Below the pieces are notes generated by a model that was given only the letters and a program-made list of their open reading frames with translations, ran no database searches and had not been told where the DNA came from. Of a DNA stretch of 64,000 nt, positions 1 through 64,000 are shown piece by piece; position 1 is the stretch's first letter; each line of letters starts with the position of its first letter. The stretch lies in NCBI RefSeq assembly GCF_000423865.1, contig NZ_AUIU01000011.1:186001-250000 (forward strand), given 5' to 3'. Position numbers and translations under genes: made by a program. Source of the DNA: Thermodesulfovibrio thiophilus DSM 17215 (lineage in GTDB: Bacteria; Nitrospirota; Thermodesulfovibrionia; Thermodesulfovibrionales; Thermodesulfovibrionaceae).

Positions 1-518
1 TTCAAACAGGCGGATTTGGTTATTCAATAAAAATACCGCTTAGAGTTTCCAGAGATATTAATACAGATGATGAAATTCTGCTTTATACTTCGCTGGTTTT
101 AAAAGAAGAATCCATAAATATTTATGGTTTTTTAGAGACATCAGAAAGACATCTTTTTGAGGAATTAATAAAAATTTCTGGAATTGGTCCTACAACAGCA
201 ATGAATATTCTTTCAGCCTATGACAGGGGAACTCTTTATAAGATAGTTGAAGAGGAAGATATAAAATCACTCAGTAAAATTCCAGGAATTGGGAAGAAGA
301 CGGCTCAAAGGATTTTTCTTGAACTAAAAGGTGTTTTGCCTTCTTTAGATTATGAGAAAGACCTAAAATATGAAGATATCCTCTCTGCCCTTATTAATCT
401 TGGTTACAAAAGAACGGATGCAAAGGAAGTTTTAGAAAAAATTTATCAAAAAGATAAAACTGAGGAAACAATAATCAGAGAGGCCTTGAGCATTCTTTCG
501 GGTAAAGATGGAAAATAA
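1..518 (+). CDS. ruvA: Holliday junction branch migration protein RuvA (5' end outside window)
   Basis: RuvA binds the four-way Holliday junction and loads the RuvB motor during recombinational repair. The frame is already open at base 3, so the ATG at 201 is internal. The visible 171 residues start in the N-terminal OB fold ([12 protein letters not shown]). Two helix-hairpin-helix motifs follow ([10 protein letters not shown] and [10 protein letters not shown]), then the C-terminal RuvB-binding domain ([15 protein letters not shown]). About 20-25 N-terminal residues should lie upstream of the window. It overlaps ruvB by 11 bp, the usual ruvAB arrangement. Identification is firm. Confidence 0.95.
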
Positions 519-1485
519 TGAAATTTTAGATATAACCCTAAGGCCTAGAAGTTTAAGAGAATTTATAGGGCAGAAAAAAATTAAAGAGAATATTGAAGTT
601 TTTATAAAAGCAGCACTTATCAGACAGGAACCTCTTGACCATGTTCTTTTCTGTGGGCCACCAGGGCTTGGAAAAACAACTCTTGCAACAGTTATAGCCA
701 ATGAATTAGGCGTTAATATAAAGAGTACATCAGGCCCTGTTTTAGAAAGAGCAGGTGACGTTGCAGCAATTTTAACAAATCTCTCAGATAGAGATATTCT
801 TTTTATTGATGAAATTCACAGACTTCCAAGAGTGGTTGAAGAGATTTTATATCCTGCAATGGAGGATTTTACACTTGATATAATAGTTGGGCAGGGACCT
901 TCCGCCCGATCTATCAAGATTAATCTGCCAAGATTTACTCTTATTGGTGCTACAACAAGAACAGGTTTGATTACATCGCCTCTTAGAGATAGATTTGGAG
1001 TTGTGTTCAGACTGGAGTTTTACAATCCAGATGAACTCAAAGAAATAGTATCAAGATCATCAAAAATACTCGGGATTTCTATAAACGACGATGCAGCTAT
1101 GGAGATTGCGAGAAAGTCTCGTGGTACACCAAGAATTGCAAACAGATTGCTTAAAAGAATTAGAGATTTTGCTCAGGTAAAGGATAAAGATACAATAGAC
1201 CTGAATACAGCCAGGGGAGCCTTATTTGCTATGGATGTTGATGATTATGGTCTTGATGAAATGGACAGAAAAATTCTTCTCACAATTATTGAAAAATTCA
1301 ATGGTGGTCCTGCAGGTATTGACTCAATAGCAGCATCATTAAGGGAAGATAAAGATACAATTGAAGATGTCTATGAGCCATATCTTATGCAGGAGGGCTT
1401 TATTGAAAGAACAGCAAGAGGCAGGGTGGCAACACGACTTGCTTATGAGGTTTTAAAAAAGAAAAGCCCTGAGAGGTTGTTTTAG
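508..1485 (+). CDS. ruvB: Holliday junction DNA helicase RuvB
   Basis: AAA+ hexameric motor that drives branch migration with RuvA. The 325 residues are full length for the family. Walker A is GPPGLGKTT near residue 50 and Walker B is LFIDEIHRL near 95. Sensor 1 is GATTRTG, followed by the arginine-finger region PLRDRFG. A C-terminal winged helix ends in an [11 protein letters not shown] segment. Translation is probably coupled to ruvA through the 11-bp overlap. The next gene starts one base after its stop, so the operon continues. Confidence 0.97.
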
Positions 1486-1486
1486 A

Positions 1487-2032
1487 ATGCAAATACTGCT
1501 TCATGCCTGTTGCAGTAACTGTGCAATCTATCCAGTTGAAGTTCTTAAAAATAAAGGGTTTGAGATAATTCTTTTCTGGTATAATCCCAATATTCATCCA
1601 TTTAGTGAATATAAATTGAGACTTGAGTCTCTGAAAAAGTTTCAGCAATTAGCAAATATCAATGCTATATATGACGAAGATTACAGAGAATTTTATAAAT
1701 TTCTACGAATAATTGTCGGAAGGGAAAAAGAAAGATGCCTGGTATGTTATAAAATGAGACTTGAAAAGACTGCTGAACAGGCAAAACAGCTCAGTATTGA
1801 GAGTTTTACGACCACTTTACTGGTAAGTCCTTATCAGAATTTTGATAAAATAGTAGAAATAGGTAGTGAGACTGGTAAATATTTCGGGATTAATTTCATT
1901 GTTGAGGACTTCAGAGAAGGCTTTAGAAAATCGATGTTCTCAGCAAAACAACTTAACCTTTACAGACAGAAATACTGCGGATGTATATATTCAGAAGCTG
2001 AAAGATATTTAAAAACAATAAATTATGAATGA
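1487..2032 (+). CDS. queH: Epoxyqueuosine reductase QueH
   Basis: QueH (formerly DUF208) performs the last step of queuosine synthesis, epoxyqueuosine to queuosine in tRNA, using a [4Fe-4S] cluster and a second metal site; it is the non-homologous alternative to QueG. Support: the N-terminal LHACCSNCAIYPVE, the middle ERCLVCYKMRLEKTA, and the C-terminal QKYCGCIYSE, which supply the family's conserved cysteine pairs. Length 181 aa is normal. queA, the step before, lies about 1.2 kb downstream in the same operon, which supports the assignment. Confidence 0.9.
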   Translation: MQILLHACCSNCAIYPVEVLKNKGFEIILFWYNPNIHPFSEYKLRLESLKKFQQLANINAIYDEDYREFYKFLRIIVGREKERCLVCYKMRLEKTAEQAKQLSIESFTTTLLVSPYQNFDKIVEIGSETGKYFGINFIVEDFREGFRKSMFSAKQLNLYRQKYCGCIYSEAERYLKTINYE

Positions 2033-2240
2033 AATTGGAAAAGTCTTAATTGTTATTGGAATAATTATAATTATTATGGGATTATTGATGATAGCTGCTG
2101 ATAAACTTTCTTTTATTGGTAAACTTCCTGGGGATATTGTAATTAAAAAAAAGAACTTTGTTTTTTATTTCCCACTTGCAACATCAATACTGTTAAGTAT
2201 TATACTTAGTTTTGTATTTTATTTCTTGAGTAAAAGATGA
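2025..2240 (+). CDS. DUF2905 small membrane protein
   Basis: A 71-residue inner-membrane protein with two hydrophobic helices (about 6-27 and 48-68). They flank a short cationic loop, GKLPGDIVIKKKN, that is characteristic of DUF2905. Function is unknown. It overlaps queH by 8 bp and the next gene by 4 bp, so it is translated as part of the same operon. Family recognition is from the GKLPGDI loop; no role is claimed. Confidence 0.8.
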   Translation: MNEIGKVLIVIGIIIIIMGLLMIAADKLSFIGKLPGDIVIKKKNFVFYFPLATSILLSIILSFVFYFLSKR

Positions 2241-3232
2241 AACTAATAAGATTTATATTTGTAATAATTGTCAGTTTATTTTTTTTCACACAAGTTTATC
2301 CTATGGATAATAATGAGAACTCTTATATAAGAGTTCTCATAGGAGATAGAAGACCTACTTCAAATGAGCTTGAAAAAATAAAAAAAATATCAGCAAAGGC
2401 AATTGTCAATGGGTCAATTTATCAGGGCGAAATTGAGATTTGGAAAGGAAAAGATGGATATTTTTTAATAGATGTGGTTGAACTGGAAGATTATGTAAAG
2501 GGAGTAGTTGCATCAGAGGTTGGAATTCACTGGCCAGAAGAAGCCTTAAAAGCTCAGGCTGTTTTAGCACGAACCTATGCTATTACTCATATTATTCGAA
2601 ATAGAACCAGAAATTTTTATGATGTTACATCTTCTGTATTTCATCAGGTTTACAGAGGAGATGAGTCAACAGAGGAAACTGAGAAAGCTGTTAAAGAAAC
2701 AAAAGGACAGATACTGAGTTATAATGGAGAACCTGTAATTGCTTTCTATCATGCTTGCAGTGTTGGTAGTACAGAAGATCCCGAAGAGGTTTTTGGAAGA
2801 GAAGTTCCCTATTTAAAACCTGTTAATGTCCCATCTACGCCTTCTCCATATACACTTTGGGAAAAGAAAATCAGCTTTGAAATGCTTGGGAAGGCTTTAT
2901 CAATGAAGAAAATAGAAGACATCAGAATAATAAGCAATACAAAAACAAATAGAGTAAAGGAACTTGGATTCAGTGATGGTAAGAATGAAAAAATAGTGAA
3001 AGCAACTGAGTTAAGGAGGCTTTTGAACTGGTCAGTTTTGCCAAGTACAATGATAAAATCTATCAAAATTGAGAAGGATGGAGTGATTTTTGAAGGAAGT
3101 GGCTATGGTCATGGAGTTGGGATGTGTCAGTGGTGTGCTTTTCAGATGGCACAGGAGGGTAAGAGTTATAAAGAAATTTTGCAGTATTTTTATCCGGGAA
3201 CAGAAATAACAACTCTCAATGGAAATAACTAA
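2237..3232 (+). CDS. SpoIID/LytB domain protein (secreted)
   Basis: A 331-residue exported protein with a signal peptide (hydrophobic residues 5-20) followed by a SpoIID/LytB domain. The signature DYVKGVVASEVG...WPEEALKAQAVLARTYA contains the conserved Glu that, in SpoIID, acts in lytic transglycosylation of peptidoglycan denuded of stem peptides. Near the C-terminus is GSGYGHGVGMCQWCA, also typical. No sporulation genes are in view, so a role in cell-wall remodelling or as an amidase enhancer is more likely than sporulation. It overlaps queA by 14 bp. Confidence 0.85.
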   Translation: MKLIRFIFVIIVSLFFFTQVYPMDNNENSYIRVLIGDRRPTSNELEKIKKISAKAIVNGSIYQGEIEIWKGKDGYFLIDVVELEDYVKGVVASEVGIHWPEEALKAQAVLARTYAITHIIRNRTRNFYDVTSSVFHQVYRGDESTEETEKAVKETKGQILSYNGEPVIAFYHACSVGSTEDPEEVFGREVPYLKPVNVPSTPSPYTLWEKKISFEMLGKALSMKKIEDIRIISNTKTNRVKELGFSDGKNEKIVKATELRRLLNWSVLPSTMIKSIKIEKDGVIFEGSGYGHGVGMCQWCAFQMAQEGKSYKEILQYFYPGTEITTLNGNN

Positions 3233-4256
3233 GCTTGATTATTCATTACCATGCGATTTAATTGCCCAGCGTCCTTTGTCTAAAAGAGACAGGGCTCGCT
3301 TGCTTGTTTTACACAGAGATACAGGACAGATAGAGCATAGACTTTTTTTTGAAATTGTTGAATATTTCAATAAAGGCGATATGCTTGTGATTAACAATAC
3401 AAAAGTCATTCCAGCGAAGCTTTTTTGCAAAAAAGCTTCTGGTGGTAAAATCGAAGTTTTATTAATTCGAGAAAAAAAATCTTCCCCAAAAGAGGTAGTC
3501 TGGGAAGTAATGACAAAGGGAAGTTATGAAGGTGATATTTTAATTGATGAATATATTATTGAACTTAGAAAAAATTGTAATGGACGAGAACTTGTTTTCA
3601 AAAATATGTCTTATGAAGACGTTAGGAATTTCATTAAAGCAAAAGGATCTATGCCATTGCCTCCATATATTAAAAGGCAACCTGAACAGAGTGATAAAGA
3701 AAATTATCAGACAGTTTATGCAAGATTCAATGGTTCTATTGCAGCTCCTACTGCAGGGCTTCATTTTACAGAAGAGCTTCTTGAAAGGATTAAAGACAAA
3801 GGAGTTATATTAAGAGAAATTACTCTTCATGTTGGAGTTGGAACTTTCAAACCAATTAAAGTTAAAAATTTACAGGAACATGAAATGGATTTTGAGTATT
3901 TTGAAATAGATAAAAAAGTTCTCAACGAAACTTACGAAACCAGAAAAAAAGGTAAAAAAGTTTTTTCTGTTGGAACAACCACAACAAGAGCACTTGAAGG
4001 ATATGCTTCAGGACAGTATGAAGACAATGGTTCTGATGAAAATAAAATTAAAGGAACAACTAATATTTTCATTTATCCTGGATATGAATTTAAAATGATA
4101 AATGCATTCATTACAAATTTTCACTTGCCAAAATCAACTCCTCTTGCTATGGTTTATGCTTTCTGCGATATTGATAAAGTAAAAAAAGCTTATACAGAAG
4201 CCATAGAGAAACAATATAGATTTTTTTCTTATGGTGATGCTATGTTAATCATATGA
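3219..4256 (+). CDS. queA: S-adenosylmethionine:tRNA ribosyltransferase-isomerase QueA
   Basis: Transfers and isomerises the ribosyl group of SAM onto preQ1-modified tRNA to give epoxyqueuosine. The 345 residues are full length. They start with DYSLPCDLIAQRPLSKRDRARLL, and contain MLVINNTKVIPAKL, the SIAAPTAGLHFT motif, LHVGVGTFKPI and the C-terminal NFHLPKSTPLAMVYAF. With queH upstream it makes two consecutive queuosine steps in one operon. The start overlaps the SpoIID-like gene, and the stop overlaps the SPOR gene by 4 bp (ATGA). Confidence 0.96.
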   Translation: MEITKLDYSLPCDLIAQRPLSKRDRARLLVLHRDTGQIEHRLFFEIVEYFNKGDMLVINNTKVIPAKLFCKKASGGKIEVLLIREKKSSPKEVVWEVMTKGSYEGDILIDEYIIELRKNCNGRELVFKNMSYEDVRNFIKAKGSMPLPPYIKRQPEQSDKENYQTVYARFNGSIAAPTAGLHFTEELLERIKDKGVILREITLHVGVGTFKPIKVKNLQEHEMDFEYFEIDKKVLNETYETRKKGKKVFSVGTTTTRALEGYASGQYEDNGSDENKIKGTTNIFIYPGYEFKMINAFITNFHLPKSTPLAMVYAFCDIDKVKKAYTEAIEKQYRFFSYGDAMLII

Positions 4257-4882
4257 AAAAGAACAGTGAGGAACTTTTAGTATTGCATAAGAAAACATTT
4301 TTTTTAATAGTAGCAGCGATATCTATTTTAGGTATTTTAGCAGGCTATACACTTTGTTATATTACAACACCTGTAAAGGAAGTTTATGTTCAAAAAACCA
4401 GCGAGACTGAAAAAACAGTTTTACCTTCCACATCAGAATCTGTAATTGCTAAAAAACCGGAAAATGTTGCTCAGGCAAACCAACCACATATAAATACGCC
4501 AGAGAAGAAAGAGGATGTTAAGGTAGTTCAAGAAGTTGAAACAATAGAAAAAACTCAGAGTGAGAAGAAAATAGAGGATAAGAAAAAAGCTGAGACGAAG
4601 GTGTATACTTCAAAGAAAGCAACTTCTAAAAAAGCTGTATACACTATTCAATTGGGAGCTTTTTCAGATTTAAGTAATGCAGAGGCTTTAGTTACAAAAC
4701 TTAGAGATGCTGGATTTAATGCTACTCTGGTTAAAGAGAAGTTATACAAGGTCAAAGCAGGTTATTATAAAAGATTTAAAGATGCAAAAAAAGCATCAGA
4801 ATTTCTAAGGGCAAAGGGTTTTGACAATTTTATAACAAAAACAACTCAAAAGTTAAAAGGAGGATCTCCATCGCACGCATAA
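4253..4882 (+). CDS. SPOR-domain membrane protein
   Basis: A 209-residue bitopic protein. A short cytoplasmic N-terminus leads to one membrane helix (about residues 15-36). A Lys/Glu-rich, low-complexity periplasmic linker follows (about 45-125), then a C-terminal SPOR domain (about 128-200: YTIQLGAFSDLSNAEALVTKL...YKVKAGYYKRFKDAKKA). SPOR domains bind denuded glycan strands at division septa, so a role in septal cell-wall work, perhaps with the SpoIID-like protein upstream, is inferred. Its last codons overlap the phoH Shine-Dalgarno and inferred start. Confidence 0.82.
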   Translation: MKKNSEELLVLHKKTFFLIVAAISILGILAGYTLCYITTPVKEVYVQKTSETEKTVLPSTSESVIAKKPENVAQANQPHINTPEKKEDVKVVQEVETIEKTQSEKKIEDKKKAETKVYTSKKATSKKAVYTIQLGAFSDLSNAEALVTKLRDAGFNATLVKEKLYKVKAGYYKRFKDAKKASEFLRAKGFDNFITKTTQKLKGGSPSHA

Positions 4883-5832
4883 TTGAACTTGACGAAGAAA
4901 GAGAATATCCTTTTATACATGGAGGGCTTGATAAGATATTTCAATTGATTGAAGATACTCTTAATGTTACTCTAACTATTAGAGGCAATAAACTTATCAT
5001 TCACGGAGAGGATGACATAGACATAGAAAGAACAGAACAAATAATTGAAGAAATAAGAGCAGTTAATAGGGAAGGATATATAGTAAAACCCGAAGATATC
5101 ATGCATTCTATTCAAGGGATTAAGGAAGGCAAACCTGTATCAGTACTCGGGCTTTTTCAAGGAGGCATTCCTCTTCCTTCCAAAAAAAGAGTTATTATTC
5201 CCAAAACAGAAACTCAAAAGGAATATATGGAAGCAATGTTCAAGTATGACATAGTGTTTGGAATAGGTCCTGCTGGAACAGGCAAAACATATCTTGCAAT
5301 GGCAATGGCAATTCATTTTTTGCTTACAAGGCAGGTTTCAAGAATTGTTCTTGTAAGGCCTGCTGTTGAAGCAGGAGAAAGACTGGGGTTTCTTCCAGGA
5401 GCTATTGAAGAAAAGGTAAGCCCGTATTTGCGACCTTTGTATGATGCACTTTATGATATGTTAGACTTTGATAGGGCATCTAAACTCATTGAAAAAGGAG
5501 CAATTGAAATAGCTCCTCTTGCTTTCATGAGAGGCAGAACATTGAATGATGCCTTTATAATTCTTGATGAAGCACAGAATACCACCACTGAACAGATGAA
5601 GATGTATCTTACCAGACTTGGATTTGGCTCAAAAACAGTAATAACCGGAGACATTACTCAGATAGATCTTCCATCTCAAAAAGTTTCTGGATTGGTAGAA
5701 GCATTAAAAATTCTTAAAGATATAGAAGGAATAAAAACTATCTATTTCACTGACAGGGATGTTGTAAGACATAGACTTGTTCAGAAAATTATAAAGGCTT
5801 ATGAAAAACATGAAAGACAATCCACAGCTTAA
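4870..5832 (+). CDS. phoH: PhoH-family ATPase, probable ATC start
   Basis: Cytoplasmic P-loop ATPase of the PhoH/YbeZ family, linked to RNA metabolism and partnered with YbeY. Walker A is GPAGTGKTYLA and Walker B is AFIILDEAQNTT, with the TRLGFGSKTVITGD motif after it. The frame upstream is open back to a TGA at 4822 but holds no ATG, GTG or TTG before the TTG at 4945. Starting there would cut about 25 conserved N-terminal residues. A strong AAAAGGAGG (4855-4863) stands 6 nt before ATC at 4870, giving a 320-residue protein beginning ARIIELDEEREYP. I therefore infer an ATC start. The reading frame and family are certain; the start is inference. Confidence 0.88.
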   Translation: MARIIELDEEREYPFIHGGLDKIFQLIEDTLNVTLTIRGNKLIIHGEDDIDIERTEQIIEEIRAVNREGYIVKPEDIMHSIQGIKEGKPVSVLGLFQGGIPLPSKKRVIIPKTETQKEYMEAMFKYDIVFGIGPAGTGKTYLAMAMAIHFLLTRQVSRIVLVRPAVEAGERLGFLPGAIEEKVSPYLRPLYDALYDMLDFDRASKLIEKGAIEIAPLAFMRGRTLNDAFIILDEAQNTTTEQMKMYLTRLGFGSKTVITGDITQIDLPSQKVSGLVEALKILKDIEGIKTIYFTDRDVVRHRLVQKIIKAYEKHERQSTA

Positions 5833-7315
5833 GCCTATCACTCCAGATAGATCTTATTTAAGAAAATTTATCGAAAACTTTAAAACTCCTCAAAATGGAA
5901 GAGAAAGAAGGGCATTTATTGAAAAAGAGATATTACTTCCTGTTGGTATTTTATCGTTATTGAACTCTTGTTTGCTTTATGATTTTAAATCAGGGATTCA
6001 ATCCCTTATAGGAAGTTTTGTTATTATTTTTCTATTTCATCTCTTTTTTTATAGAGATATTAAAAGATACAAGCCTTCTTATCTTAAAAAGAAAAAAATG
6101 ATGGTTTTACTCTGCAGTCTGATGATTTTTACCCTTATTACAGCAAGGCTGTTTGAACATATATTTTTTGTATTTTCTAGAGGATTGGGGCTGGAAAGTG
6201 CAATTATACATACATTTGGAATACCGTTTGCCATCGGTCCTTTAATGGTTGCTATTCTATTTGATTTTCATACTGCCATAATATTTTCTTTAATCCTCAG
6301 TTTGATGACTGGTATATGGTTAAAAATTTCTCTGCTACCTATCTATGTTTTTATAGGATGTCTTATTGGTGCTTTCAGTCTTCTTAAATTTAAAAAAAGA
6401 AGTGATGTAATTAATGCTGGAATATCAGTAGCCATAGCAAATATAGTTTGTTCAATTGCTATTCTTTTAATAATAGATAAGTTCAGTTTTAACTCAGTTT
6501 ATTTTTCAGTGATTTTTTCAATTATTAATGGATTCACTATTTCAGCTCTTTGTTTTCTGATTCTTCCATCTCTGGAAAGATTATTTAATATCACTACGTC
6601 AGTAAGTCTTATTGAACTGCTAGATATTGACCATCCATTGATGAAACAACTATCAATGGAAGCACCAGGTACGTATCATCACAGTATGATAGTGGGAAGT
6701 CTTGCAGAGGGAGCTGCAGAGGTTGTCGGTGTTAACCCGTTATTCGCAAAAGTAGCTTCCTATTACCACGACATAGGTAAAGTAAGAATGCCAGATTATT
6801 TTGTTGAAAATCAGAAAGATTATATAAGTAAACATGAAAAGTTGAGTCCTCATTTAAGTAGCATGATTATAATAGCTCATGTTAAAGATGGGGTTGAACT
6901 TGCAGAAGAGTTTCATTTGCCCGAAATAATTAGAGATGTGATTCAGCAGCATCACGGAACATCTCTTGTTACATACTTTTATCAGAAGGCTTTAAAAGAA
7001 TCAGAAAATCCTCCTTCAGAACAGGATTACAGATACCCGGGACCAAAACCTCAGACAAAGCTTGCAGCTTTGATAATGCTTGCTGATGCTGTTGAAGCCT
7101 CATCAAGAACACTGGATGATCCAACACCAGCAAGAATTTCTGGCTTAATAGATAAGATAATTAAAAATATTTTTCTTGATGGTCAACTTGATGAATGTGA
7201 AATTACTTTAAAAGATTTAAGTGAAATAAAGAATAAATTTGAATATACCCTTACAGGAATATTTCATCGTAGAATTTCATACCCAGAAATTCAGAAAAAA
7301 GAAAAGATGGCATGA
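5801..7315 (+). CDS. PgpH-like membrane HD hydrolase lacking the 7TMR-HDED extracellular domain
   Basis: A membrane phosphodiesterase of the YqfF/PgpH type; PgpH of Gram-positives hydrolyses cyclic di-AMP. About seven hydrophobic helices (about 40-270) precede a cytosolic HD domain with SYYHDIGKVRMPDYF, an upstream HHSM and a downstream QQHHGTSLV, the usual metal ligands. The family normally has a long extracellular 7TMR-HDED domain after the first helix. At 504 residues that domain is absent, leaving only the transmembrane and HD parts. The phoH-HD-ybeY order is conserved widely. The start overlaps phoH by 32 bp; ATG at 5810 is an alternative. Confidence 0.82.
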   Translation: MKNMKDNPQLKPITPDRSYLRKFIENFKTPQNGRERRAFIEKEILLPVGILSLLNSCLLYDFKSGIQSLIGSFVIIFLFHLFFYRDIKRYKPSYLKKKKMMVLLCSLMIFTLITARLFEHIFFVFSRGLGLESAIIHTFGIPFAIGPLMVAILFDFHTAIIFSLILSLMTGIWLKISLLPIYVFIGCLIGAFSLLKFKKRSDVINAGISVAIANIVCSIAILLIIDKFSFNSVYFSVIFSIINGFTISALCFLILPSLERLFNITTSVSLIELLDIDHPLMKQLSMEAPGTYHHSMIVGSLAEGAAEVVGVNPLFAKVASYYHDIGKVRMPDYFVENQKDYISKHEKLSPHLSSMIIIAHVKDGVELAEEFHLPEIIRDVIQQHHGTSLVTYFYQKALKESENPPSEQDYRYPGPKPQTKLAALIMLADAVEASSRTLDDPTPARISGLIDKIIKNIFLDGQLDECEITLKDLSEIKNKFEYTLTGIFHRRISYPEIQKKEKMA

Positions 7316-7797
7316 AACTCTATATAGAAGTCATTAACCGACAGAGAAAGATTAAAATTTCATTAAAAAGAGTGTCTGTAACGGTTAATAAGATTTTTAA
7401 TTTTTTATATAATTTACAGGATAAAAACCTCATTAAAATTTTAAATAAAAAAAAATACTGTTTATCTCTATCTATTTCTGTAATATTTATTGGAAATAAA
7501 AAAATGAAAGAACTAAACTGCAAATACAGAGGTAAAAACGCGACAACTGATGTTCTGTCTTTTGTTTATTTTGAAAATGATTTTTCAGGTAATTTATTCC
7601 TTGGAGAAATTTTTATTAATCCTGAAAGAGTTAACTATCAGGCTAAACAATACAATATATCATTTTGGCATGAGATTACAAGAGTCTTGATTCATGGTTT
7701 CCTTCATATAATAGGATATGACCATGAAAGAAATCGCTATCAAACCAAGAAGATGCAAGATGTTGAGGAGAAAATTTTAAACTATTTACAATCCTAA
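7312..7797 (+). CDS. ybeY: Endoribonuclease YbeY
   Basis: Zinc-dependent RNase needed for 16S rRNA 3'-end maturation and ribosome quality control. The signature [11 protein letters not shown] (about residues 125-135) carries the three metal-binding His. Upstream, [14 protein letters not shown] and [11 protein letters not shown] are typical. It has 161 residues, with an N-terminal region of about 50 residues that is Lys/Ile-rich and poorly conserved. It overlaps the HD gene by 4 bp (ATGA) and the convergent leuC stop by 12 bp, so there is no room for a terminator between the two. Confidence 0.93.
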
Positions 7798-9051
7798 TTC
7801 TTCAGGTGTACCAATTCTTCCAAGAATTCCACTTGCTGCAGCAACTGCAGGACTGCTTAGATAAACTTCACTTTCTGGATGTCCCATTCTCCCAACAAAA
7901 TTTCTGTTTGTTGTTGCTATTGCTTTTTCACCCCTGGCAAGAATTCCCATATGTCCGCCAAGACATGGGCCACATGTAGGAGTTGATACAGCAGCTTGAG
8001 CCTCAATAAATATTTCTATTAAGCCTTCTTTCAAGGCTTGCATATAAATTTTCTGAGTTGCAGGAATTATTATCATTCTTACCTCTGGATGAACCTTTTT
8101 CCCTTTAAGTATCATTGCGGCTTCTCTGAGGTCTTCAAGTCTTCCATTGGTGCATGAACCAATTACAACCTGATCAATTTTTACATGACTCAATTCTCTG
8201 GCAGGCTTTACATTTGAAGGTAGATGTGGACAGGCAACCATTGGTGAAATTTGTGAACAATCATACTCTTTTATCTCTGTATAATATGCGTCTGGGTCTG
8301 ATGTGTAAAATTTATACACTCTCTTTGCACGCGGTTTGACATATTCCTCTGTAATTTTATCTGGAATTATAATGCCGGTTTTTGCTCCTGCTTCAATTGC
8401 CATGTTACACATTGTCATTCTTCCACTCATTGGAAGGCTTTCAATGGTTTCTCCAGAAAATTCCATTGCCATATATGATGCTCCATCAACTCCAATATCT
8501 CCAATGGTATAAAGAATTAAGTCTTTTCCGCTTACCCACTTTTTTAGCTTTCCATAATAGATGAACTTTATTGATTCTGGAACTTTAAACCAGCATTCTC
8601 CTGTGGCAAAAGCAATTGCAACATCTGTTGAGCCAACACCTGTTGCAAACGCACCAAGAGCGCCATAAGTGCATGTGTGGCTGTCTGCTCCGATGACAAG
8701 ATCGCCTGGTAACACTATGCCTTCCTCTGGTAAAAGAGCATGTTCAATTCCAACTCTTCCAACTTCGTAGTAGTATTTGATTTTATATTTCAATGCAAAT
8801 TCCCTTAGTAATTTGCATTGTTCAGCTGCTTTTATATCTTTTTGAGGAGTGAAATGGTCAGGAATTAAAGCTATTTTTTCTTTATCGAAGACATCATTAA
8901 CGCCGAGCTTTTCAAACTCTTTTATAGCAATGGGAGCTGTAATATCATTTGCAAGAACAATATCAAGGTTGGCATTTATTATTTCACCTGGTGTTACTTC
9001 TTTTTTGTTTGAATGTGCTGCGAGTATTTTTTCAGCAATTGTCATTCCCAT
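7786..9051 (-). CDS. leuC: 3-isopropylmalate dehydratase large subunit
   Basis: The [4Fe-4S] aconitase-family subunit that isomerises isopropylmalate in leucine synthesis; in the LeuC/homoaconitase subfamily it can also serve citramalate. Support: [33 protein letters not shown] and [13 protein letters not shown], which supply the cluster cysteines. The 421 residues fit the archaeal-type LeuC size. An upstream GGAGG (9061-9065) lies 9 nt before ATG at 9051. No leuD small subunit is visible here. cimA, about 16 kb away, makes citramalate, so this enzyme may serve both the leucine and isoleucine routes (inference). Confidence 0.9.
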
Positions 9052-9128
9052 AAATTTCTTCCTCCGAAAGTAAGTTTTATAAGAAATTATTATTGCATAA
9101 AAAAAAGCATTTAATCAAAAATAATAGA

Positions 9129-9887
9129 ATGAATAATCTCAAAGAAATGCTTGAAAATCTCTATAGTGGTTTTAATTTTGAAGAGGCTGTCCAGAATGAT
9201 CCGATTAAATTTCCTAAAAAATATACAGAAAAAGAGGACATAGAAGTTTCTGCATTCGTAGCTTCTTCATTTGCTTACGGTAGTATCAAAGTTTTTTGTA
9301 GATTTCTTGAAACACTTTTTATGATAATGGGACAGTCTCCATTTGATTTTTTAATGAATTTCAATGCTGGAAGGTTTATGGAAAAATTAGATAAAAAGTA
9401 TCGTTTTAACTCAGTTCATGATATTGCAGCATTGCTGCTTATTATTAAGTCTCTTTTACAGCAAAGCAGTTTTGAATCTTACTTTATTTCAAATTCTATT
9501 GTGAATGGAATTTCGAATTTTGTAAGTCGAGCTTTAGCAATTGATTTAACTGCCATTTATGGAAGAGATATAAAAACAAGAGGCTTAATACATTTTTTCT
9601 CCCATCCCGCGAAGCTGAGTCCGTGCAAAAGAATTAATCTTTTTTTAAGATGGATGGTGAGAGACCAAGATGTGGATTTTGGTTTATGGAAAAATATAAA
9701 ACCCTCAGATTTAATTATTCCCCTCGATGTTCATATATGGAAAGTTTCAAAAGAGCTAGGGCTTACTAAAAAAATCAATAAAAATTTAAAAACAGCAATT
9801 GAAATAACAGAGTTTCTTAAAAAGATAAATTCAGAGGATCCTCTTAAATATGATTTTGTTCTATGTCACTCACATATGAAAAATTAA
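9129..9887 (+). CDS. TIGR02757 / DUF2400 family protein
   Basis: Conserved protein of unknown function, about 252 residues from the ATG at 9129. Family marks: DPIKFPKKYTEKEDIEVSAF, FAYGSIKVF, the CKRINLFLRWMVRDQDVDFGLW block and SDLIIPLDVHIWKVSKELGLT, which resembles a helix-hairpin-helix DNA-glycosylase-type fold. The C-terminus ends a few residues after DPLKYDFVLCHSH, slightly shorter than usual. An in-frame TTG at 9093 would add 12 Lys-rich residues without family resemblance. No Shine-Dalgarno precedes the ATG, so the start is moderate. Confidence 0.75.
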   Translation: MNNLKEMLENLYSGFNFEEAVQNDPIKFPKKYTEKEDIEVSAFVASSFAYGSIKVFCRFLETLFMIMGQSPFDFLMNFNAGRFMEKLDKKYRFNSVHDIAALLLIIKSLLQQSSFESYFISNSIVNGISNFVSRALAIDLTAIYGRDIKTRGLIHFFSHPAKLSPCKRINLFLRWMVRDQDVDFGLWKNIKPSDLIIPLDVHIWKVSKELGLTKKINKNLKTAIEITEFLKKINSEDPLKYDFVLCHSHMKN

Positions 9888-9953
9888 AATCCAGGCTTTT
9901 TAAAAATTTTCAATTTATGGTAATATTTTAAAAGTTCTTTTGGGAGAAATATA

Positions 9954-10259
9954 ATGATTGCACAATTTAGTATTGTTCCTTTAGGGGCGGGAGCCAGTGT
10001 AAGTTCATATGTGGCAAAAGTTATCAAGATAGTAGATGAAAGTGGGCTTCCTTACAGATTTCATGCAATGGGTACTATTGTAGAGGGAGAGTGGGACCAG
10101 ATAATGAATCTTATAAAAAAATGTAGAGATACATTAATGAATGAGGTAGAACGGGTTATAATTGATATAAAAATTGATGATAGAAAAGGAACAACTGGAA
10201 GAATAGAGCAAAAAATTAAATCCGTTGAAGAAAAACTAGGCAGGTCTTTAAAAAAATGA
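9954..10259 (+). CDS. MTH1187-family thiamine-binding protein (DUF77)
   Basis: A 101-residue ferredoxin-like-fold protein of the MTH1187/YkoF type; members bind thiamine or related pyrimidines and form tetramers. Recognisable by the start MIAQFSIVPLGAGASVSSYVA, YRFHAMGTIVEGEWDQIM and the DDRKGTTGRIEQK tail. GGGAG lies 8 nt before the ATG. It overlaps the following stress-protein gene by 4 bp (ATGA), so the two are co-transcribed. Function in this organism is unknown. Confidence 0.85.
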   Translation: MIAQFSIVPLGAGASVSSYVAKVIKIVDESGLPYRFHAMGTIVEGEWDQIMNLIKKCRDTLMNEVERVIIDIKIDDRKGTTGRIEQKIKSVEEKLGRSLKK

Positions 10260-11095
10260 TTACTTCAGAAAAAATTTTCGTTGCTGTTGATTTTAAACCA
10301 TTTACGTATACAGTACTTTCCTATGCAGTCTGGCTTTCACGGGTTGTTGATTGTAGCAGTATCACTCTTTTTCATATTATGGAATATGCGATGACTCCTC
10401 CGGCCTATTTAATGCCTTATATTATCAAAGAAAAGAAGAAAGTTGAAACGAATTTAAAAGAACTGACAACAAAGCTGACAGAATTCCAGCTCAATATTGA
10501 TTCCAGGGTTGTATTTGGAAGGCTTATTGATGGCATCAGGGAAGTTATAGATGAAGAGAGAAGTTTTGCAGTAATAGGCTTTAAAACACATATTACAAGG
10601 CCTTCTACTTCTGAAAGAATTCTTAAAGGGATAAAAGTGCCGATACTTATTGTAAAAGGAGAGAGTTTTCAAGAAATTAATCCTGAATGGATTAAGATAA
10701 AAAATATTCTCTGCCCTGTTGATTTTTCAGAAAATTCGTTAAGGGCTTTAGATTTGGCTAAGGAGATTTCAGAAAAATGCGATTCTAATCTTACAATTCT
10801 GTATGTGGTACCTGAACAAAAAATCAGGAATATTATTCAAGACGCTGAAGTAATAGATAAATATATTGATTATTTAAAAGAGGAAGCTGTTGAAAAATTT
10901 CAGAAAATAGATAAAAAAATGCATTATCAGGTGCTTTCAGGAATCCCTTCAGATGAGATTCTTAAAAAAGCTGAAGATATGGATCTTATTATAATTGGTT
11001 CTCAAGGGAGAACTTACACAGAGGCATTAATAATTGGCAGTGTTAGTGAAGCAATTATAAAGAATTCCAATAAACCGATTTTATTTTTTCCTTAA
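10256..11095 (+). CDS. Tandem universal stress protein (two UspA domains)
   Basis: A 279-residue cytoplasmic protein made of two UspA domains (about 3-135 and 148-279). The second has an intact ATP-binding motif near its end: GSQGRTYTEALIIGSVSE fits G-x2-G-x9-G-S. In the first domain the matching region (GFKTHITRPSTSERILKG) lacks the glycine pattern, so that half probably does not bind ATP. Usp proteins respond to starvation and other stress. It is the second gene of a two-gene unit with the DUF77 protein. Confidence 0.85.
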   Translation: MITSEKIFVAVDFKPFTYTVLSYAVWLSRVVDCSSITLFHIMEYAMTPPAYLMPYIIKEKKKVETNLKELTTKLTEFQLNIDSRVVFGRLIDGIREVIDEERSFAVIGFKTHITRPSTSERILKGIKVPILIVKGESFQEINPEWIKIKNILCPVDFSENSLRALDLAKEISEKCDSNLTILYVVPEQKIRNIIQDAEVIDKYIDYLKEEAVEKFQKIDKKMHYQVLSGIPSDEILKKAEDMDLIIIGSQGRTYTEALIIGSVSEAIIKNSNKPILFFP

Positions 11096-11142
11096 GTTTC
11101 TTAACATACTACAAATAGTGTTTTTGAGAATCTTTGATAATT

Positions 11143-12135
11143 TTAATAAAACTCAGGCTTTAAAGTTCTGTTCATTAAATCCTGTGCTGCTTGCTTGGGA
11201 TTTTTATTTTCATAAATAACCTGATATACTTCTGATGTAATTGGCATTTCTATATCAAGTTTTTTTGAAAGTTCCATAGCTGAAACACTGGTTTCAACTC
11301 CTTCTGCAATTGCCCGCATGCTTGTTGAAATTTCAGAGAAGCTCTCTCCTCTGCCAAGCCTGTATCCAACAGTGTAATTTCTTGAGAGAGTGGATGTGCA
11401 TGTAAGAAAAAGATCTCCAAGCCCGCTTAATCCTGAAAAGGTTATTTCCTTAGCCCCCATTTTTTTACCGAGTCTCATGATTTCATGAAGCCCTCGTGTA
11501 ATTAAAGCAGCCCTTGCATTATTGCCGAGTTCAAGGGCATCACAGATTCCAGAAGCAATGGCAATGACATTTTTTATAGCTCCTCCAATTTCAGCACCGA
11601 TTGGATCATCATGTTCATAAATTCTAAAATAAGATGTGCTGAAAAGTTCCTGTAAAAGTAATCTTTCTTGTTCTCCTTTGCCAGAAATAGTTACTGCAGT
11701 AGGTTTTTCCTGAGCAACCTCAAGAGCAAAAGTTGGTCCTGAAAGAACATACGCTTCTTTATTCAATAGTTCTTCAAGGATCATTGAAGGAGTTTTAAGA
11801 GTGCCTTTTTCTATTCCTTTTGATGCGCTTGCAATAATAGTTTCATAATTTAGTTTATCCTGTAAAGAAATAAAAACACTTCTAATATGCTGTGTTGGTA
11901 CTGCATTTACAATAAATCTAGCTTTTTTTGTCGCTTCAAATATATCATCCGTAGCAATCAAATCATCAGGCAATTTAATATTCGGTAAATACAAGGGATT
12001 CTCTTTTTTATTATTTATAGCATCTACAATTTCTTTTTCTCTTGCCCAGATTATTACATCAAATCTCTTTTTTGAAAGAAGACAGGCAAGAGTTGTTCCC
12101 CAGCTCCCTGCACCTATAATAGCTATATATGGCAT
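11143..12135 (-). CDS. gpsA: NAD(P)H-dependent glycerol-3-phosphate dehydrogenase
   Basis: Reduces dihydroxyacetone phosphate to sn-glycerol 3-phosphate for phospholipid synthesis. The Rossmann motif IGAGSWGTTLA is at the N-terminus. SASKGIEKGT, LSGPTFALEVA and the catalytic-lysine region IGGAIKNVIAIASG follow. The C-terminal SGLGDLFLTCTS and SRNYTVGYRLG are also standard. I chose ATG at 12135 (330 aa, PYIAIIGAG) over a TTG at 12153 that adds six residues. The start follows the stop of the acyl-CoA synthetase closely, so they form one operon. Confidence 0.94.
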   Translation of the reverse strand: MPYIAIIGAGSWGTTLACLLSKKRFDVIIWAREKEIVDAINNKKENPLYLPNIKLPDDLIATDDIFEATKKARFIVNAVPTQHIRSVFISLQDKLNYETIIASASKGIEKGTLKTPSMILEELLNKEAYVLSGPTFALEVAQEKPTAVTISGKGEQERLLLQELFSTSYFRIYEHDDPIGAEIGGAIKNVIAIASGICDALELGNNARAALITRGLHEIMRLGKKMGAKEITFSGLSGLGDLFLTCTSTLSRNYTVGYRLGRGESFSEISTSMRAIAEGVETSVSAMELSKKLDIEMPITSEVYQVIYENKNPKQAAQDLMNRTLKPEFY

Positions 12136-12136
12136 A

Positions 12137-13750
12137 TTATTGTAATTTCCCAAACTCTTTAAACTTAAGTTCTTTTCTTTTTATTTTACCACTTATTGTT
12201 TTTGGAAGTTCATCAACAAACTCTATTTTTCTTGGATATTTATAAGGAGCGGTCTCTTTTTTCACAAACTCTTGAATCTCTTTAACAAGTGAATCAGAAG
12301 GTTCATATTCTTGAGTCAAAACAATTAATGCTTTAACCACTTCACCTCTTACTTCGTCAGGGCTGGCAACAACAGCTGCTTCCTTAACAGCAGGATGCTT
12401 AATAAGAGCACTTTCAACTTCAAAAGGTCCAATTCGATATCCCGCACTTATTATGACATCATCTTCTCTACCAACAAACCAGAAATATCCATCTTCATCT
12501 TTATAACCACGGTCTCTGGTATAATACCATTCACCCCTGAATACAGCAGACATCTCCAATTTATCTCCCACGTATTCTTTAAAAAGTCCAACAGGTTTTT
12601 GAGGATTTACTTTAATTGCTATGTTTCCTTCTGTATTTGGAGGAAGAGGATTTCCATCATCATCTACTATATCTATATTATATCCAGGTGTTGGTAAGCC
12701 TGCTGCGCCGGCTTTAATGGGGAAAAATCTTAACATCGCAATTGTATTCACTGTTTCTGTTTGACCATATCCATTGTAAATATATTCTCCAGTTACTTCC
12801 TTCCAGATATTGATTATTTCAGGATTCAGTGGTTCTCCTGCTGCAACGAAGTGTCTGACTGTTTTAAATTTTAGCTCACTTAGGGGCAGTTCTTTAACAA
12901 TCATCCTGTAAGCAGTTGGAGGACCACATATGGTTGTGATTTCGTATTTTTTCAAAGTTTCCACAATTAAAGATGGTGAAAACTTACCTTTTCTGTACAG
13001 ACTGAATATTGTTGCTCCCATATTCCACGGACCCAAAAAACTTGACCATGCAGCCTTTGCCCAACCAGTGTCAGACAGGTTCCAGTGGATATCTCCTGGC
13101 TTTAGGTCAAGCCAGAATTTGCCGGTTATTATATGACCAATTGGATAACTCACCTGAGTGTGAAGAACCATTTTGGGAAGACCTGTTGTTCCAGATGTGA
13201 AGAATATGAAAGCAGGATCATCTGCAAAAGTCCTTTCACCTATAAATGCGTCACTGTTAAGCAGGTCTTCATAGCTTTTCCATCCTGCACGTTTATCTAA
13301 ATTTATTAAAAGCACATCTTTCCCTGAACTATTCTCTGCATCTTCAATTTTCTGGGCGTTTTCAGAATTAGATATGACGGCTTTAATGTCTGCAGCTTTC
13401 AGTCTATATTCGATATCTTTTGCGGTTAAGAGAGTTGTTCCAGGAATTGCCACTGCATTGATTCTCATAATTGCAAGAAGAATTATCCACCATTCATATA
13501 TGTTAGGAAGCAATATTAAAACTCTGTCTCCTTTATTTATTCCAAGTCTTTTCAACCCACCTGCTAATTTACTTGAAAGAATGGTTAATTCATTGAAACT
13601 GAATTTTTTTAAATCAATGCCATCTGTCCAGATAAGTGCTGTAGAATTTCCCCATCTGTCAAAAACATCCAGAGGAAATGAAAACTTTTCTGGAACATTG
13701 AGTTTGAATTTTTGAATTTCTTCATAATATCTTTTCATGGCTTCTTGCAT
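12137..13750 (-). CDS. AMP-forming acyl-CoA synthetase (medium-chain/acetyl type)
   Basis: Activates a carboxylic acid to its CoA thioester through an acyl-adenylate. The 537 residues contain P-loop FFTSGTTGLPKMV, the GYGQTE adenine motif, the YYTRDRGYKDEDGYFWFVGR motif, hinge and core IISAGYRIGPFEVE, and the catalytic lysine region PKTISGKIKRKELK at the C-terminus. The architecture matches the medium-chain acyl-CoA synthetase group rather than classical Acs. The substrate cannot be read from sequence. AGGAGG precedes the ATG. It heads the operon with gpsA, hinting at fatty-acid or acetate assimilation. Confidence 0.85.
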   Translation of the reverse strand: MQEAMKRYYEEIQKFKLNVPEKFSFPLDVFDRWGNSTALIWTDGIDLKKFSFNELTILSSKLAGGLKRLGINKGDRVLILLPNIYEWWIILLAIMRINAVAIPGTTLLTAKDIEYRLKAADIKAVISNSENAQKIEDAENSSGKDVLLINLDKRAGWKSYEDLLNSDAFIGERTFADDPAFIFFTSGTTGLPKMVLHTQVSYPIGHIITGKFWLDLKPGDIHWNLSDTGWAKAAWSSFLGPWNMGATIFSLYRKGKFSPSLIVETLKKYEITTICGPPTAYRMIVKELPLSELKFKTVRHFVAAGEPLNPEIINIWKEVTGEYIYNGYGQTETVNTIAMLRFFPIKAGAAGLPTPGYNIDIVDDDGNPLPPNTEGNIAIKVNPQKPVGLFKEYVGDKLEMSAVFRGEWYYTRDRGYKDEDGYFWFVGREDDVIISAGYRIGPFEVESALIKHPAVKEAAVVASPDEVRGEVVKALIVLTQEYEPSDSLVKEIQEFVKKETAPYKYPRKIEFVDELPKTISGKIKRKELKFKEFGKLQ

Positions 13751-14056
13751 TAATTCCTCCTAACAATTGCATAATTTAAAATCATAAAATAAAAAATATA
13801 TATTTATCAAGGTTTAACCATTGAATTAATTTAAACATATTGACTAGACTCTCACAGAAATTTTTAATGAATTTATCCATCAAAACAACTATACTCAAAA
13901 TTCTGGAACAATTATTATACAAATGAAAATTAATAATTTATAAAAAAATGATATAATGAACAACATAATTATACAGAATCATATTGATCATTCATTATCA
14001 TGAGAAGTTTTTGAAATATAAGAGTCCATAATTTTATTTAAACAGGAGGGATAAAT
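13751..14056. promoter_or_regulatory. Divergent intergenic region with candidate MCP promoter
   Basis: A very A+T-rich 306-bp gap between the acyl-CoA synthetase (-) and the chemoreceptor (+). A consensus TATAAT lies at 13952-13957, but no good -35 is seen 16-18 bp before it. Transcription from it would leave a leader of about 95 nt before the chemoreceptor Shine-Dalgarno (AGGAGGG at 14044-14050). I see no tRNA, no open reading frame of note and no strong hairpin. Confidence 0.35.
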
Positions 14057-15670
14057 ATGACAATTTCGAAACTTGTCAGGCTGGTCAGCATTACTACTCT
14101 GTGCACATTTGTATTGCTTTTTATTGTTTTTTATTTTACTGGAAAAACTTCCCAGAGTCATGTTCAAGAACTTGTTGATAAAGACCTTCAACTTCTTATT
14201 GGATTAAAAGATATTTACGGCCATGCTTCGCAAACATTGGCATCGATCAGAAATGTTCTGGCAACCAATGACGATGAATCAAAGAAAAATGCTGAGAAGT
14301 ACTATAAAGAACTGATTAAAACACTTGATAACGCAATGAAAATTGCTCCATCTAATATGCAGGGTGATCTTAATAAGCTAACAAAAATGTGGCAAGAAAA
14401 CCATGTTTTAATAACTGAAATAATAAAGCTTACTGAACAGGGCAAAAAAGAAGAAGCAATAAAAAAATCAGGAGAACTTACAGGTAGATTCAGACAGGCA
14501 AGAGAAATAACTTTCAATCTTACTGATGCGCAAAAACTCAAGTTTTCAAAGGCAAAAGAGAATATGTCAGAGGAAATGAAGAGAAACTTCACTTTTTTTG
14601 CTGGAATATTTATTATTTCAGCAATTGTTATCAATGTATTTCTATATTTTATGAATAAGTCTATAAAGGTTATTCCATCTATGGCACGTCAACTTGAAGA
14701 AATTGCAAAAGGTGTAGCCCGAGGTAATTTAGATATCGCAAAATTTTATAAAGAATATGAAAGCAGACAAGACGAAATAGGGCTTATTGCAAGAAGTATA
14801 ATGAAGGTAGAAGAATTTACGCAGAGCGTTGTTAAGAATGTTAAAAATTCTCTGTTAACCATCCAATCTGTAATTGACTCTCTTGAGAGAAATACTGTAA
14901 CACTTAAAACTAAGGCGGGGGATCAAACTTCACAATCACACCAGATTGCAACTGCTTCAGAGGAGATGTCTCAGACAATTACGGATATTGCCAGAAATAC
15001 TGCAAGTGCATCAGAAATAGCTACAGAAAGCATGAATATTGCTCAGGAAGGGGTAGTACTGTCAGATAAAGCGACAAACATAGTGCAATCTGCAAATCGT
15101 TCAACTGTAGAATTGAAAAAAACAATGGATGCATTAAATCAACGGGTTGAAGAAATTGGAGATATTTTAACAGTGATAAAAGACATAGCTGATCAAACAA
15201 ATCTGCTTGCTTTAAATGCGGCAATAGAGGCAGCAAGGGCAGGAGAGCAGGGAAGAGGCTTTGCAGTTGTTGCAGATGAAGTGAGAAAGCTTGCAGAAAA
15301 GACCATTAAGTCAACTGATGAAATAGCACAGAAAATATCAGCTGTTCAGGACGAATCCCGCGAGTCTTTGAAAAACATGGATGCAACTGCCCGTGAAGTT
15401 GCTGAAGCACTTAAAGCGCTGAATGAAGTGAAAAAAGCACTTAACAGAATTGCTGAACATTCTCTGAAAGTAAAAGACCAGATAACACAGATAGCAACTG
15501 CAACTGAGGAACAGTCTTCTGCCAGTGATGAAGTTGCCCGTTCTGCAGAACATTCAAGTTCACTTGCACAGGATGTAAAGGTTACATCAGAGGAAGTTGC
15601 AAAGGAAGTTGAAAGCCTTCATGTAGTAATTAAAAGTCTTACAGAATCTATTAAAGGAGTTCAAGCTTAA
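14057..15670 (+). CDS. Methyl-accepting chemotaxis protein
   Basis: A 537-residue membrane chemoreceptor. Membrane helix 1 is about residues 12-30. A helical periplasmic four-helix-bundle-like sensor with few hydrophobic patches follows (about 33-170). Helix 2 is about 177-198, then HAMP (about 200-265) and the signalling hairpin with tip [20 protein letters not shown] and [18 protein letters not shown]. The C-terminus has no NWxxF-type CheR tether. No che genes adjoin it, so it is an orphan receptor. AGGAGGG lies 6 nt before the ATG. The ligand is unknown. Confidence 0.93.
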
Positions 15671-15694
15671 GATATTTTTAATAAAAATTAGCTT
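15663..15694. terminator. Possible bidirectional low-GC hairpin between MCP and elyC-like gene
   Basis: AAGCT (15663-15667) pairs with AGCTT (15690-15694), and ATTTTT (15674-15679) pairs with AAAAAT (15683-15688). This gives an imperfect A/T-rich hairpin across the 17-bp gap between two convergent genes. Stem strength is low and one side has a six-base bulge, so terminator function is only a possibility. Confidence 0.28.
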
Positions 15695-16395
15695 ACTATT
15701 AAGGCGATATGTTCTCTTATGGCTTTTGATGAAAGAGAGAAATTACTAAATTTGGGCAAAAAGCTGTATATATTGTAATAATTACTTCGTTTAAAATCTG
15801 TTGGATATGGTATAATTTCTATCCCTGTTTGTTTAAAAAGTTTAACTGCTCTTTTCATATGATATGCTGAAGTGACAAGTATTACTTTTTTAAAAGCTCT
15901 TTCTTTGCATATATGAGAAACATGGAGAGCATTTTCAGAGGTATCTCTGCTTTTATTTTCTTCAATAAGATTGGATTCTTCAATGCCAAATTCATTTAGA
16001 ATTTCTGTCATTGCTTTACTGTCTGAAATTTTTCCTTCAAAAGCACCACCAGAAACAATAACAGGGAGTTTTGTTTTTTTATAAACCAAATAACCTGTAA
16101 GTAACCTGTTTGATGTGTCTTCTGTCATAGAGCCTGAACTGTAAACTCCGCCACCAAGTATGACAATAGCATCAGCATTTAATTTTTCAGAAATAGTATA
16201 ACTTTTTTCCAGTGGATATAATATCAAATCTTTCACTGGTTCAATAGATATCAAATAGACAAATAAAGCTGAAAAAACAGATAAAAAGCAGATAAATTTT
16301 TTCTTTTTCTCTATCAATGCAATGAAAAGAAATATAATTATTAAAATACCTGGTGGCAAAATCAAGGATGTAAGCAGTTTTTTTAGAAGAAACAT
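15688..16395 (-). CDS. ElyC/YdcF-type DUF218 membrane protein
   Basis: A 235-residue inner-membrane protein. Two N-terminal hydrophobic helices (about 8-30 and 34-52) precede a DUF218 domain with ADAIVILGGGVYSSG, PVIVSGGAFEG, ESKSRDTSENA-like EENKSRDTSENALHV and VTSAYHMKRAVKLF. E. coli ElyC affects undecaprenyl-phosphate-linked envelope synthesis. A TTG at 16431 would lengthen it by 12 residues, but a promoter core overlaps that stretch, so the ATG at 16395 is preferred. It has no Shine-Dalgarno and may be translated from a leaderless message. Confidence 0.82.
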   Translation of the reverse strand: MFLLKKLLTSLILPPGILIIIFLFIALIEKKKKFICFLSVFSALFVYLISIEPVKDLILYPLEKSYTISEKLNADAIVILGGGVYSSGSMTEDTSNRLLTGYLVYKKTKLPVIVSGGAFEGKISDSKAMTEILNEFGIEESNLIEENKSRDTSENALHVSHICKERAFKKVILVTSAYHMKRAVKLFKQTGIEIIPYPTDFKRSNYYNIYSFLPKFSNFSLSSKAIREHIALIVS

Positions 16396-16402
16396 GAAAT
16401 TA

Positions 16403-16431
16403 AGTATATCAGAGTTATTTGGTCTGTGCAA
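16403..16431 (-). promoter_or_regulatory. Promoter for elyC-like gene, leaderless spacing
   Basis: On the minus strand, TTGCAC (16431-16426) and TATACT (16408-16403) are separated by exactly 17 bp. The ATG at 16395 follows after 7 nt, so transcription would begin at or within a base or two of the start codon. No ribosome binding site precedes this ATG. Both hexamers are near consensus; the leaderless reading is inference. Confidence 0.55.
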
Positions 16432-16572
16432 ATTCTATTTTTGTCAATAACCAATATGTTTTTTTATTTCAATAGAATTACATAAATGTTTTACAATATG
16501 TAAAATGTAACAATTATATAATAATTTTGAGTTTGCAAAGAGTTATAAAATATATGGAGGACAGGAGACAAA

Positions 16573-17415
16573 ATGGAAATAATAAGAATTCCTAGCATAA
16601 TGCGAGAAATAGCAAAGGATTTAATAATTAAAGGGAAATCCATAGGTTTTGTTCCAACCATGGGAGCACTTCATGAAGGGCATCTTTCTTTAATTAAAAG
16701 AGCAAGGGATGAGAATGATTATACAGTGGTTAGTATTTTTGTAAATCCCACTCAATTTGTACAGGGAGAAGATTATGACAGATATCCACGAGATGTTGAA
16801 GGCGATAAAGAAAAAATAGAAAAAATAGGAATTGATTACATATTTTTGCCTGATGTAACTTCTTTATATCCTCATGGATACAGTACTTATGTCACAGTTG
16901 AAAGCTTAAGTGATAAACTATGTGGAAAATTCAGACCAGGTCATTTTCGTGGAGTGGCTACAATATTATGCAAATTTTTCAATATCATAAAACCAACTAG
17001 AGCTTATTTTGGACAGAAAGACTATCAACAGGCATTGATTGTTAAAAGAATGGTTGAGGATTTAAATTTCGGCATTGAAATTATTATCTGTCCCACTATA
17101 AGAGAAAATGATGGACTTGCAATAAGTTCAAGAAACTTATATCTTAGTGATGAAGAAAGAAAAGCATCAATAATTATCTATCAAGCTTTAAAAAAGGGAG
17201 AACAACTTTTAAAGGAAGGTGTTAATCCATCAGAGGTAAGCTTAAAAATGAAGGAAATTCTTGAAAACGAACCTCTTGTTAGTGAAATTCAATATACAGG
17301 AGTTTTTGACCCATTCAGACTTGATGAGTTACGAGAAAAACAGGACAAGTATCTTCTTGCAATTGCAGTAAAGATTGGTGATACTCGATTAATTGATAAT
17401 ATTATTATTGAGTGA
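16573..17415 (+). CDS. panC: Pantothenate synthetase
   Basis: Condenses pantoate and beta-alanine with ATP, the last step to vitamin B5. The 280 residues have the HIGH-like motif PTMGALHEGHLSL, SIFVNPTQF, RPGHFRGVATILCKFFNII, the KMSKS-like region AISSRNLYLS and QKDYQQALIVKRM. The start is supported by a tandem GGAGGACAGGAG just before ATG at 16573. It converges with the HD-GYP gene, with only 3 bp between stops. No panB or panD is in view. Confidence 0.96.
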   Translation: MEIIRIPSIMREIAKDLIIKGKSIGFVPTMGALHEGHLSLIKRARDENDYTVVSIFVNPTQFVQGEDYDRYPRDVEGDKEKIEKIGIDYIFLPDVTSLYPHGYSTYVTVESLSDKLCGKFRPGHFRGVATILCKFFNIIKPTRAYFGQKDYQQALIVKRMVEDLNFGIEIIICPTIRENDGLAISSRNLYLSDEERKASIIIYQALKKGEQLLKEGVNPSEVSLKMKEILENEPLVSEIQYTGVFDPFRLDELREKQDKYLLAIAVKIGDTRLIDNIIIE

Positions 17416-17418
17416 GTT

Positions 17419-18483
17419 TCAGTCTTTTAATGTTTGTTTGATATTTATAAATGCTTCAAGGTTATTTATGAAAATTTCAAATAATTCAGGATCAAAATGA
17501 ATGTGTGAGATTTTTTTCATAATATTGATTGCCTGTTCTACTAAAAAGGCAGGTCTGTAAACTCTATCTGAAGTCATAGCATCAAAGACATCGCAGATGG
17601 CAACAATTCTTGCAAAAACGTGAATTTCTTCTCCTTTAAGTCCTTTAGGATATCCAGAACCATCCCATTTTTCATGATGCTGTTCTGCTATGATTTTTCC
17701 TGCTTTAAGTGTTTTGAACCTTGGATCAGATTCTAATATTTTCGATCCAATTGTTGTATGAAGTTTTATTATCTCGAATTCTTCTGGAGTCAATGAGCCA
17801 GGTTTTTTTAAAATTTTGTCTGGAATGCCTATTTTCCCGACATCATGGAGTGGAGCTGCATAAAAAATATAGTTCTGGTCCTGCTCTGATAAACCATATA
17901 GCCTGGCAAGTAATCTGGCATAATGACTGATTCTTCTGATATGCTGACCTGTTTCTTCATCTCTGAATTCAGAGATCATTCCCAGTTTTATAATCATTTC
18001 ATACTCTGCTTCCTTTGAAAGCTCCAATGCTTCTCGCAATTCTTTTGTTTTTTTGGATACTTCTTTCTGTAAAATTTCATTTATATTTTTTATTAAATCG
18101 TTATATTTTTTAAGCTGTAAATTATTTATAACCCTGAGTTTTAATTCTTCCGTATCAAATGGTTTTGCTACGAAATCATTAGCTCCCATTTTTAATGCAT
18201 TTTTCCTTTCCTGTTCATCTCCTGACAGAACAACAACAGGAATATGTGCTGTTGAAGGATTGGATTTCAAGATATTTAAAACTTCTATCCCATTAATTCC
18301 GGGCATTCTGATATCGAGGACAATAAGGTCAATCGCATGATTTTTTAAAAGTTCAATTGCTTCAAAACCATTATTAGCTGTCAGAACTATTATGTTTGGA
18401 AACTCTGAAAAAATAGATGATATTAATTCCAGATTTAAAGTTTCATCATCAATTACTAGAAGCTGAGAGACTTCTTTAAACAT
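17419..18483 (-). CDS. Response regulator with HD-GYP phosphodiesterase domain
   Basis: About 354 residues: an N-terminal receiver domain (LLVIDDE acidic pocket, LIVLDIRMPGING phospho-acceptor Asp, VVLSGDEQ, NDFVAKPFD with the conserved Lys), a short coiled linker (about 130-160), then an HD-GYP domain (HIRRISHYARLLARLYG, APLHDVGKIGIPDKILKKPG, AEQHHEKWDGSGYPKGLKG). HD-GYP proteins degrade cyclic di-GMP. No cognate kinase is adjacent. ATG at 18501 is an alternative start; 18483 is preferred because residues then begin FKEVSQLLVIDDE. It is divergent from dtd with at most 20 bp between. Confidence 0.9.
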   Translation of the reverse strand: MFKEVSQLLVIDDETLNLELISSIFSEFPNIIVLTANNGFEAIELLKNHAIDLIVLDIRMPGINGIEVLNILKSNPSTAHIPVVVLSGDEQERKNALKMGANDFVAKPFDTEELKLRVINNLQLKKYNDLIKNINEILQKEVSKKTKELREALELSKEAEYEMIIKLGMISEFRDEETGQHIRRISHYARLLARLYGLSEQDQNYIFYAAPLHDVGKIGIPDKILKKPGSLTPEEFEIIKLHTTIGSKILESDPRFKTLKAGKIIAEQHHEKWDGSGYPKGLKGEEIHVFARIVAICDVFDAMTSDRVYRPAFLVEQAINIMKKISHIHFDPELFEIFINNLEAFINIKQTLKD

Positions 18484-18503
18484 AGTATGATATATTAACA
18501 TAA

Positions 18504-18944
18504 ATGATTGCGCTACTGCAGAAAGTAAGCCAGGCAGGAGTGAGCGTTAATGGCGAAAAAATCTCAGAAATTAAGAGAGGCCTTCTTGTTTTTCTTGGCG
18601 TGGAAAAAGAGGATTCGGAAAAAGATATCGAATATTTGATAAATAAAATAGTCAACCTCAGAATTTTCGAAGATGATAACTCAAAGATGAATCTTTCAGT
18701 CAAGGATATAAAAGGCGAAATTATGATTGTCTCAGAGTTTACACTTACAGGTGATTGCAAAAAAGGACTTAGACCATCATTTGGTAAAGCAATGCCACCA
18801 GATGAGGCTGAGAAGCTTTATAGTAAATTTGTAGAATTGATGAAAAAAACAGGAATTCCAATAAAAGAAGGTGCTTTCAGAAGTTTTATGCATGTTTTTC
18901 TTATTAATGAAGGTCCTGTAACATTTATACTCAATACGAGGTGA
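18504..18944 (+). CDS. dtd: D-aminoacyl-tRNA deacylase
   Basis: Removes D-amino acids (and glycine from tRNA-Ala) from mischarged tRNAs. The 146 residues are full length. They start with the typical [34 protein letters not shown] corresponds to the family's S-Q-F-T-L motif with Glu in place of Gln. NEGPVTFIL supplies the Gly-cisPro motif. The Gln-to-Glu change is mild but worth noting. No Shine-Dalgarno is visible before ATG. TATATT at 18491-18496 lies 7 nt upstream, so a leaderless start is possible. The CCA-type gene follows after 3 bp. Confidence 0.93.
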
Positions 18945-18947
18945 GGA

Positions 18948-20195
18948 ATGTTTGATAGTTTAAGGGAGAATAAATATTTCAGAGAGATTGTAAGTTTTTT
19001 AAAACAGGAAAACCTATATGAAAAATCATATCTTGTTGGAGGTAGCGTAAGGGATCTGCTTTTACAAAAACCATTAAAGGATATTGACTTTGCTATAAAG
19101 GCTGATACAATAAAGCTTGCAAGAGAATTTGCAAGACAAACTAATGGTAGCTTTGTTCTTCTTGATGAATTTTTTTCAATTGGTAGAGTTGTAAAAGATG
19201 ATATTACAATTGATTTTGCTGAATTACGAGGTGGTAGTATTGAAGCCGATTTAAGAGAGAGAGATTTTACGATAAATTCAATGGCTGTTCCTTTATCTTT
19301 AGAAAAAATTATAGACCCCTTTGAAGGCATTAAAGACTTGAATAACAAGCTCATAAAAATGGTAAATGAAGAAAATTTAAAAGCAGACCCTTTGAGAGTT
19401 TTAAGAGCATACAGATTTCATGCAACTTTAGATTTTATAATCGAAAACATGACCCATGAGGCGTTGAAAAGAAATGCTTATTTGATGAAACTTACTGCAA
19501 GGGAAAGATTAAAGGATGAACTCTGGAAAATACTGTCAGTGATTGATAGCCTGAAAACAGTAAGGCTTATGGTTGAAGATGAGATATTTAAAGCTATTTT
19601 TAAGCCATCGGAACATCTTCAAATAATATCTGATATAAAAGCGTTTGAACTCATGGAGATGATTTTGAAAGAACCTGAAAAGTTGTTTTCTGTTTCATTG
19701 GATAAAATTATTCAGAAACAATATATTTATATCTGTCTGAAATTTGCAGCAATTTTTGATTTCCAAGTTTCTGAAATGATCAAGCAACTTAAACCTTCAA
19801 AAAAAGAGCAGCGATTTGTTGAAAGCCTGATTGAATCTCATATCAGAATAAGAAATATAGAGACTTTGGTTGATAAAGTGAGATTTATAAGAGATTTTGA
19901 AAAAATACTATATCCTGCTCTTATATATGGAATCAGCAAAGACCCATTAGGATATGCAAGATCATGGTTTTACAGAAGGATTGAAGATTTTTACAGAAAA
20001 GTTTATTTAAAAAATAAGAAGAAACTACCTATTATTAAAGGAGATGAGATTCTGAAACTAGGGTTTGAGCCCTCTCCCATTGTTGGAGAGATTCTTGAAA
20101 GAATAGAGACCCTTGTTCTTGCAGGAAAAATATTTAATAAAGAACAGGCAATACAGGAAATTAAAAAGAGATATCTTTTAACCAGACAAGAGTAG
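18948..20195 (+). CDS. Class II CCA-adding enzyme / poly(A) polymerase-type nucleotidyltransferase
   Basis: A 415-residue tRNA nucleotidyltransferase family protein. The N-terminal palm has YLVGGSVRDLLLQ and KDIDFAI with the metal-binding acidic pair. Then come RERDFTINSMAVPL, the DPLRVLRAYRFHATL motif and the neck/body helices. In class II enzymes these regions choose between CCA addition, CC or A addition and poly(A) synthesis. The sequence alone does not settle which. There is no C-terminal HD or CBS domain. It forms a unit with dtd, joined by 3 bp. Confidence 0.85.
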   Translation: MFDSLRENKYFREIVSFLKQENLYEKSYLVGGSVRDLLLQKPLKDIDFAIKADTIKLAREFARQTNGSFVLLDEFFSIGRVVKDDITIDFAELRGGSIEADLRERDFTINSMAVPLSLEKIIDPFEGIKDLNNKLIKMVNEENLKADPLRVLRAYRFHATLDFIIENMTHEALKRNAYLMKLTARERLKDELWKILSVIDSLKTVRLMVEDEIFKAIFKPSEHLQIISDIKAFELMEMILKEPEKLFSVSLDKIIQKQYIYICLKFAAIFDFQVSEMIKQLKPSKKEQRFVESLIESHIRIRNIETLVDKVRFIRDFEKILYPALIYGISKDPLGYARSWFYRRIEDFYRKVYLKNKKKLPIIKGDEILKLGFEPSPIVGEILERIETLVLAGKIFNKEQAIQEIKKRYLLTRQE

Positions 20196-20216
20196 TTATT
20201 AACTTTGTATATGTTA

Positions 20217-20237
20217 CTGTTTAAAAAATTTAAACAG
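20217..20237. terminator. Perfect 9-bp inverted repeat between convergent genes
   Basis: CTGTTTAAA (20217-20225) and TTTAAACAG (20229-20237) form a perfect 9-bp stem with an AAA loop. It sits midway between the CCA-type gene (+) and the SLC13 gene (-). The stem is A/T-rich and the T tract is short, so a bidirectional terminator is likely but not certain. Confidence 0.45.
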
Positions 20238-20266
20238 AGCTAATTAATTTAAATATCTCAAAGAGT

Positions 20267-21691
20267 TTATAATATTCCGATAATAGACCAGTAAAACACA
20301 GAAAAAAGGGCAACTGGAATAGCAGTTATAGTTTGTACCAGTGCTACTTTTGTAAGTTGTTTAAGCGTAAACCCCTCACCCTTTGTCATACCATAAACTA
20401 TCACAGCTGGTTGACACTGATATGGGAATATAAAATATCGGAACAATAACAAAAACAAAGCAACAAACAATGTTGGATTAACTCCGATATTATTGGAAAG
20501 TGACACGAGGGATGGTAATAAGACAGCAGCTAAAATATAGGGATTTACAATAACTATTGCCAGTAAAAAAAATAACACTGTAACAACCAGGCTTAGGAGA
20601 TAAAGGTTTCCGGTTACTGGGTATATTATCGGAATCAGCATATCAGTTATCCATTTAGCAATTGCGTATTTACTCATCAAACTGGCTATGGTTAGAATAC
20701 CGCCCATCCAGATAATAGTTGGCCAATCAAGTTTTTTAATATCTGCTGAGCTTAAAATACCAATCCCGGGTGAAGCCATTAAAGATGCTACAAAAATGCA
20801 ACTCACCCACAGGGGAATTTTAGTCCAGCTTGATGTGGCCCAGAGCAAAATTGCAATTACTGCTAGTATTAAAATACGCTTTTCTTTTTCTGTTAAAGTT
20901 GGAGGTAAAGCTTTAAGCTCTTTAAGAATAACATCTTTTGAAATAACCTTATTTCTGGGTTTGAACATATGTATTATTATTTGCCATGTAATCAATGTTG
21001 CTAAGATTGATATTGCTCCTATTAGAATGAACCAGCCAGCATAAGAGGTATAGTGGTTGTATTGAGGCATTGATCTGGTTAGCACACCAAGTATTATTAT
21101 GTTGGCAACTGAACCTGTTGGAAGCAGACCTGCTGTTGTCCATCCACCAAACATGGCACTTAATGTCAGGCCAGCTTTAGCTGGTCCATTTTTCTGTTTT
21201 TCCATCTCTTTTCCAATACTTAAAGCTATTGGTAATAAAATTACTGATTTAGCTACTGAAGACGGAATTATAAAAGTAAGGACTAAACCAACAAGCAAAA
21301 ATCCCAGGATAAGACTGCTGTAAGTTGCAGAGATATGTGAAAGCAATAACAGTGAAAGACGGTGCCCAATCCCGGATACCTGAATTGCGAGTCCAAACAT
21401 AAAAATCCCTATCACAGCAACCCAGGTTGGACTACTGAATCCTCCGAGAATATCTGTAACAGGAACTCCGGCAAAGTACATAAAAGGCATTATTAACAAC
21501 GTAGAGGCAAAAGGTGGAATAGGCTCAAAAATCCACATAACAACTACAAATAAAATAATCCCGAAAATACGAGCATCTAATTCAGGTAATCCAACAGGAA
21601 TAAAGCAAAAAATAATCAGCACTGTTGTTGAAACTGTCCAGCCTATCAGATTTTTGTAATTACTTATTTTATTAATGCATTTTAAATTCAT
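20267..21691 (-). CDS. SLC13/DASS-family anion symporter
   Basis: A 474-residue inner-membrane carrier with about 11-12 hydrophobic helices. Recognisable blocks are RIFGIILFVVVMWIFEPIPP, FIIPSSVAKSVILLPIA (the helix-hairpin SNT-like region), GPAKAGLTLSAMFGGWTT and DWPTIIWMGGILTIASLM. DASS carriers couple Na+ to dicarboxylates or sulfate. A dicarboxylate or sulfate substrate fits a sulfate-reducing lifestyle, but nothing here decides it. No Shine-Dalgarno precedes the ATG. It stands alone at the edge of the accessory region. Confidence 0.82.
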   Translation of the reverse strand: MNLKCINKISNYKNLIGWTVSTTVLIIFCFIPVGLPELDARIFGIILFVVVMWIFEPIPPFASTLLIMPFMYFAGVPVTDILGGFSSPTWVAVIGIFMFGLAIQVSGIGHRLSLLLLSHISATYSSLILGFLLVGLVLTFIIPSSVAKSVILLPIALSIGKEMEKQKNGPAKAGLTLSAMFGGWTTAGLLPTGSVANIIILGVLTRSMPQYNHYTSYAGWFILIGAISILATLITWQIIIHMFKPRNKVISKDVILKELKALPPTLTEKEKRILILAVIAILLWATSSWTKIPLWVSCIFVASLMASPGIGILSSADIKKLDWPTIIWMGGILTIASLMSKYAIAKWITDMLIPIIYPVTGNLYLLSLVVTVLFFLLAIVIVNPYILAAVLLPSLVSLSNNIGVNPTLFVALFLLLFRYFIFPYQCQPAVIVYGMTKGEGFTLKQLTKVALVQTITAIPVALFSVFYWSIIGIL

Positions 21692-21844
21692 TGCAAATTT
21701 TTTATATGTGAATAATAAATATTCGCCTTTTATTTTGTAATATAATTCTCTGATTTTTGCTATGTCAAATGTAGTATAGAGTTGAGAGATTTAAAATTTT
21801 AAAATATTTCTAGATGAGCATATTAAGGGCAATTAATAATTTAA

Positions 21845-21970
21845 CGTGAGAACTGCTCAGGAGCTATTGAGCCATATGGCTATGGAAATGATGATTTTAC
21901 TTGGTGGACGGTAGGGGAGTCGAACTATTGTTATAAGGCAGTTGTCAATAAAATTGTATTTATTCTCTAA
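21845..21970 (+). pseudogene. Short protein-like relic (unidentified)
   Basis: A 41-codon frame with no start codon, opening right after a stop at 21842. It reads NCSGAIEPYGYGNDDFTWWT and, further on, SNYCYKAVV before ending in TAA at 21968. The Trp/Tyr/Cys-rich composition is unlike translated non-coding A/T-rich DNA, so it may be a remnant of a gene or mobile element. The 17-bp inverted repeat (21937-21953) lies inside it. I do not recognise the family. Confidence 0.3.
21937..21953 (+). repeat. Left copy of 17-bp inverted repeat
   Basis: GGCAGTTGTCAATAAAA. An exact reverse-complement copy occurs at 24498-24514, so the two face each other about 2.5 kb apart, as terminal inverted repeats would. 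Between them lie the transposase-like relic, the SH3 gene and the broken cytochrome. Confidence 0.6.
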
Positions 21971-22165
21971 ATCTGGAATTCAGGATCTGTCTAATTTCAT
22001 ATAGCACCTCTTTTGATACAGTAAGGGTTTTCTCCATATACCCAGGGTTATTCTGTTTACAATAACATAGATAGAAATCTCAGCTGTTTTAACTGACTGA
22101 AAATATCCACCATGATTGACTGCATAAGGGTTCAAATGCATTCACTGCCTCCTCATAGTTGTTGA

Positions 22166-22414
22166 TTAATTTGATCCTGTTTCTTCGTTAAATCTGGAGA
22201 CATTTTCCTTTGTAGAGATTATGAGTAGCAGCCTTTTTAATCCCCTTCCAATTAAGTCATTAAGTATTTTTAAAGTATTTTTAGCCAGTCCCCTTTCTTC
22301 TCTGATCCCCAATATACATAATATCCAAAGAAATCTTTCCTGAGATTCATATCCATCCCTTGATATCGTGCTTAATGTAAAAAGAATATGGCTGATGTGG
22401 TAGTTGCCCTTCAT
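22166..22414 (-). pseudogene. Transposase-like fragment (IS256/mutator type suspected)
   Basis: An 82-codon minus-strand frame with no proper start. The stretch ILGIREERGLAKNTLKILN followed by DLIGRGLKRLLLIIS resembles the middle of IS256-type transposases, where a GI/LGV...W...L.DL..RGL..LLLIISD pattern precedes the second catalytic Asp. Here the Asp position is Thr-Lys, and the frame stops soon after. No catalytic DDE set is complete, so it is a dead fragment. The adjacent frame 22347-22547 is low-complexity and not recognisable. Family assignment is tentative. Confidence 0.4.
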
Positions 22415-22534
22415 GAACCAAAATACGCTTTTTTAGATACAATCCCTTAATCGGTTTTTTAAAAAATATCTTTTGCCAGATAAAAAAGAAGTTAACAAAT
22501 TCAATACAATTATGATCAAAACTCAAATAATTTA

Positions 22535-23008
22535 TTATGGTATCCATAAATAACTTTTATGAATCCACCCTGAGTCACCCCACTGATCTTGAAATTTTAC
22601 CCAGTTTCCTTGAATTTTTATTACTTTAAAGGAATAATATTTTTCTACAAAACCTAATTTAGAGTACTTTGTGGAAGGTCCGCCTCTTACGTTGACTTTT
22701 TTTGCTTTGACAACTCCGCATTTTATCTGATCTGACACAAGACTTCTATGAACCCAGTTAACATCTCCATCCACATCTTTAACAGCATACCAATTTCTAT
22801 CTAAACTCAGTCCAACTTTAACAAGAGGCATATATTTACCAACTGTCCATGCTTTTTTGTAGCTCGTGCTAGGACATAATCTTATATTTGCCGACTCTGT
22901 TTTTATACACAGAGCTTCAGAAAAGTTTGTAAAAACAAAAATAGTTATAACTATCAATAAAGTTTTTATGTTTATAAGCTTTGAAGTTGAAAAATAGTTT
23001 GTTAACAT
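22535..23008 (-). CDS. Secreted protein with two bacterial SH3 domains
   Basis: A 157-residue exported protein. A signal peptide spans about residues 10-32 (LLIVITIFVFTNFSEA), with two SH3b domains after it: ALCIKTESANIRLCPSTSYK...WVHRSLV and KAKKVNVRGGPSTKYSKLGF...SGWIHKSYL. Bacterial SH3 domains of this type usually bind peptidoglycan peptides. AGGAGGAG stands 4-5 nt before ATG at 23008, preferred over an upstream TTG that adds 11 residues. It sits alone among relics, yet the frame and ribosome binding site are intact, so it is probably functional. Confidence 0.8.
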   Translation of the reverse strand: MLTNYFSTSKLINIKTLLIVITIFVFTNFSEALCIKTESANIRLCPSTSYKKAWTVGKYMPLVKVGLSLDRNWYAVKDVDGDVNWVHRSLVSDQIKCGVVKAKKVNVRGGPSTKYSKLGFVEKYYSFKVIKIQGNWVKFQDQWGDSGWIHKSYLWIP

Positions 23009-23229
23009 CACTCCTCCTACTGCAAATAGATTTTTCAACAAAAGTTTGAAAATAATTGTTTAATATTAGTAGAAAAATATTTCAAGATAAAATGGTCAGA
23101 TTATATGTAATTTAAAAGTATAATAGTAGAATTCAATTGAGTTTATCAACTTGGATTATGGCAGCATTAGTCCAGAGTGTAGTCTTAGCAACCACTTTTT
23201 TAAATTAATGACAATAATAGGAAATTTAA

Positions 23230-24401
23230 ATATTACAGGTAAAACTTAATCCTGATCATAAGTTCTACTATACGCAAGATCAATAATAGGAACACCAAGA
23301 ACTTTAGATGCATTCAGCAGAATGATTAAGAACTATCTTCTCAGCGATCAATGGAAGTATGCAGGGGTAAAGAAAATTGAAGATATCAAAATAGAACATC
23401 TTATGCCCTGTCTTGAATGCCACCTTCCTCAGACTAAGTTTGCAACAGATGATGTGGCGGTGGAAATAGCAAAAGCTGCGGTTAATGGTGATTTAAACAC
23501 CCTTAGCAAGCTTTCCATAAACTGCCTTGTATGCCACCATGATAAGGCAATTATTCATCAATGGGTTGATGGCCCTCCAGAGGACAATGTCATATACGGT
23601 AATAAATCAGGAAAGCATGAAGGTGTTTCATATTACAGCATGATTAAAAAGAGTCCGGTTCTTCAGGAGTCCATCTTCTGCGGGCAGTGTCATGGTCTGG
23701 GGCCTGGTTTTCATTATCCAAATCCTGTCCACTGTGCCATGTTGTATGGAAGCTATCTTAATGCATATATTCCAAGCGGAGGAACAAAAACCTGTCAGGA
23801 CTGTCACATGGAAAAGGGACACTTTATGTCAGCTTATAGTGACAGTGATATGGCTAAAAAGGCAGTAAGAGTGGACGTAGAAACGCTTGCGTATTATTTT
23901 CATCCAAAGGCTTTTGAGTGGACACCACTTGCGGTTGTAACTGTTCGCATGACTTGTAATGCCGGGCACAGAATTCCAGATGGCTGACCCACTCCGAATC
24001 GGCTGGTCCTGGATGTGACCGCAAAAACAAAGGATGGGAAAGAGATATTCCGTGAATCAAAAATTTATATGCCACAGGCTTTAAGTTATGGACGGGGCAA
24101 TTTCATGTGGTCTGATGGAGCTTACCGGGGTTGGAAAAGCGCAATTATTAGAGACACCTCACTTCAGCCTTTACAAACCAGGATAGAAACCTTTGAGATT
24201 CCATTTCCTCTTGAAGTCTTAGAAAAGGATGGTAAAAAGCAAAGAATAGTTAAATATGAAGAAATGAATGTGACAATTCAGCTGTGGTATCTACCGATTG
24301 GAGGTGATCCAAAACTTGGAACACCAGGAAAAACTCAGTTTTTGTTTTATGAGACAACTAAAAATATAAAGCTAAAACCAAGAGATTCTTATATACAGTA
24401 A
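23230..24401 (+). pseudogene. Multihaem c-type cytochrome relic, ExtKL-like, with in-frame TGA
   Basis: Coding similarity starts near 23230 in one frame (VKLNPDHKFYYTQDQ). It shifts by one base near 23281-23284 (IIGTPRTLDAFSRMIKNY), so a frameshift is likely. The main frame then carries four CxxCH haem sites (CLECH, CLVCH, CGQCH, CQDCH). At 23985 a TGA interrupts GHRIPDG-TGA-PTPNRLVLDV. The same frame continues for 138 codons to 24401, ending in LWYLPIGGDPKLGTPGKTQF. No signal peptide or start is seen. From memory, an NCBI family named multihaem cytochrome (seleno)protein ExtKL has a Sec codon, which would explain the TGA; the frameshift and missing 5' end still point to a dead copy. Confidence 0.7.
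23988..24017 (+). other. Possible SECIS-like hairpin after the TGA
   Basis: Directly after TGA (23985-23987), CACTCC (23990-23995) can pair with GGA-T-GTG (24011-24017, one bulged T). This leaves a loop that contains CTGGTCC, with a smaller GG/CC pairing inside (24001-24002 with 24008-24009). Bacterial SECIS elements are hairpins at about this distance with G in the apical loop. The stem is modest and folding was done by eye. Confidence 0.3.
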
Positions 24402-24413
24402 ATTAAAATGAAT

Positions 24414-24443
24414 ACCGTGGCGACTATGATCTGTTGCCACGGT
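24414..24443. terminator. Strong hairpin after the cytochrome relic
   Basis: ACCGTGGCGAC (24414-24424) pairs with GTTGCCACGGT (24433-24443): 11 bp including one G-U, with an 8-nt loop. It is the most GC-rich hairpin in the region and lies 12 bp after the relic's stop codon. The following T run is short (TTT), so termination would be moderate. It marks the 3' end of the former transcription unit. Confidence 0.6.
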
Positions 24444-24497
24444 TTAATGTGATTGTTTCATTGAAAATTGACAATTTAATTTATCGTTAATTCAGAT

Positions 24498-24514
24498 TTT
24501 TATTGACAACTGCC
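24498..24514 (-). repeat. Right copy of 17-bp inverted repeat
   Basis: The plus strand reads TTTTATTGACAACTGCC, the exact reverse complement of 21937-21953. Outside it (24515 onward) begins the minus-strand insertion-sequence relic. Inside it lies the terminator of the cytochrome relic. No flanking target duplication could be confirmed by eye. Confidence 0.6.
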
Positions 24515-24577
24515 AGAAGAGATGACATATCTGGCTGGAAGAAGGACTACTACACTCTTCTTCATTAACTTCATCTC

Positions 24578-24673
24578 CTATTTCATCTCTTCCCAGAATG
24601 ATTCATAAAAATTTTGCTTGAATTCTTTCCATAAATCTGATAACCGTAACTCTACAAGTGTTTTCTCTTTCTT
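24578..24673 (-). pseudogene. Transposase N-terminal relic with mutated start
   Basis: Minus-strand frame of 31 codons ending in TAG: KEKTLVELRLSDLWKEFKQ then NFYESFWEEMK. The frame continues in-phase past the stop (EMKLMKKSVVVLL). AAAAAAGGAGG stands 8 nt before an AAG codon at 24673. An ATG there would give an ideal start, so the start codon looks mutated to AAG. Distal sequence (plus strand 24748-24771: TTTTACACAAAATATTTT) resembles IS256-type termini. The element type is an inference; the frame is clearly protein-like but dead. Confidence 0.38.
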
Positions 24674-24731
24674 GGGTGTATCCTCCTTTTTTCTTTACTT
24701 TACTGTTGTTTGAACAATACAGGATACACCC
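24674..24731 (-). promoter_or_regulatory. Long-range hairpin sequestering a Shine-Dalgarno
   Basis: GGGTGTATCCT (24674-24684) and AGGATACACCC (24721-24731) are perfect 11-bp inverted repeats. In the minus-strand transcript the downstream arm contains the GGAGGATACACCC ribosome binding region of the transposase relic, so the stem would hide it. Insertion sequences commonly use such hairpins to block translation of messages entering from outside. The remaining loop contains TTGTT/AACAA, which can pair too. Confidence 0.45.
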
Positions 24732-24854
24732 TTTTTGTTCATCTCTTCAATTTTACACAAAATATTTTACTCTACCGAATTCAGTGATTATTACGAAACT
24801 GCTGATAGCAATCATCTGCTATATTTGTTTTAAAATTTTTTATTATTCTTGATT

Positions 24855-24885
24855 TTTAAAGGTAAGTTGATGCCTTGCCTTTAAA
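24855..24885. promoter_or_regulatory. 12-bp dyad overlapping cimA promoter (operator candidate)
   Basis: TTTAAAGGTAAG (24855-24866) and CTTGCCTTTAAA (24874-24885) form a 12-bp dyad with one G-T pair around a 7-nt centre. It ends 8 bp before a consensus TATAAT (24894-24899), so it covers the -35 position. Transcription would begin near 24906, after the dyad, so it would act as DNA (operator) rather than as an mRNA attenuator. The regulator is unknown. Confidence 0.45.
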
Positions 24886-24910
24886 GTACATAATATAATA
24901 TTATTTTAAT

Positions 24911-26494
24911 ATGAATAACCTCGAAATATACGATACAACATTAAGAGATGGTTCACAGGCAGAAGATATATCCTTTTCAGTAGATGATAAACTGAAAATT
25001 ACTGAGAAACTTGATGAACTCGGTATTCATTATATAGAGGGTGGTTGGCCTGGTTCAAATCCAAAAGATGCTGAATATTTTAAAAAGGTTAAAAAGCTTC
25101 AGCTCAACAATGCAGTTATAGTTGCTTTTGGAAGCACACATAGACCAAAAATAAAAGTTGAAAATGACCCGAATGTTAAATCTCTAATAGCATCTGAAAC
25201 AAAAATTTTTACTATTTTTGGTAAAACATGGGATTTTCATGTAACAGAGGCACTTAAAGTATCGCTTGAAGAAAATCTTGAGTTGATTTTTAATACAATT
25301 ACTTTTTTAAAAAAGTATTCTGAGAAAGTATTTTTTGATGCTGAACATTTTTTTGATGGATATAAAAATAATCCCGAGTATGCTCTGAGATGTTTAAAAA
25401 GTGCTGAAGATGCAAAGGCAGACTGTATTATTTTATGCGACACAAACGGAGGAACTCTTCCCAATGATGTTGAAAAAATCATAAGAGAGGTTAAAAGTTC
25501 ATTAAATGTTTCCATAGGTATTCATGCTCACAATGATTCTGACTGTGCTGTTGCTAATAGCATTGTTGCAGTTTTAAATGGAGCTGCTCATGTACAGGGT
25601 ACTGTAAATGGATTTGGTGAAAGATGTGGGAATGCAAATCTTTGTTCTGTGCTTCCGAATCTACAGTTTAAACTTGGATATAAATGCATTGATGGAGAGA
25701 ATTTAAAAAAGCTTACAGAGGTTTCAAGATTTGTTTATGAAATAGCCAACCTTAATCCATTTAAAAGACAACCATTTGTTGGAGAAAGTGCTTTTGCTCA
25801 TAAAGGTGGTGTTCATGTAAGTGCGGTAAGCAAAAGACCAGAGACTTATGAACATATTAAGCCAGAATTGGTTGGAAATCGCCAGAGAATACTGGTTTCT
25901 GATCTTGCCGGAAAAAGTAATATTCTTAAAAAAGCAGAAGAGCTCGGTATTCCTTTACAGCTAATTTCTCCTGAAGTACAGGCAATTGTTAATGCTGTGA
26001 AAACATTGGAAAATGAAGGATATCAATTTGAAAGTGCTGAAGCATCGCTTGAACTATTGTTCAGAAAAACCCTTGGATTAAAAAGAAAATTTTTCGATTT
26101 GATAGGATTTAGAGTCATAGATGAAAAAAGAAGTAATAATTATTTTACTCCAAGTGAAGCAACAATAATGGTAAAGGTTGGTAGAAGAATTGAACATACT
26201 GCTGCTACAGGAAATGGTCCTGTTAATGCACTTGATAATGCGTTAAGAAAAGCCCTTGAGAAATTTTATCCTGAACTGAAAAAAGTAAAACTTAAAGATT
26301 ACAAAGTAAGAGTAGTTAATTCAGGTAAAGGTACTGCTTCAAAAGTCAGAGTTCTTATAGAGTCAGGTGATGAAAAAAGTGTATGGAGCACTGTGGGAGT
26401 ATCTGAAAACATAATTGAAGCATCATGGCAGGCTATTGTTGATAGCATTGAGTATAAACTTTGCAGAGAAAAATTAAAAAAAGGAGAAATATAA
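24911..26494 (+). CDS. cimA: (R)-citramalate synthase
   Basis: Condenses pyruvate and acetyl-CoA to citramalate, opening the threonine-independent isoleucine route. The 527 residues: an HMGL-like TIM barrel ([19 protein letters not shown] with catalytic Arg-Asp, [49 protein letters not shown]), then linker helices and a C-terminal LeuA dimer/allosteric domain. DCAVANS and [10 protein letters not shown] match the CimA (TIGR00977) rather than LeuA branch. No Shine-Dalgarno precedes ATG. The predicted transcript would have about 5 nt of leader. It heads cimA-hisI-HIT-Nudix. Confidence 0.92.
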
Positions 26495-26827
26495 TTGCTT
26501 CCAGATCTTAAATTTGACGACAAAGGCTTAATTCCTGTTGTAGTGCAGGAGATAGATACAAAAGAAGTCTTAATGGTTGCTTATATGGATGAGGTGGCTT
26601 TAAAAAAAACAGTTGAAACGGGCTATACTCATTTCTGGTCCCGTTCAAGGAAAACTTACTGGAAAAAAGGAGAAACATCAGGAAATGTTCAGGAAGTAAA
26701 AGAGATTTACTATGATTGTGATGCTGATACGCTTTTAATCATGGTCAAACAGCATGGGAGTGGAGCATGTCATACTGGACACAGAACATGCTTTTATAGA
26801 AAAATTTCTATTAAAAAGGGTAACTAA
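26495..26827 (+). CDS. hisI: Phosphoribosyl-AMP cyclohydrolase
   Basis: Third step of histidine synthesis, opening the purine ring of PR-AMP. A 110-residue single-domain His[31 protein letters not shown] and the zinc motif [13 protein letters not shown] supply the metal ligands. The start codon is TTG at 26495, immediately after the cimA stop, with AAAGGAG about 8 nt before it. No HisE (pyrophosphohydrolase) domain is fused, and no other his genes are in view. Confidence 0.95.
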
Positions 26828-26828
26828 A

Positions 26829-27164
26829 ATGAATTGTGTATTCTGTAAAATTATAAATAAAGAAATTCCTTCCAGAATTGTTTATGAAGATGACAAAGTT
26901 CTGGCTTTTGAGGATATCAATCCACAGGCACCAACTCACATCCTTGTTATACCGAAAAAACACTTTTCTAATTTAGTTGATATGGATGATAAAGAACTTA
27001 TAGGCCATATTTTTATGGTGATAAAAAAAATTGCCAAAGACAGAGGTGTAGATGAAAGAGGCTTCAGAGTTGTTATGAACTGTAATTCTGAAGCAGGGCA
27101 GACAGTCTATCATACTCATTTTCACCTTTTAGCAGGAAGGAAGATGCACTGGCCTCCTGGATGA
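26829..27164 (+). CDS. HIT-family nucleotide-binding hydrolase
   Basis: A 111-residue HIT protein (HINT/Hit branch), which hydrolyses nucleoside phosphoramidates or dinucleotides. MNCVFCKIINKEIPSRIV and DINPQAPTHILVIPKKH lead to the catalytic HTHFHLLAG. ATG at 26829 gives the family-typical N-terminus; earlier ATGs in this frame lie inside hisI. It follows hisI by one base. Confidence 0.93.
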   Translation: MNCVFCKIINKEIPSRIVYEDDKVLAFEDINPQAPTHILVIPKKHFSNLVDMDDKELIGHIFMVIKKIAKDRGVDERGFRVVMNCNSEAGQTVYHTHFHLLAGRKMHWPPG

Positions 27165-27176
27165 TGTCTAATTCAA

Positions 27177-27737
27177 ATGAAAATTCTTAAAAAAGAAGTA
27201 GTCTGGCAGGGAAAATATTTAAGAGTTATATTGCTTTATTATCAGGATAGCAATGGCAATATACGGCAGTGGGAAGCTGTTGAAAGAGTCAATTGCAAGG
27301 GCATTGTTGTTGTAATTCCTATAACAGAAAATAATGAAGTTATCTTTATCAGGCAATTCAGACCTGTTCTAGGCGGGTATGTTGTGGAATTTCCAGCTGG
27401 GCTGAATGATAGGCAGGAGCAGTTAATAGATGTTGCAAAAAGAGAATTGATTGAAGAAACAGGATTGTTTTCTGAGGAGATAATTTTTCTTGCTGAAGGT
27501 CCTGTGTCCTCCGGACTGTCAACAGAGGTTTTAACAGTATTTGTTGCAAAAAATGTTCAAGAAGCTTCTGAAAAATTAAAAAAATTTTATCCACCAGATG
27601 AAAGCGAAACTATAGAAGTTTTTAAGATTCCTATAAATAAAGCCTTGGATAAACTTAATGAACTAAAAAATCAGGGAAATTATTTAGATTTAAAAATCTT
27701 TGGTTTTTTAGAGCTTGCAAGAAAATTTATAAATTAA
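27177..27737 (+). CDS. Nudix hydrolase (ADP-ribose pyrophosphatase type)
   Basis: A 186-residue Nudix enzyme. The Nudix box is complete: GLNDRQEQLIDVAKRELIEE then TGL. IRQFRPVLGGYVVEFPAG just before it is typical of ADP-ribose/GDP-mannose-type pyrophosphatases, and the EGPVSSGLSTEVLTVFVA segment matches ADPRase. Substrate is inferred only from this. It is the last gene of the cimA operon, followed by a strong bidirectional terminator. Confidence 0.88.
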   Translation: MKILKKEVVWQGKYLRVILLYYQDSNGNIRQWEAVERVNCKGIVVVIPITENNEVIFIRQFRPVLGGYVVEFPAGLNDRQEQLIDVAKRELIEETGLFSEEIIFLAEGPVSSGLSTEVLTVFVAKNVQEASEKLKKFYPPDESETIEVFKIPINKALDKLNELKNQGNYLDLKIFGFLELARKFIN

Positions 27738-27779
27738 AATTTGAGGGTAGAGAATAAGACTCCACCCTCAAATTTTTTT
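27736..27779. terminator. Bidirectional rho-independent terminator
   Basis: AAATTTGAGGGT (27737-27748) pairs with ACCCTCAAATTT (27764-27775), 12 perfect bp, with a run of T on the plus strand and A on the other. It lies between the Nudix gene (+) and the stop of the convergent ferredoxin gene (-) and can stop transcription from both sides. Confidence 0.85.
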
Positions 27780-27960
27780 ACTCGAATCTGATAGCCTGAG
27801 ATGGGCAGAGATCTGCAGCCTGCTGGCAATCACAGGTAGAACACTTATCAGGACCAATCACCCATGCTTTGTCATCTCTCAATTCAAAAACTTCAGGGCA
27901 TACTTCAATGCAGCTTCCGCATCCTACGCAAAGATCGTAATCAACTACTGGTGTTGGCAT
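27778..27960 (-). CDS. Single-cluster [4Fe-4S] ferredoxin
   Basis: A 60-residue electron carrier. CVGCGSCIEVCPEVF and DLCPSQAIRF supply the cluster ligands, and KCSTCDCQQAADLC resembles the disulfide-bearing region of Thermotoga/Desulfovibrio single-[4Fe-4S] ferredoxins, so one cluster plus possibly a disulfide is expected. AGGAGGAG lies a few bases before ATG at 27960; an upstream start adding 21 hydrophobic residues lacks support. It is a monocistronic unit divergent from proA. Confidence 0.92.
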   Translation of the reverse strand: MPTPVVDYDLCVGCGSCIEVCPEVFELRDDKAWVIGPDKCSTCDCQQAADLCPSQAIRFE

Positions 27961-28049
27961 AATCTCTCCTCCTTGTTTAATTTTATTTTTATAGAATATA
28001 ACAAAAAAAGTTAAAATATGCAATTAGAAATTTTTCAAAGGGGGTAAAA

Positions 28050-29306
28050 ATGGAAATAAAACAATTAATTTTGAACAAAGCCAGAGAAGCTAAAGAGGCT
28101 TCCAGATTTATTGCAAAAGCATCAACAGATTTAAAAAATCAGATAATTATGAGAATGGCTGATTATCTGAAACAGAAAAAAGATGAGCTAATTGAAGCAA
28201 ATAAAGTTGATGTTAGAAAGGCGATGCAAAAGGGAATTTCAAAGGCTCTTATTGATCGACTTACTTTAACAGAAAAAAGAATTGCTGAGATGATAAAAGG
28301 ACTTGAGGAAGTTGTGGCTCTTTCTGATCCTGTTGGAGAAATAACAAAAATGTGGTTGAGACCGAATGGAATGCAAGTTGGAAAGATGAGAGTTCCTATT
28401 GGAGTAATTGGAGTAATTTATGAGGCAAGACCAAATGTTACTGTTGATGTAACAGGATTATGTCTTAAAGCTGGTAACGCGGTAGTTTTAAGAGGTGGTT
28501 CTGAAGCTATAAATTCAAATATTGCATTGGTAAAAATTTTAAAAAAGGCTTTGAAAGATGAAAAAATGCATGATGGCGTTGTAACATATATCGATATTCC
28601 ACAAAGACAAGCTGTTCTTGAAATGATCAAGCTTGAGGGATTAATTGATTTAATTATTCCTCGAGGAGGCGAAGGGCTTATAAGAACAGTTACTGAAAAT
28701 TCGAGAATTCCGGTATTAAAGCATTATAAAGGTGTTTGCCATATTTTTGTTGATAGAGAAGCTGATTTAGTAATGGCTGAAGAAGTTTGTTTTAATGCCA
28801 AGGTTCAGAGACCTGCAACCTGTAATGCTATGGAAACAATGCTTGTTGATGAGTATATAGCAAAAAAGTTTCTGCCAAAAATGTTAAAAAGATTTGAAGA
28901 CACAGGAGTTGAAATTAGAGGTTGTTCTAAAACTAAAAAAATATATCCTAATGTTAAAGATGTAACTGAGGAGGATTATTATCGAGAATATCTTGATTTG
29001 ATACTTAATATTAGAGTTGTAAAAGATATCGATGAAGCAATAGGACACATAACAAAATATGGTTCTGCTCATTCAGATGCCATTATTACAGAAAATTATA
29101 ATAAGGCTTTGAGATTTTTAAGAGAAGTGGATTCATCATCTGTTTTTGTTAATGCGTCAACAAGACTTAACGATGGTTATCAATTTGGTCTTGGTGCTGA
29201 AATAGGAATTTCTACAGACAAAATACATGCCCGTGGTCCTATGGGTCTTGAAGAGCTTACATGCACTAAATTTATAGTTTTAGGTAATGGACAGATCAGA
29301 CAATGA
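28050..29306 (+). CDS. proA: Gamma-glutamyl phosphate reductase
   Basis: Second step of proline synthesis, reducing glutamyl-5-phosphate with NADPH. 418 residues. RMRVPIGVIGVIYEARPNVT, LRGGSEAINSN, LIIPRGGEGLIR, and the catalytic cysteine region KVQRPATCNAMETML are all present, as are VNASTRLNDGYQFGLGAEIGIST and the C-terminal HARGPMGLEELT. A GGGGG-type Shine-Dalgarno precedes ATG. proB is not in view. It overlaps nadD by 4 bp. Confidence 0.97.
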   Translation: MEIKQLILNKAREAKEASRFIAKASTDLKNQIIMRMADYLKQKKDELIEANKVDVRKAMQKGISKALIDRLTLTEKRIAEMIKGLEEVVALSDPVGEITKMWLRPNGMQVGKMRVPIGVIGVIYEARPNVTVDVTGLCLKAGNAVVLRGGSEAINSNIALVKILKKALKDEKMHDGVVTYIDIPQRQAVLEMIKLEGLIDLIIPRGGEGLIRTVTENSRIPVLKHYKGVCHIFVDREADLVMAEEVCFNAKVQRPATCNAMETMLVDEYIAKKFLPKMLKRFEDTGVEIRGCSKTKKIYPNVKDVTEEDYYREYLDLILNIRVVKDIDEAIGHITKYGSAHSDAIITENYNKALRFLREVDSSSVFVNASTRLNDGYQFGLGAEIGISTDKIHARGPMGLEELTCTKFIVLGNGQIRQ

Positions 29307-29923
29307 AAATAGGACTTTTTGGGGGTACTTTTAATCCCGTTCATCTTGGACATCTAAGAGCAGTCGAAGAAGTGAGGGAATATTTTTTACTTAATAAAAT
29401 TGTTTTTATCCCTGCGGGAGTTCCACCTTTAAAAAAATACGATTTAACAGAAGCTACGCATAGATTAAATATGACAAAACTCGCAGTACAGGATAATCCC
29501 CATTTTGAAGTTTCAGACTTTGAGGTTAAACAAAACAAACCTTCTTATACAGTGAATACTGTTGCATATTTTAAGAAAGTTTACGAAAAAGATATGCTTT
29601 TTTTTATAATGGGTATTGATGCTTTTTTGGAATTAAAATTATGGTATAGATATAGAGACTTATTAAGGATGGTTGATTTTATTGTTATGTCGAGACCTGG
29701 ATTTAACAGTATAGAAAATTCTGAGTTTATTGAATACAGAGAATCGAAGAATTGTTTTAAATTTAAAAATTCAGATAAAAAACTATTTTATTTAGCAGTT
29801 TCACCTTACTGGATATCCTCCAGGGTTTTGAGAGAAATGATTCATGAGGGAAGAAGTGTTCGCTATCTGGTGACCGAAGAAATTCGTAAATATATTGATG
29901 AAAACAAACTTTACAGGGAGTAG
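29303..29923 (+). CDS. nadD: Nicotinate-nucleotide adenylyltransferase
   Basis: Adenylates nicotinate mononucleotide in NAD synthesis. 206 residues with the HIGH-type motif LFGGTFNPVHLGHLRAVEEV, FIPAGVPPLKK, FIMGIDAFLELKLWYRY and the ISSRVLREMI C-terminal motif followed by the typical VRYLV. The 4-bp overlap with proA and the next gene 4 bp away place it inside an operon reaching to rpsF. Confidence 0.95.
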   Translation: MKIGLFGGTFNPVHLGHLRAVEEVREYFLLNKIVFIPAGVPPLKKYDLTEATHRLNMTKLAVQDNPHFEVSDFEVKQNKPSYTVNTVAYFKKVYEKDMLFFIMGIDAFLELKLWYRYRDLLRMVDFIVMSRPGFNSIENSEFIEYRESKNCFKFKNSDKKLFYLAVSPYWISSRVLREMIHEGRSVRYLVTEEIRKYIDENKLYRE

Positions 29924-29927
29924 AGTT

Positions 29928-30833
29928 ATGAATCATGGTATCTTAGAAATGAAACATAGCAATGTAACAGCATCGTCATTTGCCAAAGTATACAAGAGTA
30001 ATGTAATGAGAACAATTCTAGAAGACATAAAAAATAGTTCTTTTGAGAATTCAATGCTTTTTATCTATGGCGAACATGGAACAGAAAAAGATTATTTGAT
30101 TGATATAATTCTTAGATATATAAATCAACCAACCATTGTAGAGGTGCCTAAAAATTTAAATAAAAAAATAATTTTATCAAAGAAACAAAATTTAGTTTAT
30201 ATTGTGAACTATCTTGAAGATTTTAATGCCTCATTCCTTTTTGACTCTGAAGAATATTTTAAATGCGCTATATTTGTATCTGATGTTGATTATGAGGAAC
30301 TTTACAGAAATGGTGCGATAGGTTTTGAATTATACGAGATTTTACTAAAGTCGCGGAAGTTTTATATTCCACCACTCAGAGAGAGAAAACAGGATATTAT
30401 TCCTCTTGCAATGTTTTTCCTTCAGGAGATTTCAGAATTTTTAAAACTGTCTGAAAAAAAATTATCAAAAGATGCTCAGGATGCTCTTTTAGATTTTTCC
30501 TGGACAGGGAATACTTATCAGCTGAAAAGATGTTTAACGAAAGCTTACATTTTGACAAGACATCAAAGAATTACAGCAAAAGATTTATTCGGTGAATACA
30601 GTGATCAGCTGTCGATAAAAAATTTTCTTGAATTAAAAATCGGTAATCTTTTAAAAGATTTTGGAAATATTGAAAATTCCAATTTATATGAAACAGTTAT
30701 TCAGGAAGTTGAAAAAGCCTTATTTATGCTTGCTATTAATGAAACCGGTGGCAATCAGGTAAAAGCTGCAAAAATTCTGGGAATAAATAGGAATACTTTA
30801 AATAAAAAATTAAAACATTATAATTTGATTTAA
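29928..30833 (+). CDS. Degenerate NtrC-type AAA protein with Fis-type HTH
   Basis: A 301-residue protein resembling a sigma-54 activator that has lost its engine. The P-loop position reads GEHGTEKDYLI instead of G-x4-GK-[ED]. No GAFTGA loop is present. The Walker B region (VYIVNYLEDF) lacks the acidic pair. The IPPLRERKQDIIPLAMFFL arginine-finger block, the WTGNTYQLKRCL block and a C-terminal Fis helix-turn-helix (GGNQVKAAKILGINRNTLNKKL) remain. It may bind DNA without activating sigma-54. ATG at 29928 follows GGGAG. Function unknown. Confidence 0.75.
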   Translation: MNHGILEMKHSNVTASSFAKVYKSNVMRTILEDIKNSSFENSMLFIYGEHGTEKDYLIDIILRYINQPTIVEVPKNLNKKIILSKKQNLVYIVNYLEDFNASFLFDSEEYFKCAIFVSDVDYEELYRNGAIGFELYEILLKSRKFYIPPLRERKQDIIPLAMFFLQEISEFLKLSEKKLSKDAQDALLDFSWTGNTYQLKRCLTKAYILTRHQRITAKDLFGEYSDQLSIKNFLELKIGNLLKDFGNIENSNLYETVIQEVEKALFMLAINETGGNQVKAAKILGINRNTLNKKLKHYNLI

Positions 30834-30875
30834 AAATAATAAATGTGTTATAAAAATAGGTGTAACTTTTGTTTA

Positions 30876-30923
30876 CTCCATGCTCTTTCCTTGAGGGTAA
30901 GGGCTGTAAAATCCATGTGGAGG
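30876..30923 (+). promoter_or_regulatory. Leader hairpin before rpsF sequestering its ribosome binding site
   Basis: CTCCATG (30876-30882) can pair with CATGTGGAG (30914-30922) through 5 Watson-Crick plus 2 G-U pairs, hiding the GGAGG used by rpsF. An inner CCTT/AAGG hairpin (30889-30892 with 30899-30902) sits in the loop. rpsF-ssb-rpsR operons in many bacteria are autoregulated by the S6:S18 complex through a leader RNA. The expected CCG loop was not found, so this is a candidate only. Confidence 0.4.
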
Positions 30924-30931
30924 TTTATGTT

Positions 30932-31294
30932 ATGAACAATTTTTATGAACAATTGGTGCTTCTTCTGCCAACGCTCTCAGAAGACGAAGTACAGGATGCA
31001 GTTAAAAAGATTTCATCTTTCATTGTTGAAAATGGAGGAGAAATCTTAAAAATTGATAACTGGGGTAAAAGAAAACTTGCCTATAAGCTTAATAGACAGA
31101 CTATGGGATATTATGTGTTGTTTGTTTTTAAAGCTCCTTCTTCTGTAATAAAAAAAATAGAAGAGTTTTATAAAGTTTATGACCCTATTTTTAAATTCAT
31201 GGTTATCAAACTTACGAAGCATCAAATTGCCAGTTTACCGCCTGAAATAAAAGGAATCCCCGTAGAACCTTCAGAGTTAGTATCTCAGGTGTAA
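30932..31294 (+). CDS. rpsF: 30S ribosomal protein bS6
   Basis: Binds 16S rRNA with bS18 in the platform. 120 residues: QLVLLLPTLSEDEV, the WGKRKLAYKLNRQTMGYYVL block and KVYDPIFKFMVIKL. ATG at 30932 follows GGAGG; the frame is open upstream to 30869, but that part is not S6-like. The C-terminal tail (PPEIKGIPVEPSEL) is longer than the core fold. First ribosomal gene of rpsF-ssb-rpsR. Confidence 0.95.
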   Translation: MNNFYEQLVLLLPTLSEDEVQDAVKKISSFIVENGGEILKIDNWGKRKLAYKLNRQTMGYYVLFVFKAPSSVIKKIEEFYKVYDPIFKFMVIKLTKHQIASLPPEIKGIPVEPSELVSQV

Positions 31295-31295
31295 G

Positions 31296-31682
31296 ATGTT
31301 TAATAAAATAATACTCATAGGAAACCTTACTAGAGACCCTGAAATAAGATACACTCCAGGAGGAGTCGCAGTCGCTACAGTTCCTATTGCAGTTAATTCA
31401 AGATATAAGCAGGGCGAGGAACTAAAAGAAGAGACCTTATTTATCGATGCTGTAGTCTTTGGTAAACAGGCAGAAACTTGCACTCAATATCTTAATAAAG
31501 GAAGAACTGTCTTGATTGAAGGCCGATTACGGGAAAGAAGGTGGGAATATGAAGGACAAAAAAAGAATAAATTCGAAGTAATTGCTAATAATATAAGATT
31601 TTTTCCAAAGAGAGAACCTGTACAATCAGATGATACAAAGCAGGTTCCTCCAGAAGAATATACAGATTTAGAGCCATTTTAA
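31296..31682 (+). CDS. ssb: Single-stranded DNA-binding protein
   Basis: 128 residues with an OB fold ([62 protein letters not shown]) and a short acidic tail ending DLEPF. This is a variant of the DDDIPF tip that recruits partner proteins. The linker is unusually short. It lies between rpsF and rpsR, the classic arrangement, one base after the rpsF stop. Confidence 0.96.
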
Positions 31683-31695
31683 AGGAGGATATAAT

Positions 31696-31929
31696 ATGCA
31701 ACAGTCTACACAAAGAAGATTCTTTAGGAAAAAATATTGTAAATTCTGTGCTGAAAAAATTGAGTTTATTGATTACAAAAATTCTAAATTTCTAAGAGGA
31801 TTTATGACAGAGAGAGGGAAAATACTTTCCAGAAAACTAACAGGAACATGTTCAAAGCATCAAAGACAGTTAACTGTAGCAATAAAAAGAGCAAGATCTG
31901 TTGCTTTACTGCCCTATATTGAGCTTTAA
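31696..31929 (+). CDS. rpsR: 30S ribosomal protein bS18
   Basis: 77 residues, basic. [15 protein letters not shown], then [20 protein letters not shown] and [21 protein letters not shown]. The four Cys (CxxC plus TGTCSKH, with one further partner lost) suggest a partly retained zinc-binding form, common in thermophiles and anaerobes. AAAGGAGG precedes ATG. Confidence 0.96.
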
Positions 31930-31935
31930 AAGAAT

Positions 31936-32217
31936 ATGAGGATACCAAAAAACTGGATACCATATATTGCAAATAATATTATTGAAAATTTATTGAAAAA
32001 AGACATGATTGAGCTTGTGGTATCTAAAGAACAGCTTCTTGAAGAAGCTGAAAAATTAATACTCGATGAACTGATGGTTGAAGATAAACTCAATGAAGAA
32101 ATAAGAGGCCTTCTTAAAAAATATGAAAGTGAAATAGAAAAAAGTAAGGTTGATTATAGAAAACTTTTTGAAATGACAAAACAGAAGCTTGTTAAGCAGA
32201 GGAATTTGGTCTTATGA
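31936..32217 (+). CDS. DUF507 protein (first of tandem pair)
   Basis: A 93-residue, largely helical, charged protein starting RIPKNWIPYIANNIIENLL. DUF507 proteins are short and uncharacterised, occurring mostly in thermophilic and anaerobic lineages and usually as neighbouring pairs. This one follows rpsR by 6 bp and overlaps its paralogue by 4 bp (ATGA), so it belongs to the ribosomal operon. No enzyme motif is visible. Confidence 0.75.
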   Translation: MRIPKNWIPYIANNIIENLLKKDMIELVVSKEQLLEEAEKLILDELMVEDKLNEEIRGLLKKYESEIEKSKVDYRKLFEMTKQKLVKQRNLVL

Positions 32218-32492
32218 TGCTTTCAGATGAAAAAATCACTCATACCTCGCATATTTTATTCAATGGATTGATAAATAAAGGTTTAATTAAACTCAAAACT
32301 GAAGAACAGGAAGTAAGAAGAGAAATAAAAAGAAGTTTTATACAGGCATTAAAGATTGGAGAGTCAATTGATGAGGTAGTGAGAAGAAAGCTTCAATCTT
32401 TTTCGAAAAAAGTGGTTGAAGGCAGCTCTGAATGGAATATTCTATATAAGAAATTTTTTGAAGAAGAAGAAAAAAAGCGTTTTGGTTCTTAA
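32214..32492 (+). CDS. DUF507 protein (second of tandem pair)
   Basis: 92 residues, related to the preceding gene: LSDEKITHTSHILFNGLINK and then repeated amphipathic helices with EVRREIKRSFIQALK. It begins inside the stop of the first copy and ends one base into the next ATG (TTCTTAATGG). Likely forms a heteromer with its neighbour, by analogy with overlapping paralogous pairs; that is inference. Confidence 0.75.
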   Translation: MMLSDEKITHTSHILFNGLINKGLIKLKTEEQEVRREIKRSFIQALKIGESIDEVVRRKLQSFSKKVVEGSSEWNILYKKFFEEEEKKRFGS

Positions 32493-32806
32493 TGGAAAAA
32501 TTTATTTCTTATGTAAGTGACGAGGAAATTAAAATACAAAAACAGAAAGCTAGAATTCTTCGAAATACTACATGGTGGCGCAGAAAAATTTCCAGAAGAA
32601 AATGTTATTACTGTGGTAAAGAAGTTCCTGAAAAAGAGTTAACAATGGATCATGTTATACCTCTTATAAGAGGCGGTAAATCAGTAAAAAGCAATATAGT
32701 GCCTGCATGTAAAGAATGCAATAACAAAAAGAAATATATGCTTCCAATTGAATGGGAGCATTATTTGCGATCCATAAATTCTTTTGACTCTGAGAACATT
32801 GTTTAA
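32492..32806 (+). CDS. HNH endonuclease domain protein
   Basis: 104 residues. A CxxC...CxxC zinc ribbon frames an HNH core: CYYCGKEVPEKELTMDHVIP then LIRGGKSVKSNIVPACKECN and NKKK. The HNH His (DHV), Asn (SNIVPAC) and second Cys pair are in place, so it should be a metal-dependent nuclease. It is the terminal gene of the rpsR-DUF507 operon and overlaps the convergent cation-transporter stop. No mobile-element context is seen, so a housekeeping role is likely. Unknown target. Confidence 0.85.
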   Translation: MEKFISYVSDEEIKIQKQKARILRNTTWWRRKISRRKCYYCGKEVPEKELTMDHVIPLIRGGKSVKSNIVPACKECNNKKKYMLPIEWEHYLRSINSFDSENIV

Positions 32807-33681
32807 TTTTTCTTTTTAAAAGGTTCAATATGAACCATCACATCTATTACATCAGGAAATTCATCTTTGATAATTTTTTCAACTTTTTCAGCAATATCAT
32901 GAGCTTCAGATACAGAAATTGAAGGAGTTACAAAAATTTTTAAATCGACGAAGATCTGCCCATTTGTTCCCCTTGTTCTTATGTCTTTGTAGGCTTTGAT
33001 ACCATTGCATGTTTTAAGAATACTGGCTATTTTCTCCTCGCCTATAACAGTTCTGTCTGCAAGAACATTTGCTGATTCTTTTATAATCTTAATTGCTTCT
33101 TTGGCAATAAAAATAGCTACAATTAAGCCTCCTATTGGATCCACAACTGGATATCCAAGCTTTGTTATTATTACACTTATTATTACCCCTATTGTGATGT
33201 AAATATCTGTCTTTGTATGGGCAGAATCTGCAATGAGGAATTCACTCTTTAATTCTTTACCTTTTTTTCGTTCATATCTAACAACAAAAATGTTAACCAT
33301 AAGAGTAATAAAGAGGATAAAGAAAGCTTTTTCATCTATCTCAGGCTGCTTTAGTTTAATTAAAGCTTCGTAAGCATTTCTGATTACTTCTAAAGCCACA
33401 AGACACATTGAAACACCTATGAAAATTGTAAAGACTGTTTCAAACTTCCTGTGACCGTAAGGATGTTCTTTATCTGGTGGATGACTTGCTATACAAATGG
33501 CTATTAATCCGCCGATATTTGATATACCATCAAAAAGTGAATGAAATCCATCCGAATAAATTGCTACAGAATTTGTTAACCCTCCATATATTATTTTTGC
33601 AATGGAAACAGAAATATTAAGAAAGAGTGTAATAAGCAGAACTTTTTGTATTGACCTTTTTCTATCAGCATGCTCTATCAT
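32803..33681 (-). CDS. Cation diffusion facilitator transporter
   Basis: A 292-residue CDF efflux protein for divalent metals. About six membrane helices lead to a cytoplasmic ferredoxin-like domain. Metal-site motifs: YSDGFHSLFDGISN in helix 2 and IADSAHTKTDIYIT in helix 5, with HPYGHRKFETV between. The helix-5 site reads HTKTD, the helix-2 site SDGFHSLFD. Such patterns fit Zn2+/Fe2+-type CDFs. The C-terminus lacks a His-rich loop. It follows DUF1460 in the same direction. Confidence 0.92.
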   Translation of the reverse strand: MIEHADRKRSIQKVLLITLFLNISVSIAKIIYGGLTNSVAIYSDGFHSLFDGISNIGGLIAICIASHPPDKEHPYGHRKFETVFTIFIGVSMCLVALEVIRNAYEALIKLKQPEIDEKAFFILFITLMVNIFVVRYERKKGKELKSEFLIADSAHTKTDIYITIGVIISVIITKLGYPVVDPIGGLIVAIFIAKEAIKIIKESANVLADRTVIGEEKIASILKTCNGIKAYKDIRTRGTNGQIFVDLKIFVTPSISVSEAHDIAEKVEKIIKDEFPDVIDVMVHIEPFKKKN

Positions 33682-33689
33682 TATCTTTC

Positions 33690-34376
33690 CTATGCTCTAA
33701 AAATCATAATACCTTCTTTGTTTTTTGTATATTCAAAAAAATCTTCATCTGTTATCATTCCTTTTATACTAGAGGCATGTCTGAGTTTTATATCATATTT
33801 ATCAATAATTATAATGCCAACATGCATAACATCTAACCCTTCTTTAGATGTATAAAATCCACAATAATCCCCTGTTTTGAGTTCAGAACTAATTTTTCTT
33901 ATATAGTCTGATGGAATATAATGTATAATTCTTTTTTTAACCTGTAACCCTTCTATCCAAAAATGTTGTCCATTTTTATTAAGTTCTTTCACAACAGTTT
34001 TGGTAAAACTATCACCAAATGTGACTGTGATATCGTTCAATGTTTTTAACTCATTCCAGTCTGTGAAGAAATGTCTTCTTTTTTTAAAATCTATAATTCC
34101 ATCAAAATATCTAACATATTTCAAATTTTCAATAAAAGAATGAAAATCTCTAGATAACCTCAATGCTTCAACATATTCAAGAAAAGTCATGCAGTCAACT
34201 CCTTCAAAATCTATAACCAGTTTTTCTCTCTCTAACGCATTGCCAATGAGCGAATTTTTTTTATAAGGAATTCCAAGAAAATTTTTTGATATCTCAGCAA
34301 TTTGTATTCCAGGAGAAAAACGTTGAATATTGCTTAGCAGGCTATCTATCTTGATTTTCCCTTGTTTAAATAGCAT
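33690..34376 (-). CDS. DUF1460 amidase-like protein
   Basis: A 228-residue protein of the DUF1460 family (NlpC/P60-like fold, proposed N-acetylmuramoyl-L-alanine amidase). Family marks: FLGIPYKKNSLIGNALERE, the DFEGVDCMTFLEYVEALRLS block with the likely nucleophile Cys, YVRYFDGIIDFKKRRHFFTDW and HVGIIIIDKYDIKLRHASS with the catalytic His. No clear signal peptide is present from ATG at 34376, unlike many homologues. -10-like TATCAT lies 5 nt before ATG, and no Shine-Dalgarno is seen. Confidence 0.8.
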   Translation of the reverse strand: MLFKQGKIKIDSLLSNIQRFSPGIQIAEISKNFLGIPYKKNSLIGNALEREKLVIDFEGVDCMTFLEYVEALRLSRDFHSFIENLKYVRYFDGIIDFKKRRHFFTDWNELKTLNDITVTFGDSFTKTVVKELNKNGQHFWIEGLQVKKRIIHYIPSDYIRKISSELKTGDYCGFYTSKEGLDVMHVGIIIIDKYDIKLRHASSIKGMITDEDFFEYTKNKEGIMIFRA

Positions 34377-34391
34377 ATGTTATGATAAAAC
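34377..34391. promoter_or_regulatory. 15-bp divergent region with overlapping -10 elements
   Basis: Between two divergent ATGs, TATGAT (plus, 34381-34386) and TATCAT (minus, 34387-34382) overlap almost completely. Each lies 5 nt before the ATG it would serve. Neither gene has a Shine-Dalgarno. The arrangement would start both RNAs at about their start codons; no clear -35 is seen on either side. Confidence 0.4.
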
Positions 34392-35219
34392 ATGTCTTTA
34401 ATTGATATCCACTTTCACGGGACAGAAAAAATAGATAGTAGAGAAGTAGATAATCCTGAAGATATTCTCTTAATTGCTCATGAGTATGGTTTAAGTGGTA
34501 TTGATGGATTTTTACTTACTGTCTATCCCTCTGAAATTAGTTATATGAAAAAAACTCTTTTGAATATCAAAAAAGCTATGAGCATTCAAACTGATGGAGC
34601 TAAGATATTAGGTGTGCATCTTGAAGGGCCATTTTTGAATTCTAAAAAAGCAGGTGCGCTGAATTCTCAATATTTTATTAATCCGCAGATTGATGTATTA
34701 CATCACTTGATTGAAGGAGTAGAAGATATTGTTAAAGTAATAACTGTTGCACCTGAAATGCCCGAAGCATTAAAACTTATTGAAAAATGTAGAGAATCTG
34801 GCATAGTTGTAAGCATGGGACATTCAGATGCTACCTATAAAGAAGCTTTTGAAGGATTCAGGGCAGGAGCATCACTTATAACCCATTTATTTAATGCAAT
34901 GCGAGGAATTCATCATAGAGAACCAGGTATAGCAGGCTTTGGACTGATTAATCAGGAGATTTATGTTGAACTAATTGCAGATGGCAGGCATCTGAGTGAT
35001 GAACTTTTAAAATGGGTATTTCAGATTAAAAATTCTGAAAGAATTATTCTGATTTCAGATATGGTTAAGGAAAAGAAAGAGATTAATGTACTTCAAGGTG
35101 GTTCAATGAGCCTGAGTGCTATAATACACAGACTTAAAAAATTAAATATTGATGAAGACAAACTTAAACTTGCAGTAGAGCAAAATCCTCATAGAGTACT
35201 TGGAATCAGGTTTCCTTGA
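34392..35219 (+). CDS. NagA-like amidohydrolase, short form
   Basis: Resembles N-acetylglucosamine-6-phosphate deacetylase but is only 275 residues (NagA is about 380). It begins directly at the metal-binding barrel: DIHFHG (His-x-His), GVHLEGPFLNSKKAGA (ligand Glu), VSMGHSDATYKEA (ligand His), LITHLFNAMRGIHHREPG and ILISDMVKE (catalytic Asp region). The flanking beta-sandwich domain is missing at both ends. The barrel residues are intact, so it may still be active. Substrate unknown. It converges with the dksA-like gene, overlapping by 14 bp. Confidence 0.78.
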   Translation: MSLIDIHFHGTEKIDSREVDNPEDILLIAHEYGLSGIDGFLLTVYPSEISYMKKTLLNIKKAMSIQTDGAKILGVHLEGPFLNSKKAGALNSQYFINPQIDVLHHLIEGVEDIVKVITVAPEMPEALKLIEKCRESGIVVSMGHSDATYKEAFEGFRAGASLITHLFNAMRGIHHREPGIAGFGLINQEIYVELIADGRHLSDELLKWVFQIKNSERIILISDMVKEKKEINVLQGGSMSLSAIIHRLKKLNIDEDKLKLAVEQNPHRVLGIRFP

Positions 35220-35580
35220 GCTTTTCTGTTTCTTCCTGTTCAGTTTTGCAATCAATACACAGATCTGTAACAGGCCTTGCCTCAAGTCTTTCAATTGGGA
35301 TTTCTGCTCCACAGGATGAACATATTCCATAAGTATCATTGTCTATTTTTTCTATTGCCTTATCAATTTTTTTAAGAAGTTTCCTTTCTCGATCTCTAAG
35401 TCTCAGAAGAAAGCTTCTATCAATTTCCTGAGAGGCTATATCTCCAATCTCAGACAAATTATTTTCTGATGGAAGATTTGAAATCATTACACCGGCATCC
35501 ATAAGAATCTGTTGCTTTTGTTGTAAAAGTTTCTTTTTAATCGCTAAAATTCTTTTTTGTCTTGATTCATTTTTCTTCAT
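35206..35580 (-). CDS. DksA/TraR-family zinc-finger protein
   Basis: 124 residues from ATG at 35580. Coiled-coil N-terminal half (QKRILAIKKKLLQQKQQILMD), then DRERKLLKKIDKAIEKIDNDTYGICSSCGAEIPIERLEARPVTDLCIDC (key residues CSSC and CIDC form the C4 zinc finger). DksA-type proteins enter the RNA polymerase secondary channel and alter initiation. The coiled-coil tip acidic pair of DksA is not obvious here, so a TraR/YocK-like role is equally possible. Confidence 0.85.
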   Translation of the reverse strand: MKKNESRQKRILAIKKKLLQQKQQILMDAGVMISNLPSENNLSEIGDIASQEIDRSFLLRLRDRERKLLKKIDKAIEKIDNDTYGICSSCGAEIPIERLEARPVTDLCIDCKTEQEETEKLKET

Positions 35581-35631
35581 AGTGTTAAATTTCAACACTA
35601 TAGAATATCAGAAAATGCATTAAGCAGTCAA
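35581..35631 (-). promoter_or_regulatory. Promoter and palindrome before the dksA-like gene
   Basis: On the minus strand, TTGACT (35631-35626) and TATTCT (35607-35602) are 18 bp apart. Their -35 overlaps the lpxK stop codon region. Immediately before ATG lies the near-palindrome AGTGTTGAAATTTAACACT (35599-35581), whose 6-bp arms flank the predicted start of transcription. No Shine-Dalgarno is present between it and ATG. An operator for autoregulation is possible. Confidence 0.5.
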
Positions 35632-36615
35632 ATTTTTTGCATCATGAGGAGTGTCAAGATTTATGTGTAAATTCATAAGTAGTTCTTCAATATGTTCTAT
35701 TTGCATAGATATATCAAGATAAAATAATTTTTTATTGAAATAACTTTGCTTTAGTTTTATGAAATCTTTTTTTGTTGTTATCAGTAGCTCTGCATACTTT
35801 GATGCTTTTAGAATTTTTTTAATACTACATTTATTATATTGTTTATGGTCAATAAATTGTTGATATCCTGTAATTTTTAAATCAAGACTGGTAAGAAGCT
35901 CTAAAAAACTCTGAAAATTTCCAATTCCTGCAAATGCAAAAACTTTCTGTCCTGAAGGTTTTATTTCTTCTCCATCTCCATGTTTAATGCATTTTACTTT
36001 CAAGTCAGCAAAATATATGTTTTTAATTCCTGAGTCAGTAAGTTTTTTATAGAGTTCTTCATTTTTTCTTTTTGTGATAAAAACTATATCCGCCTCAATA
36101 ACTTCGTCAATAGGAGACCTGAGCGGACCAAAAGGAATGAATCTACCGTTTCCAAAGCCTCTGATTCCATCAACTAAAACTATGTTCAGATCTCTGTATA
36201 ACTTCCAGTGCTGAAATCCGTCATCTATAATAAATATGACTTTATCTGATTGATTAAACCTGAATTCGTTAATGGCGAATAATCCACCATGATATCTATC
36301 AATGCTTTTTATCACTCTGAACCCTTCAAGAGCCATCATTAATGGTTCATCACCAACTTCATTAGCAGTATGCTGTTTTGTAACAATCACAGGTTTTTTA
36401 ATTTTCCCTCTATATCCACGAGTTAAAATTACAGGTTCGTAGCCCTTTTTTTTTAATTCATTTGTCAGGGATATTGTGAAAGGTGTTTTACCTGTTCCTC
36501 CTACTGTTAGATTGCCAACACTTATTACAGGAAAAGGAAGCTTTTTTTGATTTTTTAAAGCTTTTTCTTTTTTTCTCAAATAGCAAAATAAATAAATCTT
36601 TTCAAAAAGATTCAT
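35620..36615 (-). CDS. lpxK: Tetraacyldisaccharide 4'-kinase
   Basis: Phosphorylates the lipid A precursor at the inner membrane, showing the organism makes LPS. VISVGNLTVGGTGKTPFT is the P-loop; ILTRGYRGK, DEPLMMA, IIDDGFQHWKLYRDLNIVLVDG and PFGPLRSPIDE are family motifs. About 331 residues from ATG at 36615; ATG at 36633 adds six residues and lacks a better ribosome site. It overlaps the phosphatase gene upstream. kdtA or other lpx genes are not in view. Confidence 0.92.
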   Translation of the reverse strand: MNLFEKIYLFCYLRKKEKALKNQKKLPFPVISVGNLTVGGTGKTPFTISLTNELKKKGYEPVILTRGYRGKIKKPVIVTKQHTANEVGDEPLMMALEGFRVIKSIDRYHGGLFAINEFRFNQSDKVIFIIDDGFQHWKLYRDLNIVLVDGIRGFGNGRFIPFGPLRSPIDEVIEADIVFITKRKNEELYKKLTDSGIKNIYFADLKVKCIKHGDGEEIKPSGQKVFAFAGIGNFQSFLELLTSLDLKITGYQQFIDHKQYNKCSIKKILKASKYAELLITTKKDFIKLKQSYFNKKLFYLDISMQIEHIEELLMNLHINLDTPHDAKNLTA

Positions 36616-37240
36616 CTGCCCAGAAAACTCCATTTACTAGTTTCACAACAGGAACATCTTCATAAAACTCAACTATATTTACACATGCAAAATCCTGTTC
36701 AATGCGAAATATGTTTTCAAGAGGAATACCAAGAATGTTACATAAAATAACTCTGTTTATACCTCCATGGGCAACTATGAATACCTGATTTTTATCATGA
36801 TTTTTTAAGATTTCTTTTATGGTTTTTTTAGCTCTTTTACTTACATCAATTGTGCTTTCACCTTCAGGAGGTGAAAATATAGCTGGATTCATTCTCCATT
36901 TTTCAAAATCTTCTGGATAAAGAGATAATATTTCATTAATACTCAACCCTTCCCATTTCCCAAAACTCCGTTCTTTGAGATCATCAGTAGATTTAATTCT
37001 TAAAGAAAGCTCTTTGTTCAGTATCTCTGCTGTTGTAATGGCTCTTTTTAAGGGTGAAGAATAAATAATTTCACGTTTAAAGTTGTATTTATCTGAATAT
37101 TTTTTTAAAAAACGGGCAACTTTTTCAACTTGTCTTTCACCTTCTTTACTTAATGGAACATCAATATGTCCTTTATAAACTTTTTTATGTCCTTCTGTTT
37201 CACCGTGTCTGAGAAGATAAATTACTAATGATGGTATCAT
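36602..37240 (-). CDS. Histidine phosphatase, probable alpha-ribazole phosphatase
   Basis: A 212-residue phosphoglycerate-mutase-like enzyme: LLRHGETEGHKKVYKGHIDVPLS carries the catalytic His, SSPLKRAITTAEIL and FIVAHGGINRVILCNILG the second His. Such proteins beside cobalamin genes usually are CobC (alpha-ribazole-5-phosphate phosphatase). The upstream gene here is cobO, ending where this one starts (ATGATACC overlap of one base). A general sugar phosphatase cannot be excluded. Confidence 0.82.
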   Translation of the reverse strand: MIPSLVIYLLRHGETEGHKKVYKGHIDVPLSKEGERQVEKVARFLKKYSDKYNFKREIIYSSPLKRAITTAEILNKELSLRIKSTDDLKERSFGKWEGLSINEILSLYPEDFEKWRMNPAIFSPPEGESTIDVSKRAKKTIKEILKNHDKNQVFIVAHGGINRVILCNILGIPLENIFRIEQDFACVNIVEFYEDVPVVKLVNGVFWADESF

Positions 37241-37752
37241 CAGTACTCAATTCCCTTTCTTGCATGGATACCTCTATCAAAATAATGTTTCACATTTTTC
37301 ATCTCTGTAACCAGATCTGCTTTATCAATAAGCCAGTCAGGAGCATCTCTCCCTGTAATAATCAGTTCTGTATTTTCTGGTGTAAGATTAATAAGTCTTT
37401 CAACTGATTGTTGCGAAATGAGCCCTTTTTTTATTGCCACTGAAAGTTCATCAAAAATAATCATATCATAATGCTTTGTTTTAAGCTTTTCCTCGATGTC
37501 TTTAATAGCCAGTTTCACCAATTGTATCTGAGTTTCATCAGGACTTTCTTGAATAAAACCAGTACTGCATCTGTAAATTTCAACAAGTTCTGGAAATTTT
37601 TTCAATATTTCTAGTTCACCAGTAGAGGCACTTTTTATAAATTGAACAAATAAAACTTTCAATCCACTACCGATTGCTCTTACAGTGAGTCCAATTGCTG
37701 ATGTTGTTTTACCTTTCCCTTCACCAGTATAGACATGAATAAATCCTGGCAT
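37240..37752 (-). CDS. cobO: Cob(I)yrinic acid a,c-diamide adenosyltransferase
   Basis: Adds the 5'-deoxyadenosyl group to reduced corrinoid (BtuR/CobA/CobO family). 170 residues with P-loop VYTGEGKGKTTSAIGL, VLFVQFIKSASTGE, MIIFDELSVAIKKGLI and the C-terminal HYFDRGIHARKGIEY. Only these two cobalamin genes occur here. B12 would be used by acyl-CoA mutases, MetH or radical-SAM methylases elsewhere. It starts one base before marC's stop. Confidence 0.95.
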   Translation of the reverse strand: MPGFIHVYTGEGKGKTTSAIGLTVRAIGSGLKVLFVQFIKSASTGELEILKKFPELVEIYRCSTGFIQESPDETQIQLVKLAIKDIEEKLKTKHYDMIIFDELSVAIKKGLISQQSVERLINLTPENTELIITGRDAPDWLIDKADLVTEMKNVKHYFDRGIHARKGIEY

Positions 37753-38343
37753 TTAACTTACTCCTAAAATTTTTATCAGTCCTCTTTTGATAAGGCTTAT
37801 AGCAATTGCGCTTAAAAGAAGAGCCATGACTTTAGCAAAGGCTTTTATTCCATAAATACCCATTATTTTTATCACAAAGTTAGCTTTGTCGAGTATAATC
37901 CAGGCAATCAAGAGATTCAAAAAAAGTGAAAAAATTACAATAGGATATCCATGTGTCCCTGAAAGAATAATCACAGTTGTAAGCGTTGCAGGACCTGCTA
38001 ATAAAGGAGTGCCAATTGGAACAACTCCAAGAGTATCACTCATTTCTATTTCTCTTTCTTTTACTCTCAAAATATCTGATATTGAAAGAATCAAAAGAAG
38101 AATTCCTCCAGCAATCATAAAGTCTTCAAGATTTATTCCAAGCAGATAAAATATAACATTTCCTAGAAGAAGAAACGAAATCGCAACTAGGAATGCTGTT
38201 ATTACTGACTGCCTGGCAATATGTTTTCTCTCGGTATGTGGTATCCCTTCAATAAAGGAAATATAAAGAGGTAAAATTCCCGGAGCATCAATTGCAACAA
38301 AAAGAGGAATAAATGTAAGTAAAAATGTTTTTAATATATCCAT
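37753..38343 (-). CDS. MarC-family membrane protein
   Basis: 196 residues with six membrane helices: FVAIDAPGILPLYISF, LGNVIFYLLGINLEDFMIAGGI, DTLGVVPIGTPLLAGPATLTTVIIL and the tail AFAKVMALLLSAIAISLI. MarC/YchE proteins are abundant and of uncertain function (the original antibiotic-resistance link was not upheld). ATG at 38343 abuts the stop of the upstream small gene (TGAATGG). Confidence 0.9.
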   Translation of the reverse strand: MDILKTFLLTFIPLFVAIDAPGILPLYISFIEGIPHTERKHIARQSVITAFLVAISFLLLGNVIFYLLGINLEDFMIAGGILLLILSISDILRVKEREIEMSDTLGVVPIGTPLLAGPATLTTVIILSGTHGYPIVIFSLFLNLLIAWIILDKANFVIKIMGIYGIKAFAKVMALLLSAIAISLIKRGLIKILGVS

Positions 38344-38508
38344 TCAACTCTTTTTTTCATCATTTTGTTGTTTTTCTTCATTATTTTTAATTTTTACTGT
38401 GACATCTTTTACAAAATCAGGGCATTTTTGTCCTGCTTTAAGTGAAAACTGTTTCTGACATGTTGATCTCCATGCGCAGATAATGCACATTGGTTGTTGT
38501 CCTGTCAT
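38344..38508 (-). CDS. Small four-cysteine protein (54 aa)
   Basis: A complete 54-codon gene. AGGAGGATAAAA precedes ATG at 38508; the stop TGA is at 38346-38344 and the marC ATG follows at once. The sequence starts TGQQPMCIICAWRSTCQKQ and continues with KCPDFVKDVTVKI before a Lys/Glu-rich tail. The CxxCxxxxxC...CPDF pattern looks like a small metal-binding knuckle. I recall similar short proteins in anaerobic Nitrospirota and deltaproteobacteria, but no function is known. A perfect ribosome site and tight coupling to marC argue it is real. Confidence 0.8.
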   Translation of the reverse strand: MTGQQPMCIICAWRSTCQKQFSLKAGQKCPDFVKDVTVKIKNNEEKQQNDEKKS

Positions 38509-38578
38509 TTTTATCCTCCTGATTGCTTATGAAATTTTTGCTACCTCATATAATTATCCAAATATACTTATTGCTCGT

Positions 38579-39277
38579 TTAATTATAACTTAAAATACTT
38601 TGAATGTGTTTTTTTATAAATTCTTCCAGCTCTCTGAAAAGCTGAGGTGCTATTTTGACTCTTGATAGATATTTCAACTGCCATCCATTTATATCATTAA
38701 GAAGCTTGGCAGCTCCCTGAGATAGAATAAGTTTTGAATGAGATGAAATGCATTTTTTACATAAAATAAAACCATCAGAATAAAAAAATTCTCCATTTAG
38801 TTTATCTTTACATTTTCCGCAATGCTTAAAATCAGGAAGATATCCCAGAATTCTCAAACTCTTTATTTTTAATGAAAGGAGAGCATTTTCTGTTTTTTTC
38901 TCTTTTTCTATGAATTCAAGGCTACTAATAAAAAGAGAAAATAACTCTTCATGTGGTTCTTTTCTGGGTATAATCATTAATAAAAATCGCAATACTTCTC
39001 CTACAGCCATAAAAACATGATAGTTTTCTCTTATGGGATGAAAAGAATGAATTATATCAGACTGAATTATCTTCTGAAGCTTTTCATTGTTTCCAACGAA
39101 GGCTATTTTAGCATAAGTCAACGGTTCAAAAGAACTACCGAATCTACTTTTGATTTTTCTCGGACTCTTTGCAAAAAGATTGAGTAGACCGTAATCTTTA
39201 GTAAAATATGTGACTATTAAGTCTGCTTCACCATAGGGGTTGCTTTTGAGAACAACAGCTTCAGTGGAGTAAATCAT
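38579..39277 (-). CDS. recO: DNA repair protein RecO
   Basis: Recombination mediator that loads RecA with RecR at gaps. 232 residues. YSTEAVVLKSNPYGEADLIV, TKDYGLLNLFAKSPRK (OB fold), helical body, and a zinc finger CGKCKDKLNGEFFY...LCKKC. The C-terminal helix is intact. It lies downstream of the DUF151 gene, 3 bp after its stop. Confidence 0.93.
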   Translation of the reverse strand: MIYSTEAVVLKSNPYGEADLIVTYFTKDYGLLNLFAKSPRKIKSRFGSSFEPLTYAKIAFVGNNEKLQKIIQSDIIHSFHPIRENYHVFMAVGEVLRFLLMIIPRKEPHEELFSLFISSLEFIEKEKKTENALLSLKIKSLRILGYLPDFKHCGKCKDKLNGEFFYSDGFILCKKCISSHSKLILSQGAAKLLNDINGWQLKYLSRVKIAPQLFRELEEFIKKHIQSILSYN

Positions 39278-39280
39278 TAA

Positions 39281-39733
39281 TTACATGATATTGCCAAAGT
39301 CTTCAGGTTTGAGATTTTTAAGCCATTCCTCAAGTTCATCAGCTTTTCTTAGTTCAAAAATTCCTTCTTCAACAAATATTGGTGCCTGAACTCTTAAAGC
39401 AATGGCAACTGCATCAGAAGGCCGTGAATCAATTGTTCTTTCTTTTATTCCATCGTGAGTGTAAATTAAAGCATAGTAAGTATTGTCAATTAAATCAGTA
39501 ATAACAACTTTTGTTATATGTACTTCAAGTTCTTCAAGTATATTTTTTATCAGATCATGAGTTAAAGGTCTTGGAGTAAGCACTTTCCCAAGTGCAAGAG
39601 CTATTGAATCTGCCTCTGGTTTACCAATCCATATAGGAAGTGTTTCATCTCCGTCAACTTGCTGAAGAAGTAAAATATACATTCCACTTCTTGGATCGAA
39701 AAGTAGTCCTTCAACTTTCATCTCAATTAACAT
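39281..39733 (-). CDS. DUF151 bifunctional nuclease family protein
   Basis: 150 residues of the BFN/DUF151 family: LLQQVDGDETLPIWIGKPEADSIALAL, RPLTHDLIKNILEEL, IYTHDGIKERTIDSRPSDAVAIALR and PIFVEEGIFEL. Plant and archaeal homologues have DNase/RNase activity. Here it sits between era and recO, an information-processing context. Catalytic residues are not defined well enough to comment. Confidence 0.9.
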   Translation of the reverse strand: MLIEMKVEGLLFDPRSGMYILLLQQVDGDETLPIWIGKPEADSIALALGKVLTPRPLTHDLIKNILEELEVHITKVVITDLIDNTYYALIYTHDGIKERTIDSRPSDAVAIALRVQAPIFVEEGIFELRKADELEEWLKNLKPEDFGNIM

Positions 39734-39734
39734 T

Positions 39735-40604
39735 TTAGTACCCTAATGCCTTTAATAACATATCTTTTTGTCTCCATTTTTTTCTCACTTTTACCCACAC
39801 TTCAAGAAAGACCTTTGTTCCTAAAAATTTTTCAAGCTCAAGCCTTGCCTCAGTGGCTATTTTTTTGAGACGTTCGCCTTTTTTACCTATTATAATAATT
39901 TTTTGACCTTCTCTTTCAACATAAATATTTGCTGATATTTTAATCAACTTTTTAGTCTCTTCCCATCTTTCAATCTGAACAGCAACCGAGTATGGAATTT
40001 CATCCATGGTGTATTTCATGATTTTTTCCCTGATGAACTCACTGACCATAAAACGTTCCATCTGGTCAGTAAGCATATCTTCAGGATAAAGTTTTTGACC
40101 TTCTGGAAGATATGATATGATGATTTCAAGCAAATTCTGAACTCCGTCAGACTTGAGCGCGGAAATGGGAATAATTTCTTTGAATGGGTACCAATCTTTA
40201 TAGATATCAATTAATGGAAGAAGATTCTGTTTTGCGATTGTGTCAATTTTATTGATTACTAAAATAACAGGTTTATTGAATTTTTTAAGTTTTTCAATAA
40301 TCAACAGTTCAGCTTCTTTCAGAGGTTCAGGTTCTACCATGAAAACAATTATGTCAACAATATCCATTGCTTCGTACGATTGTTTAACCATAAATTGACC
40401 AAGTTTATGTTTTGGTCTGTGAATTCCTGGTGTATCAATAAAAATAATCTGAGCATCAGGAAAATTTTTTATCCCTATTATTTTATTACGTGTTGTTTGC
40501 GGTTTTTCCGTTACAATTGAAACTTTTTCACCAAGAATTGTATTAAGAAGTGTTGATTTTCCCACATTTGGTTTACCAATTATTGCAACATATCCACATT
40601 TCAT
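39735..40604 (-). CDS. era: GTPase Era
   Basis: Essential GTPase of 30S assembly that binds the 3' end of 16S rRNA. G1 GKPNVGKSTLL, G2 TTRNK, G3 DTPGIHRPKH, G4 NKID, G5 SALKSDG are all present. The C-terminal KH domain (IIIGKKGERLKKIATEARLELEKFLGTKVFLEVWVKVRKKWR) includes GxxGxxLK. 289 residues. It overlaps the aminotransferase by 4 bp. YbeY and PhoH, functional partners in 16S processing, are encoded in this window too. Confidence 0.97.
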   Translation of the reverse strand: MKCGYVAIIGKPNVGKSTLLNTILGEKVSIVTEKPQTTRNKIIGIKNFPDAQIIFIDTPGIHRPKHKLGQFMVKQSYEAMDIVDIIVFMVEPEPLKEAELLIIEKLKKFNKPVILVINKIDTIAKQNLLPLIDIYKDWYPFKEIIPISALKSDGVQNLLEIIISYLPEGQKLYPEDMLTDQMERFMVSEFIREKIMKYTMDEIPYSVAVQIERWEETKKLIKISANIYVEREGQKIIIIGKKGERLKKIATEARLELEKFLGTKVFLEVWVKVRKKWRQKDMLLKALGY

Positions 40605-41791
40605 ATAAGTTGTTCCAGAGCTTTACTAATTCTATCAATTCCTTTAGATAAATTCTCCATGCTTGTTGCATAGGATATTCTTATATAACCTTCTGCGCCA
40701 AAAGCAGAACCAGGAACAAGTGCAACAAGGGCTTTTTCAAGCAGGTAAATGCTTAAATCCATTGAAGAATTTATAATGTTTTTATCTATCTTTTTGCCGA
40801 AAATATTACTTATATTTGGAAAGACATAAAAAGCACCTTTTGGCATCTTACATGATACTCCAGGAATCCTGTTTAGTTCTTGTACAAGAAAATTTCTTCT
40901 TTTTTCAAACTCTTTTCGCATTTCAGAAACACAATTCTGATTACCACGTAAAGCTGCTACTGCTGCTTTCTGGGCTATAGATGTTGGATTTGATGTGGAC
41001 TGGCTCTGTATTGTTGTCATTGTTTTTATGATTTCAGTATGTCCTGCTGCATAACCAATTCTCCAGCCTGTCATTGCATAGGCTTTACTTAATCCATTTA
41101 CAACAATGGTTTTTTCTTTTATTTCTTCACTCAGAGAAGCAATACTTATATGTTTTTCATTATCATAAATAAGTTTTTCATATATTTCATCAGAAATAAT
41201 ATAAAGATTGTGTTTGAGTGCTATCTCTGCAATTTCTTTAAGAGCATTTTCAGTATATATAAATCCTGTTGGATTGGATGGGGAGTTTAAAATAAGTGCC
41301 TTTGAACGTGATGTAATCTTTTCTTTTAAAACCTCTGGACGGAGCATGAACTCATCTTCTTCATAAGTATTTACAATAATCGGTATGGCGTCGTTGAGCA
41401 ATACCTGATCTGGATATGAAACCCAGTATGGAGAAGGTATAATAACCTCATCACCTGGGCCGAATAAAGCTTGAGCAATATTATATAGAGAATGCTTTGC
41501 CCCGCATGATACAACAATGTTTTCTTTGTTGTATGTTAACTTGTTGTCTTTTTCGAGTTTTTCAATGATTGCTTCTTTTAGTTCATCAATTCCTCCAACT
41601 GGTGTATATTTTGTAAATCCATCCTTGATTGCTTTTATCGCAGCCTCTTTAATATGTTCAGGAGTGTCAAAATCTGGCTCTCCAACTCCAAAGTTCACAA
41701 CATCCATACCTTTTGCTTTGAGTTGTTTTGCTTTTGAGTCCACAGCAAGTGTTGGTGATGGCTTAACTTTTGTTGCTCTTTCAGCTATCAT
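40601..41791 (-). CDS. Class I aminotransferase, aspartate type
   Basis: PLP-dependent enzyme, 396 residues, of the aspartate/prephenate aminotransferase (family I gamma) type: VVNFGVGEPDFDTPEHI, PSPYWVSYPDQV, LNSPSNPTGFIYT, ISDEIYEKLIYD, the Schiff-base lysine in GLSKAYAMTGWRIGYAAG and the substrate carboxylate Arg in YIRISYATS. Thermophilic versions often also act on prephenate. It overlaps alr and era at each end by 4 bp. Confidence 0.93.
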   Translation of the reverse strand: MIAERATKVKPSPTLAVDSKAKQLKAKGMDVVNFGVGEPDFDTPEHIKEAAIKAIKDGFTKYTPVGGIDELKEAIIEKLEKDNKLTYNKENIVVSCGAKHSLYNIAQALFGPGDEVIIPSPYWVSYPDQVLLNDAIPIIVNTYEEDEFMLRPEVLKEKITSRSKALILNSPSNPTGFIYTENALKEIAEIALKHNLYIISDEIYEKLIYDNEKHISIASLSEEIKEKTIVVNGLSKAYAMTGWRIGYAAGHTEIIKTMTTIQSQSTSNPTSIAQKAAVAALRGNQNCVSEMRKEFEKRRNFLVQELNRIPGVSCKMPKGAFYVFPNISNIFGKKIDKNIINSSMDLSIYLLEKALVALVPGSAFGAEGYIRISYATSMENLSKGIDRISKALEQLI

Positions 41792-42900
41792 TGTTTGTTC
41801 TCCTTTATGTCGTTAATGTATTTTCTTCTTGCTCTACTTCCAAATGAAGTGAGTATCTCATAAGGTATTGTTTCCGCCCATGTTGCTATATCCCATGCTG
41901 TAATTTTTTCTTTACCTGAACTTCCAAGCAGAATAACTTCATCATCAATCTTTGCATCAGGAATATCTGTAAGGTCTAACATGGTCAGATCCATACAGAT
42001 TGTTCCAACCACAGGGACTTTTTTACCTCTAACAATTATCCATGCTTTATTACTTAATTTTCTGAAATATCCATCAGCATATCCAACAGGAATAACTCCT
42101 ATCAGACTATCTTTTTTTGTTATAAATGTTCTCCCATAGCTGATAGGTGTTCCTTTTTGTATCTTTCTTATATCAATAAGCTTTGTCTTAACAGTCATGC
42201 AGGGTTTTAAGTGATTCTCACTTTCTTGACAGCTATATCCATAAAGCATGAGTCCAGGTCTAACAGCTTCAAATAAAGCCTGCGGATAGAAAAGTCCTGC
42301 CGAACTTGCTATATGGAACACGCAGTTAAATCCCTCCTTATTTAGGCAGTTTTTAATCTCGATAAATCTTTTTATTTGCTCATTTGTCCATTCAGAATCT
42401 TCAGCCTGAGAAAGATGGCTCATAACTCCCTCGATTTTTAAGTTTGGTAGACCTGCAATTTTTTTTATTGTCTCACATGAATTTTCATATATCCCGAGTC
42501 TTCCCATACCCGTTTCAACTTTTATATGAACTGGAAGGGTTTTTCCTCTTTTGCTGGCTTCATTGGACAGGGCTTCAGCCTGTTTAAAATCAAACACAAC
42601 AGGAGTAAGATTATATCGAAACAATCCTTCAACTTCTCTATCAAAAAGAACAAGAATTCTGGATTTTACACCTGCTTCCCTTAATATGGCAGCTTCTTCA
42701 AAAAATGCAACACCAAGATATTCAACATTATTTATTTCAAGAACACGAGCAACCTCTACTGCTCCATGTCCGTATGCGTCTGCTTTTATAATTGCAATTA
42801 TCTTGTGATTTAAACTATTAAAGTTCAGGAGAGCTTTAATAGTTAAAAAATTATGAATTAGCGCATTTAAGTTAATTTCTGCCTGTAAAAATCTGCTCAC
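41788..42900 (-). CDS. alr: Alanine racemase
   Basis: Makes D-alanine for peptidoglycan. 370 residues. The N-terminal PLP lysine motif IIKADAYGHGAVEVA is present; MGRLGIY and the MSHLSQAEDSE blocks lead to the C-terminal beta domain with the catalytic Tyr region VIPVGYADGYFRKLSN and VPVVGTICMDLTMLDL. D-Tyr-tRNA deacylase (dtd) elsewhere in the window would clear D-amino acid mischarging. One operon with the aminotransferase and era. Confidence 0.96.
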   Translation of the reverse strand: MSRFLQAEINLNALIHNFLTIKALLNFNSLNHKIIAIIKADAYGHGAVEVARVLEINNVEYLGVAFFEEAAILREAGVKSRILVLFDREVEGLFRYNLTPVVFDFKQAEALSNEASKRGKTLPVHIKVETGMGRLGIYENSCETIKKIAGLPNLKIEGVMSHLSQAEDSEWTNEQIKRFIEIKNCLNKEGFNCVFHIASSAGLFYPQALFEAVRPGLMLYGYSCQESENHLKPCMTVKTKLIDIRKIQKGTPISYGRTFITKKDSLIGVIPVGYADGYFRKLSNKAWIIVRGKKVPVVGTICMDLTMLDLTDIPDAKIDDEVILLGSSGKEKITAWDIATWAETIPYEILTSFGSRARRKYINDIKENKQ

Positions 42901-42902
42901 AT

Positions 42903-43091
42903 CTACTTCTTTTCTTCAGTGTTATCCTTTTTTGGTGTTACATCAATTTCATCTTTTTCACTTGTTGCTTTTTTGAAATTTTTTATAGCTTCTCCAATGC
43001 CTTTCCCAATCTGGGGAAGTCTTGTTGCTCCAAAAAGGATAACGACTATTATAAGAATAATCATTAATTCCTGTGTTCCTAATCCAAACAT
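42903..43091 (-). CDS. tatA: Twin-arginine translocase TatA/E subunit
   Basis: 62 residues: membrane helix [20 protein letters not shown], the FGxxxLPxxG-type hinge, then an amphipathic helix ([13 protein letters not shown]) and acidic/basic tail. TatA oligomers form the pore for folded proteins. tatC is not in view. A Shine-Dalgarno GGAGGA precedes the ATG. It overlaps mobA's 3' end by 13 bp; together with MobA, whose molybdo-enzymes travel through Tat, the pairing makes functional sense. Confidence 0.94.
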
Positions 43092-43690
43092 GTTTTTCCT
43101 CCGTTTTTAAAAATTTTTAAATCTTCTTCTGTATTGATATTAATAAAAGATAATCCTTCTTTATCTAAATTTGCAACATCAATAATTTGAGCATTTATAT
43201 CATCAAGAAATCTCTTTATGCTCACTTTATCCTCAATCAATAGTCTTTGCAGTTCATTTATGAGTTTTTTTGAGTAAATTCCAGGCAGAGGATAGATTTT
43301 GTTGTTCAATGAAGCGACAGTAGCAGCACTGGTGCCAGTAATATGTTTTTCATTTAGAACTTTTATAATTTCTTTTTTTACACAGGGCATATCACAGGCA
43401 AATGCAAATACATCATATTCAGAATTTTTTAAAGCAGCATGGATGCCTGCCATTGGACCCTTAAAAGGGTATATATCTCCAATAAGAGGCATGCCATTAT
43501 AAAAATAAAGCTCTGGAAAGTTTGTAACAATAAAAATTTCGTCAAATATCTTTTTAACATTTGATATAAGAATCTCAATGAGTCTTTTATTCTCGAGTGC
43601 AATCAAACATTTAGGTATCTTCATTCTGGAAGATTTTCCACCAGCAAGTATGGCTGCTGAAATAGGCAATTTAGATGATAATGGCACCAA
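43079..43690 (-). CDS. mobA: Molybdenum cofactor guanylyltransferase
   Basis: Adds GMP to molybdopterin to make the bis-MGD cofactor of oxidoreductases. 203 residues. [20 protein letters not shown] is the nucleotide-binding loop with the catalytic Lys; [16 protein letters not shown] and [14 protein letters not shown] follow. The C-terminal half is typical. An alternative is a related nucleotidyltransferase (MocA-like), but GGKSSRMG-like and CDMP motifs favour MobA. It overlaps the Memo gene by 20 bp. Confidence 0.9.
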
Positions 43691-44480
43691 GATATCCCAC
43701 TACTTTATCATAGTCTCTATTTACTTCAGCTGAGGTAGCGTATTGTATGAGTTGAACTTCTTTTGCTCCGAGAAACTTTGTTGCATAAAGCGTTATAACA
43801 GTAGGAATAAAACCGCACATTGATATTTTATTTTCTAAAACTGTATTGTATACTCCTTCTGGATCAAACTTTCTGATTTTTTCAATTGCAAGAGAATCAA
43901 CCCTCCTTGCCATATCATCAGGTAAATAATGGCTCATATCAGTGCTTGCAATTATGATTGTATTGTTTGACAATTCAAGTTCTTCTGTAGCAGAGGCAAT
44001 ACCTTGAGCCAGAATCAGACATTCTTTAAGGGAAAGTATTTTTAATGTTAAAGGTACAATTGTAGCCTGAGGATTGAGCTTATAAATAAAGGGAAGTTGA
44101 ACTTCCAGTGAATGTTCATAAATATGAGCCTGAATATCATCTGAAACAAAAGGAACTTTTTCAATAATTTTTTGAGCAAGCTTTTCATTTATTCTAATAT
44201 TGCCAGGAGGAATTTCCCACTCTCCTTCTGTCATCATAGAAACATTAGAGCCATAACCGGTATGATTCGGACCAATCAGAATGAATACATCTTTTGGTTT
44301 AAGTTTTGAATATACATCTCCAGCAACATGTCCAGAATAAACATAGCCTGCATGAGGACATATTGCTCCGTACGCATTTATTGCAGGTCTTACAGGCATA
44401 TACTCTTCTAATTCCTGAAGTAGTTCCTTTGAATTTGATGGATAAAAATATCCTGCAACTACCGCGCGTCTTTTAATCAT
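43671..44480 (-). CDS. Memo-like protein (AmmeMemoRadiSam system B)
   Basis: 269 residues. RRAVVAGYFYPSNSKELLQELE, GAICPHAGYVYSGHVAG, FILIGPNHTGYGSN, HSLEVQLPFIY and ASTDMSHYLPDDMA supply the His/Asp metal ligands of the Memo fold, related to non-haem iron dioxygenases. In anaerobes Memo usually accompanies an AMMECR1 protein and a radical SAM enzyme; neither is in this window. Role unknown. Confidence 0.92.
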   Translation of the reverse strand: MIKRRAVVAGYFYPSNSKELLQELEEYMPVRPAINAYGAICPHAGYVYSGHVAGDVYSKLKPKDVFILIGPNHTGYGSNVSMMTEGEWEIPPGNIRINEKLAQKIIEKVPFVSDDIQAHIYEHSLEVQLPFIYKLNPQATIVPLTLKILSLKECLILAQGIASATEELELSNNTIIIASTDMSHYLPDDMARRVDSLAIEKIRKFDPEGVYNTVLENKISMCGFIPTVITLYATKFLGAKEVQLIQYATSAEVNRDYDKVVGYLGAIII

Positions 44481-44481
44481 T

Positions 44482-45864
44482 TTATATTTCTTCTTCTATT
44501 TCAGTTCCCATATACTTATCAGTATAATCAAGAAATCTCGTATAGTCACTGAGAAATGTAAGATATATTGTATCAGTTGGGCCATTTCTCTGCTTTGCTA
44601 CAATGACCTCTGCTTTTCCCTTATTTGCTGTATTTTTCTTGTTGTATACTTCATCTCTGTAAAGGAAAATTATTACATCAGCATCTTGTTCAATAGCTCC
44701 TGATTCTCTCAGGTTTGCAAGAGTAGGTTTTCTATCAGATGTTTTTTCTACAGAACGATTTAACTGGCTTAATGCAATAACAGGAACTTTTAATTCCTTA
44801 GCCATAGCTTTAAGTGAGCGTGATATTTCAGCGATTTCCTGTTCTCTTATGTCATAATTGGTTCTGCCACGCATAAGCTGGAGATAGTCAATAATAATCA
44901 AACTGAGCTTGCCTTTTTCCATTTTAAGTCTTCTAGCCTTGGCTCTTATTTCAAGAACACTCATTTGAGAGGAATCATCAATATAAATTGGAGCTTCGCT
45001 TAATTTTACTGCAGCATCTGTGATGCGTTCCCAATCCCTTTTACCGATGAATCCCTTTCTCAAAGCTGCAGAATTAACCATGGCAATACTGCTTAAAAGT
45101 CGCATAGCAATTTGTTCTCTTGACATTTCAAGGCTGAAAAAGGCAACCGGCTCTCCGAGTTCTACGCCAACATGTTGAGCAATATTTAAAGAAAAAGCGG
45201 TTTTGCCCATTCCAGGTCTTCCACCTATAATTATTAAATCTCCAGGCTGGAATCCTGAAGTCAGTTCATCAAGATCCTTAAATCCTGAAGAAATGCCAGT
45301 TATTACAGCCTTTTTTTCATACATGCTTTCTATTATTTTGAAAGCATGTTTAACAACATCTTTCATTTGATAAAAACTTGTATTTGTTCTCTGTTCTGAG
45401 ATGTCAAAAATCAATCTTTCTGCATAATCAATCATTTCCTCTGGATCTTCAGGTTCTTCATAAACCTTTGTAATTATTTTTGTGCAGGAACTAAGAAGTG
45501 ATCTTAGTAATGCTTTCTCTCTGATTAACTTAGCATGATATTTTATATTTGCAGCTGTGGGAACTGCTGTGGCAAGATTACTTAAGTAACTTAATCCTCC
45601 AACTTCATCAAGTTCGCCATTATCCTTTAAATGTTCTGTCAGTGTAATAAGGTCAATTGGCTCATTTTTATCAAAAAGCGATAACATTGCCTGATAAATT
45701 TTTCTATGTGATTCCTTATAAAAATCTTGAGGTGTAATGAGTTCAATTGCTTTTGCTATTGATTCTCCATCAAGAATAATTGCTCCAAGTACAGCCTGTT
45801 CAGCTTCCAGGCTTTGAGGTGGAACTTTGTCTATAGAAGTATCTATGTCTCGTAAATAAGCCAT
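44482..45864 (-). CDS. dnaB: Replicative DNA helicase DnaB
   Basis: Hexameric 5'-3' helicase. 460 residues: N-terminal DnaG-interacting domain (PPQSLEAEQAVLGAIILDG), linker and RecA-like motor with GDLIIIGGRPGMGKTAFSLN (Walker A), AFFSLEMSREQIAMRLLSS, LIIIDYLQLMRGR (Walker B), LSQLNRSVEKTSDRKPTLANLRESGAIEQDADVI (H4 region, key residues S-Q-L-N-R) and C-terminal AKQRNGPTDTI. No intein. It starts within one base of the rplI stop, the usual rplI-dnaB neighbourhood. Confidence 0.97.
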   Translation of the reverse strand: MAYLRDIDTSIDKVPPQSLEAEQAVLGAIILDGESIAKAIELITPQDFYKESHRKIYQAMLSLFDKNEPIDLITLTEHLKDNGELDEVGGLSYLSNLATAVPTAANIKYHAKLIREKALLRSLLSSCTKIITKVYEEPEDPEEMIDYAERLIFDISEQRTNTSFYQMKDVVKHAFKIIESMYEKKAVITGISSGFKDLDELTSGFQPGDLIIIGGRPGMGKTAFSLNIAQHVGVELGEPVAFFSLEMSREQIAMRLLSSIAMVNSAALRKGFIGKRDWERITDAAVKLSEAPIYIDDSSQMSVLEIRAKARRLKMEKGKLSLIIIDYLQLMRGRTNYDIREQEIAEISRSLKAMAKELKVPVIALSQLNRSVEKTSDRKPTLANLRESGAIEQDADVIIFLYRDEVYNKKNTANKGKAEVIVAKQRNGPTDTIYLTFLSDYTRFLDYTDKYMGTEIEEEI

Positions 45865-46307
45865 TATGCAGGAACTACGTTAACTTTTAGTCTTGCCACC
45901 ACATTTGAATGCAGTTTCACTTCAACTTCATATTCACCTGTTCTTTTGATTGGCTCAGAGATGTTAATATGTTTTTTATCAATTGCAAAACCTTCTTTTT
46001 CTAAAGCTTCAGCTATATCCTTTGATGTAATTGAACCAAACAGTTTCTGATCTTCGCCTGCATTTGCTTTAATGGTAAGTTCAAGTTGACCGAGTCTTTC
46101 TGCGATGGATTCTGCATCCTGACGTTTTTTCTTTGCTTCTTCCTCGAATTTTTTCTTCTGATATTCAAGCAGTTTTAAGTTCCTTTCATCTGCCAACAAA
46201 GCAAGTCCTCTTGGTAAAAGATAGTTCCTTGCGTATCCATCTTTAACATTGATGATCTGTCCTGCCTTTCCCAAACCCTGGATATCTTCTTTGAGAATTA
46301 GTTTCAT
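45864..46307 (-). CDS. rplI: 50S ribosomal protein bL9
   Basis: 147 residues. The N-terminal rRNA-binding domain (LKEDIQGLGKAGQIINVKDG then YARNYLLPRGLALLA) joins by a long helix to the C-terminal domain (LFGSITSKDIAEAL and DKKHINISEPIKRTGEYEVEVKLH). GAGGAGGTAG precedes ATG. First gene of the long minus-strand run through dnaB to recO. Confidence 0.97.
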   Translation of the reverse strand: MKLILKEDIQGLGKAGQIINVKDGYARNYLLPRGLALLADERNLKLLEYQKKKFEEEAKKKRQDAESIAERLGQLELTIKANAGEDQKLFGSITSKDIAEALEKEGFAIDKKHINISEPIKRTGEYEVEVKLHSNVVARLKVNVVPA

Positions 46308-46343
46308 TCTACCTCCTCAGAAAAAATTTTTTTCATTTAATAT

Positions 46344-46372
46344 ATCATACCATAAGTGGATTGCAATGGTAA
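46344..46372 (-). promoter_or_regulatory. Promoter for rplI-dnaB operon
   Basis: On the minus strand TTACCA (46372-46367) and TATGAT (46349-46344) are 17 bp apart. A start near 46337 gives about 30 nt of leader containing AAAAAAATTTTTTCTGAGGAGGTAG before rplI. This is the only good promoter in the 118-bp gap after the rRNA methyltransferase stop. Confidence 0.5.
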
Positions 46373-46425
46373 TCCTGTCTAAAACCTGTTGATTTGTACA
46401 TTAGAACTCTCTTTTATTCTTGAAC

Positions 46426-47217
46426 TCAAACCGATTTTAAGAAACGTTGACGGAAAATTTCATAAAGAAATACTGTGGCACTCATTGCCACGTTAAGACT
46501 TTCAGTTTTTCCCTTCTGAGGTATTTTACAGCTTGCATGTTTCATTGCTCTTAATTGTTGACTTACTCCTTGAGCTTCATTGCCAAATATCAAAGCAAGA
46601 GGTTTTGTAAAATCCATCTCAAATGAAAAAATTTTTGCATGAGGGTCTGCTATTACAAGATTAAGTTTGTTATTTAAGATGAAGGTTTCAATGTTTTTTA
46701 TTTTAGCTTTAATGACAGGAATAAAAAATATACTTCCTGTAGAGGCTCTCAGAACTTTGGTTGAATATGGATTACATGTTCCTGATGTAAGCAGTACAGC
46801 ATCTGCTCCAAGAGCTTCACCTGCACGTATAATTGTTCCAAGATTACCGGGGTCCTGGATTCTATCAGCAATTACAATAAGCGTTGGATTTTTAATATCT
46901 AAGCTATCTATTGTTTGCATTTTAAAGTTTGCCACAGCAAAAATCCCTTGTGGAGTGACTGTATCAGAGATATTCTTTGCTATTACTTCTGTTATCTTAA
47001 GCATAGGGAATTTTTTACTCTGAAGTAGTTGAAATAAGTTGTTGTTTTTTTCTATAAATTGCTCTGTAACAAAGACTCTTTCAATCTGAACATGATTTGA
47101 ATCCAGAGCGGATTTAATAAGATTAACTCCTTCAAAAAAAATTTTACCTTCTTGCTGGGTCTTGATTTTTTTTATTTCTTTGATTAAAGGATTATCTAGA
47201 CTTTGAATCCATTTCAT
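46426..47217 (-). CDS. TrmH/SpoU-family rRNA 2'-O-methyltransferase
   Basis: 263 residues. An N-terminal substrate-binding L30e-like part ([33 protein letters not shown]) precedes the SPOUT knot domain: [35 protein letters not shown] and [16 protein letters not shown], the three SpoU motifs. Likely a 23S rRNA methylase of the RlmB/TsnR type. It overlaps nnr by 4 bp. Confidence 0.9.
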
Positions 47218-48734
47218 TTCGAAAGTTCAATAAATGCTTCGGGTAGGCTTTCAATTATATCTCCTGCTATCATTCCATGAAAACCTTTAACTCTGGCTGC
47301 TATGTCTCCAGCCAGACCATGAATGTAGACTCCAAGCAAAGACGCATCTAATGTAGAGAGCCCCTGTCCTGTAAGTGAAGCAATTATGCCTGTAAGAACA
47401 TCACCTGAACCTCCTGTTGCCATCCCAGGGTTTCCTGTTGGGTTTAAATAAACTTCTTCTTTAGGATTTGCCACTACTGTTGGAACTCCTTTAAGAACTA
47501 ATACAACATTGAGGTCTCTGGCAATTTTCTGAGCAATATCAGTTCTTTGTTTTTCGATATCTTTGACTGATATATTTATTAGCCGGCTTAATTCTCCTGG
47601 ATGTGGGGTAAGGATAATATCTGTTTTTGATTCTTTAAGTGTGTCTTTAATTCCTGCAAGCACTGTTATGCCGTCAGCATCAATGACCATAGGGCATTTA
47701 CAGTTTAATATGAGCTCTTTTAAAATTATCTCTATATCTTCATTAACTCCAACACCTGGTCCAAAAGCTACAGAAGTTGCTCTTTCATTCAAAAAATCTA
47801 TAATTTGCGGCAAAGCTTTTCTTGATAATGTCCGGTCAGTGCATGGCACTGGAAGTATCATCTCCTCCAAAATCTTACTCTGGAATACATCTTTAAGTAG
47901 TTCAGGAATGGATATAGTTACAAGTCCTGAACCTGCTCTTAAGGCACTTTTTGCTGTCATCAATGCTGCGCCTGTTTTTCCTGTTGATCCGGCAATTACA
48001 AGAACATGCCCGTATCTTCCTTTGTGAGAATATGCAGGTCTTGGTGGAACAAGTGAACATGCAAAATTTTTTTCGATTATTGTAGTTTTTATTGAGTCTG
48101 ATTTTATAAGCTCATCAGGAAATCCAATATCTTCAATAAATAGTTTGCCTGTGTAGTCTTTACCAGGATAAAGCATGTGTCCTTTTTTTGGAAGACCGAA
48201 TGTTACGGTTATATCTGATTTAACCGCAACTCCAAGCAACTGTCCTGTATCTGAACAGATTCCAGATGAGATATCAACAGCCACGATTATTTTTTTAAAA
48301 GTATTGAGTTTTTCAATAAATTGAGCAAGCTTACCGTCAATTGGTCTTTTAAGCCCTGTTCCAAAAAAAGCATCAATAATTACATCTGCATGGACTATTT
48401 CTTTTTCCTGTGGATAATCTCTGATGATTGGAATATTAAATTTTTGAGCTATTTCAAGCTGTGTTTTGCAATCCTGAGAAAGTTTATCTTCACAAAAAGG
48501 TTGAAAAATAGTTAGTTTTTTAACTTTATTTTTGAGAATTCTTCCTGCGGCTATTCCATCTCCTCCATTATTTCCAGGTCCTGCAAGAATTATTAAATTT
48601 TTTGCCGACATTTTAACTATATGCTTTACAACTGATAAAGCTGCTCTTTCCATTAGAACCAGAGATGGAATTTTATATTCTTCAATAGTTAATCTGTCTA
48701 TTGTTGTTATTTCCTGGGATGTGACGATTTTCAT
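47214..48734 (-). CDS. nnr: Bifunctional NAD(P)HX epimerase/dehydratase
   Basis: Repairs hydrated NADH/NADPH. About 506 residues: YjeF_N epimerase domain ([66 protein letters not shown]) followed by a C-terminal ribokinase-like dehydratase ([41 protein letters not shown] and [16 protein letters not shown]). ATG at 48734 is preferred. TATAAT lies 6 nt before it with no Shine-Dalgarno between, so translation is probably leaderless. Divergent from the flavodoxin. Confidence 0.94.
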
Positions 48735-48739
48735 AAAAT

Positions 48740-48789
48740 AATTATAGCACAAAGTTTTTTTTAAAAAATTTTCACTCTGTGCTAAAATT
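48740..48789. promoter_or_regulatory. Divergent promoters in a dyad: nnr (-) and flavodoxin (+)
   Basis: AATTATAGCACA (48740-48751) and TGTGCTAAAATT (48778-48789) are inverted repeats matching 11 of 12 bases. Each contains an extended -10: TGCTATAAT for nnr (TATAAT 48746-48741) and TGCTAAAAT for the flavodoxin (TAAAAT 48783-48788). They are separated by an A/T tract that can serve as -35/UP region for both. Start sites would be near 48734 and 48795. Confidence 0.6.
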
Positions 48790-48817
48790 GAAAATAAAAA
48801 ACTGCTGGAGGTTTAGC

Positions 48818-49288
48818 ATGAAAAAAGTTCTTGTTATCTATTACTCAAGAACAGGTAATACAGAAAAAATGGCAAAAATGATTGCTGAAGGACTCGTTCA
48901 AAAAGGAATTGTTGTTGATTTGAAAAATGTGAATGAGGTTGATATTGACAGTCTTCCTGATTATGATGGTTATATAATTGGTTCCCCTAACTATTTTGGA
49001 ACAATGGTGGCAGAGATAAAGAAGTTTATTGATGAAAGCGTCAAATACTACAGAAAAATTGATGGAAAACTTGTTGCAGCCTTTAGTTCCACTGGAATGA
49101 TTGGTGGAGGAGGAGAGACAGTCTGCCTTGATATTCTGAAGTCATTTTTAGTTCATGGTTGTCTTTGTCTGGGATTTACAAGACTCGGACATTATGGACC
49201 TGTTGCAATTGGTAAACCAGATGAGAGGATAGAAAGAGAAATAAATGAAATGGTTAATAAATATTCAGAAATTTTAAACAAAATATAG
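48818..49288 (+). CDS. Flavodoxin family protein
   Basis: 156 residues, Rossmann-type flavodoxin of the WrbA/NADPH-FMN group. FMN phosphate loop YYSRTGNTEKMAKMIAEGL, then GSPNYFGTMVAEIKKFIDES and AFSSTGMIGGGGETVCLDIL. Ribosome site TGGAGGTTTAGC before ATG at 48818; a GTG at 48779 would add residues without support. Likely an electron carrier or quinone reductase. It may be co-transcribed with the MCE gene 1 bp after its stop. Confidence 0.9.
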   Translation: MKKVLVIYYSRTGNTEKMAKMIAEGLVQKGIVVDLKNVNEVDIDSLPDYDGYIIGSPNYFGTMVAEIKKFIDESVKYYRKIDGKLVAAFSSTGMIGGGGETVCLDILKSFLVHGCLCLGFTRLGHYGPVAIGKPDERIEREINEMVNKYSEILNKI

Positions 49289-49289
49289 T

Positions 49290-50240
49290 ATGTTTGATAG
49301 AAAAAAACAACTGAAATGGGCATCGTTAAAGGTCGGTATTGTTATAACATCGACCTTAATTATTATTTTTTGTGTAATAATTTTTTCAGGTGGTATTCAA
49401 TCGTTTTTTACAAAGAGAGATTCTTTTAATGTTTATATAACTGATGTTCAGGGATTAAGAAAAGGAGCTCCTGTAAGAATTGCAGGAGTTGATGTTGGAA
49501 CAGTTCAGGATATAAAATTAAGCAAAGAATACGGAACTATAGTAACAGTTTCCATTAATAGAAATGTCTTAAGCTATTTAAAGTCAGATGCCAGAGCAAC
49601 TGTACAGACAATTGGCTTACTCGGAGATAAATATATTGAAATATTCCCTGGTGAGTCTCAACAGGCTTTTGATTCCGCAAAAGGTATATATGGATATCCG
49701 CGTCAGGACGTAAGAGAAATCATAGGAGTTACTGCTTCTATGATGAAGCAAATGGAAACTCTAATTATCAGAATTGATTCACTGGTCGCTAAGGTGGATC
49801 AATCTGAAGGTACTATTTCAAAATTACTGAATGATCCTTATTTATATGATAATTTGAATGCAACTATTTTAGAGCTTAAAAACATCCTGGAAGATATAAG
49901 AAATGGTAGTTTAGGCATGCTTGCACGTGATAAAGAATTTTATCAAAAGCTTTCAAATACTTTAAAGAATATAGAAAAATCTTCAAACAAAATAGCTTCT
50001 TCAGAAGGCACTCTAGGTAAAATGATAAATGATCCTACTCTGTATGACAGCCTACTTGAATCTTCTAAAAAGCTTGACAATCTTCTTCAGGAAATTGAGG
50101 AATCTGAAGGGACATTGGGACTTCTTCTCAAAGATAAAAATACAGCTGAGGATTTAAAACAGAGTATAAGAGAACTAAAAGAACTGATTGAAGAAATCAA
50201 AAAGAATCCAAAGAAATTTTTCAAATTCAGTATATTTTAG
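49290..50240 (+). CDS. MlaD-like MCE-domain lipid-trafficking protein
   Basis: 316 residues. One N-terminal membrane helix (about 12-32) then an MCE domain (DVQGLRKGAPVRIAGVDVGTVQDIKLS ... GDKYIEIFPG). A long helical tail has three related blocks, DQSEGTISKLLNDPYLYDNL, SSEGTLGKMINDPTLYDSL and ESEGTLGLLLKDKN. MCE proteins form rings for lipid passage between membranes with MlaEF ABC components, but none of those are nearby. Promoter shared with flavodoxin or internal. Confidence 0.9.
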   Translation: MFDRKKQLKWASLKVGIVITSTLIIIFCVIIFSGGIQSFFTKRDSFNVYITDVQGLRKGAPVRIAGVDVGTVQDIKLSKEYGTIVTVSINRNVLSYLKSDARATVQTIGLLGDKYIEIFPGESQQAFDSAKGIYGYPRQDVREIIGVTASMMKQMETLIIRIDSLVAKVDQSEGTISKLLNDPYLYDNLNATILELKNILEDIRNGSLGMLARDKEFYQKLSNTLKNIEKSSNKIASSEGTLGKMINDPTLYDSLLESSKKLDNLLQEIEESEGTLGLLLKDKNTAEDLKQSIRELKELIEEIKKNPKKFFKFSIF

Positions 50241-50253
50241 GTTATAATTTTTT

Positions 50254-50754
50254 ATGGCAGTCCTTGAAATAAGAAAATATCCTGAAGAAATTTTAAAGAA
50301 GAAAGCTGAAGCTATTACTGATATCAATGAGGATTTACACCGACTTATTGATGATATGGTTGAAACAATGTATAAAGCCAATGGAGTTGGGCTGGCTGCA
50401 CCACAGGTGGGTGTTTCAAAGAGGCTTATCGTTGTTGATACAAGCCCCAGAGAGGCGAATCAATCTCTAATTGTTTTAATTAATCCAGAAATATCAGATT
50501 CAGAAGGAGAAATTCTTTCTGAAGAAGGATGTCTCAGTCTTCCTGGATTTATAACAAGGCTAAAAAGGAAAGAAAAAATTCTTGTCAAAGGATTAGACAG
50601 AAAGGGTAAGGAAATAGAGGTTCAAGCCACGGGGCTTTTAGCAAGGGCATTGCAGCATGAGCTAGACCATCTTGAAGGAATTCTTCTTGTTGACAGAATA
50701 AGCCCTCTTAAAAGAGAACTTTTCAGAAGAAAATATCTTAAAGCAAAGAAGTAG
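50254..50754 (+). CDS. def: Peptide deformylase
   Basis: Removes the formyl group from new proteins. 166 residues. Motif 1 GVGLAAPQVG, motif 2 EEGCLSLPGF and motif 3 QHELDHLEG supply the Gln, Cys and two His metal ligands. def-fmt is the classic pair, here 10 bp apart; start just after the MCE gene. Confidence 0.97.
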   Translation: MAVLEIRKYPEEILKKKAEAITDINEDLHRLIDDMVETMYKANGVGLAAPQVGVSKRLIVVDTSPREANQSLIVLINPEISDSEGEILSEEGCLSLPGFITRLKRKEKILVKGLDRKGKEIEVQATGLLARALQHELDHLEGILLVDRISPLKRELFRRKYLKAKK

Positions 50755-50764
50755 GCTTTTCAAT

Positions 50765-51700
50765 ATGCCATCTAAAAGAGAAGGAATAATCTTCTTTGGT
50801 ACTCCAGCATTTGCAGTTCCAACTCTTAATGCATTGATTTCAGATAAAGAAAAAATATTACTTGTTGTGACCCAGCCTGATAAACCAAAAGGAAGAGGTA
50901 AGGTCATACAACCTGCAGAAGTAAAAAAAATTGCTTTAGAACACAGATTGCCACTGATTCAACCGGATAGAGTAAGAGATGAAAATTTTATCAAAATGTT
51001 AAAAGAGCTCAATCCAGAGTTTATAGTGGTTGTTGCATATGGTAAGATAATTCCAGGAGAGATTCTTAAAATTCCAGAGTATGGTTGCATAAATTTACAT
51101 GCTTCTCTTTTGCCAAAATACAGAGGAGCAGCACCAATTCAATGGGCATTGATAAAAGGTGAAAAAATCACAGGTGTTACAACAATGCTCATTGATGAAG
51201 GACTTGATACAGGCCCGATACTTCTACAAAAAGAAGTTTTGATTGAAGATGAAGACAATGCCCAGAGTTTTTCTGAAAAACTTTCAAGAATTGGTGCGGA
51301 TTTAATTGTAGAGACGCTTGATAAAATGCGTAAAGGGGTTATCACACCTATTCCGCAGAGCGGAGAATCAAGCTATGCTCCTCAATTAAAAAAAGAAGAT
51401 GGCAAAATTAACTGGAGTGTTTCTGCAATTGAGATTTTCAATCTTATACGAGGTACATATCCATGGCCATGTGCATACAGTTTTTTCAAAAATGAAAGAG
51501 TAAAAATCATTAAAGCTCAGGTTATGGAAGGAGAATCTGAACCTGGCATGATAGTTAAAGCAAAAAATGAACTGATAGTTGCCACAGGCAGGGGATTTCT
51601 TAAAATTCTACTTATTCAGCCTGAGGGTAAAAAAATAATGACAGCAAAGGAATTCATATCTGGAAGAAAAATAAATGAAGGCGTGGACTCATTTTTTTAG
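50765..51700 (+). CDS. fmt: Methionyl-tRNA formyltransferase
   Basis: 311 residues. FFGTPAFAVPTLNALI at the N-terminus, VTQPDKPKGRGK, INLHASLLPKYRGAAPIQWALI (SLLP signature) and ALTGVTTM-like KITGVTTMLIDEGLDTGPIL. The C-terminal OB-like domain begins near 206 (GKINWSVSAIEI...IRGTYPWPCAY). Overlaps DUF116 by 26 bp. Confidence 0.96.
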   Translation: MPSKREGIIFFGTPAFAVPTLNALISDKEKILLVVTQPDKPKGRGKVIQPAEVKKIALEHRLPLIQPDRVRDENFIKMLKELNPEFIVVVAYGKIIPGEILKIPEYGCINLHASLLPKYRGAAPIQWALIKGEKITGVTTMLIDEGLDTGPILLQKEVLIEDEDNAQSFSEKLSRIGADLIVETLDKMRKGVITPIPQSGESSYAPQLKKEDGKINWSVSAIEIFNLIRGTYPWPCAYSFFKNERVKIIKAQVMEGESEPGMIVKAKNELIVATGRGFLKILLIQPEGKKIMTAKEFISGRKINEGVDSFF

Positions 51701-52220
51701 GGTAGTAATACTTAAATTTGCCTATCCTCTTTTAATGTTTTTAGGAACATTCTTGAAAACAAAAAAGACTGATTTTCAGGCTTATATAGTTACACTTAAT
51801 AATCTTATTGTTATGCGTGACAATATTAATGTAAATAAGATATTGGTTTTACTTCCCCATTGCATTCAGAATTCAAAATGTGATGTAAGACTTACATTTG
51901 ACGTGTTTAAGTGTCGTAGATGTGGTCAATGTAAGATAAAAGATTTAATAGAACTTACTGAAAAATATGGAGTTTCAATCGCTATTGCCACAGGAGGAAC
52001 AATTGCAAGAAAGGTTGTTAAAGAGGTAAAACCTGATGCCATTGTAGCGGTTGCATGTGAGAGAGATCTATCAAGTGGAATTGTTGATACATATCCAATT
52101 CCAGTTCTTGGTATTTTAAATGAAAGACCATTTGGTCCATGTATTGATACAACAGTGAGTCTCCAGAAAGTTGAGGAAGCACTTATATGGTTTATAAATC
52201 ACCAAGACAGAAAGCATTAG
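51675..52220 (+). CDS. DUF116 protein
   Basis: 181 residues: N-terminal membrane helix (about 8-26), a cysteine-rich patch LPHCIQNSKCDVRLTFDVFK and CRRCGQCKIKDL resembling an Fe-S ligand set, then ATGGTIARKVVKEVKPDAIV, VACERDLSSGIVDTYPIPVL and GILNERPFGPCIDTTV. Function unknown. It overlaps both fmt and rsmB, so is embedded in the translation-initiation operon. Start not certain. Confidence 0.85.
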   Translation: MKAWTHFFRVVILKFAYPLLMFLGTFLKTKKTDFQAYIVTLNNLIVMRDNINVNKILVLLPHCIQNSKCDVRLTFDVFKCRRCGQCKIKDLIELTEKYGVSIAIATGGTIARKVVKEVKPDAIVAVACERDLSSGIVDTYPIPVLGILNERPFGPCIDTTVSLQKVEEALIWFINHQDRKH

Positions 52221-53515
52221 AGATTTTGACTGCTGTTCTGGATAAAAAGAAATCCTTAAAATCAGTGCTCACAGATAGTGTTTTTTCAGAATTTAACAAA
52301 TCTGATAGAGCTTTTTTGATAGAACTTGTCTATGGTGTCCTTAGGAATTTATATTTTATTGATTATTTACTTGAAGAGTTTTTTCAGAAAAAGGGAGGAT
52401 TATCTTCTTATACAGTTAATAATTTAAGATGTGCATTATATCAACTAATTTTTATGCATATACCAGAATATGCAGCAACCAGTGAAGCAGTAAATGCTGA
52501 GAAACTGTTCAATGGAAAGCCAGGAGTGGTAAATGCTATACTGAGAAATTTTTTAAGAAAATATTCGAATAAAACATTTGATAACCTTCTTAAGTCAGAT
52601 AACTTTAACGATAAAGCTCATTATCTTTCAGTTAAACACTCTCATCCACAATGGCTTGTCAGACGATGGTTAAATAGATTTTCCCCAGAAGATGTAGAGG
52701 CATTTCTTAAAGCGAATAATGAAAAAGCTCCTTTCACAATTGCTGTAAAACCAGAAGAAAGACAGGAAATAACAGACTATTTAAATAAAAAGGGATTTAA
52801 AACAGAGTTTACAAAAACTGTTCCTTCAGGCCTGATAGTAGAAGGACAGAGGCATGAAATAATAAAAAACCTTAAGGAGGCTTCTTTTTTCTGGATTATT
52901 CAGGATGAGGCTTCTCAGCTTGTGTGTTTTTTTGTTGATCCAGGTGAAGGACTGAATGTGCTTGATGCGTGTTCGGCTCCTGGAGGGAAAACACTGCTTA
53001 TTGCGGCATTAATGAAAGAAGGTAGAATTGTCTGCACTGAACATAATCAAGAAAGATTTAAAATGCTAACTGAAAACATAGAACGAGTTAAAAAATTTTT
53101 CCCGGATGTGAAAATCGAACCAAAACTTGCAGATATTTATAGTTTGGGAGTAAATAACCTGGATAATACCAATTTTGACAGAATTCTGCTTGATGCTCCA
53201 TGCTCATCAACTGGAGTTATCAGAAGAAATCCTGATGTCAGATATAGAGTAAGTGAGCAGGAGATTGAAAGACTCTCCAAGAATCAGGAAAACTTGCTTG
53301 AAAAAGTTTCATCTTTTTTAGCACAAAATGGAATTCTTGTATATTCAGTATGTTCAACAGAACCAGAAGAGGGGGAAATAATTATAAATAATTTTTTACA
53401 GAAACATAATGAATTTAGTAGGATAAAAATATTACGGACTTATCCGCATAAGGATGGTACAGATGCTTTTTTTATTGCAAAACTGTTGAAAAACAGAGTA
53501 GTTCAAACTCTATAA
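52187..53515 (+). CDS. rsmB: 16S rRNA (cytosine-967-C5)-methyltransferase RsmB
   Basis: 442 residues. An N-terminal NusB-like RNA-binding domain (PRQKALEILTAVLDKKKSLKSVL) and a C-terminal Rossmann domain: NVLDACSAPGGKTLLIAALM, FDRILLDAPCSSTGVIRRNPDVRY with the catalytic PCS Cys, and VYSVCSTEPEEGE with the second Cys. Usual def-fmt-rsmB clustering. Overlaps DUF116 by 34 bp. Confidence 0.96.
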   Translation: MVYKSPRQKALEILTAVLDKKKSLKSVLTDSVFSEFNKSDRAFLIELVYGVLRNLYFIDYLLEEFFQKKGGLSSYTVNNLRCALYQLIFMHIPEYAATSEAVNAEKLFNGKPGVVNAILRNFLRKYSNKTFDNLLKSDNFNDKAHYLSVKHSHPQWLVRRWLNRFSPEDVEAFLKANNEKAPFTIAVKPEERQEITDYLNKKGFKTEFTKTVPSGLIVEGQRHEIIKNLKEASFFWIIQDEASQLVCFFVDPGEGLNVLDACSAPGGKTLLIAALMKEGRIVCTEHNQERFKMLTENIERVKKFFPDVKIEPKLADIYSLGVNNLDNTNFDRILLDAPCSSTGVIRRNPDVRYRVSEQEIERLSKNQENLLEKVSSFLAQNGILVYSVCSTEPEEGEIIINNFLQKHNEFSRIKILRTYPHKDGTDAFFIAKLLKNRVVQTL

Positions 53516-53586
53516 AAATTTTGTTTTTATTTTTATATTTCATCTTGTTGGGAGGTTAAAGGGGAGAGTATCCCGTTAGAATTTAA

Positions 53587-54078
53587 ATGAAAAAATTTTT
53601 ATATACAGTTGGAGTAATAATCGCTGGTTTTATTGCTGGTTATATGTTTCTAACTCTTCTAGTTTCTGGAGGTACAGTAGAAGTTCCTGATTTAAGTGGG
53701 AAAGATATTGTTCAGGCAAATCAGATACTTAAAGAAAAAGGACTTTACATAAGAATTGATGGAGAGGAATATTCTGAGGCTCCTACTGGGACAGTTTCAA
53801 GACAGACTCCACCTGCTGGAACCAGTATAAAAAAGGGAAGAGAAATTGGAGTAGTTGTAAGCAAAGGCTTAAGGTTTACAGTTTTGCCTGATGTAAGAGA
53901 ACTGTCTTATGAAGAGGCTGAAAAAGTTTTAAATGAAAAATCTATTCCAATAGAGAAGGTTATCAAGATTCATTCAGAAAAATATCCTGAAAATATAGTT
54001 ATTGCTCAAAGACCTGAACCACAGGAAGGTGGGAAGTCTATAAAATTGATTATAAGTCTTGGGAAAAAGGAGGAATAA
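53587..54078 (+). CDS. Membrane protein with two PASTA domains
   Basis: 163 residues. One N-terminal membrane helix (about 5-27) and two extracytoplasmic PASTA repeats: EVPDLSGKDIVQANQILKEKGL...SRQTPPAGTSIKKGREIGVVVSKG and TVLPDVRELSYEEAEKVLNEK...AQRPEPQEGGKSIKLIISLG. PASTA domains bind peptidoglycan muropeptides in PknB or PBP2x, but no kinase or transpeptidase part is present. GGGAGG lies about 33 nt before ATG, with a small GGGA/TCCC hairpin in between. rpe starts just after. Confidence 0.88.
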   Translation: MKKFLYTVGVIIAGFIAGYMFLTLLVSGGTVEVPDLSGKDIVQANQILKEKGLYIRIDGEEYSEAPTGTVSRQTPPAGTSIKKGREIGVVVSKGLRFTVLPDVRELSYEEAEKVLNEKSIPIEKVIKIHSEKYPENIVIAQRPEPQEGGKSIKLIISLGKKEE

Positions 54079-54079
54079 G

Positions 54080-54739
54080 TTGACACTTATAGCGCCATCA
54101 ATACTTTCTGCTGATTTTGGAAGACTTGCTGAAGAGGTAAAACTTGCCGAACAAGCAGGTGCAGACCTGATTCATATTGATGTTATGGATGGAAGTTTTG
54201 TTCCAAATATAACAATAGGACCTCTAATAGTAGAAGCAGTGAAAAAAGTAACTGATTTATCACTTGATGTTCATTTAATGATTGCAAATCCTGAAAAATA
54301 TATCGATGCTTTTGTCAAAGCAGGAGCAGACATTGTTACTGTCCATGTTGAAGCTTCCCAACATCTGCACAGAACAGTATGGCAGATAAAAGAATATGGT
54401 GTTAAATCAGGCGTATCTTTAAATCCTGCGACTCCTCTCTGTTCAGTTGAAGAAATCATTAAAGATGTTGACTTGATTTTGATTATGTCTGTTAATCCAG
54501 GGTTTGGAGGGCAGAAGTTTATTCCTTTTTCAATTGATAAGCTTAGCAGGGCAAAAAAAATGATTCTCTCATGTGGTTCATCCGCAGTTATAGAAGTTGA
54601 TGGAGGAGTTAAGCTTGAAAATGCAAAAGAAATTGTCAATGCAGGAGCAGATATTCTGGTTATGGGTTCGGCATTTTTTGATCAAAAAGATTATAAAATA
54701 TTCATGAAAAAATTGAGAGAACAATTAGATGAAAATTGA
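54080..54739 (+). CDS. rpe: Ribulose-phosphate 3-epimerase
   Basis: Interconverts ribulose-5-P and xylulose-5-P. About 219 residues: LIAPSILSADFGRLAEEV, DLIHIDVMDGSFVPNITIGP, DVHLMI, SVNPGFGGQKFIP, VIEVDGGVKLENAKEIVNAGAD and VMGSAFF. The start is TTG at 54080, with AAAAAGGAGG about 6 nt upstream inside the PASTA gene end. Overlaps the TPR gene by 11 bp. Confidence 0.96.
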   Translation: MTLIAPSILSADFGRLAEEVKLAEQAGADLIHIDVMDGSFVPNITIGPLIVEAVKKVTDLSLDVHLMIANPEKYIDAFVKAGADIVTVHVEASQHLHRTVWQIKEYGVKSGVSLNPATPLCSVEEIIKDVDLILIMSVNPGFGGQKFIPFSIDKLSRAKKMILSCGSSAVIEVDGGVKLENAKEIVNAGADILVMGSAFFDQKDYKIFMKKLREQLDEN

Positions 54740-55751
54740 ACAGGTAATACAAAAAGCTGAAAGATTACGATTAGACGGTTATTTTAAGGAATCTCTCAGG
54801 TTATGGACAAGAGTATATAAGAGGGCAATTAAGAATAACCTTATTGAGATTACTCTTGATTCTTTGATAGTTCTTGGAGACCTGAGCAGAATAATTGGTA
54901 ACTTCAAAAATGCTGAACTTTATTACAATGAAGCAATAGAGCTTTCAGATATTTTACAGAATCAGCTTGCTAAGGCAGATGCTTTAACAGGACTTTGTCT
55001 TGCAAAAAAGGCAACTGGTAGCTGGAGAGATGCTTTGCAACTGATAAGACATGCAAGAAGAATTTATAAAAATAATAAAGACAAAAAAGGCATTGCTTTT
55101 AGCTACTGGGCAGAAGGAACTATATGGAGATTTGGTGGAAGAATAAAGAAGTCATTAGAGTATTTTTATATAGCTCAGACAGAGTTTAAAAAGCTTAAAG
55201 ATAAAAAGGCTCTGGCATATGCTTACTGTGGAATTGGTGGAAGTTCAAGAGTTTATGGCAGTTACGAAGATTCAATGAAATATTATAAAATGGCTAATCA
55301 AATATTCAACGAACTTGGAGACAGATTCGGAATAGCTTACTCTTTTTGTGGTATTGGAAATGCTTTCAGAATGTTGAATGATTTTAATAAAGCTGAAAAA
55401 AATTTTAAAGAAGCATTAAACCTTTATGCTAAAATTGGTGATATTGTAAGTTCATCCTATACTTTATGGAGCATGGCAATGCTGAATATTTTAAAGAAAC
55501 AATATACAATAGCTCTCCACTACATAGAAAAAGCTGAAAAAAATTTTAAAAAATGTGAAGATTCAAGAGGTTTGATTTATTGTAAACTCCTCAGAGGCAT
55601 TATTATTTATCTTAAAAGAAAAAAGAAAATTGCTATAAAATATTTTTCAGAGGCATTAAAAAAAGCGATGGAATACGATTTTGCTCTTGAAAAAAAATAT
55701 GCACAGGGTTTCCTGAATGGTAAATATTCTATTCCTTACAATATTCCATAA
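54729..55751 (+). CDS. Tetratricopeptide repeat protein
   Basis: 340 residues made of about seven TPR units of 38-42 residues: NLIEITLDSLIVLGDLSRII, SWRDALQLIRHARRIYKNNK, ALAYAYCGIGGSSRVYGSYE, GIAYSFCGIGNAFRMLNDFN and so on. No signal peptide or enzyme domain. The repeats resemble those of transcriptional or scaffold proteins (long TPR with conserved YxxAL and FxxAL). It lies between rpe and pgsA in one operon. Partner unknown. Confidence 0.85.
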   Translation: MKIEQVIQKAERLRLDGYFKESLRLWTRVYKRAIKNNLIEITLDSLIVLGDLSRIIGNFKNAELYYNEAIELSDILQNQLAKADALTGLCLAKKATGSWRDALQLIRHARRIYKNNKDKKGIAFSYWAEGTIWRFGGRIKKSLEYFYIAQTEFKKLKDKKALAYAYCGIGGSSRVYGSYEDSMKYYKMANQIFNELGDRFGIAYSFCGIGNAFRMLNDFNKAEKNFKEALNLYAKIGDIVSSSYTLWSMAMLNILKKQYTIALHYIEKAEKNFKKCEDSRGLIYCKLLRGIIIYLKRKKKIAIKYFSEALKKAMEYDFALEKKYAQGFLNGKYSIPYNIP

Positions 55752-55762
55752 ATTATTGATTT

Positions 55763-56311
55763 ATGATAATGAATGACAAAATAATAACCATTCCAAATAT
55801 TTTGACTTTTGTGCGCATATTCCTTGTTCCATTTTTTGTTATAGCTATGAACTCAAAGGATTATTCTCTTGCACTTAAAATTGTAATCATTGCAGGATTA
55901 ACAGATAGCTTTGATGGATTTATAGCAAGAAATTTTCATCAGGCTTCAAAACTGGGAATTTTCCTTGATCCACTGGCAGACAAGCTTCTTCTTATAAGTA
56001 TCATGATAACTTTTTATATTAATAAACTTGCGCCTGGATGGTTTATTTCTGTAGTTTTTATAAGGGATGTTTGTGTGGCAATTGGATGGCTTGAGTCGTA
56101 TTTAAGGAAAAAGAAGATGCTAAAACCCACAATTCTTGGTAAAACAAGTAGTGCTGCACAGGTTATTATATTCGGTTATATTCTTCTTTCAACAAACTTT
56201 GATATTCCAACATTATCAGAGTTTTGGTATTTCTTGGTAAGTTTTCTATCCATTGCTTCATTAGTTCAATATATTTTTATAAGATTCAGAGATGATAAAG
56301 TCATGTCCTAA
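55763..56311 (+). CDS. pgsA: CDP-diacylglycerol--glycerol-3-phosphate 3-phosphatidyltransferase
   Basis: First step to phosphatidylglycerol. 182 residues with several membrane helices and the CDP-alcohol phosphatidyltransferase signature DSFDGFIARNFHQASKLGIFLDPLADKLL (D-G-x2-A-R-x8-G-x3-D-x3-D). gpsA for its substrate is elsewhere in the window. It overlaps DUF512 by 20 bp. No Shine-Dalgarno precedes ATG, and the alternative ATG at 55769 is not better. Confidence 0.95.
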   Translation: MIMNDKIITIPNILTFVRIFLVPFFVIAMNSKDYSLALKIVIIAGLTDSFDGFIARNFHQASKLGIFLDPLADKLLLISIMITFYINKLAPGWFISVVFIRDVCVAIGWLESYLRKKKMLKPTILGKTSSAAQVIIFGYILLSTNFDIPTLSEFWYFLVSFLSIASLVQYIFIRFRDDKVMS

Positions 56312-57578
56312 GATTGAATATATAGTTCCTCAAAGCCCTGCACATAGAGCAGGAATTCAATCTGGCGATAAAATATTATCAATAAACAGAAATCCAATTA
56401 AAGATGCTTTGGATTTAATGTTCTTCGGCGATGAAGAATTTCTTAAAATTATAATAGAAAGAAATGGTAATAAAATGAGTTTTATTGTCCAGAAAAATGA
56501 AGAGCCACTGGGAATTCAGGTAGAACAGTTTAGAATAAAAAGATGCAGGAATAGATGTTTGTTTTGCTTTGTTGATCAGCTTCCAAAAGGATTGAGAAAA
56601 TCTTTATATATTAAAGATGAGGACTATAGAGCAAGTTTTCTTTACGGCAACTATATAACCCTTACAAATCTTACAAAAAATGATTACGAGAGAATAAAAA
56701 AATTAAGACTCAGTCCACTATATATTTCTGTACATGCCACAGACCCTGAGATACGAAACAGTCTTATCGGAAATTTTGATGCTTTGCCTGTTATGGTAGA
56801 GCTTAAAAAACTGGCAAAGATAAAAATCAGAATGCACACTCAGGTGGTATTGTGTCCAGGAATAAATGATGGAAGCGTGCTTGAACGGACTATCACAGAC
56901 CTTTATAAGCTTTACCCGTACATATCTTCAATAGCCATTGTTCCTGTAGGACTTACAAAATATCATAAAAATGGACTACTACCTGTAACTAAAGAAAAAG
57001 CAGAAGAAGTTATAAAAATTGTTGAGACATTTCAAAAAAGATTTCACAGAAAACATGGAGTTAGTTTTGTTTATCTTGCTGATGAGTTTTATATTAAGGC
57101 AGCACAAAACTTTCCTGCATTACATATTTACGATGACTTCCCTCAGATTGAAAACGGGGTTGGAATGGTTCCTCTATTTATGGATAAAGCCATGACATTG
57201 CAGATTCCTTCAATGAAGTTTAAAAAAAGATTTGTTAGCTTTACAGGCATTTCGTTTTATTCTTATTTATCTCAATTTATTGAAAAGCTCAAGAAAAAAA
57301 ATATTGCTTTTGATGTTTACCCTTTAAAAAATAACTTATTTGGTGAGACAGTAACAGTAACTGGACTTTTAACCGGTGAAGATATAATTAAAGGATTGGT
57401 TTCCTATGTGGAAACAGGTGATGTGCTTCTTATCCCTGATGTTACAATGAAGGATTCAGAGAATATGTTTATTGACAGTTTAAAAATGCAGGATGTTGAA
57501 AAGGTTTTACAGATTAAAACAATAAAAATAGGTTCAGAACCAGAAGATATAATAAAAGCAATTGAATATAATAAGTAA
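56292..57578 (+). CDS. DUF512 protein with N-terminal PDZ
   Basis: 428 residues of the TIGR03279/DUF512 family. An N-terminal PDZ-like domain (VPQSPAHRAGIQSGDKILSINRNP) is followed by a Cys-x3-Cys-x2-Cys motif KRCRNRCLFCFVDQLPKGLR, a radical-SAM-like signature variant in which the FeS binding is plausible. YGNYITLTNLT, PLYISVHATDPEIRNSLIGN and RMHTQVVLCPGIND complete a TIM-barrel-like core. Function unknown; occurs in Firmicutes and cyanobacteria too. Last gene of the def operon. Confidence 0.9.
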   Translation: MIKSCPKIEYIVPQSPAHRAGIQSGDKILSINRNPIKDALDLMFFGDEEFLKIIIERNGNKMSFIVQKNEEPLGIQVEQFRIKRCRNRCLFCFVDQLPKGLRKSLYIKDEDYRASFLYGNYITLTNLTKNDYERIKKLRLSPLYISVHATDPEIRNSLIGNFDALPVMVELKKLAKIKIRMHTQVVLCPGINDGSVLERTITDLYKLYPYISSIAIVPVGLTKYHKNGLLPVTKEKAEEVIKIVETFQKRFHRKHGVSFVYLADEFYIKAAQNFPALHIYDDFPQIENGVGMVPLFMDKAMTLQIPSMKFKKRFVSFTGISFYSYLSQFIEKLKKKNIAFDVYPLKNNLFGETVTVTGLLTGEDIIKGLVSYVETGDVLLIPDVTMKDSENMFIDSLKMQDVEKVLQIKTIKIGSEPEDIIKAIEYNK

Positions 57579-57673
57579 ACTTTACAAAACTCATTTTTCT
57601 CACATACTGAAACATTCTGATTTTTAGTTTTTTTTAGGTGTTTCTATTAGAAGTGATTAAGAAAGAAAATGAA

Positions 57674-57710
57674 TTGACATAATCCAGTGTGAGTATAGAT
57701 AATAACTTAT
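57674..57710 (+). promoter_or_regulatory. Promoter for ubiD, leaderless spacing
   Basis: TTGACA (57674-57679) and GATAAT (57698-57703) are 18 bp apart and 7 nt before ATG at 57711. Transcription would begin at or just before the start codon. No ribosome binding site lies between. Promoter match is good at -35 and adequate at -10. Confidence 0.55.
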
Positions 57711-59156
57711 ATGCCATACAGTGATTTAAGAGATTTCTTGCAACTTCTTGAGAAAAAGAGATTACTTCATAAAATTAAAGTTGATGTTGACCCTATTTTA
57801 GAGATTTCTGAGATTACTGATAGGATGAGCAAATCTCTAAATGGAGGGAAGGCACTTTATTTTGAAAAGGTTAAAGGTTCATCAATTCCAGTTGTTACAA
57901 ATATTTTCGGTTCATTTGACAGAATGTGTCTTGCTCTTGAAGTTGAACGTCTTGATGATGTGGGGAAAAGAATTGAGAAGCTGTTTAATCAGTCACCACC
58001 AAAGAGTTTTAAGGAAAAAATAAAGACATTTTTTGAACTTATTGAGATATCTAAATATCTGCCCAAAAAAGTTAAAGATGCACCATGTCAGGAAGTTATA
58101 GACAACAAACCAGATTTAAGCAAGCTTCCGATTTTAAAGACATGGCCTTTTGATGGAGGAAGATTTATAACACTTCCAATGGTTTTTACCCGTGACCCTG
58201 AAACTGGAAAGCAAAACTGCGGAATGTACAGGATGCATGTATATGACGAAAAAACTACTGGAATGCACTGGCATATTCATAAAGACAGTGCAATGCATTA
58301 CAGGAAATATAAGGAACTTGGTAAAATAATGCCTGTTTCAGTGGCAATTGGTTCAGACCCTGCAGTTATTTATTCTGCTACTGCCCCTCTTCCTTATGGA
58401 GTTGATGAGATGATTTTTGCGGGCTTTTTAAGAAAAAACTCTGTTGAAATGGTTAAATGTATTACATCTGATATAGAAGTGCCTGCAAATGCTGAAATAG
58501 TCCTGGAAGGATATATTGATCCTCAGGAATTAAGAGATGAAGGTCCTTTTGGTGATCATACAGGTTTTTATTCTCCTGTTGATAAATTCCCGGTTTTTCA
58601 TGTTGTTTGTATAACTCACAGAAAAAATCCTGTGTATCCAGCAACAGTTGTTGGCAAACCTCCTATGGAGGATTGCTATATGGGAAAAGCAACCGAGAGA
58701 ATTTTTTTACCACTTCTCAGGATGCAGTTTCCAGAAATAATTGATATGAATCTTCCTATGGAAGGTGTTTTTCATAATGCTGCGATTATTTCAATAAGAA
58801 AGCAGTATCCAGGACATGGGAAAAAAATAATTCATGGACTCTGGGGAATGGGACAGATGATGTTTTCAAAGCTTATTATTGTTGTTGATGAAGATGTTGA
58901 TGTTCAGGATCTATCCACCACTGCATGGAAGGTTTTAAATAATGTTGATTGGCGCAGAGATGTAATTATAGCTGAAGGTCCAGTTGATGAACTTGATCAT
59001 TCTTCAAGCATGCCGAGATTTGGCGGGAAAATGGGCATTGACGCTACAAGGAAAACCCGTGAAGAAGGGATGATGAGGGACTGGCCTGAGGAGATTAAAC
59101 AGGATGAAAACATAAAAGAACTTGTTACAAAGAGATGGCATGAGTATGGATTCTGA
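57711..59156 (+). CDS. UbiD-family prenylated-FMN decarboxylase
   Basis: 481 residues. SDLRDFLQLLEKKRLLHKI, NIFGSFDRM, the prFMN-binding region GMYRMHVYDEKTTGMHWHIH, AIGSDPAVIYSATAPLP, the active-site E-L-R-D-E-G-P-F-G-D-H-T-G-FY motif (QELRDEGPFGDHTGFYSP) and VVGKPPMED. In organisms with quinones it would act in ubiquinone or in the futalosine menaquinone route (MqnL). Nothing here separates the two; an anaerobic gene set favours menaquinone. ubiX is not in view. It overlaps the activase gene. Confidence 0.92.
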   Translation: MPYSDLRDFLQLLEKKRLLHKIKVDVDPILEISEITDRMSKSLNGGKALYFEKVKGSSIPVVTNIFGSFDRMCLALEVERLDDVGKRIEKLFNQSPPKSFKEKIKTFFELIEISKYLPKKVKDAPCQEVIDNKPDLSKLPILKTWPFDGGRFITLPMVFTRDPETGKQNCGMYRMHVYDEKTTGMHWHIHKDSAMHYRKYKELGKIMPVSVAIGSDPAVIYSATAPLPYGVDEMIFAGFLRKNSVEMVKCITSDIEVPANAEIVLEGYIDPQELRDEGPFGDHTGFYSPVDKFPVFHVVCITHRKNPVYPATVVGKPPMEDCYMGKATERIFLPLLRMQFPEIIDMNLPMEGVFHNAAIISIRKQYPGHGKKIIHGLWGMGQMMFSKLIIVVDEDVDVQDLSTTAWKVLNNVDWRRDVIIAEGPVDELDHSSSMPRFGGKMGIDATRKTREEGMMRDWPEEIKQDENIKELVTKRWHEYGF

Positions 59157-62100
59157 GTTTTCGCTTGGCATAGATGTAGGTAGTGAGACAGCAAAAATAG
59201 CAATTCTTGGTAGAGATGACAGGCTTCTTGAAAAACTCTATCTGAAACATTTTGGAAAGCCAGCAGAGATTGCTTCTGAGATTTTAAATAATGTTATATC
59301 GAAATACAGACAGTTAACAATATGCTTTACAGGAGTTAGTGGAAGATTTATTGCAAAAACCATTGACGCTCCTTATGTGAATGAAATAGTCTCGCAGGCA
59401 ACAGCAACTTCCTTCTTTTATCCTCAGGTAAGAACAATTATAGAAATAGGAGGAGAGGATTCAAAGCTTATATTTCTTGATAAAAGTGGAAGGATAAAAG
59501 ATTTTTCTTTAAACAGCATGTGTGCTGCTGGAACAGGATCTTTTCTCGAACAACAGGCTGAACGTTTAGGACTTACAATTGAGGATTTCAGCGAGTTTGC
59601 AATAAAGTCAGATAAACCTTCAAAAATTGCCGGCAGATGCAGTGTTTTTGCAAAGTCAGATATGATTCATCTTCAGCAGATTGCTACGCCAATAGAAGAT
59701 ATTATTGCAGGACTATGCTTTGCTCTTGCAAGAAATTTTAAAGCAACAATGTTTAAAGGAAGAATTATTGAACCAGTTATTGCCTTTCAGGGTGGAGTTG
59801 CAGCAAATAAAGGAATGATAAAAGCATTTAAGAATGTTCTTGGAGTTGATGAAATTTTAATCCCTGATAATTTTGAAGTTACTGGAGCTATTGGTGCAGC
59901 ATTGAAGTCAAAAACTGAAAATGTTTATCTAAGTGAGGAGATGATTGAAAAACTTGCTAATATAAAGGCAGAAATTGAGTATGGTTTACCACCCTTAAAA
60001 AATGAAGATGAGATTTTTGATGATAAAATTTCATTTATGACTTTGTCTCATTCCAATGGCATCTGTCCAGTTAATGCCTATCTGGGGATAGATGTTGGTT
60101 CTGTTAGCACAAATATTGTTCTAATCGATGAAGAAGGCAATCTTATAATAAAAAAATATCTTCCAACATTGGGGAAACCTATTGATGCAGTTAAGAGAGG
60201 GCTTGATGAGATAAATAAAGAAATTTTAGAGATTCAGATAAAAGGAGTAGGAGTTACAGGTTCAGGAAGATATATGATTGCTGATTTTGTCGGAGCTGAT
60301 ATTGTTAAAAACGAAATTACTGCCCATGCCTACGGAGCGATCAATTATGATCAGAGTGTTGATACGATTTTTGAAATTGGAGGACAGGATTCGAAATATA
60401 TACGTCTTAAGGATGGCGAAATAATCGATTTTGAGATGAATAAAGCATGTGCAGCAGGAACTGGTTCTTTTATTGAAGAGCAGGCTGATAAACTCGGAAT
60501 AACTCTTGATGAATTTCAGACACTTGCTTTCAGGTCTCTTAAACCATGCAGGCTTGGTGAAAGATGTACAGTATTTATGGAGAACTCTCTTGTAATAAAT
60601 CTTCACAAAGGTGCTAAAAAGGAAGATATTGTTGCAGGACTCTGTTACAGCATAGTTGAAAACTATATAAACAGGGTTGTTGCGGGAAAATCTATTGGGA
60701 AAAAGATATTCTTTCAGGGAGGGGTTGCTTTCAATAAGGCTGTTATTACAGCATTTAAAAATTTTTTAATTTCAAGAATCGGACATAATTTTGAATTCAT
60801 AGTTCCTCCAAATCATGAGGTTATGGGGGCCATCGGAGCAGCTTTGATTGCCAGAGATGTGATGAAGGACGGAAAAATAACGAAATTCAAAGGGTTTGAA
60901 ATAAAAAAGAGAGCGTACAGTATATCATCTTTTGAATGCAGGGGTTGTGCAAATTACTGTGAGATAAATAGAGTGAAAGTTGATGGAGAGGAAAATCATC
61001 TTTTTTATGGTGGTAGATGTGAGAAATATGAAAAAAAGGATATAAAAGCAACTCTTTCAGATCCGGTAAGGGTGAGAGAAAAGCTTCTCTGGAACGCTCA
61101 TATGGAGTATGAGGAAAAATATAGAGACAGAAAAGCGCCAATAATTGGAATTCCATATATATTTTTTTTCCATGACCAGCTTCCTTTCTGGAGTACTCTT
61201 CTGTGGGAACTTGGGTTTAATGTAGTAGTGTCGGGTAAAACCAATAAGGAAATAATCAGTAAGGGAGTTGAAAAAGTTCTCTCTGAAGCATGCTTTCCTC
61301 TTAAAGTAGCTTATGGGCATATAGCTCATTTAATTGAGCAAAATGTTGATTTAATATGCATACCGAGCTTTATAAATCTTAATCTTTATGATGAGTATAA
61401 AAGAGGTCTTGCGTGTCCTATTGTTCAGACAATTCCTTATGTAAGCAGAGAATTGTTTAAAAATGTCCAAATTGTTGAACCAAGAATCGATTTTTCAAGA
61501 GGAATGAAATATTTAAAAGAGGAGCTTTCCAGAGTTTTTAAAGGGATTGTTAAACTAAAAGATATCGAGAGTAAAATAGCTATTGCCAGAGAAAAACAAC
61601 AGGAATTTGTTGCTCAGCTACAGAAAGAAGGGCTAAAGCTTCTTGAGACTGTAAAGAATAAAAAATTAGGTCAGTCAGCAACAGTTGTCCTGCTTGGTAG
61701 ATCATATAACTCATTTGATCAGGCAGTAAGCCTTGATATTTCGGGCAAACTCACAAAATTGAATGTTTTGCCTATTCCAATGGATATGCTTCCACTTGAT
61801 AATATAAAAATAAAAGAAGACTGGAATAACTTATACTGGCGTTCAGGACAGAGAATAATAAAAGCTTCAAGACTGATATATAAATTAGGTCAAATTTATC
61901 CTGTTTTCATTACAAATTTCTCCTGCGGACCGGATTCATTCATAATAAATTATTTCAAAGAAGAAATGTCGAACTATCCTTCTCTTATTCTTGAGATTGA
62001 TGAACACAGTGCAGATGCAGGAATTATTACGAGACTTGAAGCATTCATTGATAGTATTGGAAGCAGACAGAAAAGAGAGGACAAAAACAGAAAAGCATTT

Positions 62101-63318
62101 CTTCCTTTAATTCTGAAAAGTTCTGTTACTTCAGCGCTATCTAACAGAACAGTATACATTCCAAGAATGACTGACCATGCTTTTGCTTTAAAAGCTGCAT
62201 TCAATTACTGCGGAATTGATGCAGAGGTAATGCCACATTCGGATAAAAGATCCATTGAACTGGGGAAAAAGCATATATCTGGAGGGGAATGTTTCCCCTA
62301 TGTTGTAACACTTGGAGACATGTTGAAAGTTGTATATTCATCAGATTTTATTCCTGAAAAGGCAGCATTTTTTATGCCTTCTGGGTCAGGTCCATGCAGA
62401 TTTGGTCAGTATAATATATCTCATAGAATGATCCTGAAAAAATTGGGCTTTGAAAATGTTCCTGTTTATTCGCCTCAGCAGGATACACAGTTTTATAAAG
62501 ACTTAAATATTGCAGGCGGAGATTTTTCTCTTAAAGCGTGGCAGGGACTGGTTGCTTTTGATTTGCTAGGTAAATTATTGCTTCAGATAAGACCGTATGA
62601 AAAAAATACAGGTGAAACAGAGGCACTATATGAACATTATCTTGTAAAAATTTATGAAGCTTTAAAAAGTAGAAATGGAACTATGGGGATTTTATTGAAA
62701 AATATGCGAAGAGATTTTGAAAATATACCAAAATACAGAGATAGAAAACCACTTATTGGAATTGTTGGTGAAATATTTGTCAGATCTCATGCTTTTTCAA
62801 ATGAAAACCTGATAAAAAGGCTTGAAGCACTTGGTGCGGAGGTGTATCTTCCTCCAATTGAGGAGTGGATACACTATATAAACAGAATCGCACTAAGAAA
62901 AGCCTTGATAAAAAAGGATAAATCTGCTATTATAAAAATTCTTGTTAATAGATTTTTCCAGTGGAGGGTGGAGAAAACTTTCTTTTCAGAATTCAGAGAA
63001 GTAATTAATTTTTTAAAAGAACCCTCTACAGAGGAATTATTTAAGCTTGCTTCACCATATGTTCCTGATACTTTTGAAGGAGAAACTATTTTGAGTGTTG
63101 GAAAAACTATGGATTTAATAAAAAGAGGTGCCAGGGGTATTATAAATACCATGCCTTTTGGATGCATGCCTGGTGCTATTGTTACTGCATTTTTAAGATT
63201 TATTCAGAGGGACTACAATATACCTGTGATCTCGCTTGCCTATGACGGAGCAAATTCTACAGTAAATGAACTCTGGATAGAAGCTTTTATAGAAACCATA
63301 AAATCTCAAAGGAGGTGA
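59140..63318 (+). CDS. Giant acyl-CoA dehydratase activase-type protein (BadF/HgdC and DUF2229)
   Basis: About 1,390 residues. Two ASKHA domains of the HgdC/BadF type in tandem, each with GIDVGS, CAAGTGSF[IL]E (residues about 128 and 437) and [GR]RC[ST]VF cysteine motifs that in HgdC dimers bridge one [4Fe-4S] cluster. A four-Cys segment CRGCANYC follows near 601. DUF2229 is about 665-880, and an HgdA/B-like C-terminal region contains HISGGECFPYV and GSGPCRFGQYN. Activases reduce 2-hydroxyacyl-CoA dehydratases or benzoyl-CoA reductase with ATP. No dehydratase is nearby, and this fused form is of unknown role. ATG at 59146 is an alternative. Confidence 0.88.
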   Translation: MSMDSEFSLGIDVGSETAKIAILGRDDRLLEKLYLKHFGKPAEIASEILNNVISKYRQLTICFTGVSGRFIAKTIDAPYVNEIVSQATATSFFYPQVRTIIEIGGEDSKLIFLDKSGRIKDFSLNSMCAAGTGSFLEQQAERLGLTIEDFSEFAIKSDKPSKIAGRCSVFAKSDMIHLQQIATPIEDIIAGLCFALARNFKATMFKGRIIEPVIAFQGGVAANKGMIKAFKNVLGVDEILIPDNFEVTGAIGAALKSKTENVYLSEEMIEKLANIKAEIEYGLPPLKNEDEIFDDKISFMTLSHSNGICPVNAYLGIDVGSVSTNIVLIDEEGNLIIKKYLPTLGKPIDAVKRGLDEINKEILEIQIKGVGVTGSGRYMIADFVGADIVKNEITAHAYGAINYDQSVDTIFEIGGQDSKYIRLKDGEIIDFEMNKACAAGTGSFIEEQADKLGITLDEFQTLAFRSLKPCRLGERCTVFMENSLVINLHKGAKKEDIVAGLCYSIVENYINRVVAGKSIGKKIFFQGGVAFNKAVITAFKNFLISRIGHNFEFIVPPNHEVMGAIGAALIARDVMKDGKITKFKGFEIKKRAYSISSFECRGCANYCEINRVKVDGEENHLFYGGRCEKYEKKDIKATLSDPVRVREKLLWNAHMEYEEKYRDRKAPIIGIPYIFFFHDQLPFWSTLLWELGFNVVVSGKTNKEIISKGVEKVLSEACFPLKVAYGHIAHLIEQNVDLICIPSFINLNLYDEYKRGLACPIVQTIPYVSRELFKNVQIVEPRIDFSRGMKYLKEELSRVFKGIVKLKDIESKIAIAREKQQEFVAQLQKEGLKLLETVKNKKLGQSATVVLLGRSYNSFDQAVSLDISGKLTKLNVLPIPMDMLPLDNIKIKEDWNNLYWRSGQRIIKASRLIYKLGQIYPVFITNFSCGPDSFIINYFKEEMSNYPSLILEIDEHSADAGIITRLEAFIDSIGSRQKREDKNRKAFLPLILKSSVTSALSNRTVYIPRMTDHAFALKAAFNYCGIDAEVMPHSDKRSIELGKKHISGGECFPYVVTLGDMLKVVYSSDFIPEKAAFFMPSGSGPCRFGQYNISHRMILKKLGFENVPVYSPQQDTQFYKDLNIAGGDFSLKAWQGLVAFDLLGKLLLQIRPYEKNTGETEALYEHYLVKIYEALKSRNGTMGILLKNMRRDFENIPKYRDRKPLIGIVGEIFVRSHAFSNENLIKRLEALGAEVYLPPIEEWIHYINRIALRKALIKKDKSAIIKILVNRFFQWRVEKTFFSEFREVINFLKEPSTEELFKLASPYVPDTFEGETILSVGKTMDLIKRGARGIINTMPFGCMPGAIVTAFLRFIQRDYNIPVISLAYDGANSTVNELWIEAFIETIKSQRR

Positions 63319-63323
63319 CACGA

Positions 63324-63419
63324 GTGGGAAATGTTCTTAAATGGAGAAAGAAAAAGATAAAAAAACACAAATACAGCAAACTACGCAAAAAAATGAGAGC
63401 TCAAAGAAGAAACAAATAA
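63324..63419 (+). CDS. bS22-like / AURKAIP1-COX24 small basic protein (31 aa)
   Basis: A complete 31-codon gene with GTG start at 63324. AAAGGAGGTGA (63308-63318), a perfect anti-16S match, stands 5 nt before it and overlaps the activase stop. The peptide starts MGNVLKWRKKKIKKHKYSK and ends in LRKKMRAQRRNK: over half Lys/Arg. It matches the pattern of the AURKAIP1/COX24 domain, the bacterial version of which is the ribosomal protein bS22 of mycobacteria (MGSVIKKRRKRM-type). Probably a small-subunit ribosomal protein; tight spacing to neighbours supports it. Confidence 0.75.
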   Translation: MGNVLKWRKKKIKKHKYSKLRKKMRAQRRNK

Positions 63420-63431
63420 GAGGGAAAACCG

Positions 63432-63647
63432 ATGAAAGATTTGATAAGTTTAAAAGAAAAGATTGCTCTGATAGAATCTGAAATTAAAATAATTTCGGAA
63501 AAGTTTGATGAGATGAACAAAAAGGTAGATAAAATTGGTGAACTCAATCTTGAAATTAAAGCAATTAAATTATATTTAAAAAGAGTTTTCCCTGATTTTA
63601 CAAAAGACTTTCCTGATATCTTAAAAAAACTCAGCTCAAGGGAGTAA
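63432..63647 (+). CDS. Small coiled-coil protein
   Basis: 71 residues, one continuous charged helix with heptad spacing (LKEKIALIESEIKIISEKFD, VDKIGELNLEIKAIKLYLKR) and a C-terminal FPDFTKDFPDILKKL. No recognised family or enzyme motif. It starts 12 bp after the bS22-like gene and 2 bp before the MetE-like gene, so is likely real and part of the operon. Function unknown. Confidence 0.6.
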   Translation: MKDLISLKEKIALIESEIKIISEKFDEMNKKVDKIGELNLEIKAIKLYLKRVFPDFTKDFPDILKKLSSRE

Positions 63648-63649
63648 TC

Positions 63650-64000
63650 ATGTCCTTTGAACCATTCAGCACCACAGGAATAGGTAGCATGCCTCATACT
63701 GAGCCTTTCGCTGCCTGTGAATTCATTTTTAAACATTTTGATATTCCTTTCTGGCCTCAGATGCCGAAGTATTCTCAGAATGAGCAAATGATTGCTCAGT
63801 TTTCTGAGGGCTTACCAGGGATAGTTAATGAACCAGGAAGAGTTTTTTTGAAAAAAGATGAAGAACAGATTAATGAATGGTTAAGCACATACTATGATGG
63901 AGTTGTCTCGCCTGTTAGTGTTGAGTATGCTGCTGGGCTTTACAGCATGGAAAAACTGTTAAATGGTAAAAAATTGAAGTTTTTTAAAGGACAGATTACA
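63650..64000 (+). CDS. MetE/UroD-like methyltransferase (3' end outside window)
   Basis: 117 codons to the window edge. TTGIGSMPHTEPFAACEFIF and IPFWPQMPKY resemble the N-terminus of the cobalamin-independent methionine synthase-like (UROD/MetE fold) proteins common in anaerobes, in which the GxGSMPH motif lies at the first barrel strand. Zinc ligands would be in the missing part. GGGAG precedes ATG. Whether it makes methionine or moves another methyl group is unknown. Confidence 0.7.
   Translation, partial: MSFEPFSTTGIGSMPHTEPFAACEFIFKHFDIPFWPQMPKYSQNEQMIAQFSEGLPGIVNEPGRVFLKKDEEQINEWLSTYYDGVVSPVSVEYAAGLYSMEKLLNGKKLKFFKGQIT

Follow-up and report, generated by a model that had tools for sequence, protein, structure and literature searches.

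A 5'-truncated extKL gene with a predicted selenocysteine codon and an intact SECIS-type hairpin in Thermodesulfovibrio thiophilus

The 64,000-nucleotide stretch of Thermodesulfovibrio thiophilus DSM 17215 DNA analysed here (the window) carries a gene copy of the extKL family interrupted by an in-frame TGA. We consider it very likely, with a probability of about 0.88, that this is a front-truncated, horizontally acquired extKL with a true selenocysteine (Sec) codon and SECIS element that is now a young pseudogene. The copy lies on the plus strand at 23268-24401 and covers positions ~64-422 of the 423 in the NCBIfam profile NF040886 for multihaem cytochrome c selenoproteins. It would represent the remaining five sixths of a gene for a periplasmic pentahaem c-type cytochrome. 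A stop codon in the window is thereby reassigned as a Sec codon, and the reading of the damage at the 5' end of the gene is corrected.

Results

Reading frame and family membership

With the TGA at 23985-23987 read as Sec, 23268-24401 is a single continuous frame of 377 codons that has no shifts and no other internal stop. It encodes four CxxCH haem motifs, CLECH (23409-23423), CLVCH (23523-23537), CGQCH (23679-23693) and CQDCH (23793-23807), which align with the second to fifth haems of a five-haem family. The TGA follows within GHRIPDG-U-PTPNRLVLDV, and 137 more codons are open before the stop at 24399-24401. The initial annotation, made from the sequence alone, had described these four sites, the motif around the TGA and the open frame beyond it, all of which are present where it placed them; the one-base shift that it also reported, near 23281-23284, was not borne out (see below). 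When the DNA after the TGA was shuffled, the frame remained open in none of 5000 trials, and the read-through protein matched NF040886 at profile positions 86-422 with 412 bits (E = 1.8e-123). Neither the frame after the TGA nor the family match can therefore be put down to chance.

NF040886 is named 'multiheme c-type cytochrome (seleno)protein ExtKL' and has a curated cut-off of 250 bits; at the genome level the copy scores 414 bits. The parts before and after the TGA match the profile separately and at adjoining positions (86-314 and 316-422). On this evidence the window copy is an ExtKL-type multihaem cytochrome by descent, in agreement with the first assignment. Each of 36 aligned homologues encodes five CxxCH motifs, against four in the window copy, and we therefore file the latter as a truncated gene derived from the family and not as a working ExtKL. 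It has nevertheless kept 31 of the 32 family-invariant columns, the sole loss (H to Y) falling at the break. A profile search of the same genome found no second, intact ExtKL, so that the copy at 23268-24401 is the only one.

The TGA codon is conserved among homologues

Homologues were collected from GTDB genomes and from 100 genomes related to that of the window; TGA was translated as Sec, and 36 homologues were aligned with the window copy. At the column of the window TGA, 28 of them have TGA, eight have a Cys codon and no other codon occurs. Most of the TGA homologues are full-length. None of the homologues has a second TGA within the conserved protein, any extra TGAs lying upstream or past the C-terminal end. 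The Cys versions (L043, L044, L047, L049, L050, L052, L053 and L061) form one clade of the order, with full support in a maximum-likelihood tree, which amounts to a single change. Some genomes (e.g. G029, G017 and G040) have a second, TGA-free ExtKL copy that also scores above the family cut-off.

A search against the PDB matched MccSep, a 'multiheme cytochrome c selenoprotein', over residues 73-444 (E = 1.7e-96). U325 of MccSep (entries 9wt8, 9wta and 9wtb) aligns with the window TGA, and the U325A sequence (9wt9 and 9wtc) has Ala at exactly that position. The MccSep structures, with the TGA falling at U325, thus already give structural support to the Sec residue of the family. At 450 residues the MccSep chain is complete, whereas the window copy begins only at MccSep residue 73.

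The genome encodes the selenocysteine machinery

The initial annotation had suggested a search for selA, selB, selC and selD, and all four genes are encoded in the same genome, selC being a tRNA-Sec with a UCA anticodon. The selD gene has an in-frame TGA of its own, and so does a formate dehydrogenase-like gene. The SelD product (L010:1498-2547) reads KAAG-U-AAK near its N-terminus and is a Sec-containing selenophosphate synthetase; of the 16 genomes in the genus, 12 have a selD with TGA, among them all 11 that are of good quality. These genes give the organism the means to insert Sec into other proteins. The second-best matches to selB were four near-identical elongation-factor-type frames of 403 amino acids at the ends of contigs C2, C9, C10 and C18 (L015-L018), which are probably EF-Tu copies at assembly breaks.

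A SECIS-type hairpin follows the TGA

Just 3' of the TGA, at about 24002-24022 on the plus strand, folding, conservation, covariation and a published bSECIS rule (PMC13188914) together point to a bacterial SECIS-type hairpin. It has 7 bp, the core pairs being GGUC/GACC and a C-G pair beside a bulged U, and it is capped by a five-nucleotide apical loop, UGGAU (24010-24014), 22 nt past the UGA. The hairpin is kept in all 29 sequences with TGA, the window copy included, and is absent from all eight Cys homologues. Of six pairs tested, three have changed at both positions (from G-C to A-U in two cases and from C-G to G-C in one). At 0.115 (0.052 in shuffles), the covariation score is higher than in any of 500 shuffles, and the signal is lost when the partner strand is slid by 1-3 columns. 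RNAalifold recovers the same helix. In the window copy the outermost tested pair does not form, and a pair one base further out takes its place.

Codon usage within the hairpin is constrained beyond the needs of the encoded residues. Where residues are the same, codon identity among Sec homologues is 0.83 inside the hairpin and 0.43 elsewhere, as opposed to 0.46 and 0.47 among Cys homologues, which indicates selection on the RNA and not on the protein. The predicted energy of the window hairpin in a 45-nt fold is -7.2 kcal/mol, close to those of the intact relatives L022 (-7.4) and L038 (-7.2). Its geometry agrees with the bSECIS search rule, while its energy is marginal against the -7.5 of that rule (PMC13188914). 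No relevant match was found in Rfam. As judged from these comparisons, the hairpin is a SECIS-type RNA signal that is still intact. SelB carrying Sec-tRNA(UCA) would bind this hairpin in the mRNA and insert Sec at the UGA.

The initial annotation had proposed that the TGA was, or is, a Sec codon, and had set against this a plain nonsense mutation, with TGG, TGC or no codon at the position in close homologues and no Sec machinery in the genome. A TGA that arose as a chance stop in a decaying cytochrome gene without Sec would fit a copy that is truncated and so probably non-functional. However, this account is hardly credible given that the same codon is TGA in most homologues and Cys in the others, and the homologue codons by themselves already refute it. 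The SECIS hairpin with its synonymous constraint, the U at the matching position of a solved selenoprotein and the Sec machinery in the genome also speak against it; the only alternatives to TGA are Cys codons confined to one clade. From all these sequence comparisons, TGA 23985 thus reads as a genuine Sec codon.

The 5' end of the gene is missing

A frame-aware alignment of a profile of near relatives with the DNA follows one frame back to 23268 and ends there, where the window reads LYARSIIGTPRTLDAF and the family HAKSLVGTPRTM. Upstream of this edge no ExtKL homology was found in any frame (score 19.6; shuffles averaged 21.2, and 42 of 60 scored as high or higher). The place of the signal peptide and first haem is taken by an A+T-rich stretch at 23009-23267, likewise without ExtKL homology in any frame. 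About 55 residues at the front of the protein, including the signal peptide and haem 1, are therefore gone, and the missing N-terminal part was not found elsewhere in the genome, which is 99.8% complete. The first ATG in the frame is internal, at 23322, and no ATG with a signal peptide was found. The initial annotation was right that the copy has neither start nor signal peptide, but the defect behind this is a truncation. The one-base frameshift at 23281-23284 is rejected because the alignment keeps to a single family frame from 23268 onward, and the upstream reading PDHKFYYTQD has no family support.

It appears very unlikely that the living organism has an intact gene whose 5' end is missing here through an assembly or sequencing error at 23268. 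The genome is a draft of 18 contigs, there are repeats nearby and the remaining frame is well preserved, as such an error would allow. However, the break lies deep within a 329-kb contig and is preceded by hundreds of unrelated bases, well beyond any single-base error, and the lost residues turn up nowhere else in a nearly complete genome.

Genomic neighbourhood

The neighbours of the copy are an SLC13 transporter gene, a block of debris and cimA, and there is no extHIJKL cluster around it. The debris adjoining the break (21937-23008) is made up of pieces with 86-95% identity to sequence elsewhere in the genome. It forms a mosaic (L083, L084 and L086) of segments duplicated in contigs C16, C17, C5 and C6. 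The C16 copy of one block carries the remnant of an IS256 (Mutator) transposase, and a copy of an SH3-domain gene on the minus strand (22535-23041) is 95% identical to C16 at the DNA level.

The G+C content of extKL, 0.41-0.43, is at the top of the 62 genes in the window (0.334 +/- 0.027), the rise being confined to ~23400-24200; the contigs of its nearest relatives have 0.42-0.47. In the 15 other genomes or species of the genus, extKL was found neither by profile nor by DNA comparison, where matches stayed at chance level (<=32 bases). At the orthologous locus of the sister species, cimA is present next to a different upstream neighbourhood, with no ExtKL DNA or protein.

Discussion

Origin and fate of the window copy

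The G+C content and the absence from the rest of the genus suggest that extKL was acquired from another lineage, most likely one of the same order. The 5' end, comprising the promoter, start codon, signal peptide and first haem site, would then have been lost by deletion or rearrangement beside the transposon debris. Horizontal gain, with the 5' end lost afterwards from a rearranged region, explains the data most simply, although they also allow that extKL was lost from all the other species sampled in the genus. As 31 of the 32 invariant columns are kept, either the truncation is recent relative to the sequence divergence or selection has continued; we think the former preferable.

Without a signal peptide or start, the protein would be neither exported nor loaded with haem, and the copy is almost certainly a pseudogene. 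It is very improbable that what is left of the frame continues to be expressed and is maintained by selection, its product being a shorter Sec protein that is not exported or starts in another way. The retained invariant columns, the long frame with no stop but the Sec codon and the intact SECIS would all accord with continued use. However, no start codon precedes the internal ATG at 23322, periplasmic attachment of c-type haem is impossible in the absence of a signal peptide, and promoter-like sites for the copy are no more frequent than expected by chance. We see a yet slimmer chance that ribosomes read the frame through the UGA and that selection maintains the product, a Sec protein that is not exported or is targeted in another way; if so, it would be a selenoprotein that had lost both its export signal and its first haem. 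From its sequence the window copy is probably dead, as the initial annotation had suspected in describing a possibly dead copy with a fossil Sec codon. The copy would then be a young pseudogene in which the Sec codon, though fossil, and the SECIS are both intact.

Read as a young pseudogene, the window copy is a further example of a selenoprotein gene apparently obtained by horizontal transfer and later disrupted, with its SECIS left intact. It is a small data point on the gain and loss of selenoproteins in Sec-decoding bacteria. The general picture is unchanged: ExtKL was already public, and so were the prediction of its Sec residue and the solved structures of a family member.

Relation to known ExtKL proteins

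ExtKL of Geobacter sulfurreducens (GSU2937-GSU2936) has been a predicted selenoprotein since 2007 (PMC1914089, PMC5877670, PMC6148476). It is a pentahaem cytochrome, and its gene cluster has been linked to the reduction of metals or of selenite/tellurite and to extracellular electron transfer (PMC5877670, PMC6148476). Like the window copy it belongs to NF040886, and the TGA divides the ExtK and ExtL halves of the older annotation. Unlike it, the window copy has no signal peptide or first haem (four of five CxxCH motifs) and lies outside an extHIJKL cluster. Being unexportable and haem-less as it stands, the window copy should perform none of the roles of the Geobacter protein.

The closest relative found, from genome G042 of the same order (L037/L102), is 63% identical to the window copy and has the same TGA and identical SECIS helix pairs. 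This relative is intact, with a signal peptide and five haem motifs, and stands alone beside housekeeping genes. As it too is without the extHIJKL cluster, the cluster does not define the wider family.

The pentahaem cytochromes of cable bacteria (sPHC, PMC11976967) are only ~33% identical to the window copy. ExtKL homologues of Ca. Electrothrix aarhusensis (L028) and of a member of the Desulfobulbaceae (L026) share both the TGA and, in the same place, the SECIS hairpin. A 'two-gene structure' was described for a cable-bacterium ExtKL homologue in a report that does not mention Sec or selenium (PMC11976967); this may likewise be one Sec-containing gene.
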